Positions 1 to 64,000 of a DNA stretch of 64,000 nucleotides are shown piece by piece. Where the stretch lies: positions 1-64,000 of the forward strand of contig NZ_PZJT01000018.1 in NCBI RefSeq assembly GCF_003206135.1, written 5' to 3'. This DNA is from Salinicola salarius. GTDB lineage: Bacteria; Pseudomonadota; Gammaproteobacteria; Pseudomonadales; Halomonadaceae. The position numbers and the translations under genes are program-made. Numbering within the stretch: position 1 is the stretch's first letter; every line of letters starts with the position of its first letter. The notes beneath the pieces were generated by a model. It had not been told where the DNA came from. It made no database searches and saw only the letters and a program-made list of their open reading frames with translations.

Positions 1-282
1 TTCAGACAAAGCGTAAGGCTTACAAATTCTGCAGACCAGCAGCATGTTGCTCGGTTCCTGCCAGATGGACTTTCTGGCATGGTTGGAGCGCTACCTATTT
101 TATCTCAGCAAGAAGCAATTTTTGTTGGTGAAGGTGCGGCTCTACCTTCTAGGGTGAGAGTAAGGGATCTAAAAGAAGGGCAATTGCCAAAATCAAATAC
201 TATACCATTTGCTCAGGGCTGGGCGAGTGATCGCCTAGATATAGATAAATTGAAGGAAATATCTGAGAGGATGTGCAGTTAA
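1..282 (+). CDS. HerA-like ATPase (DUF87 family), C-terminal fragment
   Basis: The reading frame is open from the first base to the TAA at 280-282, giving the last 93 residues of a protein that begins before the window. The fragment has the tail typical of bacterial HerA-like FtsK/VirB4-type ATPases: a stretch around LTNSADQQHVARFLPDG, then LSGMVGALPILSQQEA, then a VGEGAALPSRVRV strand. In that family this segment closes the ATPase core of a hexameric DNA translocase, often found in anti-phage loci beside a nuclease or NADase partner. The ATP-binding motifs lie outside the window. The gene is AT-rich compared with the rest of the window and is followed at once by an attC-like site, so it was probably carried as an integron cassette. 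The family call rests on the C-terminal pattern only. Confidence 0.72.
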   Translation, partial: FRQSVRLTNSADQQHVARFLPDGLSGMVGALPILSQQEAIFVGEGAALPSRVRVRDLKEGQLPKSNTIPFAQGWASDRLDIDKLKEISERMCS

Positions 283-287
283 AACGC

Positions 288-360
288 GTTATAACAAGGC
301 ACTGCACGCGGATAAATTAATCGCTGCGCTCATAGTTTACCGGTGAGCGCGGCGTTATGC
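288..360. repeat. attC-like integron recombination site 1
   Basis: Six bases after the ATPase stop codon there is an imperfect inverted repeat bounded by GTTATAAC on the left and GCGTTATGC on the right. Folding the strand pairs CTGCACGCGGATAAA with the complement of the right arm (CTCACCGGTAAA), leaving three unpaired single bases on the left arm. ATAAC core boxes lie at both ends. Outer ATAAC/GTTAT boxes, imperfect inner arms and extrahelical bases are the features that integron integrases recognise in attC sites. The site separates the ATPase gene from the next cassette gene. Confidence 0.72.
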
Positions 361-398
361 AGGGCAAGCATTGAGCCACAGAGGAGTTAGATAAAAAT

Positions 399-1238
399 AT
401 GTTTCACTTGCTAGTATCTTATCAAGGGTGGCCTGACTCAGGCGGAACCATGTCAATGAGCCGCATATATATTAGAGAAGGCGACCCTGTTGGTAGTAGT
501 TTTTATTCAAACGGTACACTCGATGTTGCCAAACTAAAGGAATACCCTGTACTTTTAGTGACCGAAACTGGGGGCAACGGGCCGCAATTCGCAAGGGTAG
601 CGTATATTACAAATATCACCTTGGGGCATGAGGTATCTATTCAATATGCCATTGACAATAGCATTCAGCCAATTTCCAATGCTGAGCTAGAAGGGCATTC
701 AGTAGAATTGAGATTAGGACGATTTGGTTTATCCCACACCTGTTGGTCTGTGTGCGACGTTGATCTATTTAAGCTTTTGTTGCAAAACCAACAAAAAAGG
801 TCTATCAGTCCGAAGGTGTTCTCGCTTGAAGCGGCTTACTCGCAAGATGAAAATCTTGTCTCGATCATGATGCCATTTGGAGCTGAATTTAATCCGGTAC
901 ATGCTGCTCTTCAACAATCAATCAGTGCTGTCGGTTTGGAGAGCGTAAGAGCTGACAACATATGGGAGCACCATACGATAATCCAAGATATCGTAAACAT
1001 AATAGCTCGAGCCAAAGTTGTAGTATGTGACTGTTCAGGGAAAAATCCTAATGTGTTTTACGAGGCTGGGGTTGCCCACGCTATCGGTAAAGAGGTGATC
1101 CTTATAACTCAGTCAGAGCACGATATTCCTTTTGATCTTCGGCATATACGCTACATAAGATACCTGCCTAATACCGAAGGCCTTGCCGATTTGTCGACAT
1201 CATTACAGTCAAGGTTACGTTCAATTAGAGGCTGGTAA
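399..1238 (+). CDS. Cassette protein with C-terminal nucleoside 2-deoxyribosyltransferase/TIR-like domain
   Basis: 279 residues, ATG preceded by GAGGAG at 381-386. Residues 1-130 form an N-terminal region that I do not recognise. Residues 152-255 match the fold of nucleoside 2-deoxyribosyltransferase-like and TIR-like proteins: VSIMMPF strand, a helix, then VVVCDCSGKNPNVFYEAGVAHAIGK at about 207-231. Glu222 in NVFYEAG is in the position of the catalytic glutamate that attacks N-glycosidic bonds. There is no signal peptide or membrane segment, so it should be cytoplasmic. The gene is AT-rich and lies between two attC-like sites, so it is a mobile cassette. Related domains act in anti-phage systems as NAD- or nucleotide-cleaving effectors. 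That role here is inference; a housekeeping nucleoside salvage enzyme is less likely because of the extra N-terminal region. Confidence 0.7.
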   Translation: MFHLLVSYQGWPDSGGTMSMSRIYIREGDPVGSSFYSNGTLDVAKLKEYPVLLVTETGGNGPQFARVAYITNITLGHEVSIQYAIDNSIQPISNAELEGHSVELRLGRFGLSHTCWSVCDVDLFKLLLQNQQKRSISPKVFSLEAAYSQDENLVSIMMPFGAEFNPVHAALQQSISAVGLESVRADNIWEHHTIIQDIVNIIARAKVVVCDCSGKNPNVFYEAGVAHAIGKEVILITQSEHDIPFDLRHIRYIRYLPNTEGLADLSTSLQSRLRSIRGW

Positions 1239-1242
1239 AATT

Positions 1243-1319
1243 GCATAACAAAGCCACAAATCCGCTCCCTTCGGTCGCCCGACGCTCGCAAGCTCGCGCG
1301 GTTTATGGCAGCGTTATAT
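1243..1319. repeat. attC-like integron recombination site 2
   Basis: Starting four bases after the stop codon of the cassette gene, the left arm reads GCATAACAAAGCCACAAATCCGC and the right arm ends GCGGTTTATGGCAGCGTTATAT. The reverse complement of the right arm (ATAACGCTGCCATAAACCGC) matches the left arm almost base for base, apart from the central AAA/GCT spacer and single unpaired bases. This is a clear attC signature and marks the last recognisable cassette boundary in this direction. Confidence 0.8.
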
Positions 1320-1361
1320 CTACTTTTGGCTGAACGTCCGCTTTTGGCCGAATACTGTCAC

Positions 1362-1814
1362 TCACAGGCCACCCGCGACCGACCGGACTTTGACGAATTT
1401 CATTAAGCCGCGGTCCCGTTTCTCAACGGGAATCCAGCCGGCACGCTCGTAAAACGTGAAGGCTCGACTGCCGATTTCGGTTTCCAGCCAAATCTCGTCG
1501 AATTTGGCGAATAGATGGTGCTCGGCTCTCTCGAGGAGTAACCGGCCCACACCTAGCCCTTCATGGTCGGCGCGGACGAACAGTCCAAACACGCACCCGG
1601 TCTCGTCACGAACCATCGAAAAGCCCACGGGTACTCGATCAATCTCCGCAACCCAGAGACAAGGGCCCTGGGCGATCATGGCGGCAATGGCCTCCTGCGT
1701 GATGCCCATTTCGGCAAGCTGCTCGATCGATAGGTGGTTCTCCGCCATGCTGGTGCGAATGGCGAAGATCTCCCCGGTGTCTGTCTCTCTCGCTTCTCTC
1801 ACTTGAATTGACAT
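1362..1814 (-). CDS. GNAT-family N-acetyltransferase
   Basis: 150 residues from an ATG preceded by AAGGG; an upstream ATG in the same frame would add 12 residues that do not fit the family. The order of elements is that of GNAT enzymes: VREARETD strand at the N-terminus, a central VFGLFVRADHEGLGVGRLLLERAEHHL stretch containing the acetyl-CoA pyrophosphate-binding loop (around G-L-G-V-G), then a FYERAGWIPV segment near the C-terminus. Such proteins move acetyl from acetyl-CoA to an amine on a small molecule or protein; the substrate cannot be read from sequence. The gene is reversed relative to the cassettes and sits just outside the last attC-like site, so it may be either an inverted array gene with its own promoter or the first gene of the flanking chromosome. 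Confidence 0.82.
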   Translation of the reverse strand: MSIQVREARETDTGEIFAIRTSMAENHLSIEQLAEMGITQEAIAAMIAQGPCLWVAEIDRVPVGFSMVRDETGCVFGLFVRADHEGLGVGRLLLERAEHHLFAKFDEIWLETEIGSRAFTFYERAGWIPVEKRDRGLMKFVKVRSVAGGL

Positions 1815-2252
1815 GGATCGATGCCCTTGGCAGCGATTGAAAATCGCCATGGGCGATCATTCTGGGGCACACAGTGCCGTCGGGCGAACTTGGTTGGCGG
1901 CTTGGAGCCGTGGCTACGTAGTCCTGAGATGGACAACCACAGGGTCAGCTTTTGAAGCTGAGAGGTATATTGGATGGTATATCTAGATTTTCTGACTTAA
2001 TAAATATCTCATAAAAACAGGTATTTAGATGTCATTATAGAATCCTGCTGGCGCCAACAAATCAATTGATCCCGACGCTTTCCCTTCCTCCGAACCGCTC
2101 TCCCTTGGCTTCCAATTCGGCACATGACTATTGCGTGCGGAACCAGGTCATTAGCAGCTTCGAACCATGCGTTCGGACGGCGAAGCTCAAATCCTCAAAT
2201 CCTCAAGGGCTCACTGTGGCACTCTACGATCTCAAGCTGCGGGCGCGGCCTG
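1815..2252. other. Intergenic region, partly AT-rich
   Basis: This 438-base gap has a strongly AT-rich core around 1960-2060 that probably contains the promoter of the GNAT gene. Short open frames around 2066-2400 have GC-rich random composition, no ribosome binding site and no recognisable domain. I see no attC or attI site here. Confidence 0.5.
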
Positions 2253-4712
2253 CTACTGTGCTGATGATGCGTCAGGCCCTGTAGCGTCGCGCGGCACCAG
2301 CAGACGTATACGGGGGTCGGCGATTTCGATTCCCAGCTTGCGAAAGCGCTCCAGAATGCGTCGATTGGTTTCACGTTGAACTCCCCAGCGCCCTTTATCG
2401 ACACACTGTATCCGGCCGACCAGTGTCACCATCGAGCCATCCACCGCGTTGACGCCCCACACTTCGAGGTCATTGAGAATCAGATCCTTGAATGCCGGAT
2501 CACTGCGCAGGCCGGCACCGATATCCTTCAGCTCGGTAATCGCTCGTTCAATATCCGTGTCGTAACTGACGCTGATGCTGACCTCCGCATTACCGATTCC
2601 GCGGTTGGTGTTGTTGACCGTCGATACCGAGCTGAAGGGAACGATATGCAGCGAACCGTCGCCGGCTCTCAGTCGCACGGTGCGAATCGACAGATACTCG
2701 ACCACCCCTGATATGCCAGCTACCGTCACCCAGTCACCGACCTGCATCGCGTTTTCCATCAGCAAGAAGATACCGGTGATGAAGTCTTGCACCAGCTTCT
2801 GCGAACCAAAGCCTATCGCAACGCCGATAATGCTGGCACCGGCCAGCAGCGGTGTCGTATTAATCCCGAGCTCGTTCAACGCTGTCAGGCCGACAATCAA
2901 CACGATAAGAATGAGCAGGCAGGTTCGCAGCATCGGCAACAGCGTACGCAAGCGCGCCACTCGCATGCGTTCACCCTGCTTCTCCCAGAGCGCGAGCCGC
3001 CGCTCGGCTGCGGCGTTTACCGTCTGCCAGACAACGGTCGCGACGATGACGGCAACCAGAATAGTCAAAGCCGCCGAGACTAAACTGCGCCCGATGGTCC
3101 CGGGCGCAAACCAGCCTATCGCGTTCAGCCCCCAGGCCTGACAGAGTAGAACAACCGTACAGGCCGTGATGACCAGCGAAATCAGGCGACGGATCAATGG
3201 ATGGTAGCGTTCGATCAGACGACCGAAAATACCGGTTTCGGGGCTCTCATACGTACCGTTGTCCTGCGTCTCGGCAGAAGCAGCAGTGGGAAATAGCCGC
3301 TCTAGAGCGCCTAGCGCGAGGATCGCCACCACGCGAGCGGCGATAATGATGACGCCCGAAACGCTGATGAAATGAATCAGCCTGGGGAAGCCATTCTCGA
3401 CGCCAAGCGCCCAGACGACCCAGGCACCCATCACCAAGACAGCGGCAAAAAAAGCCCAGACCTGCGCCAGCCAGTTGCGCATTGAAGCAAGCGGCCCGTG
3501 TGCCTCCGCCGGTGCTGCAATGGCTTCGCCGACCGGATGCCGGAGCTTGAAAATCAGTATCACGAGGAAGATGTGCACGAACAACGAAGCGATCTTGATG
3601 ATCGCCAGGCTTCCCGCTGGGCTGGCACCCAGGGCTCGTACGGCCCCTGCAAGGGCAATGCCGAACGTGGAAAGCACGACGAAGCGTCGTATCCAGACGT
3701 GCAGAACCATCGAAAGATCGTGGTTCACCTTCAGCAGGCTTAGGCCACAGCTTGCGGGAGAAACCAGCAGACGCACTACAGCCATGGTGACGCGGGTGAT
3801 GACATAGGCGTTGACGAATTCACTCGTCACGGCATGGATGCGTTCGTTACCGCCTTCTAGCCAATGCATGACAAGGCCCGACGCGCAGAAAAACAGCACC
3901 AACGGCAACAGGTCGAGGATCAGTACACCGACGGCAAAAGGCAGATGTCGCAATGTGCTCCAGTTTTCGCTTGGTCTCGGCGCTGCGCCGTTACGATCAT
4001 GCCGGGCGCTCTCCGCCGCGATACCGTCATTTCCGGTTGCCTCGTTAGCGCTGGCAACGGCTTGCTGTGCCGCCGCCGGTCCGCCACTCGCCGCGTTTGC
4101 TGGATCGACCGGGACGGCTTCTATCCGATCGATGCCGTTTCGATGGGTCTGCACCAGCGCCACACTCCCCTCCGCTGGGCGAGTGCCTCCAGCCGTTACG
4201 GTCTCCATGAAGGCACGTTGTTCTGATAGTTGCGTCGCGTTCCGCTCTTCGTCCTGCTTCCTTTCGAATGCCTGGCGTTGCGTTTCGCCGTTGCGGTTCT
4301 GTTCCTTCCTGGCATTCGTTTCGGCTTCCTCGGCGTGCTCGATCAACGCGCGGCGGGGCCGGCTCAGTACACGACGCAGCCACCACTCGAGAACAAGACC
4401 GATGATGAATACTGCAGCAAGACCGATGAGCGCCTGCATCAGCAACGTTCGGCCCTCGTCGCTGCTGAAGAGCGTCCCGAACCAGTCAGGTAACTCGAGG
4501 GCCGCCTGTTTGATTTGACCGAACTGATCGCCGAGGCCGCCGGCCCATCTGCCGACCTGACTCAGCGCCTGGGTAATCAGCCCGTTCGCTTCCAACGGAA
4601 CGAGTGCGCTATCCAAGGAGTCCGGCGATGCCGGTTCCTGTGCCACGGAAATCGGGGCCAGCGCGAAGGCAAGCAGGCATGCGAGAAGTGCTTGAAGAAT
4701 CCGTTTACGCAT
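2253..4712 (-). CDS. Large MscS-family mechanosensitive channel (YbiO-like)
   Basis: 819 residues. The chosen start gives a clean signal peptide (RILQALLACLLAFALAP, then SVAQ) and drops an upstream extension without hydrophobic character; the ribosome binding site is weak. After a periplasmic segment there are about 11 hydrophobic helices. The last is the MscS pore helix (LLAGASIIGVAIGFGSQKLVQDF), followed by the beta domain (VGDWVTVAGISGVVEYLSIRTV and IVPFSSVSTVNN) and a cytoplasmic alpha/beta domain. An extended polar linker rich in Glu, Arg and Gln lies between the first and second membrane helices. Such large MscS homologues open on hypo-osmotic shock to release solutes, a useful role in a halophile. 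E. coli YbiO is about 740 residues, so this one is somewhat longer. Single gene, no operon partners. Confidence 0.88.
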   Translation of the reverse strand: MRKRILQALLACLLAFALAPISVAQEPASPDSLDSALVPLEANGLITQALSQVGRWAGGLGDQFGQIKQAALELPDWFGTLFSSDEGRTLLMQALIGLAAVFIIGLVLEWWLRRVLSRPRRALIEHAEEAETNARKEQNRNGETQRQAFERKQDEERNATQLSEQRAFMETVTAGGTRPAEGSVALVQTHRNGIDRIEAVPVDPANAASGGPAAAQQAVASANEATGNDGIAAESARHDRNGAAPRPSENWSTLRHLPFAVGVLILDLLPLVLFFCASGLVMHWLEGGNERIHAVTSEFVNAYVITRVTMAVVRLLVSPASCGLSLLKVNHDLSMVLHVWIRRFVVLSTFGIALAGAVRALGASPAGSLAIIKIASLFVHIFLVILIFKLRHPVGEAIAAPAEAHGPLASMRNWLAQVWAFFAAVLVMGAWVVWALGVENGFPRLIHFISVSGVIIIAARVVAILALGALERLFPTAASAETQDNGTYESPETGIFGRLIERYHPLIRRLISLVITACTVVLLCQAWGLNAIGWFAPGTIGRSLVSAALTILVAVIVATVVWQTVNAAAERRLALWEKQGERMRVARLRTLLPMLRTCLLILIVLIVGLTALNELGINTTPLLAGASIIGVAIGFGSQKLVQDFITGIFLLMENAMQVGDWVTVAGISGVVEYLSIRTVRLRAGDGSLHIVPFSSVSTVNNTNRGIGNAEVSISVSYDTDIERAITELKDIGAGLRSDPAFKDLILNDLEVWGVNAVDGSMVTLVGRIQCVDKGRWGVQRETNRRILERFRKLGIEIADPRIRLLVPRDATGPDASSAQ

Positions 4713-5096
4713 TTCATTAATCGGCAACCGAGGAAGCCGGCCTGTGCAGGGAGCCATTGGTGTTACAGCTGATAAATCAAGGTAGTGTAAAGCTTCAGCT
4801 TGTCCAACTGCTCCGCTGGGCTAAAGAAGCGAAGTGCTTGCCTTATTAACGAAGAGATAAGAGTACGGAAAGATCCGCTTAGGAAAACACTGCACAAATG
4901 TCTGCACAGGCGAATCGCTACGTTGCGCGGTACGGGCGCGCCAGCCCCGTCGAGATTCGACTAACCCCCGTGTTATGTCTTGCCTTCTCCGTTCCGGTCG
5001 TCTTGCGCTTCATCCCGTTCGCCTATGTGTTCAGCAGCAGCTCGATGAGCGCTCCCTGGGCTGAAACGTTGCGAAAGAAAGAGAATGACAGCTACG
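4713..5096. other. Intergenic region upstream of the MscS gene
   Basis: About 380 bases containing the probable promoter of the channel gene (AT-rich stretch at 4760-4890). An open frame runs through on the plus strand into the next gene, but it has no ribosome binding site and is antisense to the small secreted-protein gene, so I do not count it. Confidence 0.4.
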
Positions 5097-5118
5097 AAAA
5101 AAGGGCCCGAAGGCCCTT
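5097..5118 (-). terminator. Rho-independent terminator of the first small secreted-protein gene
   Basis: Read on the minus strand: AAGGGCC, a TTCG tetraloop, GGCCCTT, then more T residues. It lies 22 bases after the stop codon of the gene at 5141-5515. The perfect stem, UUCG loop and U-tract make this a strong intrinsic terminator. Confidence 0.9.
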
Positions 5119-5140
5119 GTTCTACTCCTCGCTCAGCAAT

Positions 5141-5515
5141 TTAGCTGTTGCTGGCGAAGCTCATTTCCACGTTGCCGCGGTCGTTGCTGCCATTCTGGGT
5201 AGCGTGCTGCAGCGCTTGGGCGGCGGCGTCGCTCTGGCCTTCACCCACCAGCGGGTTATGGCTGGTCGAGATGTTGGTGGCGAGTTGCGTGGCGTCGGCG
5301 ACGTTCTCCAATGCCTGGTCCGCTGCGGCGCTATGCCCGCCGATGACGGTATCGACACTGTAGCGAGTCGGCAGTGCGTGGTACTGCGCGGTCTGTTCGA
5401 TATTGAGCGCTTCGCTCTGCTGATCAAAGTGACGTTGTTCGACAGCACTGTTGGCCTGAGCGGCGGCGGGCAGAGCAATGGCGATTGCGATGGCTGCGAG
5501 AATGCGGGTTTTCAT
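5141..5515 (-). CDS. Small secreted protein, paralogue A
   Basis: 124 residues with ATG preceded by GGAGGC. Residues 1-21 are a signal peptide (MKTRILAAIAIAIALPAAAQA) and cleavage would leave about 103 residues. The mature part starts NSAVEQRHFDQQSEALNIEQ, contains the motif TQYHALPTRYS-like at about 42-53, and then a hydrophilic region rich in Ala, Gln, Asn and Asp. No cysteine or membrane helix follows, so it should be a free periplasmic or exported protein. I do not recognise the family. A paralogue lies 237 bases upstream on the same strand and is almost identical through the first 55 or so residues, then diverges. Each copy has its own terminator, so they are separate transcription units. 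Confidence 0.78.
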   Translation of the reverse strand: MKTRILAAIAIAIALPAAAQANSAVEQRHFDQQSEALNIEQTAQYHALPTRYSVDTVIGGHSAAADQALENVADATQLATNISTSHNPLVGEGQSDAAAQALQHATQNGSNDRGNVEMSFASNS

Positions 5516-5689
5516 GGTGTTGCCTCCAATGATCATCTGTTGTGGCGTGGGGCCCTTGGCCTCAACCTGTGATGTCATTATCGGGTGATTTCCGTTAGAT
5601 GACTAATCAAGTGGCGTGAAATCAGCTATCGATAAGAATGATCTTGGCGGATAAGTCTGGATATAAATCAGGGAGGCAGTAGATAAAAC

Positions 5690-5714
5690 TAAAAAGGGAG
5701 CCTGTGGCTCCCTT
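5690..5714 (-). terminator. Rho-independent terminator of the second small secreted-protein gene
   Basis: Read on the minus strand: AAGGGAGCC, loop ACA, GGCTCCCTT, then TTT. The nine-base perfect stem begins about 38 bases after the stop codon of the gene at 5753-6124. Confidence 0.88.
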
Positions 5715-5752
5715 GGATACGCTAGCGGCTAGCACTTTGCCGAAGGCAAGAC

Positions 5753-6124
5753 TTACAGGGTGGCGAAGTTCACTTCGACGTTGCCCTTGTCATTGCTGAC
5801 GGTCTGGGTAGCGTTCTGCAGCGCCTGGCCGGCAGCAGCGCTCTGACCTTCGCCGATCAGGCTGTTGTTGGACGGCTGCACGCTGGTAGTCAGTTGAGTG
5901 GATTCGGCCACGTTCTTCAGGGCCTGATCGGCAGCGGTGCTGTGGCCGCCATCGACGGTGTCGGCGCTGTAGCGAGTCGGCAGTGCGTGGTACTGCGCGG
6001 TCTGTTCGATATTGAGCGCTTCGCTCTGCTGATCAAAGTGACGTTGTTCGACGGCACTGTTGGCCTGGGCGGCGGCGGGCAGAGCAATGGCGATTGCGAT
6101 GGCTGCGAGAATGCGAGTTTTCAT
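5753..6124 (-). CDS. Small secreted protein, paralogue B
   Basis: 123 residues, ATG preceded by GGAGG. The signal peptide is identical to that of the neighbouring paralogue and the mature N-terminus (NSAVEQRHFDQQSEALNIEQ) is also the same. The second half differs: TVDGGHSTAADQALKNVAESTQLTTS against TVIGGHSAAADQALENVADATQLATN, ending in NVEVNFATL against NVEMSFASNS. The shared pattern of residues in the divergent half (GGHSxAADQAL, GEGQSxAAxQALQxATQ, NxxGNVEx-F) shows both are under selection. No known domain is recognised. Expression is monocistronic, with a terminator close behind. Confidence 0.78.
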   Translation of the reverse strand: MKTRILAAIAIAIALPAAAQANSAVEQRHFDQQSEALNIEQTAQYHALPTRYSADTVDGGHSTAADQALKNVAESTQLTTSVQPSNNSLIGEGQSAAAGQALQNATQTVSNDKGNVEVNFATL

Positions 6125-6432
6125 GGCGTTACCTCCAAAATGTCTTTTTGATTGATGGCCTCTCGGCCTCAACCTGTGGCGACATTATGGGAGCCGACTC
6201 TTTAGTCTGCTAATCACGCGTAGTGAATTCGACTATCGACAGGATTAATACTAAGGTCGAATCCATGGATTGGCTCTGGAGTGTAAACCTTTTCCCTCCG
6301 GTTGTGTGAATTCAGCCAAGCCGGCTCCGAGTTTCCCATTCCGGCCAGGGCCTTCGAACGGTTTTGCTCGATACCGGCGCGCCCGCCATAATGGCAGCAT
6401 CTCATCCATCGCTTGCCAGCAGAGAACCCCTT
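6125..6432. other. Divergent intergenic region
   Basis: About 308 bases separate the minus-strand secreted-protein gene from the plus-strand S1-domain gene. The AT-rich part at 6190-6260 probably holds promoters for one or both. It contains a 12-base palindrome, AATCCATGGATT (6260-6271), with no assigned role. Confidence 0.4.
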
Positions 6433-7125
6433 ATGACCCGCACGCCTCGGGATAACGCTCCCGCCGAATCGTCACGCGCTGCCGAGCCACAGGTCAACGT
6501 GGGTGATGTCGCTTATCTACGGGTGACGAAGGTCAACGATATTGGCGCCTTCCTGAACTGGGGCCGCCCCAAGGATCTGCTGCTGCCGTTCGGCGAACAG
6601 CGCTTCCGCCCGGACGAGGGCAAGCGCGTGCTGGTGATGATCTATGTCGACGACCGCATGCGCCCAGTGGCCAGCATGAAGCTCGATCGCTTCCTGCAGG
6701 ACGAGTCGGAAGGCTTGAAGGCGGGCGACCGGGTATCGCTGGTGATCGCCGATCTGACCGATCTCGGCGCCAAGGCGGTGGTCAATAGCCGCTTCTGGGG
6801 GTTGCTGTATCACGACGACATGTCGCGGCCGCTGCGTCGCGGCGACCGCGTGGAAGGTTATGTCCGTCGTGTGCGCGACGACGCCCGCCTGGATCTATCG
6901 CTACTGCCGCCGGGACAGGCGCGTCTGGATGTGGTCGGCGACAAGGTGCTGGCGGCGCTGGCCGACAACGACGGGTTCCTGGCGCTGGGCGACAAGAGCC
7001 CGGCCGACGCCATCAAGGCGCGACTGGGCGTCAGCAAGAATGCCTTCAAGCAGGCCATCGGCCGCCTCTACAAGCAGCGCCGGATCGTCATCGAAGAGGA
7101 TGGCATCCGGTTGTTCGAAGAATGA
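6433..7125 (+). CDS. S1-like RNA-binding protein, CvfB family
   Basis: 230 residues. The start at 6433 is chosen because upstream in-frame residues are low-complexity and unlike the family; the ribosome binding site (AGAG) is weak. The protein has the CvfB/YitL layout: an S1-like OB fold at about 20-60 (VGDVAYLRVTKVNDIGAFLNWGRPKDLLLPFGEQ), a second at about 90-125, a third around GDRVEGYVRRVRDDARLDLS, and a C-terminal winged-helix domain (SPADAIKARLGVSKNAFKQAIGRLYKQRRI). Staphylococcal CvfB binds RNA and affects virulence gene expression and RNA stability; the role in gammaproteobacteria is not well defined. It is a stand-alone gene, converging with otnI with only seven bases between stops. 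Confidence 0.87.
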   Translation: MTRTPRDNAPAESSRAAEPQVNVGDVAYLRVTKVNDIGAFLNWGRPKDLLLPFGEQRFRPDEGKRVLVMIYVDDRMRPVASMKLDRFLQDESEGLKAGDRVSLVIADLTDLGAKAVVNSRFWGLLYHDDMSRPLRRGDRVEGYVRRVRDDARLDLSLLPPGQARLDVVGDKVLAALADNDGFLALGDKSPADAIKARLGVSKNAFKQAIGRLYKQRRIVIEEDGIRLFEE

Positions 7126-7132
7126 TCGCCGG

Positions 7133-7945
7133 TCACATCCGATAGGTGCGATACCAGCCGAGCCCGGCTTCCGTTTCGCCGCGGGGCTTGTATTCGCAGC
7201 CCAGCCAGCCGTCGTAGCCGGCCTGGTCGAGCTGGGCGAATAGCCACGGGTAGTTGACCTCACCGGTATCCGGTTCGTGCCGTTCGGGCACACCGGCGAT
7301 CTGGATATGGCCTACGCCATCGCGGTAGCGCTCGTAGGTCTTCCAGATATCTCCATCCATGATCTGGGTATGGTAGAAATCCATCTGCACCTTGACGTTG
7401 GGCTCGTTCAGCTCGGCGAGGACCGCATGCCCTTCGGCCTGATGATTGAGGAAGTAGCCCGGCATGTCGCGAGTATTGATCGGCTCGATCAGCAACGTCA
7501 GATCGTGTTCGGCGAGCTTTCGCGCGGCGAAGCGAAGATTCTCAAGATAAATCTGATGGTTATCGGAAAATGTTTCACGGGAAACATTGTCCGGGACAGT
7601 CTCGGATGTCGGTTCTTCTACCAGTCCGGCCATGGCGTGCAGGCGCGGGCAGTTCAACGCCTTGGCGTAGCGAATCGCGGTATCGACGCTGTCGCGGAAC
7701 TCCGCTTCACGACCGGGAAGGGCGGCCAGGCCGCGCTCGCCGGCAGCCCAGTCGCCAGGCGGCAGGTTGAACAGCACCTGTTCGAGCCCGTGGCGCTTCA
7801 GCTCGGCGGCGATCGCTTCGGGTTCGAAGTCATACGGGAACAGGAACTCGACTCCGGTGAAACCATTCGCGGCGGCTCTGGCAAAGCGCTCCATGAACGG
7901 GACTTCGTTGAACATCATGCTGAGATTGGCGGCGAAACGCGGCAT
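7133..7945 (-). CDS. otnI: 2-oxo-tetronate isomerase OtnI (hydroxypyruvate isomerase family)
   Basis: 270 residues, ATG preceded by AGGA. It is a xylose-isomerase-like TIM barrel with the family's N-terminal PRFAANLSMMFNEVPFMERF, a glutamate in LLIEPINTRDMPGYFL and a second in GCEYKP that bind metal and substrate. In the C4 acid-sugar pathway this enzyme interconverts 2-oxo-tetronate and 3-oxo-tetronate so that products of erythronate and threonate oxidation reach the kinase OtnK. It is the last gene of a five-gene minus-strand operon (regulator-ltnD-otnK-otnC-otnI), 51 bases after otnC. The close homologue hydroxypyruvate isomerase (Hyi) is separated mainly by context, which here clearly favours OtnI. 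Confidence 0.88.
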   Translation of the reverse strand: MPRFAANLSMMFNEVPFMERFARAAANGFTGVEFLFPYDFEPEAIAAELKRHGLEQVLFNLPPGDWAAGERGLAALPGREAEFRDSVDTAIRYAKALNCPRLHAMAGLVEEPTSETVPDNVSRETFSDNHQIYLENLRFAARKLAEHDLTLLIEPINTRDMPGYFLNHQAEGHAVLAELNEPNVKVQMDFYHTQIMDGDIWKTYERYRDGVGHIQIAGVPERHEPDTGEVNYPWLFAQLDQAGYDGWLGCEYKPRGETEAGLGWYRTYRM

Positions 7946-7996
7946 GGCCTGATTCCTCGGTGATCCGGTTGAAGGTATGGACAGACGAATGCGCGC

Positions 7997-8662
7997 TTAC
8001 CACTGGGCGCCGAAGGCGTCACGCAGCTCGTCGATCTCCTTCTCGTTCAGCGTGCGCACGTCATGGTGGCGCAGCAGCAGATAGAGCTTGGCGGTCTCCT
8101 CCAGCTCTTCGATGGCGTTGCGTGCGGCTTCCAGCGTCTTGCCCGTCACCACCGGGCCGTGATTGGCGAGCAGCACGGCGGCATGGTCCGCAGCATAGTT
8201 GCGCACCGCCTCGCCCAGCGCCGCATCGCCGGGGCGGTAGTAGGGCACCAGCGGCAGGCGGCCGACCCGCATCACGAAGTAGGGCGTGATCGGCGGCAGG
8301 CAGGAGTGTTCGTCGAGCCCGTTGAGACAGGACACCGCCGCCGAATGGGTGGCGTGAAGATGGATGATGCCGCCGGTATCCGGGCGCTGCTCGTAGAAGG
8401 CCCGGTGCAGGAACGACTCCTTGGTCGGCGGCTTGCCGGCGAGCAGGTTGCCGTCCCAGTCGAGCTTGGAAATTTCCGCCGGGTCCAGTGCGCCGAGGCT
8501 GGCGTTGGTCGGCGTCATCAGCCAGCCATCGTCGAGCTTGGCGCTGATATTGCCGGAGGTGCCCGGCGCCATGCCCAGGTTGCGGAAGGAGCGGCCGATC
8601 TCGGCGATCTCTTCGCGCAGGCGGCTTTCGGTCGAGGAGGTCGAAGTGTGAATCGCGGTCAT
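7997..8662 (-). CDS. otnC: 3-oxo-tetronate 4-phosphate decarboxylase OtnC
   Basis: 221 residues. It belongs to the class II aldolase/adducin family: a TSGNISAKLDDGWLMTPT segment near residue 33, then the zinc-binding GIIHLHATHSAAV and the LLANHGPVVTGKTL segment. In this pathway it splits 3-oxo-tetronate 4-phosphate into dihydroxyacetone phosphate and CO2. The start at 8662 overlaps the otnK stop codon by four bases (ATGA), which implies translational coupling. Upstream in-frame ATGs would extend into otnK and do not match the family. Class II aldolases such as fuculose-phosphate aldolase are the alternative, but the DUF1537 kinase next door settles the assignment. Confidence 0.9.
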   Translation of the reverse strand: MTAIHTSTSSTESRLREEIAEIGRSFRNLGMAPGTSGNISAKLDDGWLMTPTNASLGALDPAEISKLDWDGNLLAGKPPTKESFLHRAFYEQRPDTGGIIHLHATHSAAVSCLNGLDEHSCLPPITPYFVMRVGRLPLVPYYRPGDAALGEAVRNYAADHAAVLLANHGPVVTGKTLEAARNAIEELEETAKLYLLLRHHDVRTLNEKEIDELRDAFGAQW

Positions 8663-9984
8663 GGCATCAGGTTCCAGGCTTTGGTCATGAAATCGGTGGC
8701 GCCGAAGTTGCCGGACTTGAGCGCCAATGCCAGCGACTCTTCGGTCCCCAGCGTGGTCGTCCACGGCACGCCGGGGTCGATGCTCTCGCCGATCCGCAGC
8801 CCCTGAACGCCGAGCGCGCTAACCACGGCGCCGGAGGTCTCGCCACCGGCGACCAGCAGGCGCCGCACGCCGAGGCGGCCGACCAGCTCGCTGGCGATTT
8901 CGGCCAACGCCCGCTCGACCAGTTCGCCGGCTTCCTGCACGCCGAGCCGCTGTTGGGCCTGACGCACCTCCTCCGGGGTGGCGCTGGCGTAGATCAGCAC
9001 CGGGCCGCCGTCGTTGTCGGCGTGCGCCTGGAAATGGGCTTCGGCGCTGGCGAGCGCCGCGTCGACGACACTTGCGTAGTCATCGTGCAGCGCCTGAGCA
9101 TCGAGGTGAAAACTCGGCATGTGCTGTTTGGCATGGTCGATCTGGGCCAGCGTGGCCCGCGAGCAGCTGCCGCTCAATACCGCCTCGCGACCGGCGATCG
9201 GCTCGAGGCGGGCGGCGTCCTGCCGGTGATCGAGTCGATCGGCGACATTGGCCGGCAACCCCAGCGCCAGGCCGGAACCCGCCGTCACCAATGGAAGATC
9301 GCGGCAGGCGCGAGCCAGCACGAACAGATCCTCGTTATCGATGGCGTCGCAGATCGCGATACCGATACCGTCGGCTTTCAACGCCTCGATGCGCGTGGTC
9401 ACCGCGGCGTCGCCCTGACGCAGCGTGGCGTAGTCGATCAGCCCGATCTCCCGCGTCGTCTGCGCGCCGAGCACGCGAACCAGGTTGGCATCGGTCATTG
9501 GCGTCAGCGGGTGATCCTGCATGCCGCTCTCGTTGAGCAGGACGCCGTTGGCGAACAGATAACCGTTGAACACGCTGCGGCGGTTGGCCGGCAGCGCCGG
9601 GCAGGCGACGGTAAAGTCGGTACCCAGGGCGTCCATCAGCGCCTCGGTGACCGGGCCGATATTGCCGGCCGGTGTCGAATCGAAGGTGGAGCAATATTTG
9701 AAATAGAACTGCTCGCAGCCCTGTTCCCGCAGCCAGTCGAGCGCCTGGATCGACTGCTTGATGGCCTCGCTGGCAGGGATGGTGCGCGATTTCAGCGCCA
9801 CCACCACGGCGTCCACGCCCGCCTCCAGCGGTGTGTCGGGAATCCCGATGGTCTGCAGCGTGCGCATGCCGGCGCTGACCAGCTGGCTGGCGAGATCGGT
9901 GGCACCGGTGAAGTCGTCGGCGATGCAGCCGAGGATCGGTCTGGCGCGGGTCCGGTCGATGGAGTTCGAAGCGGGAGTCGACAT
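8659..9984 (-). CDS. otnK: 3-oxo-tetronate kinase OtnK (DUF1537 family)
   Basis: 441 residues with the two-domain DUF1537 layout. The N-terminal substrate-binding half begins GCIADDFTGATDLASQL (about 19-35) and includes FKYCSTFDSTPAGNIGPV. The C-terminal nucleotide-binding half ends with LLVAGGETSGAVVSALGV and a DPGVPWTT segment. The family phosphorylates 3-oxo-tetronate at the 4 position with ATP, feeding OtnC. It starts three bases after ltnD and overlaps otnC by four, in the middle of a tightly packed operon. Confidence 0.93.
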   Translation of the reverse strand: MSTPASNSIDRTRARPILGCIADDFTGATDLASQLVSAGMRTLQTIGIPDTPLEAGVDAVVVALKSRTIPASEAIKQSIQALDWLREQGCEQFYFKYCSTFDSTPAGNIGPVTEALMDALGTDFTVACPALPANRRSVFNGYLFANGVLLNESGMQDHPLTPMTDANLVRVLGAQTTREIGLIDYATLRQGDAAVTTRIEALKADGIGIAICDAIDNEDLFVLARACRDLPLVTAGSGLALGLPANVADRLDHRQDAARLEPIAGREAVLSGSCSRATLAQIDHAKQHMPSFHLDAQALHDDYASVVDAALASAEAHFQAHADNDGGPVLIYASATPEEVRQAQQRLGVQEAGELVERALAEIASELVGRLGVRRLLVAGGETSGAVVSALGVQGLRIGESIDPGVPWTTTLGTEESLALALKSGNFGATDFMTKAWNLMP

Positions 9985-9987
9985 GGT

Positions 9988-10914
9988 TCAGCCCCTTCCA
10001 TTAGCGTCATTGGCGGCCGTGCCGGGGAGCGTGAGTCCGGGGTAGACCTTGATTACCGCCGAATCGTCCTCGCGGCCCAGCCCCTGGGCGGACGCCAGGG
10101 TGAACTGGCTGAGCGCCTGCGCGGTGAGCGGCAGCGGGAATTTGTCGCGGTGGGCGGTGTCGTGGACGATGCCGAGATCCTTGACGAAGATGTCCACCGC
10201 CGAATGCGGCGTGTAATCACCGGCCAGGATGTGGGGCACGCGGTTCTCGAACATCCACGAGTTGCCGGCGCTCTGGGTGATCACTTCATACAGGGTCTGC
10301 GGATCGCATCCGCCGCGAATGCCGTAGGCCATCGCCTCGGCAGCGGCGGCGATATGCACTCCAGCCAGCAGCTGATTGACGAGCTTGACCTGCGAACCCT
10401 GCCCCAGTTCGTCTCCCAGCCGGAAGACCTTGGCGGCGAGGGCGTCGAGCACGTCGCCGGCGCGCTCGAACAGCGCCGCGGGGCCGGAGGCCATGATCGT
10501 CAGCTGGCCCGCGGCCGCCTTGACCGAGCCGCCCGAGATCGGCGCATCGAGCAGATGAACGTCGTGAGCGGCGAGATCGGCTCCCAGTGACTGCACGGCG
10601 TCTGGCGCGCAGGTCGCGCAGGAGATCACCATACTGCCCGGCTTCAATCCCGGCAGCAGGCCGTTATCGCCGAACAGCACAGCCCGGGTCTGTTCGGCGT
10701 TGACCACTACGGTCAACACGATCTCGACCTCGGCAGCCATCTCCGCCGCCGTTGCCACGGCATGGCCGCCGGCCTCGGCAAAGCTCGCTCGCGCTTCCTC
10801 GCGCAGATCGCAGCCCCAGGTCTCGAAGCCGGCGCGCACCAGCGACGTGGCCATGCCCATCCCCATCGAGCCCAGCCCGATGACCCCGACGCGGGGTCGT
10901 TGTGTCGTACTCAT
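9988..10914 (-). CDS. ltnD: L-threonate dehydrogenase LtnD
   Basis: 308 residues, beta-hydroxyacid dehydrogenase family. A Rossmann motif GVIGLGSMGMGMA lies at residues 10-22, the substrate-binding DAPISGGSVKAAAG at about 122-135, and the catalytic lysine in GSQVKLVNQLLAG. The family oxidises L-threonate to 2-oxo-tetronate with NAD. The ATG overlaps the stop codon of the upstream regulator (ATGA), so both are on one transcript. Related enzymes (tartronate semialdehyde reductase GarR/GlxR) are similar, but the otnK-otnC-otnI neighbours point to threonate. Confidence 0.9.
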   Translation of the reverse strand: MSTTQRPRVGVIGLGSMGMGMATSLVRAGFETWGCDLREEARASFAEAGGHAVATAAEMAAEVEIVLTVVVNAEQTRAVLFGDNGLLPGLKPGSMVISCATCAPDAVQSLGADLAAHDVHLLDAPISGGSVKAAAGQLTIMASGPAALFERAGDVLDALAAKVFRLGDELGQGSQVKLVNQLLAGVHIAAAAEAMAYGIRGGCDPQTLYEVITQSAGNSWMFENRVPHILAGDYTPHSAVDIFVKDLGIVHDTAHRDKFPLPLTAQALSQFTLASAQGLGREDDSAVIKVYPGLTLPGTAANDANGRG

Positions 10915-11708
10915 CGTGAGTCCTCTTTCGTCTGTTCCGTCGATGCCGACGGCGATCCACGCTGCGCTTCCACGCGCTCGAGCAGATCGGTGGGCGCCTG
11001 GCGCAGGCGTGTTTCGGCGTGTTCCAGATGAATGGCGGCGGCCCGGGCGGCGGCATCGGCATCGCCTGCGGCAATGGCGTCGAGCATGGCCTGATGCTCC
11101 GCGACCACCTGCTGCATGAAGGTCTCGCGCAGCGATTCGTTGGTCCGCGTCACGCGGATCGCCTGGTGCAGAAAGCGGTTGTAGAAGTCGAGCACGGCGG
11201 TGAAGTGGGTATTGTCGGCCGCTTCGGCGATGGCGCGGTGAAAGGCGAGATCCTGATCGACGCCGGACAGCCCCGCCTCGACCGCTTCATCGATATCCAC
11301 CATGGCGTTGCGAATCCGCCGTAGCTGGGACGGTGTGCGCCGTTCGGCGGCGAGCCGTGCGGCTTCCACCTCCAGCGGCCGGCGCAGCTCCAGCACCTCG
11401 ACCACCGACTGCAGGCCGGGATCGGGAATCGCCAGCCGTAGCGATACCGTCGGTGCTTCGGCGACGAAACTGCCGCTGCCCCGCCGCGAAGTCACCAGGC
11501 CGCCGTTGCGCAGCATCGAGATCGCCTCGCGCACCACGGAGCGGCTGATGCCGAAGCGCTCGCCCAGTTCCGCCTCGGTTGGCAGACGCGCTCCGCGACC
11601 CCATTCGCCGGCCTGTATCGCGTCGCTCAAGCGCTGGGCGACCTGTTCGGAAAGCTGCGGGCCGCGCGACGGCTGCCTCGTGTCTTCTTTCAATGCGGTA
11701 TTCCTCAT
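10911..11708 (-). CDS. GntR-family (FadR subfamily) transcriptional regulator
   Basis: 265 residues from the ATG at 11708; an in-frame upstream ATG gives a basic tail not seen in the family. An N-terminal winged helix (SEQVAQRLSDAIQAGEWGRGARLPTEAELGERFGISRSVVREAISML) is followed by an all-helical FCD ligand-binding domain from about residue 95, with the metal/effector-binding histidines in DLAFHRAIAEAADN and HLEHAETR. It heads the minus-strand operon and faces denD across 222 bases containing a perfect TTGTCAGACAA palindrome. It most likely represses both arms until an acid-sugar intermediate binds; that is inferred from context. Confidence 0.9.
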   Translation of the reverse strand: MRNTALKEDTRQPSRGPQLSEQVAQRLSDAIQAGEWGRGARLPTEAELGERFGISRSVVREAISMLRNGGLVTSRRGSGSFVAEAPTVSLRLAIPDPGLQSVVEVLELRRPLEVEAARLAAERRTPSQLRRIRNAMVDIDEAVEAGLSGVDQDLAFHRAIAEAADNTHFTAVLDFYNRFLHQAIRVTRTNESLRETFMQQVVAEHQAMLDAIAAGDADAAARAAAIHLEHAETRLRQAPTDLLERVEAQRGSPSASTEQTKEDSR

Positions 11709-11799
11709 GCATTCGTCGTAGTCGCGACGTCTTCGATGCTGCCATGACGGCGTGCGACGGCGTTCTCCGACCAATGGCGATATTGCTCGTCGGCTGAAT

Positions 11800-11810
11800 T
11801 TGTCAGACAA
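11800..11810. promoter_or_regulatory. Candidate operator for the FadR-type regulator
   Basis: TTGTCAGACAA is a perfect 5-1-5 palindrome and matches the TNGTNNNACNA pattern typical of FadR-subfamily operators. It lies in the divergent region between the regulator and denD, about 90 bases upstream of the regulator start and 120 upstream of denD, so one bound dimer could control both directions. Confidence 0.7.
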
Positions 11811-11930
11811 GATGTTAAATCGCAAACGTCAGCGCAATTCGCCTTTCGTCAATCCAGTGCCATTCGAACCAGTGCTGTTCGATCCAGCGCCATGCGATGG
11901 ACGAAGGCGAGGCCAGAGGAGAGAAATGCC

Positions 11931-12917
11931 ATGCATGTGATCGTGACCGGAGGCGCCGGCTTTCTCGGCGCGAGACTGATCCAGCGGTTGCTGTCGGATG
12001 AAACCGTGATCGAAGGCCAGGCCGTCACGCGGGTGACGTCGATCGATCTGGCACCGTGTCAGGTGGTCGACGACCGTGTCGAATCGCTCACTGGCGATAT
12101 CGCTGATGCCGATTTCATAGAGTCTGGGCTGGTCCAGCAAGCGCTGGCCGACGATACCGGTGCCGTCTGCCATCTGGCGGCGGTGGTCAGCTCGCAGGCC
12201 GAGGCCGATTTCGATCTGGGCATGCGGGTCAATCTGGATGCCACGCGAACGCTGCTGGAGGCGTGTCGGGCACGTTCGAAGCGGCTGCGATTCCTGTTCG
12301 CCAGCTCGCTGGCGGTGTTCGGGCCGGGGCTCTCTCAAGGGCGCTCCCAACCGGTACCGGAAGCGATCGGCCCTCGGCCGCGCTCTTCCTACGGCGCGCA
12401 GAAGGCGATGGGAGAGCTGTTGGTCAACGACTACAGCCGGCGCGGCTTCGTCGATGGCCGCGTCTGCCGCCTGCCGACCATCGTGGTGCGGCCGGGCAAA
12501 CCCAATCAGGCGGCCTCGTCGTTCGCCAGCTCGATCATTCGCGAACCGCTCTCCGGCATCGAGGCGGTCTGCCCGGTGGCAGGGGAGCTGCCGCTGTGGC
12601 TCTCCTCGCCACGGGCGGTCGTCGCCAACCTGGTGCATGCGCTGACGCTGTCCGGCGAGCCGCTCGGAGACTGGCGCACGCTCAACCTGCCCGGCATCAC
12701 GGTGACGGTGAACGAGATGCTCGATGCGCTGGAGCGCGTAGCCGGCCCGTCGGCCCGCCAGCTGGTGCGATTCGAACCCGATGCCGCCATCGACGCCATC
12801 GTCGCCAGCTGGCCGGGCGGGCTGGATGCCGCACGGCCGCTGGCATTGGGGTTCCAGGCCGATGCCGATTTCGACGCCATCATTCACGCCTACCGGGAGG
12901 ACGAACTCACGAGCTGA
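11931..12917 (+). CDS. denD: D-erythronate dehydrogenase DenD (SDR/epimerase family)
   Basis: 328 residues. ATG at 11931 has AGAGGAGAG at 11915-11923 and gives the Rossmann motif VIVTGGAGFLGARL right at the N-terminus; an ATG 39 bases upstream does not. The extended-SDR active site YGAQKAMGE (Tyr and Lys) is at about 155, after the conserved serines in FASSLAVFG. In characterised clusters, DenD-like proteins beside otnK oxidise D-erythronate to 2-oxo-tetronate. Here it starts the plus-strand arm, divergent from the ltnD-otn operon, and is followed by the permease gene. A nucleotide-sugar epimerase role is unlikely given the neighbours. Confidence 0.87.
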   Translation: MHVIVTGGAGFLGARLIQRLLSDETVIEGQAVTRVTSIDLAPCQVVDDRVESLTGDIADADFIESGLVQQALADDTGAVCHLAAVVSSQAEADFDLGMRVNLDATRTLLEACRARSKRLRFLFASSLAVFGPGLSQGRSQPVPEAIGPRPRSSYGAQKAMGELLVNDYSRRGFVDGRVCRLPTIVVRPGKPNQAASSFASSIIREPLSGIEAVCPVAGELPLWLSSPRAVVANLVHALTLSGEPLGDWRTLNLPGITVTVNEMLDALERVAGPSARQLVRFEPDAAIDAIVASWPGGLDAARPLALGFQADADFDAIIHAYREDELTS

Positions 12918-13025
12918 CGGCTACCACTGACTTCACGACCCGAAAGGTGCGGGAGACGCGCCGGACGGTCCGACTCTTGAAGACGACTGGCAACAACATT
13001 CATAAAGCCCCAAGGAGTCCACGCC

Positions 13026-14411
13026 ATGACAGAAGCTGCCGCTGGACCTCAGGTTATCATCGGCCTGGGTATCGCTATCTTCGTGATGATCGCGCTGGTG
13101 CTGAAAACCCGCGTTCATGCGCTGCTCGCCCTGGTCATCGCCGCGTCGATCGCCGGCCTGATCGGCGGCATGCCACCCAACGCGGTGATCGGTGCCATTA
13201 CCACCGGTTTTGGCACGACGCTCTCCACCATCGGTCTGGTCATCGGCTTCGGCGTGATGATGGGGCGGATACTCGAAGTCTCCGGCGCCGGCCAGCGCAT
13301 GGCCTACTCGATCCTCAAGCTGCTGGGCAAGGAGCGTGAGGACTGGGCCATGGCGCTGACCGGCTACATCGTCTCGATCCCGATCTTCTGCGATTCGGCC
13401 TACGTCATCCTCAATCCGCTGGTGCGGGCGCTGGCACGCAATAGCGGACGCTCGATCCTGACGCTGGGCATCGCGCTCGCCTCGGGGCTGGCGGTGACCC
13501 ACAGCGCGGTGCCGCCGACGCCGGGCCCGCTGGGTGTGGCGGGTATCTTCGGTGTCGATATCGGTCTGATGATCGCCTGGGGCCTGGTCTTTACCGCGCC
13601 AGCGCTGATCGTGATGGTGCTCTACGCGCGCTTCATGGGGCCGCGCATCGAGGCGATGATCGAACGCGACGTGCCGGGATCGCTGAAGCGCGACGATGAC
13701 GAGGATCCGATGCGCGGGCAGCTGGCCGAGAGCGAACTGCCGTCATTGCGCATGTCGGTCATGCCGATCGCCTTGCCGATCCTGCTGATCTTCTTCAATA
13801 CGCTGGTCACCGCGGTGGTGGGCGACAGTGACTCGCCGGGGCTCTTCGTGCAGGTCGTCCAGTTCGTCGGCCATCCGGTGATCGCGGTCGGCATCGGTGT
13901 GCTGGTGGCGGTCTACGGCCTGGTGCCGAAGATGCCCAAGGACCAGGTGCTGGCGCATCTGGAAAAAGGCGTCGAGAGCGCCGGTATCATCCTGCTGGTC
14001 ACCGGTGCCGGGGGCGCGCTGGGTGCGGTGCTGCGGGCCAGCGGTGCAGGCGACTACATCGGCGAAAGCATTGCCGGGCTGGCGCTGCCGGCGGTGCTGA
14101 TCCCGTTCCTCATCGCCACGTTGGTGCGCTTCGTGCAGGGCAGCGGCACGGTGTCGATGATCACCGGCGCTTCGATCTCCGCGCCGATCCTGGCCTCGAT
14201 GCCGGATGTCAACATGGTGCTGGCGGCGCAGGCGGCGTGTCTCGGCGGGCTCTTCTTCAGCTATTTCAACGACAGCTATTTCTGGGTGGTCAACCGGCTG
14301 CTGGGGGTCAAGACCGCCAAGCATCAGCTGCTGGTGCTGTCGGTGCCGACCACGCTGGGCTGGGCCACCGGGCTGGTGGCGCTGCTGATCGCCAATGCGT
14401 TCATGGGTTGA
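13026..14411 (+). CDS. GntP-family acid-sugar:H+ symporter
   Basis: 461 residues, ATG with AAGGAG eight bases upstream. The protein is almost entirely hydrophobic with about 12 membrane helices in two repeats. Family hallmarks include [20 protein letters not shown] in the first half, [14 protein letters not shown], and [24 protein letters not shown]. GntP carriers import gluconate and related aldonates with protons. Its position between denD and a sugar-acid dehydratase suggests it brings in erythronate, threonate or another aldonate. It lies 108 bases after denD. Confidence 0.9.
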
Positions 14412-14475
14412 TAGAGACAAGACGAATCGACTTCAGAACGCCAAACGACATCCATCAACGAACGGGAGTCCCGAC

Positions 14476-15648
14476 ATGAAAATCACCCGAGTCCGCGCCC
14501 GCGTGTTCGAGTGGAAGGGCGAGACGGTGCCACCCAAGGCCCACTTCTGTACCAACGCCATGGATGCGCTGTGGGATCGCGGCGATGCGATGCAGAGCTT
14601 CCGCTTCCACGGCTGGACGGTGATCGAGATCGAGACCGACAGCGGTCTGGTCGGCCTGGGCAACGTGGCGCTGGCCCCTAGGGTCGCCAAGACCATCGTC
14701 GATCAGCATCTGGCGCCGCTGATCCTGGGGCAGGATCCGTTCGACTACGAATACCTGTGGCAGCGCATGTACCGCGCCACGCTGGCCTGGGGCAGGCGTG
14801 GTATTGGCATGGCGGCGATCTCCGGCGTCGATATCGCGATCTGGGACCTGATGGGCAAGGCGCTCGACAAGCCGGTGTTCAAGCTGCTCGGCGGGCGCAC
14901 CAAGGAGAAGATCCCCTGCTACGCCTCCAAGCTCTACCACGACGATCTCGATACCATGCAGGCCGAGGCGCAGCGCTACCTCGACCAGGGCTTCCAGGCG
15001 ATGAAGATGCGTTTCGGCTACGGCCCCAAGGACGGGCCGCAAGGCATGCGCGAGAACCTCAAGAGCGTCGCCGCGGTGCGGGAGGTGATCGGCGAGGATA
15101 TCGACCTGATGGCCGACTGCTACATGGGCTGGAATCTCGACTACGCCCGGCGGATGCTGCCCAGGCTGGCGCCGTTCGAGCTGCGCTGGCTGGAGGAGCC
15201 GGTGATCGCCGACGATATCGACGGCTACGCCGAGCTCAATCGCATCGCGCCGATGCCGATCTCCGGTGGGGAGCACGAGTTCACCGTCCATGGCTTCCGC
15301 CAGTTGCTGGAGAAACGTGCGGTCTCGGTGATCCAGTACGACACCAACCGCGTCGGCGGCATTACCGTGGCGCGCAAGATCAACGCCATGGCCGAAGCGT
15401 TCGAGGTGCCGGTGATCCCGCATGCCGGGCAGATGCACAACTACCATCTGACGATGTCGTCGCTCGTATCGCCGATGTCGGAGTTCTTCCCGGTGCATGA
15501 CGTCGAGATCGGCAACGAGCTCTTCTACTACCTGTTCGAAGGCGATCCGGAACCGGTCAACGGCCATCTCGATCTCGCCGACGACGTGCCGGGGCTGGGG
15601 CTCTCGCTCAATGAGCGTCATCTCGACGGCTTTCGCATCATCGAGTAG
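14476..15648 (+). CDS. Enolase-superfamily acid-sugar dehydratase (L-rhamnonate/L-lyxonate dehydratase-like)
   Basis: 390 residues; ATG at 14476 has GGGAG upstream. The enolase-superfamily N-terminal cap is followed by a barrel with KxR (Lys177, Arg179), metal ligands Asp213, Glu240 and Glu266, and an Asp289-His316 dyad that supplies the base. The stretch from [15 protein letters not shown] to [11 protein letters not shown] resembles the rhamnonate dehydratase group. Such enzymes remove water from an aldonate to make a 2-keto-3-deoxy acid. The product does not obviously enter the OtnK pathway, so this gene may extend the regulon to a second sugar acid that uses the same GntP carrier. The exact substrate is not readable from sequence. 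Confidence 0.78.
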
Positions 15649-15708
15649 TGCGGCCTGTCATGCCGTGGCGTGTCCGGCACGCCACGGCGACGATGCGGCT
15701 TGACGCTG

Positions 15709-16617
15709 TCAGGGCATCTTGGCTTGCAGCCGATCGGCCAGCCAGGCGCGGGTGCCGGGGTGCCCGCTGCGTTCGGCACGTTCGGCAAGGTCCAACGCGA
15801 GTTCGACATCACCGGCCTTGAGCGCGGCATCGATCATTCGGCGGTAATCGAAGTCCGCTGTGTTGGACACCGGGGCTGGTGCCGGGGCGGTGGCTTGCGG
15901 GCGAGGGCCGGTAGCCTCGGGGATCGGGGCTGGCGTATCGCCAATCATTGGAGCCATGCCGGTGCTACCGGTCAGCGAAGCAATTTCGAGCGTGACTTCG
16001 CCGGTGGCGGTATGCACGGCGCGAGGATCGGGGCCGGCGGGTTCGGCGAGCCCTCGGACCCGTGCATACGCTTTCTCTTCGGATTCGTAGGTGGTCGAGG
16101 CCTGACGATCCGCGTCGCTCGAGTAGATGACGAGGTATTGGGCGTTCGGGCCGGGCGTCACGCTGAACTGACCGCCGAGCCGGGCAGTGGAGAAGCCGGT
16201 GGGGCGTCGCACCGTGAGCGCATCGCTCGAGACCTTCCTGATCGGCTGGAAGGCCGAATCGAGGATCATAATCGTCGGCGCGAAGACTTGGCCGTCACGG
16301 ACCGGGCTGGTCACGCTCAAGGTCACGGGGCCGTTGTTCCGGGGCAGCTCGAAGGCGTGGAAAAAGCTTTTGCCATCGCCGAAATCATGCACCGGGGTCT
16401 GCGGCGTGAAGTTCAGCGTGAGGGTTTGCTGTGCCGTGATCGGTTGATACGGCAGGCTGGCCAGCGAAGTGCAGCAATCCGCCGAGCTTTCCAGCGCGTG
16501 CTGACCCTCCGACGCGGGAATGGTCGGAGCGTGGGGGGCCATGAGCGGTGTGCTGCACCCCGCCAGGGCGATCATGAGGGTGCTCAATGGCACGGCAAGA
16601 CGATACGAACTCAACAT
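15709..16617 (-). CDS. malM: MalM-like maltose-operon periplasmic lipoprotein
   Basis: 302 residues, ATG preceded by AGGAG. Residues 1-21 form a lipoprotein signal ending in LAGC (Cys21), so it should be anchored in an envelope membrane. The body matches MalM: TSLASLPYQPI near residue 50, the GKSFFHAFELPRN segment, and the VTLSVTSPVRDGQVFAPTIMILDSAF stretch. It follows lamB on the same strand by 99 bases, with a hairpin in the gap. In enterobacteria malM lies at the end of the malK-lamB-malM operon. MalM's role is still unclear, probably in envelope handling of maltodextrin. The C-terminal 50 residues, rich in Ala and Pro, are longer than usual. Confidence 0.85.
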   Translation of the reverse strand: MLSSYRLAVPLSTLMIALAGCSTPLMAPHAPTIPASEGQHALESSADCCTSLASLPYQPITAQQTLTLNFTPQTPVHDFGDGKSFFHAFELPRNNGPVTLSVTSPVRDGQVFAPTIMILDSAFQPIRKVSSDALTVRRPTGFSTARLGGQFSVTPGPNAQYLVIYSSDADRQASTTYESEEKAYARVRGLAEPAGPDPRAVHTATGEVTLEIASLTGSTGMAPMIGDTPAPIPEATGPRPQATAPAPAPVSNTADFDYRRMIDAALKAGDVELALDLAERAERSGHPGTRAWLADRLQAKMP

Positions 16618-16639
16618 TCAGACACTCCTGCTTGAGACG

Positions 16640-16673
16640 AAAACGGCTCCGGAGCGACAAGCCCCCGGAGCCC
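16640..16673 (-). terminator. Hairpin between lamB and malM (attenuator or terminator)
   Basis: Read on the minus strand, GGCTCCGG pairs perfectly with CCGGAGCC across a 12-base loop, followed by GTTTTC. It lies 44 bases after the lamB stop and just before the malM ribosome binding site. The T tract is short, so partial termination that lowers malM relative to lamB is more likely than a full stop. Confidence 0.7.
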
Positions 16674-16716
16674 AATGGATCGAAACAGTGCGAGCATGAC
16701 TCTCGCGGCCGTGGGA

Positions 16717-18956
<2,240 letters not shown>

Positions 18957-19682
18957 ATGAAATGGGAGCCGGGGCAGGAGCCAGGGATGTCCATACCCAA
19001 GGAACGTCACTACTCGGATCGTGTGGGCTGGCTGCGAGCGGCGGTGTTGGGCGCCAACGACGGCATCGTTTCCACCGCCAGCCTGGTCATCGGCATGGCG
19101 ACGGCGGGCGCGACGCTGGCTGGCGTGCTGACCGCCGGGGCGGCCGGGGCGGTGGCCGGGGCGATGTCGATGGCCGCGGGCGAGTACGTCTCGGTCAGCT
19201 CGCAGAAGGACACCGAGCGCGCCGACCTGGCACGTGAACGTCGTGAGCTGGCTGCCAACTACGAGTCCGAAACCCGTGAGCTGGCGGAAATCTACGAGGC
19301 GCGGGGTCTCTCTTCCACGCTGTCGCAGGAGGTCGCCGAGAAGCTGATGCACCACGACGCGCTGGCGGCCCATGCGCGTGATGAACTCGGTTTCAGCCAT
19401 GTCAACGAAGCGCGGCCTCTACAAGCGGCGGTGGCCTCGGCGCTGACCTTTCTCGCCGGTGCCGCGCTGCCGATCGTCGCCTCGCTGCTGGCGCCTCGTC
19501 AGGGGATCGCGCTGGTCGTCGCCATCGGTTCGCTACTGGCACTCGGCCTGCTGGGGATCCTGTCGGCCAAAGTGGGCGGTTCACGCGTGCGGGTCGCTGT
19601 CGTCCGAGTGGTCGTGTGGGGTGTGCTGGCCATGGCCGCCACGGCCGGGGTCGGTTGGGTGTTCGGCGTCGTCGGCACTTGA
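18957..19682 (+). CDS. VIT1/CCC1-family metal transporter
   Basis: 241 residues; ATG preceded by GGGGGAGG. The motif DRVGWLRAAVLGANDGIVSTASLVIGMATAGAT at residues 21-53 and AGAMSMAAGEYVSVSSQKD at about 67-85 are the family's membrane-embedded metal-transport signature. A charged cytoplasmic segment (about 85-140, with EIYEARGLS and the MHHDALAAHARDELG helix) is the metal-binding domain, followed by three more membrane helices. VIT family proteins move Fe2+ or Mn2+ out of the cytoplasm or into stores. It is a single gene without obvious partners, though a Fur-controlled receptor lies 5 kb downstream. Confidence 0.92.
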   Translation: MKWEPGQEPGMSIPKERHYSDRVGWLRAAVLGANDGIVSTASLVIGMATAGATLAGVLTAGAAGAVAGAMSMAAGEYVSVSSQKDTERADLARERRELAANYESETRELAEIYEARGLSSTLSQEVAEKLMHHDALAAHARDELGFSHVNEARPLQAAVASALTFLAGAALPIVASLLAPRQGIALVVAIGSLLALGLLGILSAKVGGSRVRVAVVRVVVWGVLAMAATAGVGWVFGVVGT

Positions 19683-19890
19683 TCGGGTTCGCGTTCGGCC
19701 TGTTCCGGTCGTGTCTGGCTTGCTGCCTGTTCCGATCGCGCTCGGCTTGTCGAGAGAACAGCGCTCAACTAAGACTGATAGCGTCGCGCAGTAAAGCTAC
19801 GCTCATGGGCAATCGCTCTCGCGTTCGCTCTGCATCGCGGATGACTCGATTCAGTCAGTGTATCCAACCCGAAGCCAAGGAGCGGCCCAG

Positions 19891-20754
19891 ATGGTCAAGA
19901 AGACCGAAATCCACGCGCAACAACAGTCACTACCCGGCAAGGAAGGCTTGATGCAGCCACCGGCGGAGTTCATCCGGCCGGGCTATCGCGGCAGCGGCAA
20001 GCTGGAGGGCAGGATCGCTCTGATTACCGGCGCCGACAGCGGCATCGGCCGCTCCGCGGCGATCCACTTTGCTCGCGAGGGTGCCGACGTCGCGATCATG
20101 TATCTCAGCGAGGACGAGGACGCCAGAGAGACGCAGCGGCTGATCGAGGCGGAAGGGCGGCGCTGCCTGTCGATTGCCGGTGACATTCGCGATGCCGCGT
20201 TCTGTCGCTCGGCGCTCCAGCAGGTCGTCGACACCTTCGGCGGGCTCAACATTCTGGTCAACAACGCCGGCACCCAGCAGGTGTGCACCGATCTCACCGA
20301 GCTCGACGATGACCAGTGGGAACAGACCTTCGCCACCAACATTCACGGCATGTTCTATTTGACCAAGGCGGCATTGCCGTACCTGGGAGAAGATGATTCG
20401 ATCATCAACACCGCTTCGGTCAATGCGTATATCGGGCCCGATTTCCTGGTCGACTACACCGCCACCAAGGGCGCGATCATCAGCTTCACCCGTTCGCTCT
20501 CCAATCAGGTAGTGGCGCGCGGCATTCGGGTCAATGCGGTGGCGCCCGGCCCGGTGTGGACGCCGCTGCAACCCGCCACCCTGGGTGCCCACGATCCGCA
20601 GATGCTGGAAGATTTCGGTTCCGACACGCCGATGGGGCGGGCCGCGCAGCCGTCCGAGCTGGGGCCGTGCTATGTCTTTCTGGCATCGCTGGACGCGTCC
20701 TTCATCAGCGGCCAGACGCTACACCCCAACGGCGGCATGATCGTCAACGGTTGA
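19891..20754 (+). CDS. SDR-family oxidoreductase (YghA/general stress protein 39-like)
   Basis: 287 residues; ATG at 19891 with AAGGAG upstream. The N-terminal extension (QQQSLPGKEGLMQPPAEFIRPGY) is typical of the YghA-type SDR group. The NAD(P)-binding motif ALITGADSGIGRSAAIHFAREGADV follows, then NNAGTQ, and the catalytic YTATKG (Tyr and Lys) at about 190. The C-terminus ends ISGQTLHPNGGMIVNG. This group is linked to general stress and aldehyde or sugar reduction; the natural substrate is not settled. It is 99 bases upstream of the AGE-family isomerase gene on the same strand, so they could share a transcript. Confidence 0.9.
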   Translation: MVKKTEIHAQQQSLPGKEGLMQPPAEFIRPGYRGSGKLEGRIALITGADSGIGRSAAIHFAREGADVAIMYLSEDEDARETQRLIEAEGRRCLSIAGDIRDAAFCRSALQQVVDTFGGLNILVNNAGTQQVCTDLTELDDDQWEQTFATNIHGMFYLTKAALPYLGEDDSIINTASVNAYIGPDFLVDYTATKGAIISFTRSLSNQVVARGIRVNAVAPGPVWTPLQPATLGAHDPQMLEDFGSDTPMGRAAQPSELGPCYVFLASLDASFISGQTLHPNGGMIVNG

Positions 20755-20853
20755 TCGGTCACCAAGAGAGCGAAAGTCATGGAGCCCTGCTCGGGAATCG
20801 CCCAGGGTCTTCGAGCACCAACAGCAATTCTCGGGCAAAAGGAGGCCCCGAAC

Positions 20854-22116
20854 ATGCCAGGTACGACTCACAATTTGCCGCCACGTCAGGACAGCTGGCT
20901 GGATCGGCCGGCGCATCATCACTGGCTGGAGTGCGAAGGCCAGCGCCTGCTGGCGTTCTATCGTGCCTCGCGCCATGCCGAGTGCGGTTTTGCGGCGCTG
21001 GACGAAGACGGACGACTGCCGGCGGATGCCAACCCCGACACCATGATCACTGCCCGCATGACGCACTGTTTCGCGCTGGCCGCCATGCGTGGCGAGCCCG
21101 GCATGGCACCGCTGGTGGCACACGGCGTCGCGGCATTGAGAGGTGGGTTGCACGACGATGAGCACGGCGGCTGGTATGGCGAACGGCCCAAGGCGGGCGA
21201 AACGCAGACCAAGCAAGCCTACATTCACGCCTTCGTCGCGCTGGCGGCGGCCAGCGCCTGGCAAGCCGGCAACGAAGACGCCAAGCCGCTGCTGGACGAT
21301 ATCATCGACGTGATCGAAACCCGGTTCTGGTCCGAAGACGAAGGGCGCATGCGCGAGGGGTTTTCCCGCGACTGGCGCGAAGACGAGGCGTATCGCGGCG
21401 GCAACAGCAACATGCACTCGACCGAGGCCTTCCTGCAACTCGCCGACGTTCTCGACGAGCCGAAGTGGCGGGCGCGGGCGCTCTCCATCGTCGACAGGAT
21501 CATTCACGCCCACGCCAGGCCCAACGACTATCGTGTCGTCGAGCACTTCGACAGCGAGTGGAACGAATGGCGCGACTACAACCAGGAAACGCCCAAGGAT
21601 CAGTTCCGACCCTACGGCGCCACGCCTGGTCACGCCTTCGAATGGGCGCGGCTGATGTTGCATCTCGAAGGCGGGCTGCTGCGCCATGGCGAAGCGGCGC
21701 CGGGCTGGCTGCTGGAGGATGCGCAGGGGCTGTTCCATAGCGCGACCGAGCTGGCGTGGAACGTCGATGGCGAGCCAGGGCTCATTTACACTCACGACTG
21801 GAAAAACCAGCCGGTGGTTCACGAGCGCATGCACTGGACGCTGGCCGAAGCCGCCGCCACGGCCGCGGCGCTGCTCAAGCGTACCGGCGACGCAACCTAC
21901 GAAACCTGGTATCGCCGTTTCTGGGATTACATCGATCGTTTTCTGATCGATCGCGAACGGGGCAGCTGGTGGCAGGAACTCGACCGCCACAACAACCCAT
22001 CCAGCGAAATCTGGAGCGGCAAGGCGGATCTCTATCATGCCTATCAGGCAACGCTGCTGCCCAGATTGCCGCTGTCTCCCACCATGGCCAGAGCCATCGC
22101 CGACGGAGCGTTGTAA
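20854..22116 (+). CDS. AGE-family epimerase/isomerase (mannose isomerase-like)
   Basis: 420 residues; ATG at 20854 has a strong AAGGAGG. It forms an (alpha/alpha)6 barrel of the N-acylglucosamine 2-epimerase superfamily, with His-containing motifs in TARMTHCFALAA (about 65-75), GGNSNMHSTEAFLQL (about 185), GATPGHAFEWARLMLHLE and the C-terminal SEIWSGKADLYHAYQATLLPRLPL. The pattern resembles aldose-ketose isomerases such as YihS and mannose isomerase more than renin-binding epimerases. It would convert mannose to fructose or a similar reaction. Downstream trehalase suggests a role in sugar use, but this is inference. The last codons are duplicated at the DNA level just past the stop. Confidence 0.85.
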   Translation: MPGTTHNLPPRQDSWLDRPAHHHWLECEGQRLLAFYRASRHAECGFAALDEDGRLPADANPDTMITARMTHCFALAAMRGEPGMAPLVAHGVAALRGGLHDDEHGGWYGERPKAGETQTKQAYIHAFVALAAASAWQAGNEDAKPLLDDIIDVIETRFWSEDEGRMREGFSRDWREDEAYRGGNSNMHSTEAFLQLADVLDEPKWRARALSIVDRIIHAHARPNDYRVVEHFDSEWNEWRDYNQETPKDQFRPYGATPGHAFEWARLMLHLEGGLLRHGEAAPGWLLEDAQGLFHSATELAWNVDGEPGLIYTHDWKNQPVVHERMHWTLAEAAATAAALLKRTGDATYETWYRRFWDYIDRFLIDRERGSWWQELDRHNNPSSEIWSGKADLYHAYQATLLPRLPLSPTMARAIADGAL

Positions 22117-22132
22117 CACGGAGCGTTGTAAC
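22103..22132. repeat. Exact 15-base tandem duplication at a stop codon
   Basis: ACGGAGCGTTGTAAC occurs twice head to tail (22103-22117 and 22118-22132). The first copy contains the last codons and TAA of the AGE-family gene; the second lies outside it. Confidence 0.9.
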
Positions 22133-22163
22133 CCCTGGGGATATTCGAATCTCCACTCTCGGA

Positions 22164-22190
22164 AACGCCTCGATTCATGATCGGGGCGTT
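22164..22190 (+). terminator. Probable terminator after the AGE-family gene
   Basis: AACGCCTCGAT and ATCGGGGCGTT pair over 11 bases (one G-T pair) around a five-base loop, followed by TGTC. The stem is strong but the U-tract is poor. Confidence 0.55.
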
Positions 22191-22303
22191 TGTCATTCGT
22201 ACAGACGCCATACCTCGAAAGCGGCATGGGCTTCGTCGCTGAAGTCTGGCTAGCTATGACTTCCGACACTGACTTCCGACACATGGCCGTGAGGAGAACG
22301 ACA

Positions 22304-23962
22304 ATGGAATGGCTTGGGAATTATCGGCAGATGAGGCTGGGGTGGACCACGTTACTGCTGACAGCGCTGCTGCTGGGCGGCTGCGGCACGCAGGGCATCG
22401 AGCGGGAACCGGTGCAAGAGGCGCCTGCCAAGACCGCCAGGCAGTCCCCGGATCGTACCTGGGGGCCGGTGATGAAGGCCGTCGCCATGGCGCAGCTCTA
22501 TCCGGATGGGAAGTCGGTGGTCGATCTGGTGCCCAAGCGCGACCCCGCGGCTATTGTGGCCGACTTCGAACGGCTGCAGCAGCAGGAAGGGGAAATCGAC
22601 AAGGCCCGGTTGCAAGCCTTCGTCGATGCCAACTTCGATCCGCGTCCAGAGAACGAAACGCGCCTTAGCGAGGCGGCCGATACCTCGATCGAGACCCACG
22701 TCGTCAACCTGTGGCCCTATCTGACACGGGACCCAGCGGATACCGACGAAGGCCCCTGGAGCAGTCTGGTCTCGCTGCCCGAGCCCTACGTGGTGCCGGG
22801 CGGGCGCTTCAATGAGATGTTCTATTGGGACAGCTACTTCACCATGTTGGGCCTGGCGCGCAGCGACCGCTTCGACCTGGTGCGCGACATGGTCGACAAC
22901 TTCGCCTGGCTGATCGACACCTACGGGTTCGTGCCCAACGGTACGCGGACCTATTTTCTGACGCGTAGCCAGCCGCCGTTCTTCGCTCCGATGGTAGCGC
23001 TGCTGGCGGAGCATGACGGAGAAGCCGTCTATCGCCGCTATCTGCCCGAATTGATGCGGGAACACGACTATTGGATGCGCGGCGCCGATGAAATCGGCCC
23101 CGGCGAGGTACGTGAGCACGTGGTTCGACTGGCCGACGGCACCTTGCTCAATCGCTATCACGGAAGCGAGAACTGGCCCCGGCCGGAAGCCTACGCCGCC
23201 GAACGCGAGCTGGCCGCGCGTAGCGACCGGCCGGCTCCCGAACTGTACGGCCATCTACGAGCCGCTGCCGAAAGTGGCTGGGACTTCAGCTCGCGCTGGA
23301 TGGCCGATGGCCAGCACCAGACCACCATCGAAACCCGCGATATCCTGCCGGTGGATCTCAACGCGCTGCTGTACCAGCTCGAACGCACCCTGGCGCACGC
23401 GTGGCGGGTCCAGGGCGATGACTCCCAGGCGGCACGCTTCGAGGCGCTGGCCGAACAGCGTCGAAGCGCGATCAACCGGGTCTTCTGGCAACCTGACGGG
23501 GGTTACTACACCGATTACGACTGGCGGGAGGGGCATCTGACCAACGCGATTTCAGCGGCCATGGTCTATCCGCTGGCGTTTGGCGTTGCCGACCCGGCCA
23601 AGGCCGATGCCACGGCCGAGACGGTGCGGCGCGAGCTGCTGCGCGCCGGGGGCATGGTCACCACCATGCATAACACCGGCGAACAGTGGGATGCGCCCAA
23701 TGGCTGGGCGCCGCTGCAGTGGCTGGCGGTTTCCGGTCTCGACCGCTACGGACACGACGACCTGGCCGAAACCATCGCCCGGCGCTGGATCGAAACCAAT
23801 CGCGCGGTCTACCAACAGACCGGCAAGCTGGTCGAAAAATACGACGTGGTCGACCCCGCCGTGGGCGGCGGCGGTGAATATGATGTCGTCGACGGGTTCG
23901 GCTGGACCAACGGCGTCCTGCTGGATCTGATGCACCGCTATCCGTCGCAAGCCAGCCAGTAG
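22304..23962 (+). CDS. treA: Trehalase, GH37, lipoprotein form
   Basis: 552 residues; ATG at 22304 with GAGGAG. The N-terminus has a lipoprotein signal with lipobox LGGC (Cys27), so the enzyme is membrane-anchored in the envelope and not free in the periplasm as in E. coli. Both trehalase signatures are present: PGGRFNEMFYWDSYF (about 165-180) and QWDAPNGWAPLQW (about 463-475), plus the Gly-rich VGGGGEYDVVDGFGWTNGV near the end. Glycoside hydrolase family 37 enzymes split trehalose into two glucose units. In a halophile, this can recover glucose from leaked or scavenged trehalose, a compatible solute. Monocistronic, with a clear terminator behind it. Confidence 0.93.
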   Translation: MEWLGNYRQMRLGWTTLLLTALLLGGCGTQGIEREPVQEAPAKTARQSPDRTWGPVMKAVAMAQLYPDGKSVVDLVPKRDPAAIVADFERLQQQEGEIDKARLQAFVDANFDPRPENETRLSEAADTSIETHVVNLWPYLTRDPADTDEGPWSSLVSLPEPYVVPGGRFNEMFYWDSYFTMLGLARSDRFDLVRDMVDNFAWLIDTYGFVPNGTRTYFLTRSQPPFFAPMVALLAEHDGEAVYRRYLPELMREHDYWMRGADEIGPGEVREHVVRLADGTLLNRYHGSENWPRPEAYAAERELAARSDRPAPELYGHLRAAAESGWDFSSRWMADGQHQTTIETRDILPVDLNALLYQLERTLAHAWRVQGDDSQAARFEALAEQRRSAINRVFWQPDGGYYTDYDWREGHLTNAISAAMVYPLAFGVADPAKADATAETVRRELLRAGGMVTTMHNTGEQWDAPNGWAPLQWLAVSGLDRYGHDDLAETIARRWIETNRAVYQQTGKLVEKYDVVDPAVGGGGEYDVVDGFGWTNGVLLDLMHRYPSQASQ

Positions 23963-23981
23963 CCAAGTCTCGCCATTGAAG

Positions 23982-24010
23982 ACGGCCGGGCCACAAGGTC
24001 CGGCCGTTTT
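23982..24010 (+). terminator. Rho-independent terminator of treA
   Basis: ACGGCCGG and CCGGCCGT pair over eight bases around a ten-base loop and are followed by TTTG. It lies 20 bases after the treA stop codon. Confidence 0.82.
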
Positions 24011-24136
24011 GTGTGTCAGCACGCTCTGCAGCGTCGCTATAACTGGAAATCCGAAGGCGACGTATACGGTAGAAGTACGAGCACTCCCCCCGAGCGATCT
24101 CGACCGCTCGAGAACGTTAAAACGCTATCGTTGGCG

Positions 24137-26272
24137 TTACCAGTGGTAGCTGACTTTCGCCCGAATCTCGCGGCCCGGGTTGTAGTAGTTGGCCGTGCCG
24201 GAGCCGACGACGTGCTGCTCGTCGAAGATATTGCTGACGTTGATCGTGAAGTCGGTGTTCTGGACGATCCGATAGTCGAAGGCGGCGTCGAACAGCGTTG
24301 CCGAATCGCTCTTCGAGGTATTGGCGGCATCGAAGTAGTAGCCATCGGTGTAGCGGGCGCCCAGACCGACGCTCATCTTCTCGCCCGGCAGCGTGTAGTA
24401 ACCCCAGAGCATCGCGGTGTGTTTCGGAGCGATGGCGAAATCGTTGCCCTCGATCGAGGTGCCATCACGCAGCGTGCCCTCTTCGACCTCCGTATCCAGA
24501 TAGGAGTAACCGCCGACGATGCTCAGATTATCGGTCAGCTCGGCTTTGGCCTCGAGATCGAGACCGCGCGCCCGGGACGTTCCGATGGTTTGCTGGTCGA
24601 TGGCGCCATTGTCCTGCACTACGGCGATGGTCACGTCGTCTCTTTCCAGGTTGTAGATCGCCGCAGAAAACTGGGCGTTCATCCCGTCGGGCGAGTATTT
24701 CAGACCGATCTCCTGCTGCTTGCCGCGCTCCGGCGTGACGCCAATGGTGGGCGGTGCGACCGACTCTACGTAGCTGACGTAAGTGGAGAGTTCGTCGTTG
24801 ACGATATAGGTCAGTGCGCCACGCACGGTGGTCTCCGAGAAATCGTCGCTGTCGTCGAAAGCGGCGCCGTAGGATTCCCCCTCGCTCGAGAGATCCATCG
24901 AGTCGTTGCGTACGCCGGCGCTGACCACGAAGCGATCATAGAAAGAGAGATTTTGCGTCAGGAAGACCGAACGAGTCTGGTAATCCTGGTTTTCGTACCG
25001 GTAGGGCGTCAGGTCTTCGGGACCGCCACTATAAACCGGGTTGGTGATATCGATGGGTTCCGCATTCCCGTAGATCGACTGGCTATCAGTCGAGGCGTCG
25101 CGGTACTCAATACCACCGAGGGTGCTGCTGTCGATCTCGCCGAAGCTGGCATCGTACTGCAGGATGGTATTGCCGATGAACTCGTGAGCTTCGGTATCGG
25201 TACCGAAATAGTCTCGGTTCACCACCGTGCTGGTGCGCACAGCGACATCGTTGATATAGACGTACTGAAAGTCATCCTTGAGATCGCTATAACGCAGGTT
25301 CGTGCTCAGCGTCAGGCCGTTTTCGAAGTCGTGGCGCAGCTGGCCGGTGATGCTGGTGCGATCGACGTCTTGATCGTTGAAGCCGGGCTCGCCGAAGAAG
25401 TCGTCGCGGTCATACTCTCGGTCGAGCGGATAGCCGCCGCTATTGGGCGTGTCGTCTCGGTTGAGATAGTCGACGATCAGCGTTGCCGTGGTTTGATCCG
25501 TCGGTTCCCACGTCAGGCCGCCCATCAAAAGACCACTGTTATCCTTCGAGTGATCGTACTCTCGGTCGCTGTCCTGAATCTTTCCGGTGAAGCGATAGGC
25601 CAGTGTCTGGTCGGAATCCAGGACATCGCCGACATCGATGCCGGCTTCCTTGTGATCGAACGATCCGTAGGAGAGAAAGCCGTTGCCGAAGCGCTCGAAT
25701 CGTGGTCGCTTGCTGACGAAGTTGACCGATCCGCCCGGGTCGGCGGGGCCGAACAGCGTCGAGTTCGAGCCGCGCAGCACCTCGATGCGCTCGTAGGCGT
25801 ATGGATCTTCACGCACGCCACGCATGGAGCCCAGCGTCATCCCGTCGCGATAGGTCGTGGCCTGAAAGCCGCGAATCTGGAAATAGTCGTTGCGGTCATC
25901 GGTACCGTAATAGTCGGTGATGACCCCGGGGGTGTATTGCAGAACCTCCTCGGTAGTCTGGGCGTCGCGCTGCTCGATCTCTTTCTGGGTAATCACCGAG
26001 ACGGAAGCGGGCGTGTCCTGAATGCTGGTAGCGACCTTCCCGCCTACCCACAGCTCCCGCGCCACGACGGTATCGGCGTCGTCGTCAGGCGCTGCCTGAG
26101 CGTTGACGATAACGGGAGATAGGCGGTACGCCCCATCGTCGCTCCCTGTCTGCTGCGCGTTTCCGAGCGCGGGAATGGTGAATAGTGCTGAACCGCAGAG
26201 AATCGCCGTGGTGGTGTGATGACACCATGACGGTTTCTCGCGGCTCACGATCGTGCGATTGCGACCGCTCAT
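24137..26272 (-). CDS. TonB-dependent siderophore receptor
   Basis: 711 residues; ATG at 26272 with GGGA upstream. The signal peptide ends near ALGNA. A TonB-box-like region is followed by the plug domain (TPASVSVITQKEIEQRDAQTTEEVLQYTPGV, about 85-115; RIEVLRGSNSTLFGPADPGGSVNFVSKRP, about 165-190) and a 22-strand barrel that ends in the aromatic KVSYHW. The plug motifs match the ferrichrome/hydroxamate receptor group (FhuA, FpvA-like). It imports a ferric siderophore driven by TonB. A Fur-box match lies about 95 bases upstream. No siderophore synthesis or ABC uptake genes are adjacent, so it is probably a xenosiderophore receptor. Confidence 0.92.
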   Translation of the reverse strand: MSGRNRTIVSREKPSWCHHTTTAILCGSALFTIPALGNAQQTGSDDGAYRLSPVIVNAQAAPDDDADTVVARELWVGGKVATSIQDTPASVSVITQKEIEQRDAQTTEEVLQYTPGVITDYYGTDDRNDYFQIRGFQATTYRDGMTLGSMRGVREDPYAYERIEVLRGSNSTLFGPADPGGSVNFVSKRPRFERFGNGFLSYGSFDHKEAGIDVGDVLDSDQTLAYRFTGKIQDSDREYDHSKDNSGLLMGGLTWEPTDQTTATLIVDYLNRDDTPNSGGYPLDREYDRDDFFGEPGFNDQDVDRTSITGQLRHDFENGLTLSTNLRYSDLKDDFQYVYINDVAVRTSTVVNRDYFGTDTEAHEFIGNTILQYDASFGEIDSSTLGGIEYRDASTDSQSIYGNAEPIDITNPVYSGGPEDLTPYRYENQDYQTRSVFLTQNLSFYDRFVVSAGVRNDSMDLSSEGESYGAAFDDSDDFSETTVRGALTYIVNDELSTYVSYVESVAPPTIGVTPERGKQQEIGLKYSPDGMNAQFSAAIYNLERDDVTIAVVQDNGAIDQQTIGTSRARGLDLEAKAELTDNLSIVGGYSYLDTEVEEGTLRDGTSIEGNDFAIAPKHTAMLWGYYTLPGEKMSVGLGARYTDGYYFDAANTSKSDSATLFDAAFDYRIVQNTDFTINVSNIFDEQHVVGSGTANYYNPGREIRAKVSYHW

Positions 26273-26367
26273 CGTGGTGTCCCCGAAAGTGAATGATCTC
26301 TTCTTATATGCCCGCGGTTTTTTTATGGCGGGCTCGAGGATTATCCGGAGGACACACCTGTCAGTCA

Positions 26368-26386
26368 ATAATGATAATTCTTCTCA
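26368..26386. promoter_or_regulatory. Fur box upstream of the TonB receptor
   Basis: AATAATGATAATTCTTCTC matches the 19-base Fur consensus GATAATGATAATCATTATC at 15 positions. It lies in an AT-rich segment about 95 bases before the receptor start, where a promoter is expected, and predicts repression when iron is ample. Confidence 0.78.
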
Positions 26387-26488
26387 ATTTCATTCGCGTT
26401 CATGATTGGCTATGCGATGCTGTAGAATCTTGCGCAGCCACTGCCGCGTAAGGCGTCGATCCACCATGTTGCCTCACACCCCGGATCG

Positions 26489-27508
26489 TCATGCGCTCTC
26501 CCGCTCCACCAGCCTCACCCCCAGGTCCAGCCGTTTATCGCTTTCCGGCAGTTCCCCCCTGAGGCGTGACAGCAGCAGTCGGGCGGTGTGCTGGCCGATT
26601 TCCCGGCGCGGTGGCTCGACGGTGGTCAGCGGCGGGACGGTGCTGGTGGTGAAGTCCAGGTTGCCGAAGCCGGCGAGGGCGAGCCGGCCGGGGATCTCCC
26701 AGCCCTGGCGCTGGCATTCGCACAGTACGCCAAGCGCCACCATGTCGTTGGAGCAGCCGATGGCTTCTATCTCGGGGTGGGCCTGCATCAATGCCTGTGT
26801 CAGATGGCCGGTCTCCTCGGCATGGCTGCGTCCGCTCAGCTCGCGCAGCTCGACGGTGCCGCCGGCAGCTTCGACCGCGTCTCGAAAGCCGTGATAGCGG
26901 TCGCGGGCGCGCACGTCACGCTGGAAGTTGGTGCTGACGAAGGCCATTCGGCGCCGGCCCTGGCGCAACATGTGTTCGGCCACCAGGCGGCCACAGGTGT
27001 GATGCGAAAAGCCCACGACCATATCCAGCCCCGGCTGGCCGTAATCCCACATTTCGACGATGGGCGTGTCGTTGCTGGCGAGCACCGACAGCGACTTGCG
27101 GTTGTGCAGAAAGCCGGTCAGCACCAGGCCGGCGGGGTTCCAGCTCAGAATCGACCGGATCAGTTCCTCTTCCCGGGAGTCGTCGAACTCGGTATTGCCG
27201 ATCAACAGCTGATAACCGACGCTACGCAGATGGCGCTCCAGCGTCTCGAGCGTTTCCGAGAAGAACGAGTTGGTGATGGTCGGCACCAGCACGCCGATCA
27301 CATTGGAGCGCGACGAGGCCAGCCCGCCAGCCATGGTATTCGGCAGATAGCCCAGGCGGTCGATGGCCGACTGGATCTTCTCGGCACGCCGGGGGGAGAC
27401 CTCATCGGGACGACGCAGGTAGAGCGATACCGTGCTCGGCGAAACGTTGGCCAACTGGGCGACTTCGCCCATGGTCACTCGCTGTGAACTGCGTCTGCTT
27501 CTTGCCAC
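26489..27508 (-). CDS. LacI-family transcriptional regulator
   Basis: 339 residues. A LacI-type helix-turn-helix (VTMGEVAQLANVSPSTVSLYLRRPDEVSPRRAEKIQSAIDRLGYLPN, residues 11-57) is followed by the hinge helix (GGLASSRSNVIGVLVP) and a periplasmic-binding-protein-like effector domain. The GntR-like order (GCSNDMVALGVL, PGRLALAGFGNLDFTT) suggests a sugar acid or derived effector. It diverges from the tctC operon across 569 bases containing two similar palindromes, so it most likely controls that operon and itself. The motif at residues 14-33 is complete, so the protein should be functional. Confidence 0.92.
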   Translation of the reverse strand: MARSRRSSQRVTMGEVAQLANVSPSTVSLYLRRPDEVSPRRAEKIQSAIDRLGYLPNTMAGGLASSRSNVIGVLVPTITNSFFSETLETLERHLRSVGYQLLIGNTEFDDSREEELIRSILSWNPAGLVLTGFLHNRKSLSVLASNDTPIVEMWDYGQPGLDMVVGFSHHTCGRLVAEHMLRQGRRRMAFVSTNFQRDVRARDRYHGFRDAVEAAGGTVELRELSGRSHAEETGHLTQALMQAHPEIEAIGCSNDMVALGVLCECQRQGWEIPGRLALAGFGNLDFTTSTVPPLTTVEPPRREIGQHTARLLLSRLRGELPESDKRLDLGVRLVERESA

Positions 27509-27903
27509 GGCTTCTGGCCCCTTCCTTCGCGATCACCAGGTTGTGTCGGTCCTCGCACCCGGCGTCTCGCTGATAAACGTATGAATGTCTTGTGCTTTCG
27601 TGTCGATGCCGTTCGCTACGCTTTGTCTGAAAAATGTCTGCGCTCACCCATACGGCGTTAAAAATCGACTCAAAATGCTCATTTACTCCGCGTAAACTCC
27701 GCTTTTTCGCCGATTTTTGCCTTGTCTGGCTATCGCTCGTCGACTTTTCAGACAGAGCTAGTGTATCCAGTCCACGCTGAGGCTTCGCCTTTCTCGCCGG
27801 CTGCGGTCCGGGCTGAAGCGACGCTCTGCCGCGTCGACGCGGAGACTTGTCCTTTGGTCTAAGGCTACGACGAATGGACGATTGGCAGCGATTGTCCGAC
27901 GAA

Positions 27904-27921
27904 AATCGTAGCGCTACGATT
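27904..27921. promoter_or_regulatory. Candidate LacI-type operator 1 (perfect palindrome)
   Basis: AATCGTAGCGCTACGATT is a perfect 18-base palindrome with a central GC pair, the geometry used by LacI-family dimers. It lies about 165 bases upstream of the tctC start. Confidence 0.65.
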
Positions 27922-28046
27922 CTAGTCTATCTCGGCGGGCATCCGTTATTCGCCCAAAGGCTTAGGCGAGAGCAAGAGTTCGAATCAGATCGGAAAGAGC
28001 GCCCAAAAGTCTGGTGACGACAGCCAAGCGTTCTGTTTTCCGCCGT

Positions 28047-28064
28047 TTTCGCAGCGCTACGAAA
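28047..28064. promoter_or_regulatory. Candidate LacI-type operator 2
   Basis: TTTCGCAGCGCTACGAAA is a palindrome with one mismatched pair and shares the core CGYAGCGCTACGA with operator 1. It ends three bases before the tctC ribosome binding site. The centres are 143 bases apart, so looping or a roadblock is possible. Confidence 0.6.
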
Positions 28065-28077
28065 AATGGAGCTAACC

Positions 28078-29007
28078 ATGACATCATTGCGTTATTCGCT
28101 GGCCGCCCTCGCGCTGATCGGCGCGACCCATTCGGCGGTGGCCGCCGACAACCTGGACATCATCGTGCCGTTCGCGGCGGGTGGCGCCACCGACATCGTC
28201 GCGCGCAGCTTCGAGCCGATCTTCTCGCAGCAGCTGGGCGTCACCTCGGTGGTACGTAACGTCGCTGGCGCCAGCGCCACGGTCGGTACGGCGGAGGTCG
28301 CCAATAGCGAAGGCAATCCCAACATCATCGGCTATGAACCCGCCGGTGCGCTGTCGATCCAGCCCTCGCTGAAGAAGCTGCCCTACGGCCCGGACAGCTT
28401 CACCTATATCTGCCGCACCGTTTCCAACCCGATGTTCCTGATGGTCTCGAAGTCTTCCGATATCGAGTCGTTCAAGCAACTGGTCGAGGAGTCGCAGGAG
28501 TACCCCTTCCTGTATGGCTCTTCCGGCCCCGGCACGTTGCCGCATCTGGCCATGGCGGCATTGACGGTCAACAGCGATCTCAAGGCGGAGCACGTGCCCT
28601 ACAGCGGTTCCGGCCCGGCGATGAATGCGCTTGCCGGCAACGAGATCCAGATCATGGCCGATACCGAGACCATCCTCGAAAACTACGACCTGCGCCCGTT
28701 GGCGGTCTTTGCAGAGAACCGAGTAGAGGGTTATCCCGACGTGCCGACGATGCAGGAACTCGGCCTGGCGGAGATGGACTTCGCCGTCTGGCAGGGCGTC
28801 GTCGCGCCCAAGGGAATTTCCGAGGAGCGCACTCAGCAGTATGCCGAGGCGTGCAAGGCGACGGTGGAATCGGACAAGTTCAAGTCATTCGCCGACAAGG
28901 CCAAGGCGGATATCGCCTATCTCGGACCGGATGAGTTCAAGGCGTTCGTGCAAAAGCGCTTCGCGGCCAACAAGCAGGTGCTCAAGGACGCTGGCCTGAC
29001 GCCGTAA
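28078..29007 (+). CDS. tctC: Tripartite tricarboxylate transporter substrate-binding protein (TctC/Bug family)
   Basis: 309 residues from the ATG at 28078, with GGAG seven bases upstream; an ATG 12 bases earlier would overlap the ribosome binding site. A 22-residue signal peptide ends SAVAA, followed by the family's DNLDIIVPFAAGGATDIVAR ligand loop and two alpha/beta lobes (SSGPGTLPHLAMAAL, VPTMQELGL). Bug-family proteins capture carboxylate-bearing solutes in the periplasm and hand them to TctAB. It opens a five-gene operon with tctB, tctA, an enolase-type enzyme and a phosphatase-superfamily protein. The ligand cannot be named from sequence, but the enzymes suggest a sugar acid or derivative. 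Confidence 0.92.
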   Translation: MTSLRYSLAALALIGATHSAVAADNLDIIVPFAAGGATDIVARSFEPIFSQQLGVTSVVRNVAGASATVGTAEVANSEGNPNIIGYEPAGALSIQPSLKKLPYGPDSFTYICRTVSNPMFLMVSKSSDIESFKQLVEESQEYPFLYGSSGPGTLPHLAMAALTVNSDLKAEHVPYSGSGPAMNALAGNEIQIMADTETILENYDLRPLAVFAENRVEGYPDVPTMQELGLAEMDFAVWQGVVAPKGISEERTQQYAEACKATVESDKFKSFADKAKADIAYLGPDEFKAFVQKRFAANKQVLKDAGLTP

Positions 29008-29057
29008 CCCGTTCTTTCGACCTCTTGTTCTCTCGATTTCTCAGGAGCCGCGGTCCC

Positions 29058-29495
29058 ATGTTCGCATTCTTGATCCATCCTCGAGTATTGACCGCGCTGG
29101 CCCTGTTGCTGGCTGGCGCCGGTCTTTCGATCACCGCGTGGCAGGGGCCGGCAAGCGCCATGCTGGTCCCCCGCATCGTGCTGACGATCTGGTGCGTAGT
29201 GGCGCTGGCGATCCTGATCGGCGAGTTGATCCGCCGCGTCCCGGTGAAACGCGTGACGCTGACGCCTCTGCCGCTGTTGATGGCGGCGGTATTGATCGCG
29301 GCGATTGCCACGGCGAGTCTCGGCTTTCTGATCCCGGCGTTGCCGTTGGTGGCGTTGACGCTATGGCTGTTTCGTATCCGGCGGCCATTGCCGCTGCTGC
29401 TGGGCACGATCGTGATCGGTGGCGGTTTGTGGTTCCTGTTTCACCACGTGCTGATGATCCGGTTGCCGGCGCTGCTCACGAATGGAGTGATCTGA
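29058..29495 (+). CDS. tctB: Tripartite tricarboxylate transporter small membrane subunit TctB
   Basis: 145 residues; ATG at 29058 with CAGGAG. Four hydrophobic helices and basic loops (RRVPVKR, RIRRPL) fit the poorly conserved TctB subunit, which is required for transport with TctA. It follows tctC by 50 bases and ends one base before the tctA start. Confidence 0.85.
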   Translation: MFAFLIHPRVLTALALLLAGAGLSITAWQGPASAMLVPRIVLTIWCVVALAILIGELIRRVPVKRVTLTPLPLLMAAVLIAAIATASLGFLIPALPLVALTLWLFRIRRPLPLLLGTIVIGGGLWFLFHHVLMIRLPALLTNGVI

Positions 29496-29496
29496 G

Positions 29497-31023
29497 ATGG
29501 ATGTGATTCTGGCGGCAATCAACGATGCCTTCACCTGGCAGGCGCTGCTCGCCATCGTGATCGGCACCTGGGCAGGCATCATCATTGGCGGCCTGCCCGG
29601 GCTGGGGTCGGTGGTCGGGTTGACGATCTTTCTGCCGTTCACCTTCGGCATGGATGTCATTACCAGCATGGCGCTGCTGATCGGCGTCTACTGCGGCTCG
29701 GTCTATGGCGGTTCGATCACCGCGATTCTGATCAATACCCCCGGCACGCCGCAGTCGGCGGCGACCACCTTCGATGGCTATCCGATGACCCAGCAGGGCC
29801 GCGTCGACGAAGCGCTGGGCTGGGCCACCTTTGCTTCCTTCTTCGGCGGCGTGCTCTCTTGCGTGCTGCTGATCTTCTGCGCCCCTCAGCTGGCCAAGTT
29901 CGCCGTCAACTTCGGCTCGATCGAGGTATTCGCGCTGGTCTGTCTGGCGATGCTGTGCATCGTCGGGATTTCCCGCGGCAGCCTGCTCAAGGGGCTGGTC
30001 TGCGGGATGATGGGCTTCTTCTTCTCGACGGTGGGCAGTGACCCGATCACTGGCGCCGACCGCTTCACCTTCGGCACCTACGCGCTCAGCTCCGGGCTGG
30101 ATCTGATCCCGGTGGTGGTGGGGGCCTTCGCGCTGTCGGAAGTTTTCGTGCGTTTCTCGGCGCGAGACGAAGAGGCGACGACCATTCCCGAGGCGCGGCT
30201 GCGCTTCCCGAACCTGCGCGAGATCGGCCGCCGTCTGATCGAACTGGTGCGGGGTTCGTTCATCGGCAGCTTCGTCGGCGCGCTGCCGGGCACCGGGGCG
30301 GCAGCAGCGGCCTTCATCAGCTATGCCGCGGCCCAGAAGCTGTCGCCGCGGCGGGCCAATCTGGGCAAGGGCGAGCCCGACGGCATCATCGCCTCGGAAT
30401 CTTCCAACAACGCGGTGACCGGCAGCGCCTTCATCCCCACCCTGGCGCTGGGCATTCCCGGCGATGTGGTCACGGCGATGATGATGGGCGCGATGGTGAT
30501 CCACGGCATTACGCCGGGCGTTCGTCTGATGGTCGACCAGGCGCAGACGGTCTATGCGCTGTTCGTGGTGCTGATCATCGTCAACGTGGCCATGCTGGTT
30601 CTCAGCAAACCCTCCATCGGCCTGTTCCGCTACCTGTTCAAGCTGCCGCTGGGCTTCGTGATGGGTGGCATCGTGATGTTCAGCTTCATCGGCGCGGTGT
30701 CGGTGCGCGGTAATCCGCTGGATCTGGTGGTCGCGGCGCTGACCGGCATTCTCGCCTACGTGCTGCGACGCGGCGGTTATCCGCTGGCGCCGCTGGTCAT
30801 TGGCATGGTGCTGGGGCCGGAGCTGGAAAGCTCGCTACGCCGGGGGCTTCTGATCTCGCGCGGCGACTTCTTCTCGTTCTTCACCCATAGCGGCATCGCC
30901 ACGACGCTGTTCGCGTTGATCGGGCTGTTCCTGGTCTGGACGACGGTGGCGGGCGTGCTCGATTGGCGGGCGAAGATCGCAGCCCGACGCGAGCCCGTAT
31001 CGCCTTCGAGTAGCCGCGCATGA
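29497..31023 (+). CDS. tctA: Tripartite tricarboxylate transporter large membrane subunit TctA
   Basis: 508 residues, about 12 membrane helices. The two pseudo-symmetric motifs are clear: IIIGGLPGLGSVVGLTI near residue 28 and VGALPGTGAAAAAF near 265, plus GGSITAILINTPGTPQSAATTFDGYPM and ALGIPGDVVTAMMMGAMVIHGI. It catalyses sodium- or proton-coupled import of the ligand delivered by TctC. The start is one base after the tctB stop codon, which implies coupled translation. Confidence 0.93.
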   Translation: MDVILAAINDAFTWQALLAIVIGTWAGIIIGGLPGLGSVVGLTIFLPFTFGMDVITSMALLIGVYCGSVYGGSITAILINTPGTPQSAATTFDGYPMTQQGRVDEALGWATFASFFGGVLSCVLLIFCAPQLAKFAVNFGSIEVFALVCLAMLCIVGISRGSLLKGLVCGMMGFFFSTVGSDPITGADRFTFGTYALSSGLDLIPVVVGAFALSEVFVRFSARDEEATTIPEARLRFPNLREIGRRLIELVRGSFIGSFVGALPGTGAAAAAFISYAAAQKLSPRRANLGKGEPDGIIASESSNNAVTGSAFIPTLALGIPGDVVTAMMMGAMVIHGITPGVRLMVDQAQTVYALFVVLIIVNVAMLVLSKPSIGLFRYLFKLPLGFVMGGIVMFSFIGAVSVRGNPLDLVVAALTGILAYVLRRGGYPLAPLVIGMVLGPELESSLRRGLLISRGDFFSFFTHSGIATTLFALIGLFLVWTTVAGVLDWRAKIAARREPVSPSSSRA

Positions 31024-31083
31024 GCATCGACACCTTCGATTTTTCTTCCTTCGCCGATACTACCCGCAGAGCGATTTCTTGCC

Positions 31084-32232
31084 ATGATCATTACTGACCT
31101 CAAGACCCACGTGCTGGCCGCGCCGCTGGAGCAGCCTTTCTCCTTCTCTCAGGGCTGGGTGCATCAGCGCACGGCAATGCTGGTGGAAATTCATACCGAT
31201 GACGGCCTGGTGGGCTGGGGCGAATGCATCAATCACGGGTTGCAGCCGCCGCAGGTCGCCCAGGCGATGGTCGAGCATGCGCTCAAGCCGCTGGTGATCG
31301 GCCGCTCGATCTTCGACCGCGAAGTGCTGTGGGAGACGATGTACAACCACACCCGGCCCTACGGTCAGAAAGGGGCGGCGCTGTTCGGCATTGCCGCGAT
31401 CGACATCGCGCTGTGGGATCTCGCAGGCAAGGCGCTGGGCCAGCCGATTCATCGCCTGATGGGGGGCGCATTTCGCAACGAGATCCGGCCTTACGCCACC
31501 GGCTTCTATCGTCGCGAAGGCGGAAAGTATCCCGAAGAGGTGGTCGAGGAGGCGCTGCGTCACCAGGCCAATGGCTACCGGGCGATGAAGCTCAAGACCG
31601 GTTTCGGTATCGAGGCGGACATTCGCGACATGCGCGCGGTGCGCGAAGCGGTGGGTGACGACATCGCGCTGATGATGGACGCCAACTGCGCCTACAGTGT
31701 GCCGGCGGCGCGGCGCATCCTGATGGAGCTCGAAGAGACACGGGTGCATCTGTTCGAGGAGCCGCTGAGCCCGGAAAATCGTCACGGCTATCGCGAGCTC
31801 AAGGGCATCTCCCGCACCTGGATCGCTGCCGGCGAGAACGAGTACACCAAGATCGGCTATCGCGACCTGATCAGCGAAGGCGTGCTGGATGTCATCCAGC
31901 CGGATCTCGGCGCCGCCGGCGGTCTCACCGAGTGCCAGAAAATCGCCGCCATGGCTCAGGCCTGGCACGTACCGTTGATTCCCCACGTCTGGGGAACCGG
32001 CATCGGGCTGGCGGCAGCGGTGCAGTTCATCGCCACGCTTCCGCCGCAACCGCTGTCGCTGACACCCGACGAACCCATGCTCGAATACGATCAGTCCGCC
32101 CATCCGTTCCGTCAGGAGTTGATCGGCGGCGAATTCCAGCTCAATGCCAACGGCTGCGTCGAGGTACTCGACAAGCCCGGCCTGGGAGTCGATATCGACC
32201 GCTCGATCATCGATCACTACACCATCCGCTAA
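31084..32232 (+). CDS. Mandelate racemase-type enolase-superfamily enzyme
   Basis: 382 residues. All mandelate racemase subgroup residues are visible: KxK bases Lys169 and Lys171, metal ligands Asp199, Glu225 and Glu251, the Asp273-His301 dyad (PHVWGTG) and Glu334 in MLEYD. It can abstract a proton alpha to a carboxylate; members are racemases or dehydratases of acid sugars, hydroxyprolines or mandelate. It lies 60 bases after tctA and 22 bases before the phosphatase gene, so the substrate is probably the ligand of the transporter. It differs from the other enolase-type gene at 14476, which has a KxR motif. Confidence 0.85.
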   Translation: MIITDLKTHVLAAPLEQPFSFSQGWVHQRTAMLVEIHTDDGLVGWGECINHGLQPPQVAQAMVEHALKPLVIGRSIFDREVLWETMYNHTRPYGQKGAALFGIAAIDIALWDLAGKALGQPIHRLMGGAFRNEIRPYATGFYRREGGKYPEEVVEEALRHQANGYRAMKLKTGFGIEADIRDMRAVREAVGDDIALMMDANCAYSVPAARRILMELEETRVHLFEEPLSPENRHGYRELKGISRTWIAAGENEYTKIGYRDLISEGVLDVIQPDLGAAGGLTECQKIAAMAQAWHVPLIPHVWGTGIGLAAAVQFIATLPPQPLSLTPDEPMLEYDQSAHPFRQELIGGEFQLNANGCVEVLDKPGLGVDIDRSIIDHYTIR

Positions 32233-32254
32233 GCCGTGCCCACAGGAGAGTCAC

Positions 32255-34033
32255 ATGAGTCAGAACCGTAAAATCCTGCTGTTGGGCGTCGACGGCTTGA
32301 TCCCCGAGCTGGTCGAGCGCTTCTGCGCCGAGGGTGTGCTGCCCAACATCCAGCGCCTGCGTGACGAAGGCGGCTCGACGCGGCTGCTGCCCTACATCTC
32401 GACCTGGGGCGACACCAACTTCGTGACGTTTCTGACCGGCCAGGCGCCGGGCACCAGCTGGGTCGGCCAGCGACTGCCGCCCAGCGGCACGCAACATCTG
32501 CTGGAGCTGATGAGCGCCGCGGGGCAACGAGCGGCGCTGGTGCATTTTCCCGAGAGCCTCAAACCGACAGGCTCCGACGATCTCTGCTTCGCCCCGTTCT
32601 GGAGCGGCAGCGGCCCGGCACCGATGGAGCTCGCCCCGGCGTGCCTGCACAGCACCCATCTCGATCAGTGGACCAATACACCCCAGACCGAAGCCCTGGG
32701 GTGGCCGCCCACCGGCACGCTGGCCCATCACCAGAAGCACAATCGCTTTGCCGTCGAGCGTGCGGGTGACGGCTTCGTCGCGCTGATTCCCGCGCATCGT
32801 GGCGAGCCCGTGCCGGTAACGCTGAGCCCGAACGGCGAACGTCTACGGCTCACCCTGGCGGACGGCGAGGCCAGCCTGAGCGTCGGCGAGTGGAGCGAAT
32901 GGCTGCCGCTCGAACTCGAAGGTAAGCGCACGGCGATACGCTTCAAGCTGCTCGACTTCGACGCCGCCAGCGGCAGAATCGATCTGCTGCAATCCCAGGT
33001 GACCGCGCCCGCGTCCGCCAGCGGGCAACCCGAGGTGGCCCAGCGGTTGATCGAGCGCCATGGCCCGTTCATTTCCAAATGGGCGGTCTCCGCCGACCCG
33101 GATACACGCTACTTCGAGACCAGCTTCGAGGAAGGGCGCTATCAGCTCGAGTGGCTGGTCGACAGTGCCCTGACGCTGCTCAACGAAGAAGGCTTCCAGC
33201 TCTTTGCCACGGTCTTCCGGCTCAACGACGAGACTCATCACACCTGTCTGGCGCAATGCGATCCCGAATCGAAGTTCTACGCAGCCGACGATGCCGCGCG
33301 CTATCTCGAGGTGATCCGGCGTTCCTACCGGGTTCTCGATGACGCCGTGGGCCGGGCGCTGGCCGGTTGCGACGACGACACGGTGGTGGTGCTCGCCTCC
33401 GATCACGGCGACGTGCCCAATAGCCACCTTTGTGATATCCACAGGCGGTTGGCCGAATTCGACCTGTGCACGATCGATGGCGAAGGCAAGCCCGACGTCG
33501 CCGCGAGCCAGGCGTTTCTCAAGGACGAGCGTGGCGGACTGGAGATCTTCGTCAATCGCAATCTCGTGCCGACAGCCGAGATCGAGCGGGTACAGACGCG
33601 CATCCTCAAGGCGCTGACCACCTGGTACGTCGAGACGACAAGCGGCGAACGCAACGTGGTCGCGCTGGCACTCAAGAAGCAGGATGCCAGCCCGCTGGGC
33701 TACTGGGGCGAGCTGATGGGTGACGTGCTGTTCGCCTACGCCCCCGGGTTCGTCTGGGGCACCAACGAACGCGGCGATACGGTGGCCGAACTCGTTACCC
33801 CCGGCGCCAACCACGGCCCGCAGGTGCCTACCGCCAGCACCGCGTTCGCTTCCAATCACGGCGTGGCGTTTTTCCATGGCGTGGGGATTCGTGGCGGTGT
33901 CGAGTTGCCATTCGATACGGCTCGCGGCATCCAGCGCATGGACAGCGCCGGGGCGACCTTCGCCAGGCTGCTCGGCCTGCCCACCGATTCGCTGGATGGC
34001 AAACCGTTGACTGCGCTGCTGGCCCCGGCTTGA
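32255..34033 (+). CDS. Alkaline phosphatase-superfamily hydrolase (phosphodiesterase/nucleotide pyrophosphatase-like)
   Basis: 592 residues; ATG at 32255 with CAGGAGAG. The metal-binding framework is visible: Asp13 in LLLGVDGL, an NDETHH segment in the middle, and ASDHGDVPNSH (Asp and His), with a further His in TPGANHGPQ. The nucleophile would be expected in STWGDTNFVTFLTG (residues 49-62), but the usual Thr or Ser does not fall at the position seen in nucleotide pyrophosphatases. A long insert (about 180-300) separates two metal-binding halves. There is no signal peptide, so it is cytoplasmic. It is the last gene of the tct-enolase operon and probably cleaves a phosphate, phosphodiester or sulfate on the imported compound. 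Substrate unknown. Confidence 0.8.
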   Translation: MSQNRKILLLGVDGLIPELVERFCAEGVLPNIQRLRDEGGSTRLLPYISTWGDTNFVTFLTGQAPGTSWVGQRLPPSGTQHLLELMSAAGQRAALVHFPESLKPTGSDDLCFAPFWSGSGPAPMELAPACLHSTHLDQWTNTPQTEALGWPPTGTLAHHQKHNRFAVERAGDGFVALIPAHRGEPVPVTLSPNGERLRLTLADGEASLSVGEWSEWLPLELEGKRTAIRFKLLDFDAASGRIDLLQSQVTAPASASGQPEVAQRLIERHGPFISKWAVSADPDTRYFETSFEEGRYQLEWLVDSALTLLNEEGFQLFATVFRLNDETHHTCLAQCDPESKFYAADDAARYLEVIRRSYRVLDDAVGRALAGCDDDTVVVLASDHGDVPNSHLCDIHRRLAEFDLCTIDGEGKPDVAASQAFLKDERGGLEIFVNRNLVPTAEIERVQTRILKALTTWYVETTSGERNVVALALKKQDASPLGYWGELMGDVLFAYAPGFVWGTNERGDTVAELVTPGANHGPQVPTASTAFASNHGVAFFHGVGIRGGVELPFDTARGIQRMDSAGATFARLLGLPTDSLDGKPLTALLAPA

Positions 34034-34518
34034 TTCATCACTGAGCGTAACGGCTGTTCATGGAGGAAGAGGCGTTTCGCGTTGAGCGATGAAAAGACGC
34101 TTCGCGTTGCGTCCGGTCTGTTTTTACGCGGGGGGCAGGATTGATGGAGATCAATAATGATCGTTAATCCTGACCAACCCGGCCGCGTATACGCTGCTTT
34201 TCGTTAGCCGGGTTTATCGACATTAATCCATGGGAGTTTTTGTCGATAAACTCTGCCCTTTTATGACTATACATTGATCCATCGGCTAGCCGGTGGCATC
34301 CATTGCTAGTGACTCATATCGGTTACATAAAAACATGATATGAGGATTTCCCGGCTGGCAGGGGCTGCTACCTTTAGGTCGTGCTTGGCGATTGCCGATT
34401 GCACAATGAAAAGCATGGAATGCATCAACTGAACGCGTGAGCTTTTGGTCGTCAGTTTCGCAAACGCTTCGTGAAACCGGTCATGGCAACCGTTTGGTCA
34501 ATCCAATGGAGTTTCGAT
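34034..34518. other. Intergenic region with two inverted repeats
   Basis: 485 bases between the tct operon and the yciF-like gene. It contains GTTTATCGACA paired with TGTCGATAAAC (34212-34222 and 34241-34251) and CTCATATC paired with GATATGAG (34313-34320 and 34337-34344). The first is AT-rich and not followed by a U-tract, so it is more likely regulatory or structural than a terminator. No gene is visible. Confidence 0.5.
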
Positions 34519-35010
34519 ATGGTCATTAAAAGCGCTAACGATCTTTTTATTCACTTGCTTTCTGACGTCAATAGTGCAGAAAAGCAAATTACTCGCGCAC
34601 TTCCCAAGCTGGCACGTGCCGTCGATAACGATCAGCTGGTGGAAGCCTTCAAAAAACACCTTGAAGAAACCCGCGGGCAGGTGGAACGGCTCGAGAAAGT
34701 GGCGGATACGATTCCTGATATTCGAATCAAGCGCACCAAGTGCTATGTCATGGAGAGCCTGATCGAAGAGTCTCAAGAGCTCATCGATAATGCGGAGAAA
34801 GGCCCCGTTCTGGACGCAGGCTTGATAGGTGCGGCTCAAAAGGTGGAGCACTATGAAATTGCCGCCTATGGCACCTTGTGCGCAATGGCTGAGCAGCTCG
34901 GTTATACCGAAGCCAAAGATATCCTTGCCGAGACGCTCAAGGAAGAGAAGGCCACCGATGACAAGCTCTCCAAGCTGGCCAAGCAGAACGTGAATCAGAA
35001 AGCGGGATAA
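34519..35010 (+). CDS. YciF/YciE-like ferritin-fold protein (DUF892)
   Basis: 163 residues; ATG at 34519 with GGAG upstream. It is a ferritin-like four-helix protein of the DUF892 group: SANDLFIHLLSDVNSAEKQITRALPKLARAV at the start, then EAFKKHLEETRGQVERLEKV, IGAAQKVEHYEIAAYGTLCAMAEQLG and LKEEKATDDKLSKLA. Glu residues in these helices match the family's probable di-iron ligands. YciF-like proteins respond to stress in enterobacteria; their biochemical role is unknown. A strong terminator follows, and a second DUF892 protein is encoded 3 kb away. Confidence 0.88.
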   Translation: MVIKSANDLFIHLLSDVNSAEKQITRALPKLARAVDNDQLVEAFKKHLEETRGQVERLEKVADTIPDIRIKRTKCYVMESLIEESQELIDNAEKGPVLDAGLIGAAQKVEHYEIAAYGTLCAMAEQLGYTEAKDILAETLKEEKATDDKLSKLAKQNVNQKAG

Positions 35011-35032
35011 GTCTCGAGTTCCGGATCGATTA

Positions 35033-35057
35033 GGCCCTCATGGCGAGGGCCTTTTTG
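35033..35057 (+). terminator. Rho-independent terminator of the yciF-like gene
   Basis: GGCCCTC, loop ATGGC, GAGGGCC, then TTTTT. Perfect seven-base stem starting 22 bases after the stop codon. Confidence 0.92.
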
Positions 35058-35090
35058 AGGTTTCAGTAAGCGGTTTCCATCCGAAAGAAA

Positions 35091-35390
35091 TCATCTTTCG
35101 ATATCCGGCTTGCCGGGCGTAAAGCTGGGTGGATCGCTCGCCGGGAAACTGTCCGCGCTCATGTCGTCCACACGGGCCTGCATTTCCTGCTCGGAAGGAA
35201 CGGCAGGAAAGTGATCCACCGGATCGTTCAAGACCCAGTGCGTGTCATGGCGAGTCAGCTTTTCCATCGGAATACGGTAAGTGGTGCCTTCCTCGGTTTC
35301 CATCAATACGTTTTGCGTACCGTTTTCCTTGATGACATTACCCACCAACCGACTTTCGCCGTCATAGACAGCGCTACGTTCATTTTCCAT
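35091..35390 (-). CDS. Small acidic protein with C-terminal SADSFPASDPPSFTPG motif
   Basis: 99 residues, convergent with the yciF-like gene. The N-terminal half (YDGESRLVGNVIKENGTQNVLMETEEGTTYRIPMEKL) has a beta-rich pattern. The C-terminus contains MSADSFPASDPPSFTPGKPD, a short motif found at the end of many small proteobacterial proteins of unknown role. The ribosome binding site is weak (GGT). It lies among stress-associated genes, which suggests an osmotic or oxidative stress role, but this is not shown by sequence. Confidence 0.7.
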   Translation of the reverse strand: MENERSAVYDGESRLVGNVIKENGTQNVLMETEEGTTYRIPMEKLTRHDTHWVLNDPVDHFPAVPSEQEMQARVDDMSADSFPASDPPSFTPGKPDIER

Positions 35391-35724
35391 GTTGGTAACC
35401 TATACCGAATCCGTTCGTGGATGAGTTCTCCTCAGACAACTGCTTTCTCAACGTAGCCCTTTTTTCGGGTGTCGAGAAGCACTCCTTCGGTACGATGAAC
35501 CGCGGTTGTTTATCTGCGCTAATCGATACCTGTCAAAGCGTTGACCCTGCCTTGACGTTGCCTCGCGATCGGAATTCTGCGATCGGATTTGATGTGCTTT
35601 AACGCCGCCGGGCATCGGTGCGCTCGCGGGATTGGCGATCGGCTAACGTTAAACATTGCCAACAGGCACTATCGTCGACCGTGACCGCGACCTACCGCGA
35701 TCCGGCTGAAAAGGGAGAAATTCG
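35391..35724. other. Divergent intergenic region
   Basis: 334 bases between the minus-strand small acidic protein and the plus-strand SRPBCC protein. I see no gene and no strong palindrome; it must hold promoters for both directions. Confidence 0.4.
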
Positions 35725-36444
35725 ATGTCTTCCGAAGCGCGACATACGCTTTCGCATACCCGCAAGCAGGATATGGCTCCGGTCACTGGCGTGGAACGCT
35801 GGGCTTCGCTGGGCGGTGGTCTGTGGGGGATAGCAGGCGGTTTGAGAAAAGGCGGCCTCATGGGTTGGGGGCAGGCCATCCTGTCAGGAATGCTGGTCTA
35901 TCGGGCCATCAAGGGAGAGTGTCGGCTCAAGGGCGCACTCTCGGCCTCTCCTTACGAGAAGCACGTGGCCGAAGCGCATCATTGGCAGGCGGCCAGGGTG
36001 GTCTCGCACAGCGTGACCGTCAACAAGCCTCGCGAAGAGCTCTACCGTTTCTGGCGCGCGCCCGACAAGCTGGCCGAAGTCCTGACGCCCGCCATGCATA
36101 GCGAGCAGGTCGACGATCGGACGACACGCTGGATCCTGGATAGCGACCCCGCGAAACAGCTTCTCGTGCGTCTCGTCGACGATCGGGAGGGGGAGTTCCT
36201 CGAGTGGGTCTCCGACTCGGAAGCTCTGCCGCCGTTTTCCGGCTGGGTGCGTTTTCAGGACGCGCCAGGCAGAGGCGGGACGGAAGTCCAGTGCTACGTG
36301 ACCTACGAACCCGCCAAAGGCCACCTGGGCTATCTGGCCGACAAGGGATCGGGCGGCACTTCCCATTGGCTGCACCGCAACCTCCGGCGCTTCAAGCAGA
36401 AGATGGAAACCGGCGAGATCACGGCATCGCGACCGTTTACCTGA
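35725..36444 (+). CDS. DUF2892-like plus SRPBCC-domain protein
   Basis: 239 residues; ATG with AGGGAG upstream. Residues 20-60 form two glycine-rich hydrophobic helices (ERWASLGGGLWGIAGGLRKGGLMGWGQAILSGMLVYRAIKG), similar to the DUF2892 membrane hairpin. Residues 85-230 are an SRPBCC (START-like) domain: VSHSVTVNKPREELYRFWRAPDKLAEVL, then a beta-rich ligand-binding cavity and a C-terminal helix (LHRNLRRFKQKMETGE). The domain binds hydrophobic ligands in other proteins; here the ligand is unknown. Proteins of this layout are common beside stress dehydrogenases, as here. It lies 168 bases before the zinc dehydrogenase gene. Confidence 0.82.
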   Translation: MSSEARHTLSHTRKQDMAPVTGVERWASLGGGLWGIAGGLRKGGLMGWGQAILSGMLVYRAIKGECRLKGALSASPYEKHVAEAHHWQAARVVSHSVTVNKPREELYRFWRAPDKLAEVLTPAMHSEQVDDRTTRWILDSDPAKQLLVRLVDDREGEFLEWVSDSEALPPFSGWVRFQDAPGRGGTEVQCYVTYEPAKGHLGYLADKGSGGTSHWLHRNLRRFKQKMETGEITASRPFT

Positions 36445-36612
36445 GATTTGGGAATGGGAACTGGAAAATCGGGCCTGTCCAGGGATTCGATCATCAGCGA
36501 TCGCCAAGACACGCCCCGCTTTCAGACGAATCCCGTCGTCGGCTGGCCTTGTCGATCATGAAGGGTTTCCGCGGGACGTGACATAGGCCGAACAGGAACA
36601 AGGAGAGTCTTC

Positions 36613-37785
36613 ATGCGAGCATTGACATGGCAAGGCACCAATCGGCTGAGCGTCGAGACGTTGCCCGATCCGGAATTGATCAACCCCCGTGACGTCATCG
36701 TTCGGGTCAAGCTGTCGTCCGTCTGCGGTTCAGACCTGCACCTTCTGGATGGTTACGTACCCACGATGCACGCCGGCGACGTGCTCGGGCACGAGTTTCT
36801 GGGAGAAGTGGTCGAGGCAGGAAGCGGGGTGACCCAGTTCAGCCGTGGGGATCGGGTCATCGCGATCTCGATCCTGGGCTGTGGCGACTGTCAGCCTTGC
36901 CAGCGTCAGGAATTTTCCTGCTGCGACAACTCCAACCCCAATCCCACGTTCACCCAGGAACTCTACGGACACGCCTGTACGGGCATCTTCGGCTACAGCC
37001 ATGCATTCGGCGGATACGCCGGCAGCCATGCCACCTACGTCAGGGTGCCGTTCGCCGACGTCAATCTGTTCAAGGTGCCGGAAGGCATCAGCGACGAGAA
37101 GGCGCTGTTCGTCTCGGATGCCGTTCCCACGGGCTATTACGGCGCCGACATCGCCGATATCGAACCGGGCGACACGGTCGCCGTCTGGGGCTGCGGGGGT
37201 GTCGGGCAGATGGCCATTCGGAGCGCCTATCTGATGGGCGCCGAGCAGGTCATCGCCATCGACCGCTTCGAGGATCGGCTGCACCTCGCTCGCAAGCAGG
37301 GCGGGGCGATCGGGCTGAACTACACCCAGCATGACATTCATGATGCGCTGTTGAGCCTGACCGGCGGGCGCGGCCCCGACCGATGCATCGACTGCGTGGG
37401 CATGGAAGCGCATTCCGAACACAAGCTCGAAGATGTCTACGACCGTACGAAGCAGATGATGCGGCTGCAGACGGAACGCGGTGCGGCGCTGCGCCAGGCG
37501 ATCCACTCCTGTCGCAAGGGAGGGACCGTGTCCGTGCTTGGCGTCTATGCGGGCTTCATGGACAAGTTCCCGATCGGCGCGGTCGTCAACAAGGCGCTGA
37601 CGATGAAATCGGGCCAGCAGCCGGGGCAGCGTTATGTCGAACGGATCTTCGAACACATTCAGGCCGGCGAACTCGACCCTTCCTACCTCATGACCCATAC
37701 CGCTTCGCTGGAAGAGGGCCCCCAAGGCTACGCCATGTTCAAGCACAAGAGCGACGACTGCCTGCGTGTCGTCTTTGCGCCTTGA
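36613..37785 (+). CDS. Zinc-dependent medium-chain alcohol dehydrogenase (formaldehyde dehydrogenase-like)
   Basis: 390 residues; ATG preceded by AGGAG. Zinc-binding residues are visible: Cys38 and Asp41 region in SVCGSDLHLLDG, GHEFLGEV at about 60, and the structural-zinc cysteines in GCGDCQPCQRQEFSCC. The NAD-binding motif AVWGCGGVGQMAIRSA is at about 190. The insert MMRLQTERGAALRQAIHSCRKGGTVSVLGVYAG resembles the glutathione-independent formaldehyde dehydrogenase group. The enzyme oxidises an alcohol or aldehyde with NAD. It sits in the stress cluster after the SRPBCC gene, on the same strand. Substrate not readable. Confidence 0.88.
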   Translation: MRALTWQGTNRLSVETLPDPELINPRDVIVRVKLSSVCGSDLHLLDGYVPTMHAGDVLGHEFLGEVVEAGSGVTQFSRGDRVIAISILGCGDCQPCQRQEFSCCDNSNPNPTFTQELYGHACTGIFGYSHAFGGYAGSHATYVRVPFADVNLFKVPEGISDEKALFVSDAVPTGYYGADIADIEPGDTVAVWGCGGVGQMAIRSAYLMGAEQVIAIDRFEDRLHLARKQGGAIGLNYTQHDIHDALLSLTGGRGPDRCIDCVGMEAHSEHKLEDVYDRTKQMMRLQTERGAALRQAIHSCRKGGTVSVLGVYAGFMDKFPIGAVVNKALTMKSGQQPGQRYVERIFEHIQAGELDPSYLMTHTASLEEGPQGYAMFKHKSDDCLRVVFAP

Positions 37786-37795
37786 GGCCAGGCCT

Positions 37796-37845
37796 CGAGG
37801 TCATAGAGCCCGAGGTCATAAAGCTCGAGGTCAGAGGTCATAGAG
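37796..37845. repeat. Short imperfect tandem repeats after the dehydrogenase gene
   Basis: Copies of CGAGGTCATAGAGC, CGAGGTCATAAAGCT, CGAGGTCAG and AGGTCATAGAG follow one another with a period of about 15 bases, starting 11 bases after the stop codon. Confidence 0.8.
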
Positions 37846-37883
37846 TAAGCTCGGCAAATCAGGAACTCTGGGAAAGGCACCAA

Positions 37884-37914
37884 CGAAAGAGGCTCAACGA
37901 TGATGTTGAGCCTC
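37884..37914 (-). terminator. Rho-independent terminator of the yciE-like gene
   Basis: Read on the minus strand, GAGGCTCAAC pairs perfectly with GTTGAGCCTC over ten bases and is followed by TTTCG. It lies 34 bases after the stop codon of the gene at 37949-38461. Confidence 0.85.
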
Positions 37915-37948
37915 GGTTCGACAAGCCAGCAATATCTGCCTTTTCCGT

Positions 37949-38461
37949 TTACCGTTTACCGCTCAGTTCGTCACTTTCCGACCGGGCGAGGAAGGCACGG
38001 GTAACGTCGTCGAGGTTGTCTTCCAGCCACTTCGCCATGGCCAGCTCCTCCTGGAGGATGCTTTCGCAGACTTCCTTGATACGAATCTCACCCAACTGAT
38101 CGGCGGCAGCGATCAACGCACGGTAGTTGGCGATCTCGAAGTGCTCGAAGGCGTAACTGGCGACGCTACCCTTGACCACTTCGTCGGGCGCCATGGAACC
38201 GCCGATCGCCTGGCCCATCGCGGCGAACTTCCCGCCCAGGTCTTTCATCGTCGAGGTGCTGGTATTCATCGACTCCAGACACTCCTCGAGCCGAGCGGCC
38301 TGGGACTTGGTTTCATCGATATGCTGGGTAATGCGCGCCTGCAATTTCGGATAATGCTCCAGACGCTTGGCCTGGGCGGTCAGCATCTGCTCGGCCTGCT
38401 CTTCCATGGCATGAGCGTCCTTGAGCCATGAATGAAGCTGTTGCATGGGATCGCTACTCAT
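37949..38461 (-). CDS. YciE-like ferritin-fold protein (DUF892)
   Basis: 170 residues, ATG preceded by AGGAG. Helical throughout with DUF892 landmarks: MQQLHSWLKDAHAMEEQAEQMLTAQAKRLEHYPKLQARITQHIDETKSQAARLEECLE, then ASYAFEHFEIANYRALIAAADQLG and QEELAMAKWLEDNL. Acidic and histidine residues in these helices fit an iron- or metal-binding ferritin fold. It is a distant relative of the DUF892 protein at 34519. A DUF2795 gene lies upstream on the same strand, 85 bases away, and may share the promoter. Confidence 0.87.
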   Translation of the reverse strand: MSSDPMQQLHSWLKDAHAMEEQAEQMLTAQAKRLEHYPKLQARITQHIDETKSQAARLEECLESMNTSTSTMKDLGGKFAAMGQAIGGSMAPDEVVKGSVASYAFEHFEIANYRALIAAADQLGEIRIKEVCESILQEELAMAKWLEDNLDDVTRAFLARSESDELSGKR

Positions 38462-38546
38462 CGTTCATCTCCTTGAAAACTACCGGCCTCGTAGTCGAAC
38501 GAAGGCCATCGTTGGGTTACGCATCCCTGAATCGAAGCCGTCCGGC

Positions 38547-38756
38547 TTATTCGGCCTCCCCCACGCCTTTCATGACATCGGCCATGTTTTCGTACTGTCC
38601 TTCGGGCAAGGCTTCGACGACTTTCATGACGTCGGATTCCGCACCATTTTTCTTGGCGTGCTCAACGATATCGTTCTTGCCTGCCGGAAAATCGATACCG
38701 CCAAGATAGCTTGAGATATTGGCCGGAGACCGGCCTCCGAGACCTCGAGTCATCAT
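38547..38756 (-). CDS. DUF2795-domain small protein
   Basis: 69 residues; the start at 38756 has AAGGAG seven bases upstream, while a longer in-frame start does not. The core PANISSYLGGIDFPAGKNDIVEHAKKNGAESDVMKVVEALPEGQYENMADVMKGVGE is a short helical DUF2795 module. The biochemical role is unknown; members often accompany stress or cell-envelope genes. It precedes the yciE-like gene on the minus strand. Confidence 0.85.
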   Translation of the reverse strand: MMTRGLGGRSPANISSYLGGIDFPAGKNDIVEHAKKNGAESDVMKVVEALPEGQYENMADVMKGVGEAE

Positions 38757-38908
38757 CGATACTCCTTGTAGGTTCATGCTTGTCACTTATCGAGCTTAGT
38801 CGGCGGCCGACCGCATACCAGCGAGAACCGCGCGCTGGATTGACGGGGGTTAACGACGTGGCGAGGAGTAGGGGCAGGCGAGATTTCGGGCAGTGAAGTC
38901 GTTCGCGG

Positions 38909-39811
38909 TCACGCGCTCACATACCGTCCCGGCAGCCGTTCGGCCAGGAAATCCATGAACAGCCGGGCGCGCTGGGAGAGGGCGGTCTGGCGGTAGTAGA
39001 CGACATTGATGCGCTGGGTCTGGAATTGCGTCTGATCGGGCAGGATATCGACGAGAAGGCCTTGTCGGCGCGGGGCGATCGTCACGTAGTCGGCCAGGCA
39101 GGCGATGCCCTCGCCCGCGATGACGAGTTCGAGCAGCGTCGTGCCGCTGGAAGCGGAAAGCGTCGGCCTGACATGTAACGGCTCGCCGCGCCCGTCGAGC
39201 AGCGGCCAGCGATTGAGGTGATCCAGCTGGCTGAAGCCGAGCAGGCTGTGGTGGGCGAGATCGTCGACGCTCCGGGGAACGCCGCGTCGAGTCAGGTACT
39301 CGGGGCTCGCCAACAGTCGCAGCGGGCTGTTGCCGAGCGGGCGCGCGTGCAGCGAAGAGTCTTCCAGCTCGCCGATACGGATGGCGAGGTCGACGCGCTG
39401 TTCGAGCAGATCGACGAAGCGGTCGTGGGTGTCGAGCTCCAGCGCGATACCGGGGTAGCGCTGACGGAATTCTCCGATCACCGGCACGAGCACGAACTGC
39501 ATGAAGCTCGGCGCCGCGTTGATGCGAAGCCGCCCCTGGGGTCGGTCCTGATGATGGGCGATGGCTTCCTCGGCGCTGTCGACGGCAGCGAGAATCGACC
39601 GCACGTGGCCGAGGAACGTCTCGCCTTCTTCGGTCAACTCCAGCCGCCGCGTCGTCCGTCGCAACAGCGTCGTGCCCAGTTTGCGCTCGAGACGATTGAG
39701 CGCGCGGCTGACGCCGGAGACCGTCATGTCCAGCCCCTCGGCGGCGGCCGTGATGGAACCCCGGTCGACCACGGCGACGAACGCCAGCTGTTCCTCGAGC
39801 GTGCTTTTCAT
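38909..39811 (-). CDS. LysR-family transcriptional regulator
   Basis: 300 residues from the ATG at 39811. An N-terminal winged helix (EEQLAFVAVVDRGSITAAAEGLDMTVSGVSRALNRLERKLGTTLLRRTTR) is followed by a two-lobe effector domain (GRLRINAAPSFMQFVLVPVIGEFRQRYPGIALEL). It diverges from mdaB across 165 bases with an AAGTCA-4-TGACTT dyad. It belongs to the large group that controls adjacent oxidoreductases, probably in response to quinones or oxidative stress; that effector is inferred. Confidence 0.92.
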   Translation of the reverse strand: MKSTLEEQLAFVAVVDRGSITAAAEGLDMTVSGVSRALNRLERKLGTTLLRRTTRRLELTEEGETFLGHVRSILAAVDSAEEAIAHHQDRPQGRLRINAAPSFMQFVLVPVIGEFRQRYPGIALELDTHDRFVDLLEQRVDLAIRIGELEDSSLHARPLGNSPLRLLASPEYLTRRGVPRSVDDLAHHSLLGFSQLDHLNRWPLLDGRGEPLHVRPTLSASSGTTLLELVIAGEGIACLADYVTIAPRRQGLLVDILPDQTQFQTQRINVVYYRQTALSQRARLFMDFLAERLPGRYVSA

Positions 39812-39848
39812 GGACGCCTCCCAGCGAGATCGGACGGTTATTGATTTT

Positions 39849-39864
39849 AAGTCAAAAGTGACTT
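39849..39864. promoter_or_regulatory. Candidate LysR-type binding dyad
   Basis: AAGTCA and TGACTT form a perfect 6-4-6 inverted repeat 38 bases upstream of the regulator start and 113 bases upstream of mdaB. This arrangement is common for LysR-type recognition sites in divergent promoters. Confidence 0.5.
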
Positions 39865-39976
39865 GTCGCCAGCGTGGTTTATCCATTGCGGTTTGTCACC
39901 ACAATGGTGCCATTGCGCTGCGCCAGAGAAACACCGGGGTGCGGCATTCAAGATCGCGACGGAGAACGCTCGAACG

Positions 39977-40603
39977 ATGAAGATTCTATTGATCAATGGC
40001 GGCAAGCCGTTTGCCCATTCCAGCGGCGAGCTCAACAATACGCTGCACGGTATCGCCTGGCACACGCTGATCGAACTGGGCCACGAGCTCCGCGAGACGG
40101 TGATCGAGCAGGGCTACGATATCGACGCCGAAGTGCAGAACTATCTCTGGGCCGATGTCATCGTCTATCAGATGCCGGGCTGGTGGATGGGCGCGCCCTG
40201 GACCCTCAAGCGCTACATCGACGAAGTGTTCACCGCCGGCCACGGTTCTCTCTATGCCAGCGACGGGCGCACGCGCACCGATCCCAGCAAGCAGTACGGC
40301 AGCGGCGGGCTGCTGCAGGGGCGTCGCTACATGCTGTCGCTGACTTGGAACGCGCCGATCGAAGCGTTCGACGAGCCGGGCAACTTCTTCGAAGGCCTCG
40401 GCGTCGACGGTGTCTACTTCGCCTTCCACAAGTCGCAGGAATTCGTCGGGCTGGCCGGGCTGCCGAGCTTCATCGCCAACGACGTGATCAAGCAGCCGGA
40501 AGTCGAGCGCTACCAGGCGGAATACCGCGAGCATCTGGAGCGGGTGATCGGCCGGGCCGAAGCGCCGGTGGCCGAGACCCGCCGGGACACCGTCACGAGC
40601 TGA
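39977..40603 (+). CDS. mdaB: NAD(P)H quinone oxidoreductase MdaB
   Basis: 208 residues; ATG at 39977 with GGAG upstream. The flavodoxin-like fold matches E. coli MdaB closely: ILLINGGKPFAHSSGELN, AEVQNYLWADVIVYQMPGWWMGAPWTLKRYIDEVFT, SLYASDGRTRTDPSKQYGSGGLLQGRRYMLSLTWNAPIEAF and FIANDVIKQPEVERY. It binds FAD and reduces quinones by two electrons, protecting from redox stress. It is divergent from a LysR regulator. Confidence 0.94.
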   Translation: MKILLINGGKPFAHSSGELNNTLHGIAWHTLIELGHELRETVIEQGYDIDAEVQNYLWADVIVYQMPGWWMGAPWTLKRYIDEVFTAGHGSLYASDGRTRTDPSKQYGSGGLLQGRRYMLSLTWNAPIEAFDEPGNFFEGLGVDGVYFAFHKSQEFVGLAGLPSFIANDVIKQPEVERYQAEYREHLERVIGRAEAPVAETRRDTVTS

Positions 40604-40710
40604 CATCGGCTGGACCCGACGCCACCGCAGCGGAGATGAAATCCGGTATGCTGGAATGATCGATAGCTTGCTCACTGTCGATCATTCCTGGTCCATCCGA
40701 GGTGTCTTTC

Positions 40711-42126
40711 ATGTCTTACGCCGCTGCGCAACCTGCCAAACTTCCCCCTCGTCCCGATGCGGAAACGCTCCGGGCGCTGATCGCCGATCTCGAGCCGATA
40801 CTGGGCGATCGGATCACCACGGCGGCGGGAATTCGCAATCAGCACGGGCATGACGAGTCCTGGCACCATCCGGCCGCGCCGGACGCCGTCTGCTTTCCGC
40901 ACTCCACCGAAGAAGTTTCCGCAATCGTGCGGGCCTGCGCGGCCCACCGGGTGCCGGTGATTCCCTACGGTGTCGGCACGTCCATCGAAGGTCAGGTGAT
41001 CGCCGATCATGGCGGGCTAAGTGTCGACCTTTCCGCCATGAACGCGATTCTCGACGTACGCCCCGAAGACATGGACGCCACCGTGCAGCCCGGGGTGACG
41101 CGCACCCAGCTCAACACCCATCTGCGTGCCACCGGCCTGTTCTTCTCCGTCGATCCGGGGGCGGACGCCAGCATGGGCGGCATGGCCTCGACCCGCGCCA
41201 GCGGTACCAATACCGTGCGCTACGGCACGATTCGCGAGAACGTGCTGTCGATGACGGTGGTGATGCCGGACGGGCGCATCGTCGAGACCGGCACGCGGGC
41301 GCGCAAGTCCGCCGCCGGCTACGACCTGACGCATCTGATGATCGGCGCCGAAGGCACTCTCGGCATCATTACCGAACTGACGGTGAAGCTGCACGGGCTG
41401 CCGGAGGCGATCTCCTCGGCGACGGTGGCGTTCGAGACCGTCGCCGGCGCCATCGATACCGTCATCGCCTCGATCCAGTACGGCATTCCCATGGCGCGAA
41501 TCGAGCTGATGGACGCCCTCGCCATGCAGGCGGTCAATCGCTTCTCCCAGCTCGATTACGCGGAAAAGCCGACCCTGTTTCTGGAATTCCACGGCACCCA
41601 CGCCGGCGTGAAGGAGCAGGCCGAAGCGATGGCGGAACTGTGCCAGGAGTTCGGCGGCAGCGATTTCGCCTGGGCGACGAAGGAAGAGGAGCGCCAGACG
41701 CTATGGCAGGCGCGCCACGATGCCGCCTACGCCGCCAAGGCGCTGCGCCCCGGAATGGAATTTCTCGCCACCGATATCTGCGTGCCGATCTCGAAGCTGG
41801 CCGAGTGCATCGAAGCGACGCAAGCCGATGTCGCCGAAAGCGGCCTGGTCGCGCCGCTGCTGGGTCATGTCGGCGACGGCAATTTCCATCTGGTCGTCGC
41901 CGTGGATCGCCATAGTGAACAGGAGTTGGAGACGCTGGCGGCATTCAACCAGCGCCTGATCGAACGCGCCCTGGCCGCCGGCGGCACCTGCACCGGCGAG
42001 CATGGTATCGGCACCGGCAAGCGCGCCTACATGGAAGCCGAGCACGGCGAAGGCTGGGCGGTGATGCGCGCGATCAAGGCCGCGCTCGATCCGCTCGGCA
42101 TCATGAATCCCGGCAAGCTGGTATAA
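40711..42126 (+). CDS. FAD-linked oxidase, GlcD/D-lactate dehydrogenase-like
   Basis: 471 residues. The ATG at 40711 has GAGGTG upstream; a GTG nine bases earlier is possible but lies within that site. The FAD-binding PCMH domain spans about 50-230 (PYGVGTSIEGQVIADHGGLSVDLS, GADASMGGMASTRASGTNTVRYGTIRENVLSMTVV), followed by a GlcD-type substrate-binding cap with HVGDGNFHLVV and TCTGEHGIGTGKRAYMEAEHG. Members oxidise D-lactate, glycolate or other 2-hydroxy acids and pass electrons to quinone or cytochrome. A single subunit without glcE/glcF neighbours suggests a D-lactate dehydrogenase (cytochrome) or a relative. Convergent with phoD. Confidence 0.87.
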   Translation: MSYAAAQPAKLPPRPDAETLRALIADLEPILGDRITTAAGIRNQHGHDESWHHPAAPDAVCFPHSTEEVSAIVRACAAHRVPVIPYGVGTSIEGQVIADHGGLSVDLSAMNAILDVRPEDMDATVQPGVTRTQLNTHLRATGLFFSVDPGADASMGGMASTRASGTNTVRYGTIRENVLSMTVVMPDGRIVETGTRARKSAAGYDLTHLMIGAEGTLGIITELTVKLHGLPEAISSATVAFETVAGAIDTVIASIQYGIPMARIELMDALAMQAVNRFSQLDYAEKPTLFLEFHGTHAGVKEQAEAMAELCQEFGGSDFAWATKEEERQTLWQARHDAAYAAKALRPGMEFLATDICVPISKLAECIEATQADVAESGLVAPLLGHVGDGNFHLVVAVDRHSEQELETLAAFNQRLIERALAAGGTCTGEHGIGTGKRAYMEAEHGEGWAVMRAIKAALDPLGIMNPGKLV

Positions 42127-42151
42127 GTTTCCGGTTTCCAGTCAGCTCCTT

Positions 42152-43741
42152 TCAGGCGCTGGCGGAGCGGGCTTCCGGCTCGAGCACCTGGGTGTGCAGC
42201 GTGTTTCCGTCGCTATCCTTCAACGTGACCGTGAGTCTTTCGCTCTCGGCGTCCAGATCGGCCTGGCCGAAGAACTGATAGCCCGCCGAGGGCGGCAGGT
42301 TGGACTGGCCCTCCGGCGGCGCCTTCTGGAAGACCACTTCGGGGCCGAAGGTCGCGTCCATCTCGCTGGGGCCGAAGGTGCCGGCGTGGAGCGGCCCGCT
42401 GACGAACTCCCAGAACGGCTTGAACGCCTTGAAACTGGCGCGCTCCGGCGCGTAGTGATGTGCGGCGGTGTAGTGCACGTCGGCGGTGAACCAGACCACG
42501 TTACGGATATCGTCGTCGCGAATGGCCTGCAACAGCCGGGCGAGCTCCATTTCGCGCCCGAGCGGCTGGCCGGGATCCTTGTTGGCGATCGCTTCGAACC
42601 GATCGCCATCCGGCACCACCATGCCGATGGGCATGTCCGCGGCGATGATCTTCCAGGTCGCGGTGGAATCGTTCAGCGCTTGCCGCAGCCAGCGGAACTG
42701 GTTTTCGCCCAGGAACGCGGTGGCCGATGATTCCTCGCCTTGCAAATTGGCGCTGTTGGGGCCGCGATAGCTGCGCATGTCCAGCATGAACACTTCCATC
42801 CCCGGCCCGTAGGAGAAACGTCGGTAGATCCGTTGAGGGGCGGAAGCGGGCAGGCGAATCGGCATGTATTCCAGAAAAGCCTGACGGGCGCGGGCGGAGA
42901 GCAGTGCGAGGTTCTTTTCCGTATAGAGATCGTTGTCGAGAATCTCCTGCGGATACCAGTTGTTGGTCGTCTCGTGATCGTCCCACTGGGCCAGCATCGG
43001 CACTTCGGCGGCGAAGCGACGGAAATTGGCGTCGAGATGGTTGTAGGCATGCTGGCCGCGATATTCGTTTAGCGTCTCGGCGACCTTCTGCTTGGCCGGT
43101 GTGACGATATTGCGCCAGGCGCTGCCGTCCGGCAGCGCGACGCGCTCCTGCAGGGGGCCATCGGCATAGACGGTATCGCCGGAGTGGATGAAGAAATCCG
43201 GCCGGACCTGGCGCATCGCTTCCCAGGTGCGCATGCCACCACGGGGTTCGTCGATCCCCCAGCCCTGGCCGACGACGTCGCCCGACCACACGAAACGCAG
43301 GTCGCGCGGGGTGGATGGCGGCAAGCGCAGTTGCCCGACCATCGGCTCGCTCACCGCGCGTTCGTCTCCCAGGGCGGCGAAACGTACCCGGTAATGCACG
43401 GTATTCATTCCCTGAAGGCCGGTCGCATCGATCTTGCCGATCAGGTCGGTGCTGGGCAGCACGTCGACCCAAGGCAACTGGCGGGCGCCGCGGAACTCCG
43501 GGTTGTCGGCCACCTCGACCAGCATCCGCGACGGCATGCTGGCGCGCCCCCACAGCATCGCGCGGTCCGTCAGCGCATCGCCGCTCATCACGCCGCCTTC
43601 GACCGTCGGACGTCGACCTTCCGCCATGATGATCGCCGGCGCCCCCAGCAGCCCGGTGGCGGCCAACCCGAGGCCGATGCCGAGATGGCCACTGGTGATC
43701 AGGAAGTCACGCCTGGAAAAGCCTTTTCGATCGATCGTCAT
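42152..43741 (-). CDS. phoD: PhoD-family alkaline phosphatase with Tat signal
   Basis: 529 residues. A twin-arginine signal (SRRDFLITSGHLGIGLGLAATG) directs folded export. Metal-binding motifs of PhoD are visible: FVWSGDVVGQ, PDFFIHSGDTVYADGPL, AQWDDHETTNNW and NVVWFTADVHYTAAHHY. The enzyme hydrolyses phosphomonoesters and phosphodiesters outside the cell with Fe/Ca cofactor in known members. It is a single gene; I did not find a convincing Pho box upstream. Confidence 0.93.
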   Translation of the reverse strand: MTIDRKGFSRRDFLITSGHLGIGLGLAATGLLGAPAIIMAEGRRPTVEGGVMSGDALTDRAMLWGRASMPSRMLVEVADNPEFRGARQLPWVDVLPSTDLIGKIDATGLQGMNTVHYRVRFAALGDERAVSEPMVGQLRLPPSTPRDLRFVWSGDVVGQGWGIDEPRGGMRTWEAMRQVRPDFFIHSGDTVYADGPLQERVALPDGSAWRNIVTPAKQKVAETLNEYRGQHAYNHLDANFRRFAAEVPMLAQWDDHETTNNWYPQEILDNDLYTEKNLALLSARARQAFLEYMPIRLPASAPQRIYRRFSYGPGMEVFMLDMRSYRGPNSANLQGEESSATAFLGENQFRWLRQALNDSTATWKIIAADMPIGMVVPDGDRFEAIANKDPGQPLGREMELARLLQAIRDDDIRNVVWFTADVHYTAAHHYAPERASFKAFKPFWEFVSGPLHAGTFGPSEMDATFGPEVVFQKAPPEGQSNLPPSAGYQFFGQADLDAESERLTVTLKDSDGNTLHTQVLEPEARSASA

Positions 43742-43952
43742 CGTGCCGTCTCCATCCGCTCGCGGTCAGTGGTGCCAGTGACAACAGGCTAGGTGGCGTG
43801 AATGACGAAGATGTGAAGCTCGTGAGAAAGGGGATAGCGCGACACGATAGGCCGAGATCGGATCGCAACATGCTGCGGGGACGATCCCTGTGACCTGGAG
43901 TCGATTGCGGCCACCGACGGCGTGAACCATCTTTCCGATTGCTGACGCCGAA

Positions 43953-43989
43953 ACGAAAAGCCGCCCGCTTGATCACTCGGCGGGCGGCT
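43953..43989 (-). terminator. Rho-independent terminator of the OsmC-YcaO gene
   Basis: Read on the minus strand, AGCCGCCCGC pairs perfectly with GCGGGCGGCT over ten bases, followed by TTTTCG. It lies 25 bases after the stop codon. Confidence 0.9.
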
Positions 43990-44014
43990 CTCCATGCGGG
44001 TTGCGTGAGCGAGT

Positions 44015-46210
44015 TCAGGCTTGCCGAGCCGCCCGCGCCGCATGCAGTTTCCGGTAGCTTTCGAGCAGGCGCTGGTGGCGATCCAGGCCCTCCAGTTGCA
44101 CGCTGGTTGGCGTCAAACCCGCGAAGCGAACCGAGCCTTCCACGGAACCGACGACTGCCGTCATCGTGTCCTTGCCGAACATGCGCTTGAGGTTATAGAG
44201 ATAGTCCTCGAGCTCCAGCTCGTCATCCAGTGTGATCTGCAGCACTGCGAGCAGCGCTTGATAGAACAGGCCGCGTTCGACGGTGTTGTCGTTGAACTGC
44301 AGGAACATTTCGACCTGGTCCAGCGCCTCCTCGAGTTGGCCGAGCGCCAGACTGATCAGCAGTTTCAGCTCGAGAATCGTGAGCTGGCCCCAGACGGTGT
44401 TCTCGTCGAATTCGATGCCGATCAGGGTGATGATCTTCATCTGCTCGTCGAGCTCGCTCTCCTCCAGGCGCTCGAGCAGGTCGGCCAGCTGGGTATCGTC
44501 CAGCGCATGCAGGTCGAGGATGTCTTCGCGGAAGGCGAGCGCCATGTTGGTGTTGTCCCAGACCAGATCCTCGACCGGATACACCTCGGAGTAGCCGGGC
44601 ACCAGGATGCGGCAGACCGGCGCGCCCAGGTCTTCATGGATCGCCACGTAGGCCTCCAGCCCTTCGGCTTCGAGAATGCCGAACAGCGCGGCTGCCTCTT
44701 CCGCGTTGGAGCCCGAGAAGTCCCACTCGACGAACTCGACATCCGCCCGCGCGCTGAAGAAGCGCCAGGAGATGACGCCGGAAGAGTCGATGAAGTGCTC
44801 GACGAAGTTGTTGGGCTCCGACACCGCCTGGGAGTTGAAGGTGGGCGGTGGCAGGTCGTTCAGGCCTTCGAAGCTCCGGCCCTGCAGCAGCTCGGTGAGA
44901 CTGCGCTCGATCGCCACCTGCAGGCTGGGGTGCGCGCCGAAGGAGGCGAAGACACCGCCGGTGCGCGGGTTCATCAGCGTGACACAGGCCACCGGATAGC
45001 GGCCGCCGAGGGAGGCATCCTTCACCAGCACCGGGAAGCCCTGGGCTTCCAGCGCTTCGATGCCTTCAACGATGCCGGGATATTTCGCCAGCACGGCTTC
45101 GGGCACGTCCGGCAGCACGATCTCCTGCTCGATGATCTGTCGTTTCACCGCGCGCTCGAAGATCTCCGAAAGGCACTGCACCTGCGCTTCGGCGATGGTG
45201 TTGCCCGCGCTCATGCCGTTGCTCAGATACAGGTTCTCGATCAGGTTCGACGGGAACCAGACCGTCTCGCCGTCCGACTGGCGCACGAAGGGCAGCGAGA
45301 CGATGCCGCGATCCGTCCGGCCGGAGTTGGTGTCGAACAGATGCGAGCCGCGCAGCTCGCCTTCCGGATCGAAGATCGCCCGGCAGTGGTCGTCGAGAAT
45401 TTCTACCGGCAGTTCGTCATTCGGCCCCGGCTGGAACCACTTTTCATCCGGATAATGGACGAAATCGCTATCGGCGATCTCCGGGCCGAAGAACTGATCG
45501 TTGTAGAAGAAGTTGCAGGAGAGGCGCTCGATGAACTCGCCCAGCGCGGAGCAGAGCGCGGCTTCCTTGGTGGCGCCCTTGCCGTTGGTGAAACACATCG
45601 GCGAGGCGGCGTCGCGAATGTGCAGCGACCACACGTTCGGCACGATATTGCGCCACGAAGCGATCTCGATCTTCATGCCGAGGTCCGCAAGGATCTTCGT
45701 CATGTTGGCGATGGTCTGCTCCAGCGGCAGATCCTTGCCCTCGATCCAGGTCGATTCGCCTTCGCCGTCTTTGACATGAGTCCCCGCCATCAGCAGCGCC
45801 TGGGCGTCTTCGTCGATGCTCTTGACCGTCTCGATCTGGAATTCCGGGTTGTTCTGGATCACCCGCTTGACCGAGCAGCGCTCGACGGAGCGCAGGATGC
45901 CGATGCGATCCTTCTCGGAGATATCGTCCGGCAACTCGACCTGGATCTTGAAGATCTGGTTGTAGCGGTTCTCCGGGTCGACGATGTTGTTCTGCGAAAG
46001 CCGGATGTTCTCGGTCGGAATGTCCCGCGCGTTGCAGTAGACCCGCACGAAGTAGGCTGCGCACAGCGCCGAAGACGCCAGGAAGTAGTCGAACGGCCCC
46101 GGTGCGGAGCCATCGCCCTTGTAGCGGATCGGCTGGTCGGTGATGACGGTGAAGTCATCGAACAGCGCTTCCTGACGCAGGTTGTCGAGATAGTTGACCT
46201 TGATTTCCAT
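44015..46210 (-). CDS. ycaO: OsmC-YcaO fusion protein
   Basis: 731 residues. Residues 1-150 form an OsmC-like domain (DDFTVITDQPIRYKGDGSAPGPFDYFLASSALCAAYFV, with Cys49 and a second Cys in the middle, ERCSVKRVIQNNPEFQIE). Residues 150-600 are a YcaO domain with the ATP-binding acidic signature (GKGATKEAALCSALGEFIERLSCNF; NTIAEAQVQCLSEIFERAVKR) and a C-terminal helical repeat region. E. coli YcaO lacks the OsmC part and helps RimO methylthiolate ribosomal protein S12. The fused OsmC domain suggests a peroxide- or thiol-linked reaction that is not described for YcaO alone. The ribosome binding site is weak. Confidence 0.88.
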   Translation of the reverse strand: MEIKVNYLDNLRQEALFDDFTVITDQPIRYKGDGSAPGPFDYFLASSALCAAYFVRVYCNARDIPTENIRLSQNNIVDPENRYNQIFKIQVELPDDISEKDRIGILRSVERCSVKRVIQNNPEFQIETVKSIDEDAQALLMAGTHVKDGEGESTWIEGKDLPLEQTIANMTKILADLGMKIEIASWRNIVPNVWSLHIRDAASPMCFTNGKGATKEAALCSALGEFIERLSCNFFYNDQFFGPEIADSDFVHYPDEKWFQPGPNDELPVEILDDHCRAIFDPEGELRGSHLFDTNSGRTDRGIVSLPFVRQSDGETVWFPSNLIENLYLSNGMSAGNTIAEAQVQCLSEIFERAVKRQIIEQEIVLPDVPEAVLAKYPGIVEGIEALEAQGFPVLVKDASLGGRYPVACVTLMNPRTGGVFASFGAHPSLQVAIERSLTELLQGRSFEGLNDLPPPTFNSQAVSEPNNFVEHFIDSSGVISWRFFSARADVEFVEWDFSGSNAEEAAALFGILEAEGLEAYVAIHEDLGAPVCRILVPGYSEVYPVEDLVWDNTNMALAFREDILDLHALDDTQLADLLERLEESELDEQMKIITLIGIEFDENTVWGQLTILELKLLISLALGQLEEALDQVEMFLQFNDNTVERGLFYQALLAVLQITLDDELELEDYLYNLKRMFGKDTMTAVVGSVEGSVRFAGLTPTSVQLEGLDRHQRLLESYRKLHAARAARQA

Positions 46211-46345
46211 GGAGAAGGACCGCGTTGGTAAGTGGCTGCGCCTCGAATTCTGGACCCGGGCGGATGGCGGCCATTATCCGGATTTGGGGGCGCTGCGTCT
46301 TGGGGGTGTTTTGTCGGAGTGGCGTTTCGGCTCGAAGGCGTCCCG

Positions 46346-46377
46346 TTTCGACCGGATGACCATTTCGACCGGATGAC
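46346..46377. repeat. 15-base tandem duplication
   Basis: TTTCGACCGGATGAC occurs twice (46346-46360 and 46363-46377), separated by CA, just after the terminator of glpK and before the OsmC-YcaO promoter. Confidence 0.85.
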
Positions 46378-46412
46378 AAAAGGCCCGACCCCCATCCAAT
46401 GGGGATCGGGCC
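46378..46412 (-). terminator. Rho-independent terminator of the glp operon
   Basis: Read on the minus strand, GGCCCGATCCCC pairs with GGGGTCGGGCC (one bulged base) and is followed by TTTTG. It lies 64 bases after the glpK stop. Confidence 0.85.
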
Positions 46413-46475
46413 AGCTCTCTTGCTAACGATGCGTTGAACAGCATCGCCAAGCGGCCTCGCTGGGCGCGACAGTTG

Positions 46476-48760
<2,285 letters not shown>

Positions 48761-48957
48761 GAATATCCCTTACTGTCACGAATGTCGTATCCGGATAAGG
48801 CCGGACTTGCATGCCCAGCAAGGTGAATGCCGATAAAAATGATGGGCTGGCGTGCCATGTGCTTCCTCCTTCGTGTTGCGCCTCTCGTATCGATGGCAGT
48901 CGGATTGATGCCGTCATTCGCGACGGCGGCGTTCGCTTATGGGGTCCGGGAGCGTAC

Positions 48958-50478
48958 CTAGATTTCCGGCTCGGCCTTGGTGGGCCCGTCGGAAGAGCGA
49001 GCGAGGTAGTCGGCAAGCCGTTGGCATTGATCATCGTCGAGCCGTAACCCGAGCTTGGATCGCCGCCAGAGGATATCTTCGGCAGTTCGTGCCCACTCGT
49101 GATCGCGCAGGTAATCGACTTCGGCGGCATACAGGTCGGCGCCAAAATGCTCGCCCAGATCTTCCAGGCTTTTTGCACCCTCCACGATGTCGCGCACGCG
49201 GGTCCCGTAGTTGAAGACCAGGCGATTGGCCATGCCCAGGGGAATGAAGGGATGACTGGCCTGTAGCGACTCGAACAGATGCTGGGGTTTCGCTTCTTCT
49301 CCGCCGGGGAGCGGGTGGCCCTTGCCGGTCCAGGCTTTTCCCTGGTTGCCGAGCTCGGGGGCCAGTTGATCGACGGCATCCTCGGCCAGCCGCCGATAGG
49401 TGGTCAGCTTGCCGCCGAAGACGTTGAGCAGGACGGCGCCGCCGGAGGTATCGAGCTGGATGCGGTAATCGCGGGTGATTTCGCTGGCGTTGTCCTCGCG
49501 ATCGTCGAGCAGGGGGCGCACGCCGGAGTAGCTCCAGACGACGTCGTCGGGACCGATCGACTGCTCGAAATAGCGATTGGCGGATTCGCAGAGATAGCGG
49601 ACCTCGTCTTCCTCGATCGCCACTCTGCCCGGTGCGCCCTCGTGCTCGACGTCGGTCGTTCCGATCAGCGTGAAATCACGCTCGTAGGGGATGGCGAACA
49701 CGATGCGGCCATCGGGCTGCTGGAAGATGTAGGCGTAGTCGTGGTCGAACAGCTTGTTCACCACGATATGGCTGCCCTTGATCAGGCGCAGCGAATACGG
49801 GTGCTTCTGCGAAGCGACCTCGTCGAGGAAACGTACGGCCCAGGGCCCGGCCGCATTGGCCAGCCCGCGCGAGTGAACCTCGATTGTCTCGGCGTCCATC
49901 GTCTTTAGAGTGACTTGCCAACCGTCGGCGTTGCGCACCGCCGTTTCCGCGCGGGTACGCGTCATGATACGGGCGCCACGGTCGGCCGCGTCCATGCAGT
50001 TGAGCACCACCAGCCGAGCATCCTGAACCCAGGCATCCGAGTAGGCGAAGCCCCTGGCGAACTCGGGCTTCAGTGGCGTCCCGGCCGGGTGATCGGCGAA
50101 TTTGATCCCTTGCGAGCCCGCCAGCGTCTGGCGTCCACCCAGGTGGTCGTACAGGAAAAGCCCGGTTCGGATCATCCAGGCCGGCCGCAGATGTTTCTGA
50201 TGAGGCAGGACGAAACGCATCGGCCAGATGATGTGCGGCGCTGCCTTGAGCAGTACCTCGCGCTCGGAAAGTGCCTTGGCCACGAGCTTGAACTCGTACT
50301 GCTCCAGGTAACGCAGGCCTCCGTGGATCAGCTTGGTCGAAGCCGAAGACGTATGGCTGGCAAGATCATCCGCCTCGACCAGCAACACCGAAAGGCCGCG
50401 ACCCGCGGCGTCACGCGCGATACCCGCGCCGTTGATACCGCCGCCGATGACAATCAGATCGTAGCTTGCGTTGGCCAT
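48958..50478 (-). CDS. glpD: Aerobic glycerol-3-phosphate dehydrogenase GlpD
   Basis: 506 residues. An N-terminal FAD-binding motif (YDLIVIGGGINGAGIARDAAGRGLSVLLVEADD) is followed by the family's SSASTKLIHGGLRYLEQYEFKLV and the C-terminal accessory domain. The enzyme oxidises sn-glycerol 3-phosphate to dihydroxyacetone phosphate and passes electrons to ubiquinone at the membrane. It is the first gene of glpD-glpF-glpK and has two abutting GlpR-like operators upstream. A 197-base gap separates it from glpF, room for a secondary promoter. Confidence 0.95.
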   Translation of the reverse strand: MANASYDLIVIGGGINGAGIARDAAGRGLSVLLVEADDLASHTSSASTKLIHGGLRYLEQYEFKLVAKALSEREVLLKAAPHIIWPMRFVLPHQKHLRPAWMIRTGLFLYDHLGGRQTLAGSQGIKFADHPAGTPLKPEFARGFAYSDAWVQDARLVVLNCMDAADRGARIMTRTRAETAVRNADGWQVTLKTMDAETIEVHSRGLANAAGPWAVRFLDEVASQKHPYSLRLIKGSHIVVNKLFDHDYAYIFQQPDGRIVFAIPYERDFTLIGTTDVEHEGAPGRVAIEEDEVRYLCESANRYFEQSIGPDDVVWSYSGVRPLLDDREDNASEITRDYRIQLDTSGGAVLLNVFGGKLTTYRRLAEDAVDQLAPELGNQGKAWTGKGHPLPGGEEAKPQHLFESLQASHPFIPLGMANRLVFNYGTRVRDIVEGAKSLEDLGEHFGADLYAAEVDYLRDHEWARTAEDILWRRSKLGLRLDDDQCQRLADYLARSSDGPTKAEPEI

Positions 50479-50495
50479 GTTCGGATCTGCTCGCT

Positions 50496-50535
50496 AATGT
50501 TCGAATTGACTCATTGTGGCTCGCTATCGAACATT
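50496..50535. promoter_or_regulatory. Two abutting GlpR-like operators upstream of glpD
   Basis: Against the E. coli consensus WATGTTCGWTAWCGAACATW, positions 50496-50515 match at about 14 of 20 and 50516-50535 at about 15 of 20. They lie back to back, 18 bases upstream of the glpD start. A third half-site ATGTTCGG overlaps the start codon (50477-50484). A possible sigma-70 promoter (TTGTCC, 18-base spacer, ATTAAT; 50540-50569 on the minus strand) lies immediately upstream, so a bound repressor would block the start of transcription. No glpR gene is in the window. Confidence 0.72.
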
Positions 50536-50886
50536 TTTAATTAATCAAAAAGTATTAGATGCTGGACAAGTCGTATGTCTGTTGTGGATTGCGAGAGCGG
50601 TAACTGCCTGATCAATCAATAGTCTAGAGCGACTTTATCCATTCGTTTACGAGATTTTCATCAATGAAAATTCCTTGGGTCAGAAGTTTTTATCCGAATT
50701 TCATGAGCTTGAATCGTGTAAAGACAAGTGTCAGAGGGAGGGGCTGGTGGCGGTCATCATGACGACTCGCGATAGGCCTGCCTGGGGCGGATGGAAGCGC
50801 GGACGGGGCGAGGAGAGGGCTTTCGAAATCGAACATTGGGTCTGCGTTCGAGACCGTAATACTCAGGAAGGTACAGGAGGTAAACG
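50536..50886. other. Intergenic region between glpD and higA
   Basis: 351 bases containing the glpD promoter and upstream sequence of the frameshifted antitoxin gene. A toxin gene expected upstream of higA is absent. One plus-strand open frame (from about 50675) has no recognisable domain and its end runs into the higA start. Confidence 0.45.
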
Positions 50887-51170
50887 ATGACCGAAGAGCG
50901 ACCCCCAATATCCATCCTGGCGAGATTCTGCTGGAGGATGTCATCGAACCGTTGGGTTTGACCAACAACGCCATGGCCATTGGTGTGCCGGCGACCCGTA
51001 TCGGCGACATCACGCGCGGGGCGCGGGCGATCACGGCAGACACGGATTTGCGCCTGTCGATCTACTTCGGTACCAGCCCGGGCTATTGGCTGCGGCTACA
51101 GAATTCCTATGATCTGGATGAGGCCAGACGCCACGGTCACTACGAGGGGATTCGCCCTCGGGTGGCTTGA
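50887..51170 (+). pseudogene. higA: HigA-family antitoxin gene with a frameshift
   Basis: ATG at 50887 follows AGGAGG (50875-50880) and starts TEERPPI, the normal HigA N-terminus. After that the frame changes: the conserved HPGEILLEDVIEPLGLT...AMAIGVPATRIGDITRGARAITADTDLRL...YFGTSPGYWLRLQNSYDLDEAR is read in the frame two bases later, to a stop at 51168-51170. The cause is in CCCCCAATATCC around 50906-50912, where an extra AT (or one lost base) breaks the reading frame. The helix-turn-helix itself is intact. No HigB toxin gene is adjacent. It is either a decayed orphan antitoxin or a sequencing error. Confidence 0.82.
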
Positions 51171-51284
51171 TCGAGCCAGGTAACCAGAAGGGCGGCGCCA
51201 ATGTCGCCCTCGGCACGAACCGCCGTATCCGCTTCTCTCCGCCTAACTTGCAGCTGAATCCCTCTCATGTCGCTGTCTCATATT

Positions 51285-52295
51285 TCACGCCAGCTTCTGC
51301 AGTTCTTCATACAGCGCCAAGGGAATCTTCACGCCATTGACGCGGCTGCGTTCCCGCGCTTCATAACGACGCTGCGAGGGCAGCCGGGCGCCCTGGTCGA
51401 GGATGCGCTCGAACAGCACTTCCGCGTGGGCGAGATGCGCGTCGGCGCGGTCGCCCAGGAAGGTGGCGGGGGAGAGGGCGAGGATGATTTCGCCGTGGTA
51501 GGGCTTGCCGGTGCCGTCGTCGTTGGCGGGCTGAGTCTCGTGGCTGAGCACGTCGCCGATCAAGGGGCCGGCGAGCAGTTCGATCATGGTCGAGAGCGCG
51601 GAGCCCTTGTGGCCGCCGAAGGGGAGCATGGCGCCTTCGAGCGCGGCTGCCGGATCGGTGGCCGCGTTGCCCTGGTCGTCCAGTGCCCAGCCTTCGGGGA
51701 TCGAGTCTCCGGCGCGCTTGTGTAGCTCGATCTCTCCCCGAGCGACGACGCTGGTGGCAAAATCGAAGGTATAAGAATGCTTGCCCGGTCGCGGCCAGGA
51801 AAATGCGATGGGGTTGGTTCCCAGCAGCGGGCGATTGCCGCCCGTGGGGGCGACGAAGGCATGGGTCGGGTTCATCGCCAGGCCGACCAGCCCCATCTCG
51901 GCGAGTGTTTCGACCTCGGGCCAGAGCGCGGAGAAGTGAAAGCAGTTGTTGATGGCGAGTGCGGCGATGCCGTTACGTTCGGCCTTCTCCTTGAGATGGG
52001 ACTTGCCTCGTTCGAAAGAGAGCAGCGAGTTGCCCCGATGCGCATCGATCCTCACGATGCTGGGTGCCTGATCGATGATCTCCGGCTCGACCTGGGTATC
52101 GACGCCGCCTTTTCTGGCGGTTTCCACGCAACTGATGAGGCGATAAAGGCCGTGGGAATGGCATTCGTCACGTTGCGCCGCGATCACACTGCGCGTGATT
52201 GCGCCGGCGTGGGCATCGCTGAATCCGGCATTGCCGAGGATGCGCAGGCTCAGCGCTTCGGCGTCTCGAAGCGAAAGGGTAATGTCTTGTTCCAT
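51285..52295 (-). CDS. Ldh-family NAD(P)-dependent reductase (malate/L-lactate dehydrogenase or imine reductase family)
   Basis: 336 residues from the ATG at 52295; the next ATG upstream has no ribosome binding site, though the one chosen is also weak (AGAG). The type 2 malate/L-lactate dehydrogenase (Ldh_2) fold is visible: SDAHAGAITRSVIAAQRDECHSHGLYRL, AINNCFHFSALWPEVETLAEMGLVGLAMNPTHAFVAPTGG, LLGTNPIAFSWPRPGKHSYTFDFATSVVARGEIELH and LPFGGHKGSALSTMIELLAGPL. The group includes 2,3-diketogulonate reductase (YiaK) and Delta1-piperideine-2-carboxylate reductase (DpkA), and the HFSALW segment resembles the imine reductases. No adjacent pathway genes fix the substrate. Confidence 0.85.
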   Translation of the reverse strand: MEQDITLSLRDAEALSLRILGNAGFSDAHAGAITRSVIAAQRDECHSHGLYRLISCVETARKGGVDTQVEPEIIDQAPSIVRIDAHRGNSLLSFERGKSHLKEKAERNGIAALAINNCFHFSALWPEVETLAEMGLVGLAMNPTHAFVAPTGGNRPLLGTNPIAFSWPRPGKHSYTFDFATSVVARGEIELHKRAGDSIPEGWALDDQGNAATDPAAALEGAMLPFGGHKGSALSTMIELLAGPLIGDVLSHETQPANDDGTGKPYHGEIILALSPATFLGDRADAHLAHAEVLFERILDQGARLPSQRRYEARERSRVNGVKIPLALYEELQKLA

Positions 52296-52471
52296 GATCG
52301 GGCTCTTCGGCGGGTGCATCAGACATTGGCATGCAAAGACGCCAGACAGTGAGTCGGCTCTTTGTCATACAAGCAGGAAGCCAGCATAAACGTCTGAAAC
52401 GTCAGCGCCTGTTAGACGAAAGTGATAGTTCGTCGAGCGTGATGCCCCGAATGGTGTGGTTGCATGTCGGG

Positions 52472-52666
52472 CTAGGTCGGATCCTGATGAGATCCCGGCA
52501 CCGCCAGCGCGTTCAGATCGAGCATCTGGATCGCGCTGATTGCGGCCTCGATGGCGCCTTCCTGGCACAAGCCGGACAGGGCGGCATTTTCATAGCCAGA
52601 CAGTGCGGCCTCGATGCAGGCTTTTTGGACTTTCGTGGCGAGCTGCAGCGCTTCCGTCTCGTTCAT
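52472..52666 (-). CDS. Small conserved helical protein
   Basis: 64 residues. The sequence (TEALQLATKVQKACIEAALSGYENAALSGLCQEGAIEAAISAIQMLDL) fits a short conserved group often annotated as acetyltransferase-associated, but no catalytic motif is visible, so that name is not supported. The start codon overlaps the stop of the DUF488 gene by four bases (ATGA), so the two are co-translated. Confidence 0.7.
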   Translation of the reverse strand: MNETEALQLATKVQKACIEAALSGYENAALSGLCQEGAIEAAISAIQMLDLNALAVPGSHQDPT

Positions 52667-53037
52667 CGCTTCTTCTCCAATCGTCCATCGCGCATTTGCA
52701 GGTACTCCCTGAGCACCACGGCATGATTGCGTTCGACGTCTTTCGCAGCGAACAGCAGCGTCAGCTGCTGCTGGCGGGCGATCTCACATAGCTCGTCGAG
52801 AGCGGTGGTGTCGGCCTCGGCGAGTTCCGCGAGATACGCCTTTCGAAACGCTTGCCAGCGTTCCCGGTCATGGCCGAACCACTGGCGTAGTGCCTTGCTG
52901 GGTGCGAGCGTCTTGTACCACGCATCGATCCTGGCATCTCGTTTGGCGATGCCACGCGGCCACATGCCATCGATCAGAACTCGATAGCCGTCGTTCTGGG
53001 CGGCGGCGTCGTAAATCCGTTTGAGCTGAATCTTCAT
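52663..53037 (-). CDS. DUF488-family protein (YeaO-like)
   Basis: 124 residues; ATG at 53037 has GGGGAG upstream, while an earlier in-frame start does not. The family signature is clear: QLKRIYDAAAQNDGYRVLIDGMWPRGIAKRDARIDAWYKTLAPSKALRQWFGHDRERWQAFRKAYLAEL, then TLLFAAKDVERNHAVVLREYL. DUF488 proteins are small cytoplasmic proteins of unknown activity. It diverges from the betaine-binding protein gene with 98 bases between starts. Confidence 0.88.
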   Translation of the reverse strand: MKIQLKRIYDAAAQNDGYRVLIDGMWPRGIAKRDARIDAWYKTLAPSKALRQWFGHDRERWQAFRKAYLAELAEADTTALDELCEIARQQQLTLLFAAKDVERNHAVVLREYLQMRDGRLEKKR

Positions 53038-53135
53038 GAATGCTCCCCGGGGATTGGCGGTAGCAATCTTCGCCAATATCCGGATACTTATAACGCTGTG
53101 TTTTTGTTTCTAACAACAAGCAGGGATAAAAAATT

Positions 53136-54017
53136 ATGAAAAAGGCTTTTGTGGTTCCAGTCGCTGCCGCCCTTTTCGCCGTCGGCTCGACCGCCTCGGC
53201 TGTGGCTCCTGCCCAGGAGAAGCCGCTGGTCATCGGCACCAACAACTGGGCCGAGAACGTTGCCGTCGCCAACCTCTGGAAGCTGGTGCTGGATGGTCAG
53301 GGGTATGACGTCGAGCTATCGGATGTCGGCAAGAGTGCCTTGTTTGCGGGATTGGCGAATGGTGATTTCGATCTATCGCTGGAGCTGTGGCTGCCTTACA
53401 CCGACAAGGCGTTTCTCGAGCCGTACAAGGATACGCTCGAGGTTCACGACGCCTGGTATGACAGGACCGGGCTGGGCCTGGTGGTGCCGAGCTATGTCGA
53501 CATCGATTCCATTCCGGAACTGGCGAAGCGTGCCGACGAGTTCGAATACCAGGGCAGCCCGACGATTCTGGGAATCGACCCGGGATCGGCGATCGCCGGG
53601 ATGACCGACGACGCTATCGAAACCTACGATCTGCCTCTGAACCAGGTGAACAGCTCCGAACCGGCGGTGATGTCCGCGCTCGACCGTGCCTACAAGAGTG
53701 AAGAGCCGATCGTGGTAACGCTGTGGAATCCGCACTGGGCCTTCGCGGACTACGATCTGAAGTATCTCGAGGATCCCGAGAAGGTCTATGGCGACGGTGA
53801 CACGATCTACTGGTTCTCCCGCGAGGGCTTTTCGGGAGACGATCCGTGGCTGACCGCCGTGCTCGACGCCTGGCACATGAGCGATGAGAGCCTCGGCGAG
53901 CTGATGTCGGAGATCGAGTCTCAGGACGATCCGGTGGCAGGCGCACGGACCTGGCTCGAGGAAAACCGCGATCAGGTCGACGAATGGCTGGCGGCCGGCG
54001 AGCAGATTCAACCGTAG
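53136..54017 (+). CDS. Glycine betaine/choline-type ABC substrate-binding protein (orphan)
   Basis: 293 residues with a signal peptide ending TASAVA. The fold is that of ProX/OpuAC: PLVIGTNNWAENVAVANLWKLVLDGQGYDVEL, LSLELWLPYTDKAFLEPYKDTLEVHDAWYDRTGLGLVVPSYVDIDSI, GIDPGSAIAGMT and IVVTLWNPHWAFADYDLKYLEDP. Trp and Tyr residues in NNW, ELWLPY and NPHW form the aromatic cage that holds the trimethylammonium group. It would deliver betaine or a related osmolyte to an ABC transporter. The permease and ATPase genes are not next to it, so it must work with components encoded elsewhere. Confidence 0.88.
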   Translation: MKKAFVVPVAAALFAVGSTASAVAPAQEKPLVIGTNNWAENVAVANLWKLVLDGQGYDVELSDVGKSALFAGLANGDFDLSLELWLPYTDKAFLEPYKDTLEVHDAWYDRTGLGLVVPSYVDIDSIPELAKRADEFEYQGSPTILGIDPGSAIAGMTDDAIETYDLPLNQVNSSEPAVMSALDRAYKSEEPIVVTLWNPHWAFADYDLKYLEDPEKVYGDGDTIYWFSREGFSGDDPWLTAVLDAWHMSDESLGELMSEIESQDDPVAGARTWLEENRDQVDEWLAAGEQIQP

Positions 54018-54241
54018 CGATAGCGGCGATCGCGTCTTGTCCTGCGTGGCTGGCCGCTTCTATTAAACGGAACGGTCAGTCAGTGCAACCACTGCGGGTC
54101 ACGCTATTGGACAATTGATTAAACGCTGCTTCACGCTCTAGTCTGTGCCGATTACCGGATACCTGACAGACCGGTAACACAATGACAATCGGCCACAAGC
54201 CGATATCACAATAACAGCGTGCGCTGTGCAGGAGATTGACA

Positions 54242-55828
54242 ATGAAGAAGACGCTGCTTGCGGCTGGCATCGCCGCCATGATGCTGGGCGCGACCCCGGT
54301 CATGGCCAAGACGCTGGTCTACTGCTCCGAAGGCTCTCCGGAAGGCTTCGATCCCTCGCTCTACACTGCGGGGACCACCTTCGACGCGTCGAGCAAGACG
54401 GTCTACAACCGTCTGGTCCAGTTCAAGCCGGGTACCACCGAAGTCGAACCGGCCATCGCCAAGAGCTGGGAAATCTCCGACGACGGCCTGGAAGTGACCT
54501 TCCATCTGCGCGATGACGTCAAGTTCCAGACCACCGACTTCTTCACGCCGAGTCGAAAACTCAACGCCGACGACGTCATCTGGACGTTCGAGCGTCAGAT
54601 GGACGAGAACAACCCGTATTACAAGCTCGCCAACGGCAGCTTCGAGTACTTCAATTCGATGTCGATGGGCGAGTTGATCAAGTCGATCGAGAAGGTCGAC
54701 GATCATACCGTGAAGTTCGTGCTCACCAAGCCCAACGCGCCATTCGTCGCCAATCTGGCAATGGACTTCGCTTCGATTCACTCCAAGGAGTACGAGCAGC
54801 AGTTGCTCGACGAGGGCAAGCCGGAGCTGGCCAACCAGCAGCCGATCGGCACCGGTCCGTTCCAGTTCGTCAACTACCGTGAAGATGCGGCCATTCGCTA
54901 TCAGGCCAACCCGGATTACTTCCGCGGCAAGCAGCCGATCGACAACCTGGTCTTCGCGATCACTTCCGATGCCCAGGTTCGCTACCAGAAGCTGATGGCG
55001 GGCGAGTGTCATGTGATGCCGTTCCCGAATCCGTCCGATGTCGAAGAGATGAAGCAGAACGACGACATCAACGTACTTCAGGAAGCGGGTCTGAACGTGG
55101 CCTACTTGGCCTACAACACCCAGCAGGCGCCATTCGACAAGCCGGAAGTGCGCAAGGCACTCAACATGGCGATCAACAAGCAGGCGATCATCGACGCGGT
55201 GTTCCAGGGCGCTGGCGAAGTCGCCAAGAACCCGATCCCGCCGACCATGTGGGGCTACAACGACGACATCCAGGATGATCAGTACGATCCCGAGAAAGCC
55301 AAGCAGATGCTGGCCGATGCGGGCGTCGAGAACCTGAAGATGAACATCTGGGCGATGCCGGTTCAGCGTCCGTACATGCCGAATGCGCGGCGTACCGCCG
55401 AGCTGATGCAGTCGGATCTGGCCAAGGTCGGTGTCGATGCGGAGATCGTCACCTACGAATGGGGCGAGTATCTGAAGCGTTCTTCGGATACCAAGCGCGA
55501 GGGCGCGGTCATTCTGGGCTGGACCGGCGACAACGGCGATCCGGACAACTTCATGGGCGTGCTGCTCGGCTGTGATGGTGTCGGCGGTGCCAACCGTTCG
55601 CAGTGGTGCCACCAGCCGTTCGACGAGCTGATCCAGAAAGCGCGCACGCTGAGCGATCAGGGCGAGCGTGCCAAGCTCTACGAGCAGGCGCAGGAGATCT
55701 TCAAGGAGCAGGCACCGTGGGACACCCTGGCCCACTCCACGGTCTTCATGCCGATCCGCAAGGAAGTGACCGGCTACAAGATCGATCCGCTCGGCGGCCA
55801 CAGCTTCGAAGGCGTCGACATCAAGTGA
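54242..55828 (+). CDS. dppA: Dipeptide-binding protein DppA
   Basis: 528 residues; ATG at 54242 has CAGGAG (54231-54236). Signal peptide of about 24 residues (MKKTLLAAGIAAMMLGATPVMA), then the cluster 5 SBP fold: LVYCSEGSPEGFDPSLYTAGTTFDASSKTVYNRLVQFKPGTTEVEPAIAKSWEISDDGLEVTFHLRDDVKF, and a conserved GDNGDPDNFMGVLLGC near 440. It binds di- and tripeptides in the periplasm and may also bind haem in some species. First gene of dppABCDF, with a hairpin before dppB. Confidence 0.93.
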   Translation: MKKTLLAAGIAAMMLGATPVMAKTLVYCSEGSPEGFDPSLYTAGTTFDASSKTVYNRLVQFKPGTTEVEPAIAKSWEISDDGLEVTFHLRDDVKFQTTDFFTPSRKLNADDVIWTFERQMDENNPYYKLANGSFEYFNSMSMGELIKSIEKVDDHTVKFVLTKPNAPFVANLAMDFASIHSKEYEQQLLDEGKPELANQQPIGTGPFQFVNYREDAAIRYQANPDYFRGKQPIDNLVFAITSDAQVRYQKLMAGECHVMPFPNPSDVEEMKQNDDINVLQEAGLNVAYLAYNTQQAPFDKPEVRKALNMAINKQAIIDAVFQGAGEVAKNPIPPTMWGYNDDIQDDQYDPEKAKQMLADAGVENLKMNIWAMPVQRPYMPNARRTAELMQSDLAKVGVDAEIVTYEWGEYLKRSSDTKREGAVILGWTGDNGDPDNFMGVLLGCDGVGGANRSQWCHQPFDELIQKARTLSDQGERAKLYEQAQEIFKEQAPWDTLAHSTVFMPIRKEVTGYKIDPLGGHSFEGVDIK

Positions 55829-55846
55829 TTCTCTCCTAGCGAGGAC

Positions 55847-55872
55847 ACGGGGCGGCTCTGAAGCCGCCCCGT
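55847..55872 (+). terminator. Hairpin between dppA and dppB
   Basis: ACGGGGCGGC and GCCGCCCCGT pair over ten bases around TCTGAA, followed by CTCTTATC. The U-tract is weak, so partial attenuation that keeps dppA expression above the permease genes is likely. Confidence 0.65.
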
Positions 55873-55903
55873 CTCTTATCGCGCGACTAGCTAGTACTCC
55901 AAA

Positions 55904-56908
55904 ATGTTCAAATTCTTTCTGATCAAGCTGGCGCAGCTGGTCCCGACGTTCATTGGCGTCACCATCGTTGCGTTCGCTTTCATTCGCCTGTTGCCGGGCG
56001 ACCCGATTCTGCTGATGGCGGGCGAGCGCGGCATTTCTGCCGAGCGCTATGCCGAGCTCAAGGCGCAAATGGGCTTCGACCGCTCCTTGGTGACCCAATA
56101 TTTCGATTTCCTGAAGGGATTGCTGCACGGCGATCTCGGTAATTCCCTGGTGACCCACTCGCCGGTGATGGATGAGTTCATGAGCCGCTTTCCGGCCACG
56201 CTGGAACTCTCGCTGTTCGCCTTGGCGTTCGCTGTCATCATTGGCTTGCCGGCCGGCGTGCTGGCGGCGGTCAAGCGTGGCAAGACGCTCGACCATACCG
56301 TCATGGGTGTCAGTCTGACGGGCTACTCGATGCCGATCTTCTGGTGGGGCCTGCTGCTGATCATGCTGTTCTCCAGCACGTTGGGCTGGACGCCGGTTTC
56401 CGGACGCATCTCGTTTCTGTATTTCATCGACTCCGTCACCGGCTTCATGACCATCGATAGCCTGATCGCCGGCGACTGGGGCGCGTTTCTCTCCGCGCTG
56501 CATCACCTGGTCCTGCCTGCGATCGTGCTGGGCACGATTCCGCTGGCGGTCATCGCGCGTCAGACGCGCTCCTCGATGCTCGAAGTGCTGGGCGAGGACT
56601 ACGTTCGCACCGCGCGCGCCAAGGGGCTGTCGAACTTCCGCGTGATCATGGTGCATACGCTGCGCAACGCGCTGATCTCGGTGGTGACGGTGATCGGCCT
56701 TCAGGTCGGCCTGCTGCTGGCGGGGGCGATTCTGACCGAGACGATCTTCTCCTGGCCGGGCATCGGCAAGTGGATGATCGATGCGATCTCGCGGCGCGAC
56801 TATCCTTCGGTGCAGGGTGGTCTGGTGCTGATCGCGTTCATCGTGATGATCGTCAATCTGCTGGTTGATATCGCCTATGGCGTCATCAATCCACGCATTC
56901 GCCATTAA
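55904..56908 (+). CDS. dppB: Dipeptide ABC permease DppB
   Basis: 334 residues. FFLIKLAQLVPTFIGVTIVAFAFIRLLPGDPI starts the protein, with about six membrane helices and the EAA-like motif REDYVRTARAKGLSNFRVIMVHTLRNALI coupling it to the ATPase. It forms the membrane channel with DppC. The ribosome binding site before 55904 is weak. Confidence 0.93.
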   Translation: MFKFFLIKLAQLVPTFIGVTIVAFAFIRLLPGDPILLMAGERGISAERYAELKAQMGFDRSLVTQYFDFLKGLLHGDLGNSLVTHSPVMDEFMSRFPATLELSLFALAFAVIIGLPAGVLAAVKRGKTLDHTVMGVSLTGYSMPIFWWGLLLIMLFSSTLGWTPVSGRISFLYFIDSVTGFMTIDSLIAGDWGAFLSALHHLVLPAIVLGTIPLAVIARQTRSSMLEVLGEDYVRTARAKGLSNFRVIMVHTLRNALISVVTVIGLQVGLLLAGAILTETIFSWPGIGKWMIDAISRRDYPSVQGGLVLIAFIVMIVNLLVDIAYGVINPRIRH

Positions 56909-56920
56909 GGGGGCATGACA

Positions 56921-57820
56921 ATGGCTGCAATTTCCACCCCCGCCGCACCCGGGACGTTCCGCTACCAGTTGGCCTCCTTCTGGAGCGATTTCAGCGCCAG
57001 TCGCGGTGCGCTGGTCGGCCTGATCTTCATCGTTCTCATTCTGCTGGTCGCGCTGTTCGCGCCCTGGGTCGCCCCGCACGACCCGGCGATGCAGGACCGT
57101 TCGGCGCTGCTGGTGCCGCCGGTCTGGCATGCCGAAGGAAGCTGGGACTATCTCCTCGGTACGGATGCCGTGGGTCGCGACATTCTTTCCCGTCTGATCT
57201 ACGGGGCGCGCTATTCGCTATCGATCAGCGCCATGGTGGTCATCATCTCGATGGGCGCCGGGATCTTCCTCGGCCTGCTGGCCGGGTACTTCCGCGGCTG
57301 GATCGAGACCGTGATCACCCGCGTGATGGACGTGGTGCTGGCATTCCCCAGCCTGCTGCTGGCGCTGGGCCTGGTCGCCATCCTCAGTCCCGGTCTGACC
57401 AGCGCCATGATCGCCATCGCCATGGTGCAGCTGCCCTATTTCGTGCGCCTGACGCGGGCCGCGGTGATCGGCGAGAAGAATCGCGAGTACGTCATCGCCA
57501 GCCGGCTTTCCGGCGCCGGACATCTGCGGCTGATGTTCAACACGCTGCTGCCCAACTGCATGGCGCCGCTGATCGTGCAGGCGACGCTCTCATTCTCCAC
57601 TGCGATTCTCGATATCGCGGCGCTGGGTTTTCTCGGCATGGGCGTCCAGCCGCCGACGCCGGAGTGGGGCGCGATGCTGGCCAATGCGCGCGAGTTCATG
57701 GGCAGCGCCTACTGGGCGGTCACGTTCCCGGGGCTGATCATTCTGCTCACGGTATTGATGATCAATCTGATGGGTGACGGCTTGCGCGATGCGCTCGATC
57801 CCAAAATGAAGCGTTCATGA
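56921..57820 (+). CDS. dppC: Dipeptide ABC permease DppC
   Basis: 299 residues; ATG at 56921 with AAGGGGG at 56907-56913 (an ATG six bases earlier is too close to that site). Six membrane helices, the [21 protein letters not shown] loop and an EAA motif ([32 protein letters not shown]). Partner of DppB; starts 12 bases after it. Confidence 0.93.
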
Positions 57821-57836
57821 CGCAGGAGGCTCTTTC

Positions 57837-58871
57837 ATGGCATTACTAGATATCGAAGGGCTCAGCGTTCGCTTCCAGACGAGCAGTGGCCTGTTCGCGG
57901 CCGTGGAGGGCGTCAATATCAACGTCGACCGCGGCGAGGTGTGGTCGATCGTGGGCGAGTCCGGTTCGGGCAAGTCCGTGTCGATGCTCGCCACCATGGG
58001 CCTGCTGCCGTGGACGGCACAGGTCACCGCCGACAAGATGGCCTTCGATGGCCAGGATCTGCAGCAGTTGAGCTCGCGCCAGCGCCGGCGCATCGTCGGC
58101 GGCGAGATGTCGATGATCTTTCAGGAGCCGATGAGCAGCCTCAATCCCTGCTTCACCGTCGGCACCCAGATCGACGAAATGATCAAGCAGCACCTGGGCG
58201 GATCGCGCAAGGAGCGCCACGAGCGGGCGCTGGATCTGCTGGCGCAGGTGGGGATTCCCGACCCGGCGCGTCGGATCAAGGCGTATCCGCATCAGCTCTC
58301 CGGCGGCATGAGCCAGCGGGTGATGATCGCCATGGCGATCTCCTGCAACCCGCGCCTGCTGATCGCCGACGAGCCGACCACGGCGCTCGACGTCACCATC
58401 CAGGCTCAGATTCTCGAGCTGCTGCTGCGGTTGCAGGAAGACACCGGCATGGCGCTGATCCTGATCACCCATGACATGGGCGTGGTCGCGGAGACGGCGA
58501 AGCACGTGGTGGTGCAGTACGCCGGCCGCCAGGTCGAGAAGCAGGACGTGAAGTCGCTGTTCGCCAATCCGCGTCATCCCTACACCGAGGCGCTGCTGTC
58601 GGCGCTGCCGGAGCGCGCCGGCGATCAGGATCGCCTGCCGACCATTCCCGGCGTCGTGCCCGGTCAGCATGATCGCCCGACGGGTTGCCTGTTCAACCCG
58701 CGCTGCCGCTATGCCACCGAGCACTGCCGCGAGGTCGAGCCGGTGGCGGCGCCGGACGATCCGGCCCGTACGTTGTGTCACTATCCACTGGAAGATGGGA
58801 TCTCGCCGTCGCCGGCTGCGGCGGCGCGAGACAACCCGCAATCCAGCCCGCATAGAGAGGTGCGCCCATGA
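57837..58871 (+). CDS. dppD: Dipeptide ABC ATPase DppD
   Basis: 344 residues; ATG with AGGAGG. Walker A GESGSGKS (residues 40-47), signature LSGGMSQR and Walker [13 protein letters not shown] are complete. The C-terminal oligopeptide-type motif ([17 protein letters not shown]) carries the cysteines of an iron-sulfur cluster site seen in this family. It powers transport together with DppF; the stop overlaps the dppF start by four bases. Confidence 0.94.
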
Positions 58872-59872
58872 GCCGCGATGCCGTATTGAGCGCCGTCAAT
58901 CTGACCCGTCACTATCAGATCAAGGGTGGACCGTTCTCCAAGCCGGCGACGGTGAAAGCGCTCAACGAAGCCACTTTCGAACTCTATCCCGGCCAGACGC
59001 TGGCCGTGGTCGGCGAGTCCGGCTGCGGCAAGTCGACCCTGGCCCGGGTGCTGACGATGATCGAGCCGCCCACCAGCGGCAAGCTGACGATCAGCGGGCA
59101 CGAGGTATCGTTGAAGGAGGGGCAGCGCCCGCCGGCCGCGCTGCGCCGCGAGGTGCAGATCATCTTCCAGAACCCGTATGGCTCGCTCAACCCGCGCAAG
59201 ACGGTGGCGACCATGCTGGAGGAGCCGCTCAAGCTCAACCGCAAGGAGATGAGCGCGGCCGAGCGACGCCAGGCGGCGCTGGACATGATCGCCAAGGTCG
59301 GGCTGCGCCCGGAACACGCCGATCGCTATCCGCACATGTTCTCCGGCGGGCAGCGTCAGCGCATCGCCATTGCGCGCGCCCTGATGCTCAACCCGAAGAT
59401 TCTGGTGCTGGACGAGCCGGTCTCGGCGCTGGATCTGTCGATCCAGGCGCAGGTGCTCAACCTGCTGGCGGATCTGCAGGACGAGTTCGGGCTGGCCTAC
59501 GTGTTCATCTCGCACGATCTGTCGGTGGTGCGCCGCATCGCCGACGACGTGATCGTGATGTACTTCGGCCAGCCGGTGGAAACCGGGCCGGCGGAGGAGG
59601 TCTTCACCACGCCGCGCCACCCCTACACCCAGGCGCTGTTTTCGGCCACGCCGGTGGCGGACCCCAACCGCCGACGCGAGCGCGTCCATCTCAAGGGCGA
59701 GCCGCCTTCGCCGCTGGCGCCGCCGCCGGGTTGCCCGTTCGCCCCGCGCTGCCATCTGGCGACCGAGGCCTGCACCCAGGCCGATCCGCCGCTGGATAGC
59801 GTCAACGACCGGGTCAAGGTTGCCTGCATCCATGTCGACCAGGCGGTCGCCAAGTACGCCCGGGCGGGTTGA
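58868..59872 (+). CDS. dppF: Dipeptide ABC ATPase DppF
   Basis: 334 residues; ATG overlaps the dppD stop (ATGA). Walker [10 protein letters not shown] (residues 49-57), signature FSGGQRQR and Walker [13 protein letters not shown] are complete. The C-terminal [19 protein letters not shown] motif holds the cluster cysteines. Last gene of dppABCDF. Confidence 0.94.
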
Positions 59873-59894
59873 ACCGAAAGCCTCCCGCCCAATG

Positions 59895-59928
59895 CGAGCG
59901 CCGATTGCTGCAAGACAGTCGGCGCTCG
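59895..59928 (+). terminator. Hairpin after dppF, no U-tract
   Basis: CGAGCGCCGA and TCGGCGCTCG form a perfect ten-base stem 22 bases after the dppF stop. It is not followed by a run of T, so it may protect the 3' end or assist Rho-dependent termination. Confidence 0.55.
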
Positions 59929-60084
59929 GTCCTCATCCTGCCACTCTCGATGTCGCCTCCTGGCGTGCATTGTCTACGCTGTAGTCAGGTTCGCTATCCG
60001 GTATCGCAACGAGCCGGGTAGTCGAATCGCGTCGTTTACACCCAGGCAGTCACGCCAAGTCAGTCACACCAGGAGGTGGCGATC

Positions 60085-60531
60085 ATGACTCAGCAGATAC
60101 TGGTACCCATCGATGGTTCGGTCAGCGCACGCCAGGCGCTGGCGCATGCGTGTCTCGTCCAGCGTGCGACACAGGCCAGAATCCACCTGTTGCACGTGCC
60201 TGAGGTACCGGTTGCCAAGGATGCGCTCGGCGCGAAGGTGGGAGCCGCGCCAGCCGACTACACGCCCGAGAAGGGGCGGCTGCTAGGGGAGCGCCTGCTC
60301 GAGGAAGCCTGGCAGGCGATGTGTGGCGATTCGGACGAGGTGACCTATCACGTCGTGGAAGGGCAGCCGGTCGAGACCATTGTGCGGCAGGCGACCGAAC
60401 TCGGGGTCGACATGATCATCATGGGCAGCCGTGGCCTGAGCAATCTGAAAAGCCTGGCTGTCGGCAGCGTGTCGCACAAGGTAGCGCATCTTGCTCCTTG
60501 TGCGGTGCTGACGCTGCACGTACCCGGCTAG
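60085..60531 (+). CDS. Universal stress protein
   Basis: 148 residues; ATG at 60085 with AGGAGGT. UspA fold: QQILVPIDGSVSARQALAHACLVQRATQARIHLLHVPE at the N-terminus and the ATP-binding glycine loop MGSRGLSNLKSLAVGSVSHKVAHLAPCAVLTLHV. These proteins bind ATP and protect cells during stress and stationary phase. Single gene downstream of dppF. Confidence 0.92.
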   Translation: MTQQILVPIDGSVSARQALAHACLVQRATQARIHLLHVPEVPVAKDALGAKVGAAPADYTPEKGRLLGERLLEEAWQAMCGDSDEVTYHVVEGQPVETIVRQATELGVDMIIMGSRGLSNLKSLAVGSVSHKVAHLAPCAVLTLHVPG

Positions 60532-60565
60532 ATGCCGAATGGGCGGTTTTCCGCGAGGCCATCGG

Positions 60566-61303
60566 TCAGGAGATGTCGACCTGATAACGGAAGGTGTTCG
60601 CGGCGCCGCGTGAACGCCGATATTCCAGCGGCGTGCGGTCGTAGCCGAACGCCAGTCGTTCGATCATGACGACCGGCTGGCCGGTGCCGATACCGAGAAC
60701 CCCGGCGAGTGTCGCTTCGGCCGTCTCGACGGTCAGGGTTTCCCGTGCCGAACCGATCAGTTGCCCGCACTGGGTCTCGTAGAACGGATAGAGCAGATTA
60801 CCGAAATCGTCGGGATCGATCTGCATCAGGGCTTCGAATCGGCTGGCCGGCAGCCAGATTTCTTCGTGATAGACCGTCGTCCCGTCGAGTTCACGCACTC
60901 TCTCCAGTCGAATCACGTTCTCCGACGAAGCCAGTGCCAGCGCATCCGCCACGTAGGACGGCGGTGATGTGAGTTCCCGGGCCAGGATTCGGCCATTGGG
61001 AATTCGGCGCTCGCCCCTGGCATCCACCTGGCGGAAGAAACGGAACAGCGAACTCTCGAAGTTGGGGCGCAGGACAAAGGTGCCGCGCCCCTGGCTGCGC
61101 TTCATCAGCCCATCCTGGACCAGTGTGTCCACGGCCTTTCTCAGCGTGCCGACGGCGACACCGTAGTGCTTGGTCAGCTCGGCTTCGGTCGGGATCGCGC
61201 CGCCCGGCGCCCATTCGCCGGCGGCGATCTTGGCCAGCATGTCGTCGCGCAGGCGCTGGTAGAGCGGCAGGCGTTCGTCGGTCATGGAGCCTGTTCCCTT
61301 CAT
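60566..61303 (-). CDS. GntR-family regulator, HutC/UTRA subfamily
   Basis: 245 residues. The start at 61303 has GGAGGGA about seven bases upstream; a start 18 bases later is also possible. An N-terminal winged helix (LYQRLRDDMLAKIAAGEWAPGGAIPTEAELTKHYGVAVGTLRKAVDTLVQDGLMKRSQGRGTFV) is followed by a UTRA ligand-binding domain (RILARELTSPPSYVADALALASSENVIRLERVRELDGTTVYHEEIWLPASRFEAL). It diverges from the amidohydrolase gene across 191 bases and most likely represses it and the permease. Effector unknown. Confidence 0.9.
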   Translation of the reverse strand: MKGTGSMTDERLPLYQRLRDDMLAKIAAGEWAPGGAIPTEAELTKHYGVAVGTLRKAVDTLVQDGLMKRSQGRGTFVLRPNFESSLFRFFRQVDARGERRIPNGRILARELTSPPSYVADALALASSENVIRLERVRELDGTTVYHEEIWLPASRFEALMQIDPDDFGNLLYPFYETQCGQLIGSARETLTVETAEATLAGVLGIGTGQPVVMIERLAFGYDRTPLEYRRSRGAANTFRYQVDIS

Positions 61304-61494
61304 GAATGTTCCCTCCACGATGTTCCAGACAAATGTATCACCTTTGTTTTCATCTTTAGTCGTAACCCGGAAGAATGCGTCCGATGCGGTGTATGCTTGC
61401 GCTCGTCGCTATTCAACTATATGAATAGATCTTTTGTTGGGGTCGAACGTTACGTTCGCCGTCACGTGTTCATGTCATTCACCAAGGGCCACTC

Positions 61495-62328
61495 ATGACG
61501 CAACTCGCTTCCGGCGCGCTGACCGGCGTCGATACGCATGCGCATATCTTTCACCAGGGGCTGGAGCTGGCCGGCAATCGCCGCTACAGCCCGGATTATG
61601 ACGCGACCGTCGAGCAGTATCTGGCGCATCTCGATCATTGCGGCCTTTCTCATGGCGTGCTGGTGCAGCCGAGCTTTCTGGGTACCGACAACCGACATCT
61701 GGTCGATGCCCTGCGTCGTTTTCCGCAGCGTCTGCGTGGCACGGCAGTGGTGGCGCGTGACGTGACCGAGGAGACGCTGGACGAACTGGCCGAGGCGGGT
61801 GTGGTCGGCATTCGGCTCAACCTGATCGGGCAGCCGCTGGAAGACTATCGTAGCGCGTCCTGGCGGACGTTGTTCGCCAAGGTGGCACGGCGCGGCTGGT
61901 CGGTGGAAATTCAGCGGGGCATGGAGGATCTGGGCGAGATCCTGCCGCAGATTCTGCAATCCGGCGTGGCGGTGGTGATCGACCACTTCGGCTTGCCCGA
62001 CGGCGAAATCGACCCGGCCAATTCGGATCACCGGGCGTTGCTGTCGCTGCTGTCGAGCGAGGCGGTCTGGGTCAAGTTGTCGGCGACCTATCGCAGCCGC
62101 TCGACGCTGGTTCAGGCACGGCGCTCGATCGATCGTCTGCGCGAAGCCTATGGCCATGACGATCGGTTGGTGTGGGGAAGCGACTGGCCGCACACGCGGT
62201 TCGAAGCCCAGACCGACTACGACGCCCAGTTTTCGCTGATGGAGACGCTGCTGCCGGACGCCGCCGAACGCCGGAAGGTGCTGATCGATAACCCGGCCAG
62301 GCTGTTCGGGATCGACCGGGCTGCCTGA
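61495..62328 (+). CDS. Amidohydrolase-superfamily enzyme (LigI-like TIM barrel)
   Basis: 277 residues. Metal-binding His residues appear as TGVDTHAHIFHQG near residue 12, HFGLPDG near 164 and VWGSDWPHTRFE (Asp and His) near 232. This pattern fits the amidohydrolase_2 group, which includes 2-pyrone-4,6-dicarboxylate lactonase (LigI) and related lactonases, and not zinc deacetylases. It would hydrolyse a lactone or similar ring. It lies between the divergent GntR regulator and the permease gene, 90 bases upstream of the latter, and presumably acts on a compound imported by it. Substrate not readable. Confidence 0.85.
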   Translation: MTQLASGALTGVDTHAHIFHQGLELAGNRRYSPDYDATVEQYLAHLDHCGLSHGVLVQPSFLGTDNRHLVDALRRFPQRLRGTAVVARDVTEETLDELAEAGVVGIRLNLIGQPLEDYRSASWRTLFAKVARRGWSVEIQRGMEDLGEILPQILQSGVAVVIDHFGLPDGEIDPANSDHRALLSLLSSEAVWVKLSATYRSRSTLVQARRSIDRLREAYGHDDRLVWGSDWPHTRFEAQTDYDAQFSLMETLLPDAAERRKVLIDNPARLFGIDRAA

Positions 62329-62418
62329 AGGCCAGTCGGCCAGGTTTCGTCGAGTAAGGGATCCTCGAAAGGGATCGATTGAAAACCCATAAAGACAAGC
62401 GCTACGGGGAACAACGTC

Positions 62419-63720
62419 ATGATGAGTCTTCTGGTGGTGGGAGCGATAGTCGTTTCCATCGTTCTGGGATATCGCACCAGGATCAATATCGGTCTGTTCG
62501 CGATTGCCTTCGCCTATCTGATCGGCTGCTTCGGGTTGGGCCTGAGCCCCAAGGAAGTGGTCGCCATGTGGCCGCTGAAGATCTTCTTCATCATTTTTTC
62601 GGTGTGCCTGTTCTACAGCTTCGCGATCGTCAACGGCACGCTGGAGAAGCTGGCCGAGCATCTGATGTATCGCTGTCGGCACTTTCCGCACCTGCTGCCC
62701 TTTGCCATCTTCCTGGCGGCGGTGGTGATCTCCGCCCTGGGGGCCGGCTATTACACCGTGCTGGCGTTCATGGCGCCGATCACGCTGCTACTGTGTGAGC
62801 GCACCCGGCTCAACCTGATCGTCGGCGCCATGGCGGTCAACTACGGCGCATTGGCGGGTGCCAACTTCGTCTCCAGCCAGAGCGGCATCATCTTCCGCAC
62901 GCTGATGACCAATGCCGGCATTTCCGACGACCAGGCGTTCATCAACAGCTTCGGCATCTTTGCCAGCACCATGATCGTGCCGATCGTCGTTCTCGCTGGC
63001 CTGATCCTGTTCAGCCGCAAGCGGGGCGCGGCGATGGTATCGCTGGCGCACATCGAGCGCCCCGGCCCGCTCGATCGCGACCAGCGCGCCACCCTGATCC
63101 TGACCCTGCTGATGATGGCTACCGTGCTGTTGCCGCCGATCGCCAGCCTGATGCTGCCCGACAATGGCGTCGTCGCACTCATCGATTCTAAGGTGGATAT
63201 CGGCCTGATCGCCAGCGTGTTCTCGGTCATCGCGCTGCTGATGAAGCTGGGCGACGAGCGCAAGGCGATCGCTTCGCTGCCGTGGGGCACGATCATCATG
63301 ATCTGCGGTGTCGGCATGCTGATCTCGGTGGCGATCGAGGCCGGCACCATCGATCTGCTCGGCTCCTGGATCGGCTCCAACATTCCGCCAGTCCTGATCC
63401 CCGTGGCGTTCGGCATCGCTGCCGCGTTCATGTCGCTGTTCGCGAGCACGCTGGGGGTGGTCACGCCGGCACTGTTCCCGCTGGTGCCGTCGCTGGCCGG
63501 TACGCTCTCGATCGATCCGATGATCATCTTCATCGCTATCGTCGTCGGCGCGCAGGCCACCTCGATCTCGCCGTTCTCTTCCGGGGGCAGCCTGATCCTC
63601 GGCTCCTGCCCGACGGACGAAGCGCGCTCGGGCCTGCTGCCCAAGCTGCTGTTCCGTGCCGCACCGCTCGGCTTCATCGCCGCGCTGGTATTCAACCTGC
63701 TGTTGGCATTCGTGTTCTAG
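62419..63720 (+). CDS. SLC13/MatC-type dicarboxylate carrier permease
   Basis: 433 residues; ATG-ATG start with GGGGA upstream. The N-terminal GYRTRINIGLFAIAFAYLIGCFGLGLSPKEVVAMWPLKIFFIIFSVCLFYSFA matches the MatC N-terminal domain. About 11-12 membrane helices and the conserved GALAGANFVSSQSGIIFRTLM and ATSISPFSSGGSLILGSCP motifs follow. Such carriers import malonate or other dicarboxylates with sodium. It is probably co-transcribed with the amidohydrolase, and an amidase gene lies beyond its terminator. Confidence 0.87.
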   Translation: MMSLLVVGAIVVSIVLGYRTRINIGLFAIAFAYLIGCFGLGLSPKEVVAMWPLKIFFIIFSVCLFYSFAIVNGTLEKLAEHLMYRCRHFPHLLPFAIFLAAVVISALGAGYYTVLAFMAPITLLLCERTRLNLIVGAMAVNYGALAGANFVSSQSGIIFRTLMTNAGISDDQAFINSFGIFASTMIVPIVVLAGLILFSRKRGAAMVSLAHIERPGPLDRDQRATLILTLLMMATVLLPPIASLMLPDNGVVALIDSKVDIGLIASVFSVIALLMKLGDERKAIASLPWGTIIMICGVGMLISVAIEAGTIDLLGSWIGSNIPPVLIPVAFGIAAAFMSLFASTLGVVTPALFPLVPSLAGTLSIDPMIIFIAIVVGAQATSISPFSSGGSLILGSCPTDEARSGLLPKLLFRAAPLGFIAALVFNLLLAFVF

Positions 63721-63766
63721 CAAACCGGCGGTGGCTCAGCGGGCCCACCGGGTATCGACGCCGTTT

Positions 63767-63838
63767 GGATGCATCGAAGCAGTGGGATGCATCGAAGACG
63801 TTAGAATGAAAGGAAAGAAGACGTTCGAATGAAAGGAT
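63767..63838. repeat. Two short direct repeats after the permease gene
   Basis: GGATGCATCGAAG occurs at 63767-63779 and 63785-63797. ACGTTxGAATGAAAGGA occurs at about 63798 and 63821. They fill the gap between the permease stop and its terminator. Confidence 0.85.
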
Positions 63839-63839
63839 A

Positions 63840-63870
63840 GAGGCGACGGAATCCCGTCGCCTCTTTTTTT
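63840..63870 (+). terminator. Rho-independent terminator of the permease gene
   Basis: GAGGCGACGG, loop AATC, CCGTCGCCTC, then seven T. Perfect ten-base stem, strong U-tract. Confidence 0.93.
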
Positions 63871-63882
63871 GCCCGTGACCGG

Positions 63883-64000
63883 CTATTCGCCCAGCGTCGG
63901 CGGCAATCTCGCCAGATCGCCACTGGCCGCCTCGAAGGCGCGCGCCAGTTGCAGTACGCCCCAGTCGTCCCGGGGCCGGCCGATCAGTTGAAAGCCCATC
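63883..64000 (-). CDS. Amidase-signature-family protein, C-terminal fragment
   Basis: Only the last 38 residues are in the window, ending at a TAG (63883-63885). The sequence PMGFQLIGRPRDDWGVLQLARAFEAASG is the standard C-terminal helix-strand of amidase-signature enzymes. The catalytic Ser-Ser-Lys triad lies outside. It converges with the permease gene and the shared terminator region lies between them. Confidence 0.78.
   Translation of the reverse strand, partial: MGFQLIGRPRDDWGVLQLARAFEAASGDLARLPPTLGE

What the first reader, a model, noticed from the sequence alone, without database searches (positions are those of the whole stretch)
5141..6124. Tandem secreted paralogues with near-identical first halves and separate terminators
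160 bases spanning the start and signal peptide are almost identical, while the second halves share only spaced motifs. Each gene has a tight intrinsic terminator. The pattern suggests ongoing gene conversion of the N-terminal half with selection for variation in the C-terminal half, as seen in recognition or surface-binding proteins. The family appears undescribed.
Basis: seen in the sequence. Interest (0 to 1): 0.55.

Follow-up and report, generated by a model that had tools for sequence, protein, structure and literature searches.

The report
Salinicola exported-protein genes with patchy conversion
Two neighbouring bacterial genes for small exported proteins share an almost identical first half because one copy has been partly overwritten by the other (gene conversion), a well-known process acting here on a protein family for which no name or known job was found.

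Summary
Two tandem minus-strand genes (5141-5515 and 5753-6124) encode 124 and 123 aa proteins with signal-peptide-like starts. They differ at 5 of 162 nt in the first half and 58 of 207 aligned nt after it, and each has its own terminator-like hairpin. Gene conversion of the N half is strongly supported: synonymous difference is 0.10 versus 0.53, the N halves are nearest each other while the C halves are nearest the sister genome's orthologues, and AU tests reject a shared tree. Selection for C-terminal variation is not supported (window-pair dN/dS about 0.25). Conversion is lineage-specific: some species keep different N halves, and one pair is identical at its C-terminal end as well.

The genes belong to an unnamed Halomonadaceae family: 54 close copies in 18 of 18 genomes of the genus (Salinicola, inferred). 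Scattered copies share a promoter and leader that was found at no other gene at the search's sensitivity. Mature proteins are acidic, Cys- and Trp-free, with two G[HQ]S motifs; AlphaFold gives no confident fold. Best guess at the job: an abundant exported stress or envelope protein. A distant subfamily meets the hydrophilin composition rule; the window proteins do not. Function is inferred, not shown.

The parts
5753..6124 (-). Gene A (upstream copy), 123 aa protein with signal-peptide-like start ending AQA, then a mature part of about 102 aa
   Evidence: copies at the same locus in the 17 other genus genomes
5141..5515 (-). Gene B (downstream copy), 124 aa protein of the same family
5963..6124 (-). 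Homogenised tract in gene A: codons 1-54, 5 differences of 162 nt from gene B
5354..5515 (-). Homogenised tract in gene B: codons 1-54
5694..5714 (-). Terminator-like hairpin with T run after gene A
5101..5118 (-). Terminator-like hairpin with T run after gene B
6184..6213 (-). Promoter-like site of gene A (TTAGCA, 18 nt, CATAAT); dyad TTAGCAGACTAA (6202-6213) overlaps the -35
   Evidence: 2 sites found, 0.8 +/- 0.9 expected; TTAG-N4-CTAA in 42 of 49 aligned upstream regions
5577..5605 (-). Promoter-like site of gene B (TAGTCA, 17 nt, GATAAT); dyad TTAGTCATCTAA at 5595-5606
6233..6237 (-). Upstream GATAG element of gene A, 22 bp upstream of GATTAG; GATA invariant in 49 of 49 aligned upstream regions, spacing kept in 48 of 49
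5626..5630 (-). Upstream GATAG element of gene B, same 22 bp spacing
6150..6174 (-). Predicted hairpin near the expected mRNA 5' end of gene A
   Evidence: a hairpin of 6 or more pairs is predicted in 47 of 49 leaders; covariation support nearly absent
5544..5567 (-). Predicted hairpin near the expected mRNA 5' end of gene B
6132..6136 (-). GGAGG Shine-Dalgarno-like site of gene A
   Evidence: sequence; GGAGG in 41 and GGAG in 49 of 49 leaders
5523..5527 (-). GGAGG Shine-Dalgarno-like site of gene B
   Evidence: sequence

Best explanation
This is a tandem pair from an unnamed, expanding family of small exported acidic proteins. Each gene looks like a separate transcription unit: conserved promoter, predicted 5' leader hairpin, strong Shine-Dalgarno site, terminator. 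Recombination between the close tandem copies has copied about 160 bp of one N-terminal half onto the other in this lineage, while the already diverged C-terminal halves kept their own histories under purifying selection (shown by sequence comparison; the RecA-type route and the direction of copying are not shown). The proteins are probably made in quantity and act in the periplasm or outside the cell as poorly folded, hydrophilic stress or envelope protectants (inferred, weak).
For: Conversion: window pair pS 0.10 and pN 0.008 in codons 1-54 versus 0.53 and 0.20 after. In mature codons 22-42 pS is 0.09 between the paralogues but 0.64 and 0.56 to the sister-genome orthologues. Nearest neighbours switch between halves. 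AU tests reject the C tree on N data (p 1e-4) and the N tree on C data (p 9e-37). A clean 162-nt stretch with permutation P below 0.01 was found in 6 of 9 within-genome pairs tested and in 0 of 3 orthologue control pairs. Cassette: a sequence model of promoter plus leader gave 55 matches in 18 of 18 genus genomes, each just upstream of a copy of this family, one of them the degenerate G010 copy (one search compared by coordinates). Composition: 53 of 53 mature proteins lack Cys and Trp, mean pI 4.7. No confident fold: mean pLDDT 50.3 with 66 sequences. Expression hint: codon index of gene A 0.676 and gene B 0.630, above 36 and 34 of 37 window ORFs of 200 aa or more, with six ribosomal proteins as reference.
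Against: No expression, location or phenotype data. The codon control is rough: its 37 ORFs are stop-to-stop, chosen by length, and five score below 0.3 and may be false; the third copy scores 0.602. The leader hairpin has almost no covariation support: RNAalifold predicts 0 consensus pairs. Low AlphaFold confidence can mean a lack of sequence signal rather than disorder. Hydrophilin composition is met by 5 of 5 members of a distant subfamily but by 0 of 53 close members. No conserved neighbour points to stress: an S1-domain gene is beside the locus in 18 of 18 genomes and an OtnI-like sugar-acid gene in 15 of 18 fetched stretches (names by eye).
Confidence: 0.6

Rival explanations
1. No conversion: the N half is merely under stronger purifying selection, including at the DNA level.
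For: pN in the N half is often low, and the signal-peptide and codon 43-54 segments have somewhat lower pS across the family (0.38-0.52 versus 0.55-0.67). The locus-2 pairs in G003 and G017 have pN 0.02 and 0.00 but pS 0.38 and 0.61 in codons 22-42, which fits constraint rather than conversion for those pairs.
Against: In the window pair pS in codons 22-42 is 0.09 while orthologues differ at 0.64 and 0.56. Constraint alone does not make paralogues closer than orthologues; topologies conflict.
Confidence: 0.04
2. Recognition or surface-binding proteins with a constant N half and a diversifying C half.
For: The C half differs between paralogues. The middle segment of the locus-2 pairs has raised dN/dS (0.44 and 0.60), and the short C-terminal segment of the G000/G001 copy-2 orthologues has 0.75 on few changes (pS 0.05, pN 0.04).
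Against: All those values are below 1. C halves of the G000/G001 orthologues are well kept (pN 0.032 and 0.037 over codons 55-end). G003 has an identical C-terminal end between paralogues. No match to any binding family over cut-off. No site-level test was run, so a few selected sites are not excluded.
Confidence: 0.07
3. Subunits of an extracellular amyloid or matrix, working like curli or Fap.
For: Small exported proteins rich in Ala, Gln, Ser, Gly, Thr; no Cys or Trp; Lys 0.4%. Two short G[HQ]S motifs per protein. The likeness to curli composition is recalled.
Against: No curlin or Fap Pfam match up to E 1 for the three close paralogues scanned; only two motifs; the low-confidence models show helices, not strands. 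Neighbourhoods were not searched for secretion or nucleation genes.
Confidence: 0.1

Closest known systems
Concerted evolution of tandem duplicates by gene conversion
   Same: Paralogues more alike than orthologues over a tract, with the tract differing between lineages
   Different: Covers only part of a very short gene; in the window pair promoters and leaders stay distinct while the N half is homogenised
Hydrophilins (composition class: glycine over 6% and hydrophilicity index over 1; definition seen in passages of PMC7448490)
   Same: A distant subfamily with a copy in this genome (G000:C2) meets both limits, 5 of 5
   Different: The window genes and the other close members fail: 0 of 53; the window pair has 5.8-5.9% Gly and GRAVY about -0.6
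Curli/Fap-type amyloid subunits (recalled)
   Same: Composition only
   Different: No repeat-family match

Membership tests
Gene conversion between paralogues | Tract where paralogues are closer than orthologues at synonymous sites | tested here: met
   pS 0.09 versus 0.64 and 0.56 in codons 22-42
Gene conversion between paralogues | Conflicting trees for the two gene parts | tested here: met
   AU p 1e-4 and 9e-37, 20 copies of the main locus
Diversifying-selection surface protein | dN/dS above 1 in the variable part | tested here: not met
   0.25 for the window pair over codons 55-end; 0.11-0.60 for codons 43-92 and 93-end of three paralogue pairs; no site-level test was run
Hydrophilins | Glycine over 6% and hydrophilicity index over 1 | tested here: not met
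   0 of 53 close members; 5 of 5 of the distant MRKNLI subfamily meet it. Hydrophilicity was taken as minus GRAVY of the mature protein, cut at an assumed signal-peptide site.
Hydrophilins | Protects enzymes or cells under water loss | not testable with these tools
   needs protein
Curli/Fap amyloid | Curlin-type or Fap repeats | tested here: not met
   no such Pfam match up to E 1 in three close paralogues
Any curated family | Match above curated cut-off | tested here: not met
   Pfam (best DUF4148, 16.8 bits against a cut-off of 27, on the signal peptide); NCBIfam; PHROGs has no curated cut-off and gave no E below 0.06; no PDB sequence match

The most novel reading that the evidence does not exclude
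A Halomonadaceae-restricted family of exported, largely disordered stress proteins that ranges from true hydrophilin composition to Ala/Gln-rich forms, is driven by a dedicated conserved promoter with a two-turn-spaced GATAG/TTAG..CTAA operator and a 5' mRNA hairpin, and is amplified and kept uniform by partial gene conversion, so that salt-adapted cells fill the periplasm or their surroundings with it.
Probability: 0.25. Interest if true: 0.5.

Novelty: new member of a known kind. Interest (0 to 1): 0.3.

Why it matters
The gene-conversion pattern is textbook, but the family has no name in the libraries searched, is present in each of the 18 genomes of its genus that were searched, and carries a well conserved promoter and leader seen only at its own genes. 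That makes a small, testable regulon and a candidate abundant exported protein of salt-loving bacteria.

Tried and rejected
Structure: two AlphaFold jobs (23 and 66 sequences) gave mean pLDDT 50.6 and 50.3, so no fold search was run. RNAalifold on the promoter-leader alignment found no consensus pairs; a regex check of 15 leaders showed a U-A to C-G swap with both sides changed in only two, so the hairpin is reported as predicted, not proven. Rfam: one match, below its cut-off and outside the genes and their leaders. Plasmids and phages: no match for gene A's protein. An order-wide sample gave 3 of 293 genomes, all in the same bacterial family. Weak matches in other genera mostly cover the signal peptide and one motif, so distant membership is uncertain. 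Locus-2 pairs (G003, G017) first looked like a second case of N-half conversion; their pS in codons 22-42 (0.38, 0.61) says constraint instead, although their promoter and signal-peptide DNA are close.

Papers: searches showed listings and starts of abstracts; nothing listed named this family. One search listed hydrophilin papers. Passages only were seen of PMC7448490 and PMC5518125 (it speaks of conserved hypothetical proteins in general). No paper was read whole.

Rows dropped: L060 (its sequence runs into unread bases) from protein counts; a false ORF in L039; the degenerate G010 second copy from alignments; four long-leader copies (L044, L045, L046, L048) and one duplicate (L060) from the leader alignment, so 49 of 54 leaders were used.

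Full report
What is there. Two minus-strand genes lie in tandem: A at 5753-6124 (123 aa) and B at 5141-5515 (124 aa). Both begin with a signal-peptide-like stretch ending AQA (judged by eye; no signal-peptide program was run). Codon-aligned, they differ at 5 of 162 nt in codons 1-54 and 58 of 207 nt beyond (0 of 5000 permutations matched). Terminator-like hairpins follow each gene at 5694-5714 and 5101-5118.

Which organism and how widespread. With one protein as query, 18 of 38 genomes matched, all in the own genus and own genome included. With a broad profile, 72 of 275 genomes of the bacterial family matched, in 9 of 24 genera; the 18 of the own genus were strong, most others weak. In a sample of the order, 3 of 293 genomes matched, all in the same bacterial family. 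Plasmid and phage collections gave nothing. There are 54 close copies without inner stops in the 18 genomes, 1 to 5 per genome, one of them (G016:C9) running into unread bases, plus distant subfamilies.

The locus. An S1-domain (CvfB-like, by eye) gene sits beside the pair's locus in 18 of 18 genomes. Eight genomes have one copy there, eight have two, one has three (G017), and one (G010) has one intact and one degenerate copy.

Gene conversion. Window pair: pS 0.102 and pN 0.008 in codons 1-54; 0.534 and 0.202 after. For the N half each window copy's nearest relative is the other window copy (0.031); for the C half it is the orthologue in sister genome G001 (0.068, 0.052). In codons 22-42 pS is 0.09 between paralogues and 0.64 and 0.56 between orthologues. 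Trees from the two halves of 20 main-locus copies reject each other (AU p 1e-4 and 9e-37). Of 9 within-genome pairs tested for a clean 162-nt stretch, 6 had P below 0.01 (G000, G001, G011, G002, G017 copies 2 and 3, G003), G008 had 0.019, G006 0.078 and G007 0.71; 3 orthologue control pairs had 0.99, 0.27 and 0.09. Two further G017 pairs were not tested this way. G008 and G006 keep a different second-copy N half, while G002 and G011 carry the common one, which looks like conversion caught between close relatives. In G003 the C-terminal ends are identical as well. Two G005 copies about 106 kb apart are near-identical including flanks. The promoters and leaders of the window pair were not homogenised.

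Selection. The window pair's C-half dN/dS is 0.25. Regional ratios of mean dN to mean dS over pairs with dS 0.1-1.0 are 0.17 to 0.52; dN exceeded dS in 69 of 2936 pair-by-region comparisons (0 of 1066, 54 of 444, 6 of 759, 9 of 667), 54 of them in mature codons 22-42, which is not the C half. The highest C-half values were 0.60 (G017 locus-2 pair, codons 43-92) and 0.75 (G000/G001 copy 2, codons 93-end, few changes). So there is no support for diversifying selection in the C half, but site models were not run.

A shared expression cassette. Dispersed copies share an upstream block: GATA in 49 of 49 and its 22-bp spacing to the next GATT-like element in 48 of 49, a TTAG-N4-CTAA dyad at the -35 in 42 of 49, CATAAT in 30 of 49 (variants in most others), and GGAG in 49 of 49. 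A sequence model of the block gave 3 matches in the own genome, all at family genes, and 55 matches in 18 of 18 genus genomes, all upstream of family copies by coordinate comparison. That search scored at most 150 first-look candidates per genome, so weak sites elsewhere could be missed; and duplicates may simply have inherited the block. A hairpin of 6 or more pairs is predicted in 47 of 49 leaders (mean z -2.3 against base shuffles), but covariation is nearly absent. The dyad could bind a regulator, which is not identified.

The protein. Over 53 close members the mature part is 98-103 aa, mean pI 4.7, with no Cys or Trp and 0.4% Lys. At least two G[HQY]S motifs occur in 66 of 66 members, distant ones of the genus included; 72 of 10600 shuffled mature sequences of close members did so. 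AlphaFold gives no confident fold with 23 or 66 sequences. No Pfam or NCBIfam match reached its cut-off, PHROGs gave nothing below E 0.06, and PDB sequences gave no match. A distant subfamily, with a copy at G000:C2, meets the hydrophilin composition limits (5 of 5); close members do not (0 of 53) (definition from passages of PMC7448490). Codon indices of genes A and B are above 36 and 34 of 37 large window ORFs, with a rough control.

Verdict. The pattern is real and is ordinary concerted evolution in a tandem pair. The family is unnamed as far as these searches go. The most likely job, an abundant exported hydrophilic protein for salt or envelope stress, is an inference from composition, lack of a confident fold, promoter conservation and codon use.

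Noticed in passing
window 2253-4757 (-): 834 aa membrane protein whose C-terminal part looks like an MscS-type mechanosensitive channel (by eye); it lies downstream of the pair.
   Followed up: no
window 7133-12917: Gene cluster resembling four-carbon sugar-acid (threonate/erythronate) catabolism: OtnI-, OtnC-, OtnK-, LtnD-, GntR- and DenD-like ORFs, named by eye.
   Followed up: no
L076:2017-2337 (G000:C2): Distant, very acidic subfamily member (MRKNLI start) that meets the hydrophilin composition limits.
   Followed up: partly
L050:2072-2443 (G000:C40): Third close paralogue in the own genome, facing away from a SIMPL-like ORF, with an OtsA-like (trehalose phosphate synthase) ORF nearby (names by eye).
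   Followed up: partly
L063:2014-2376 and L070:2009-2371: Two copies about 106 kb apart in G005 near-identical over gene and flanks, a recent duplication or long conversion.
   Followed up: partly
L039:2546-2791: Degenerate second copy in G010, still with a weak promoter-leader match.
   Followed up: no
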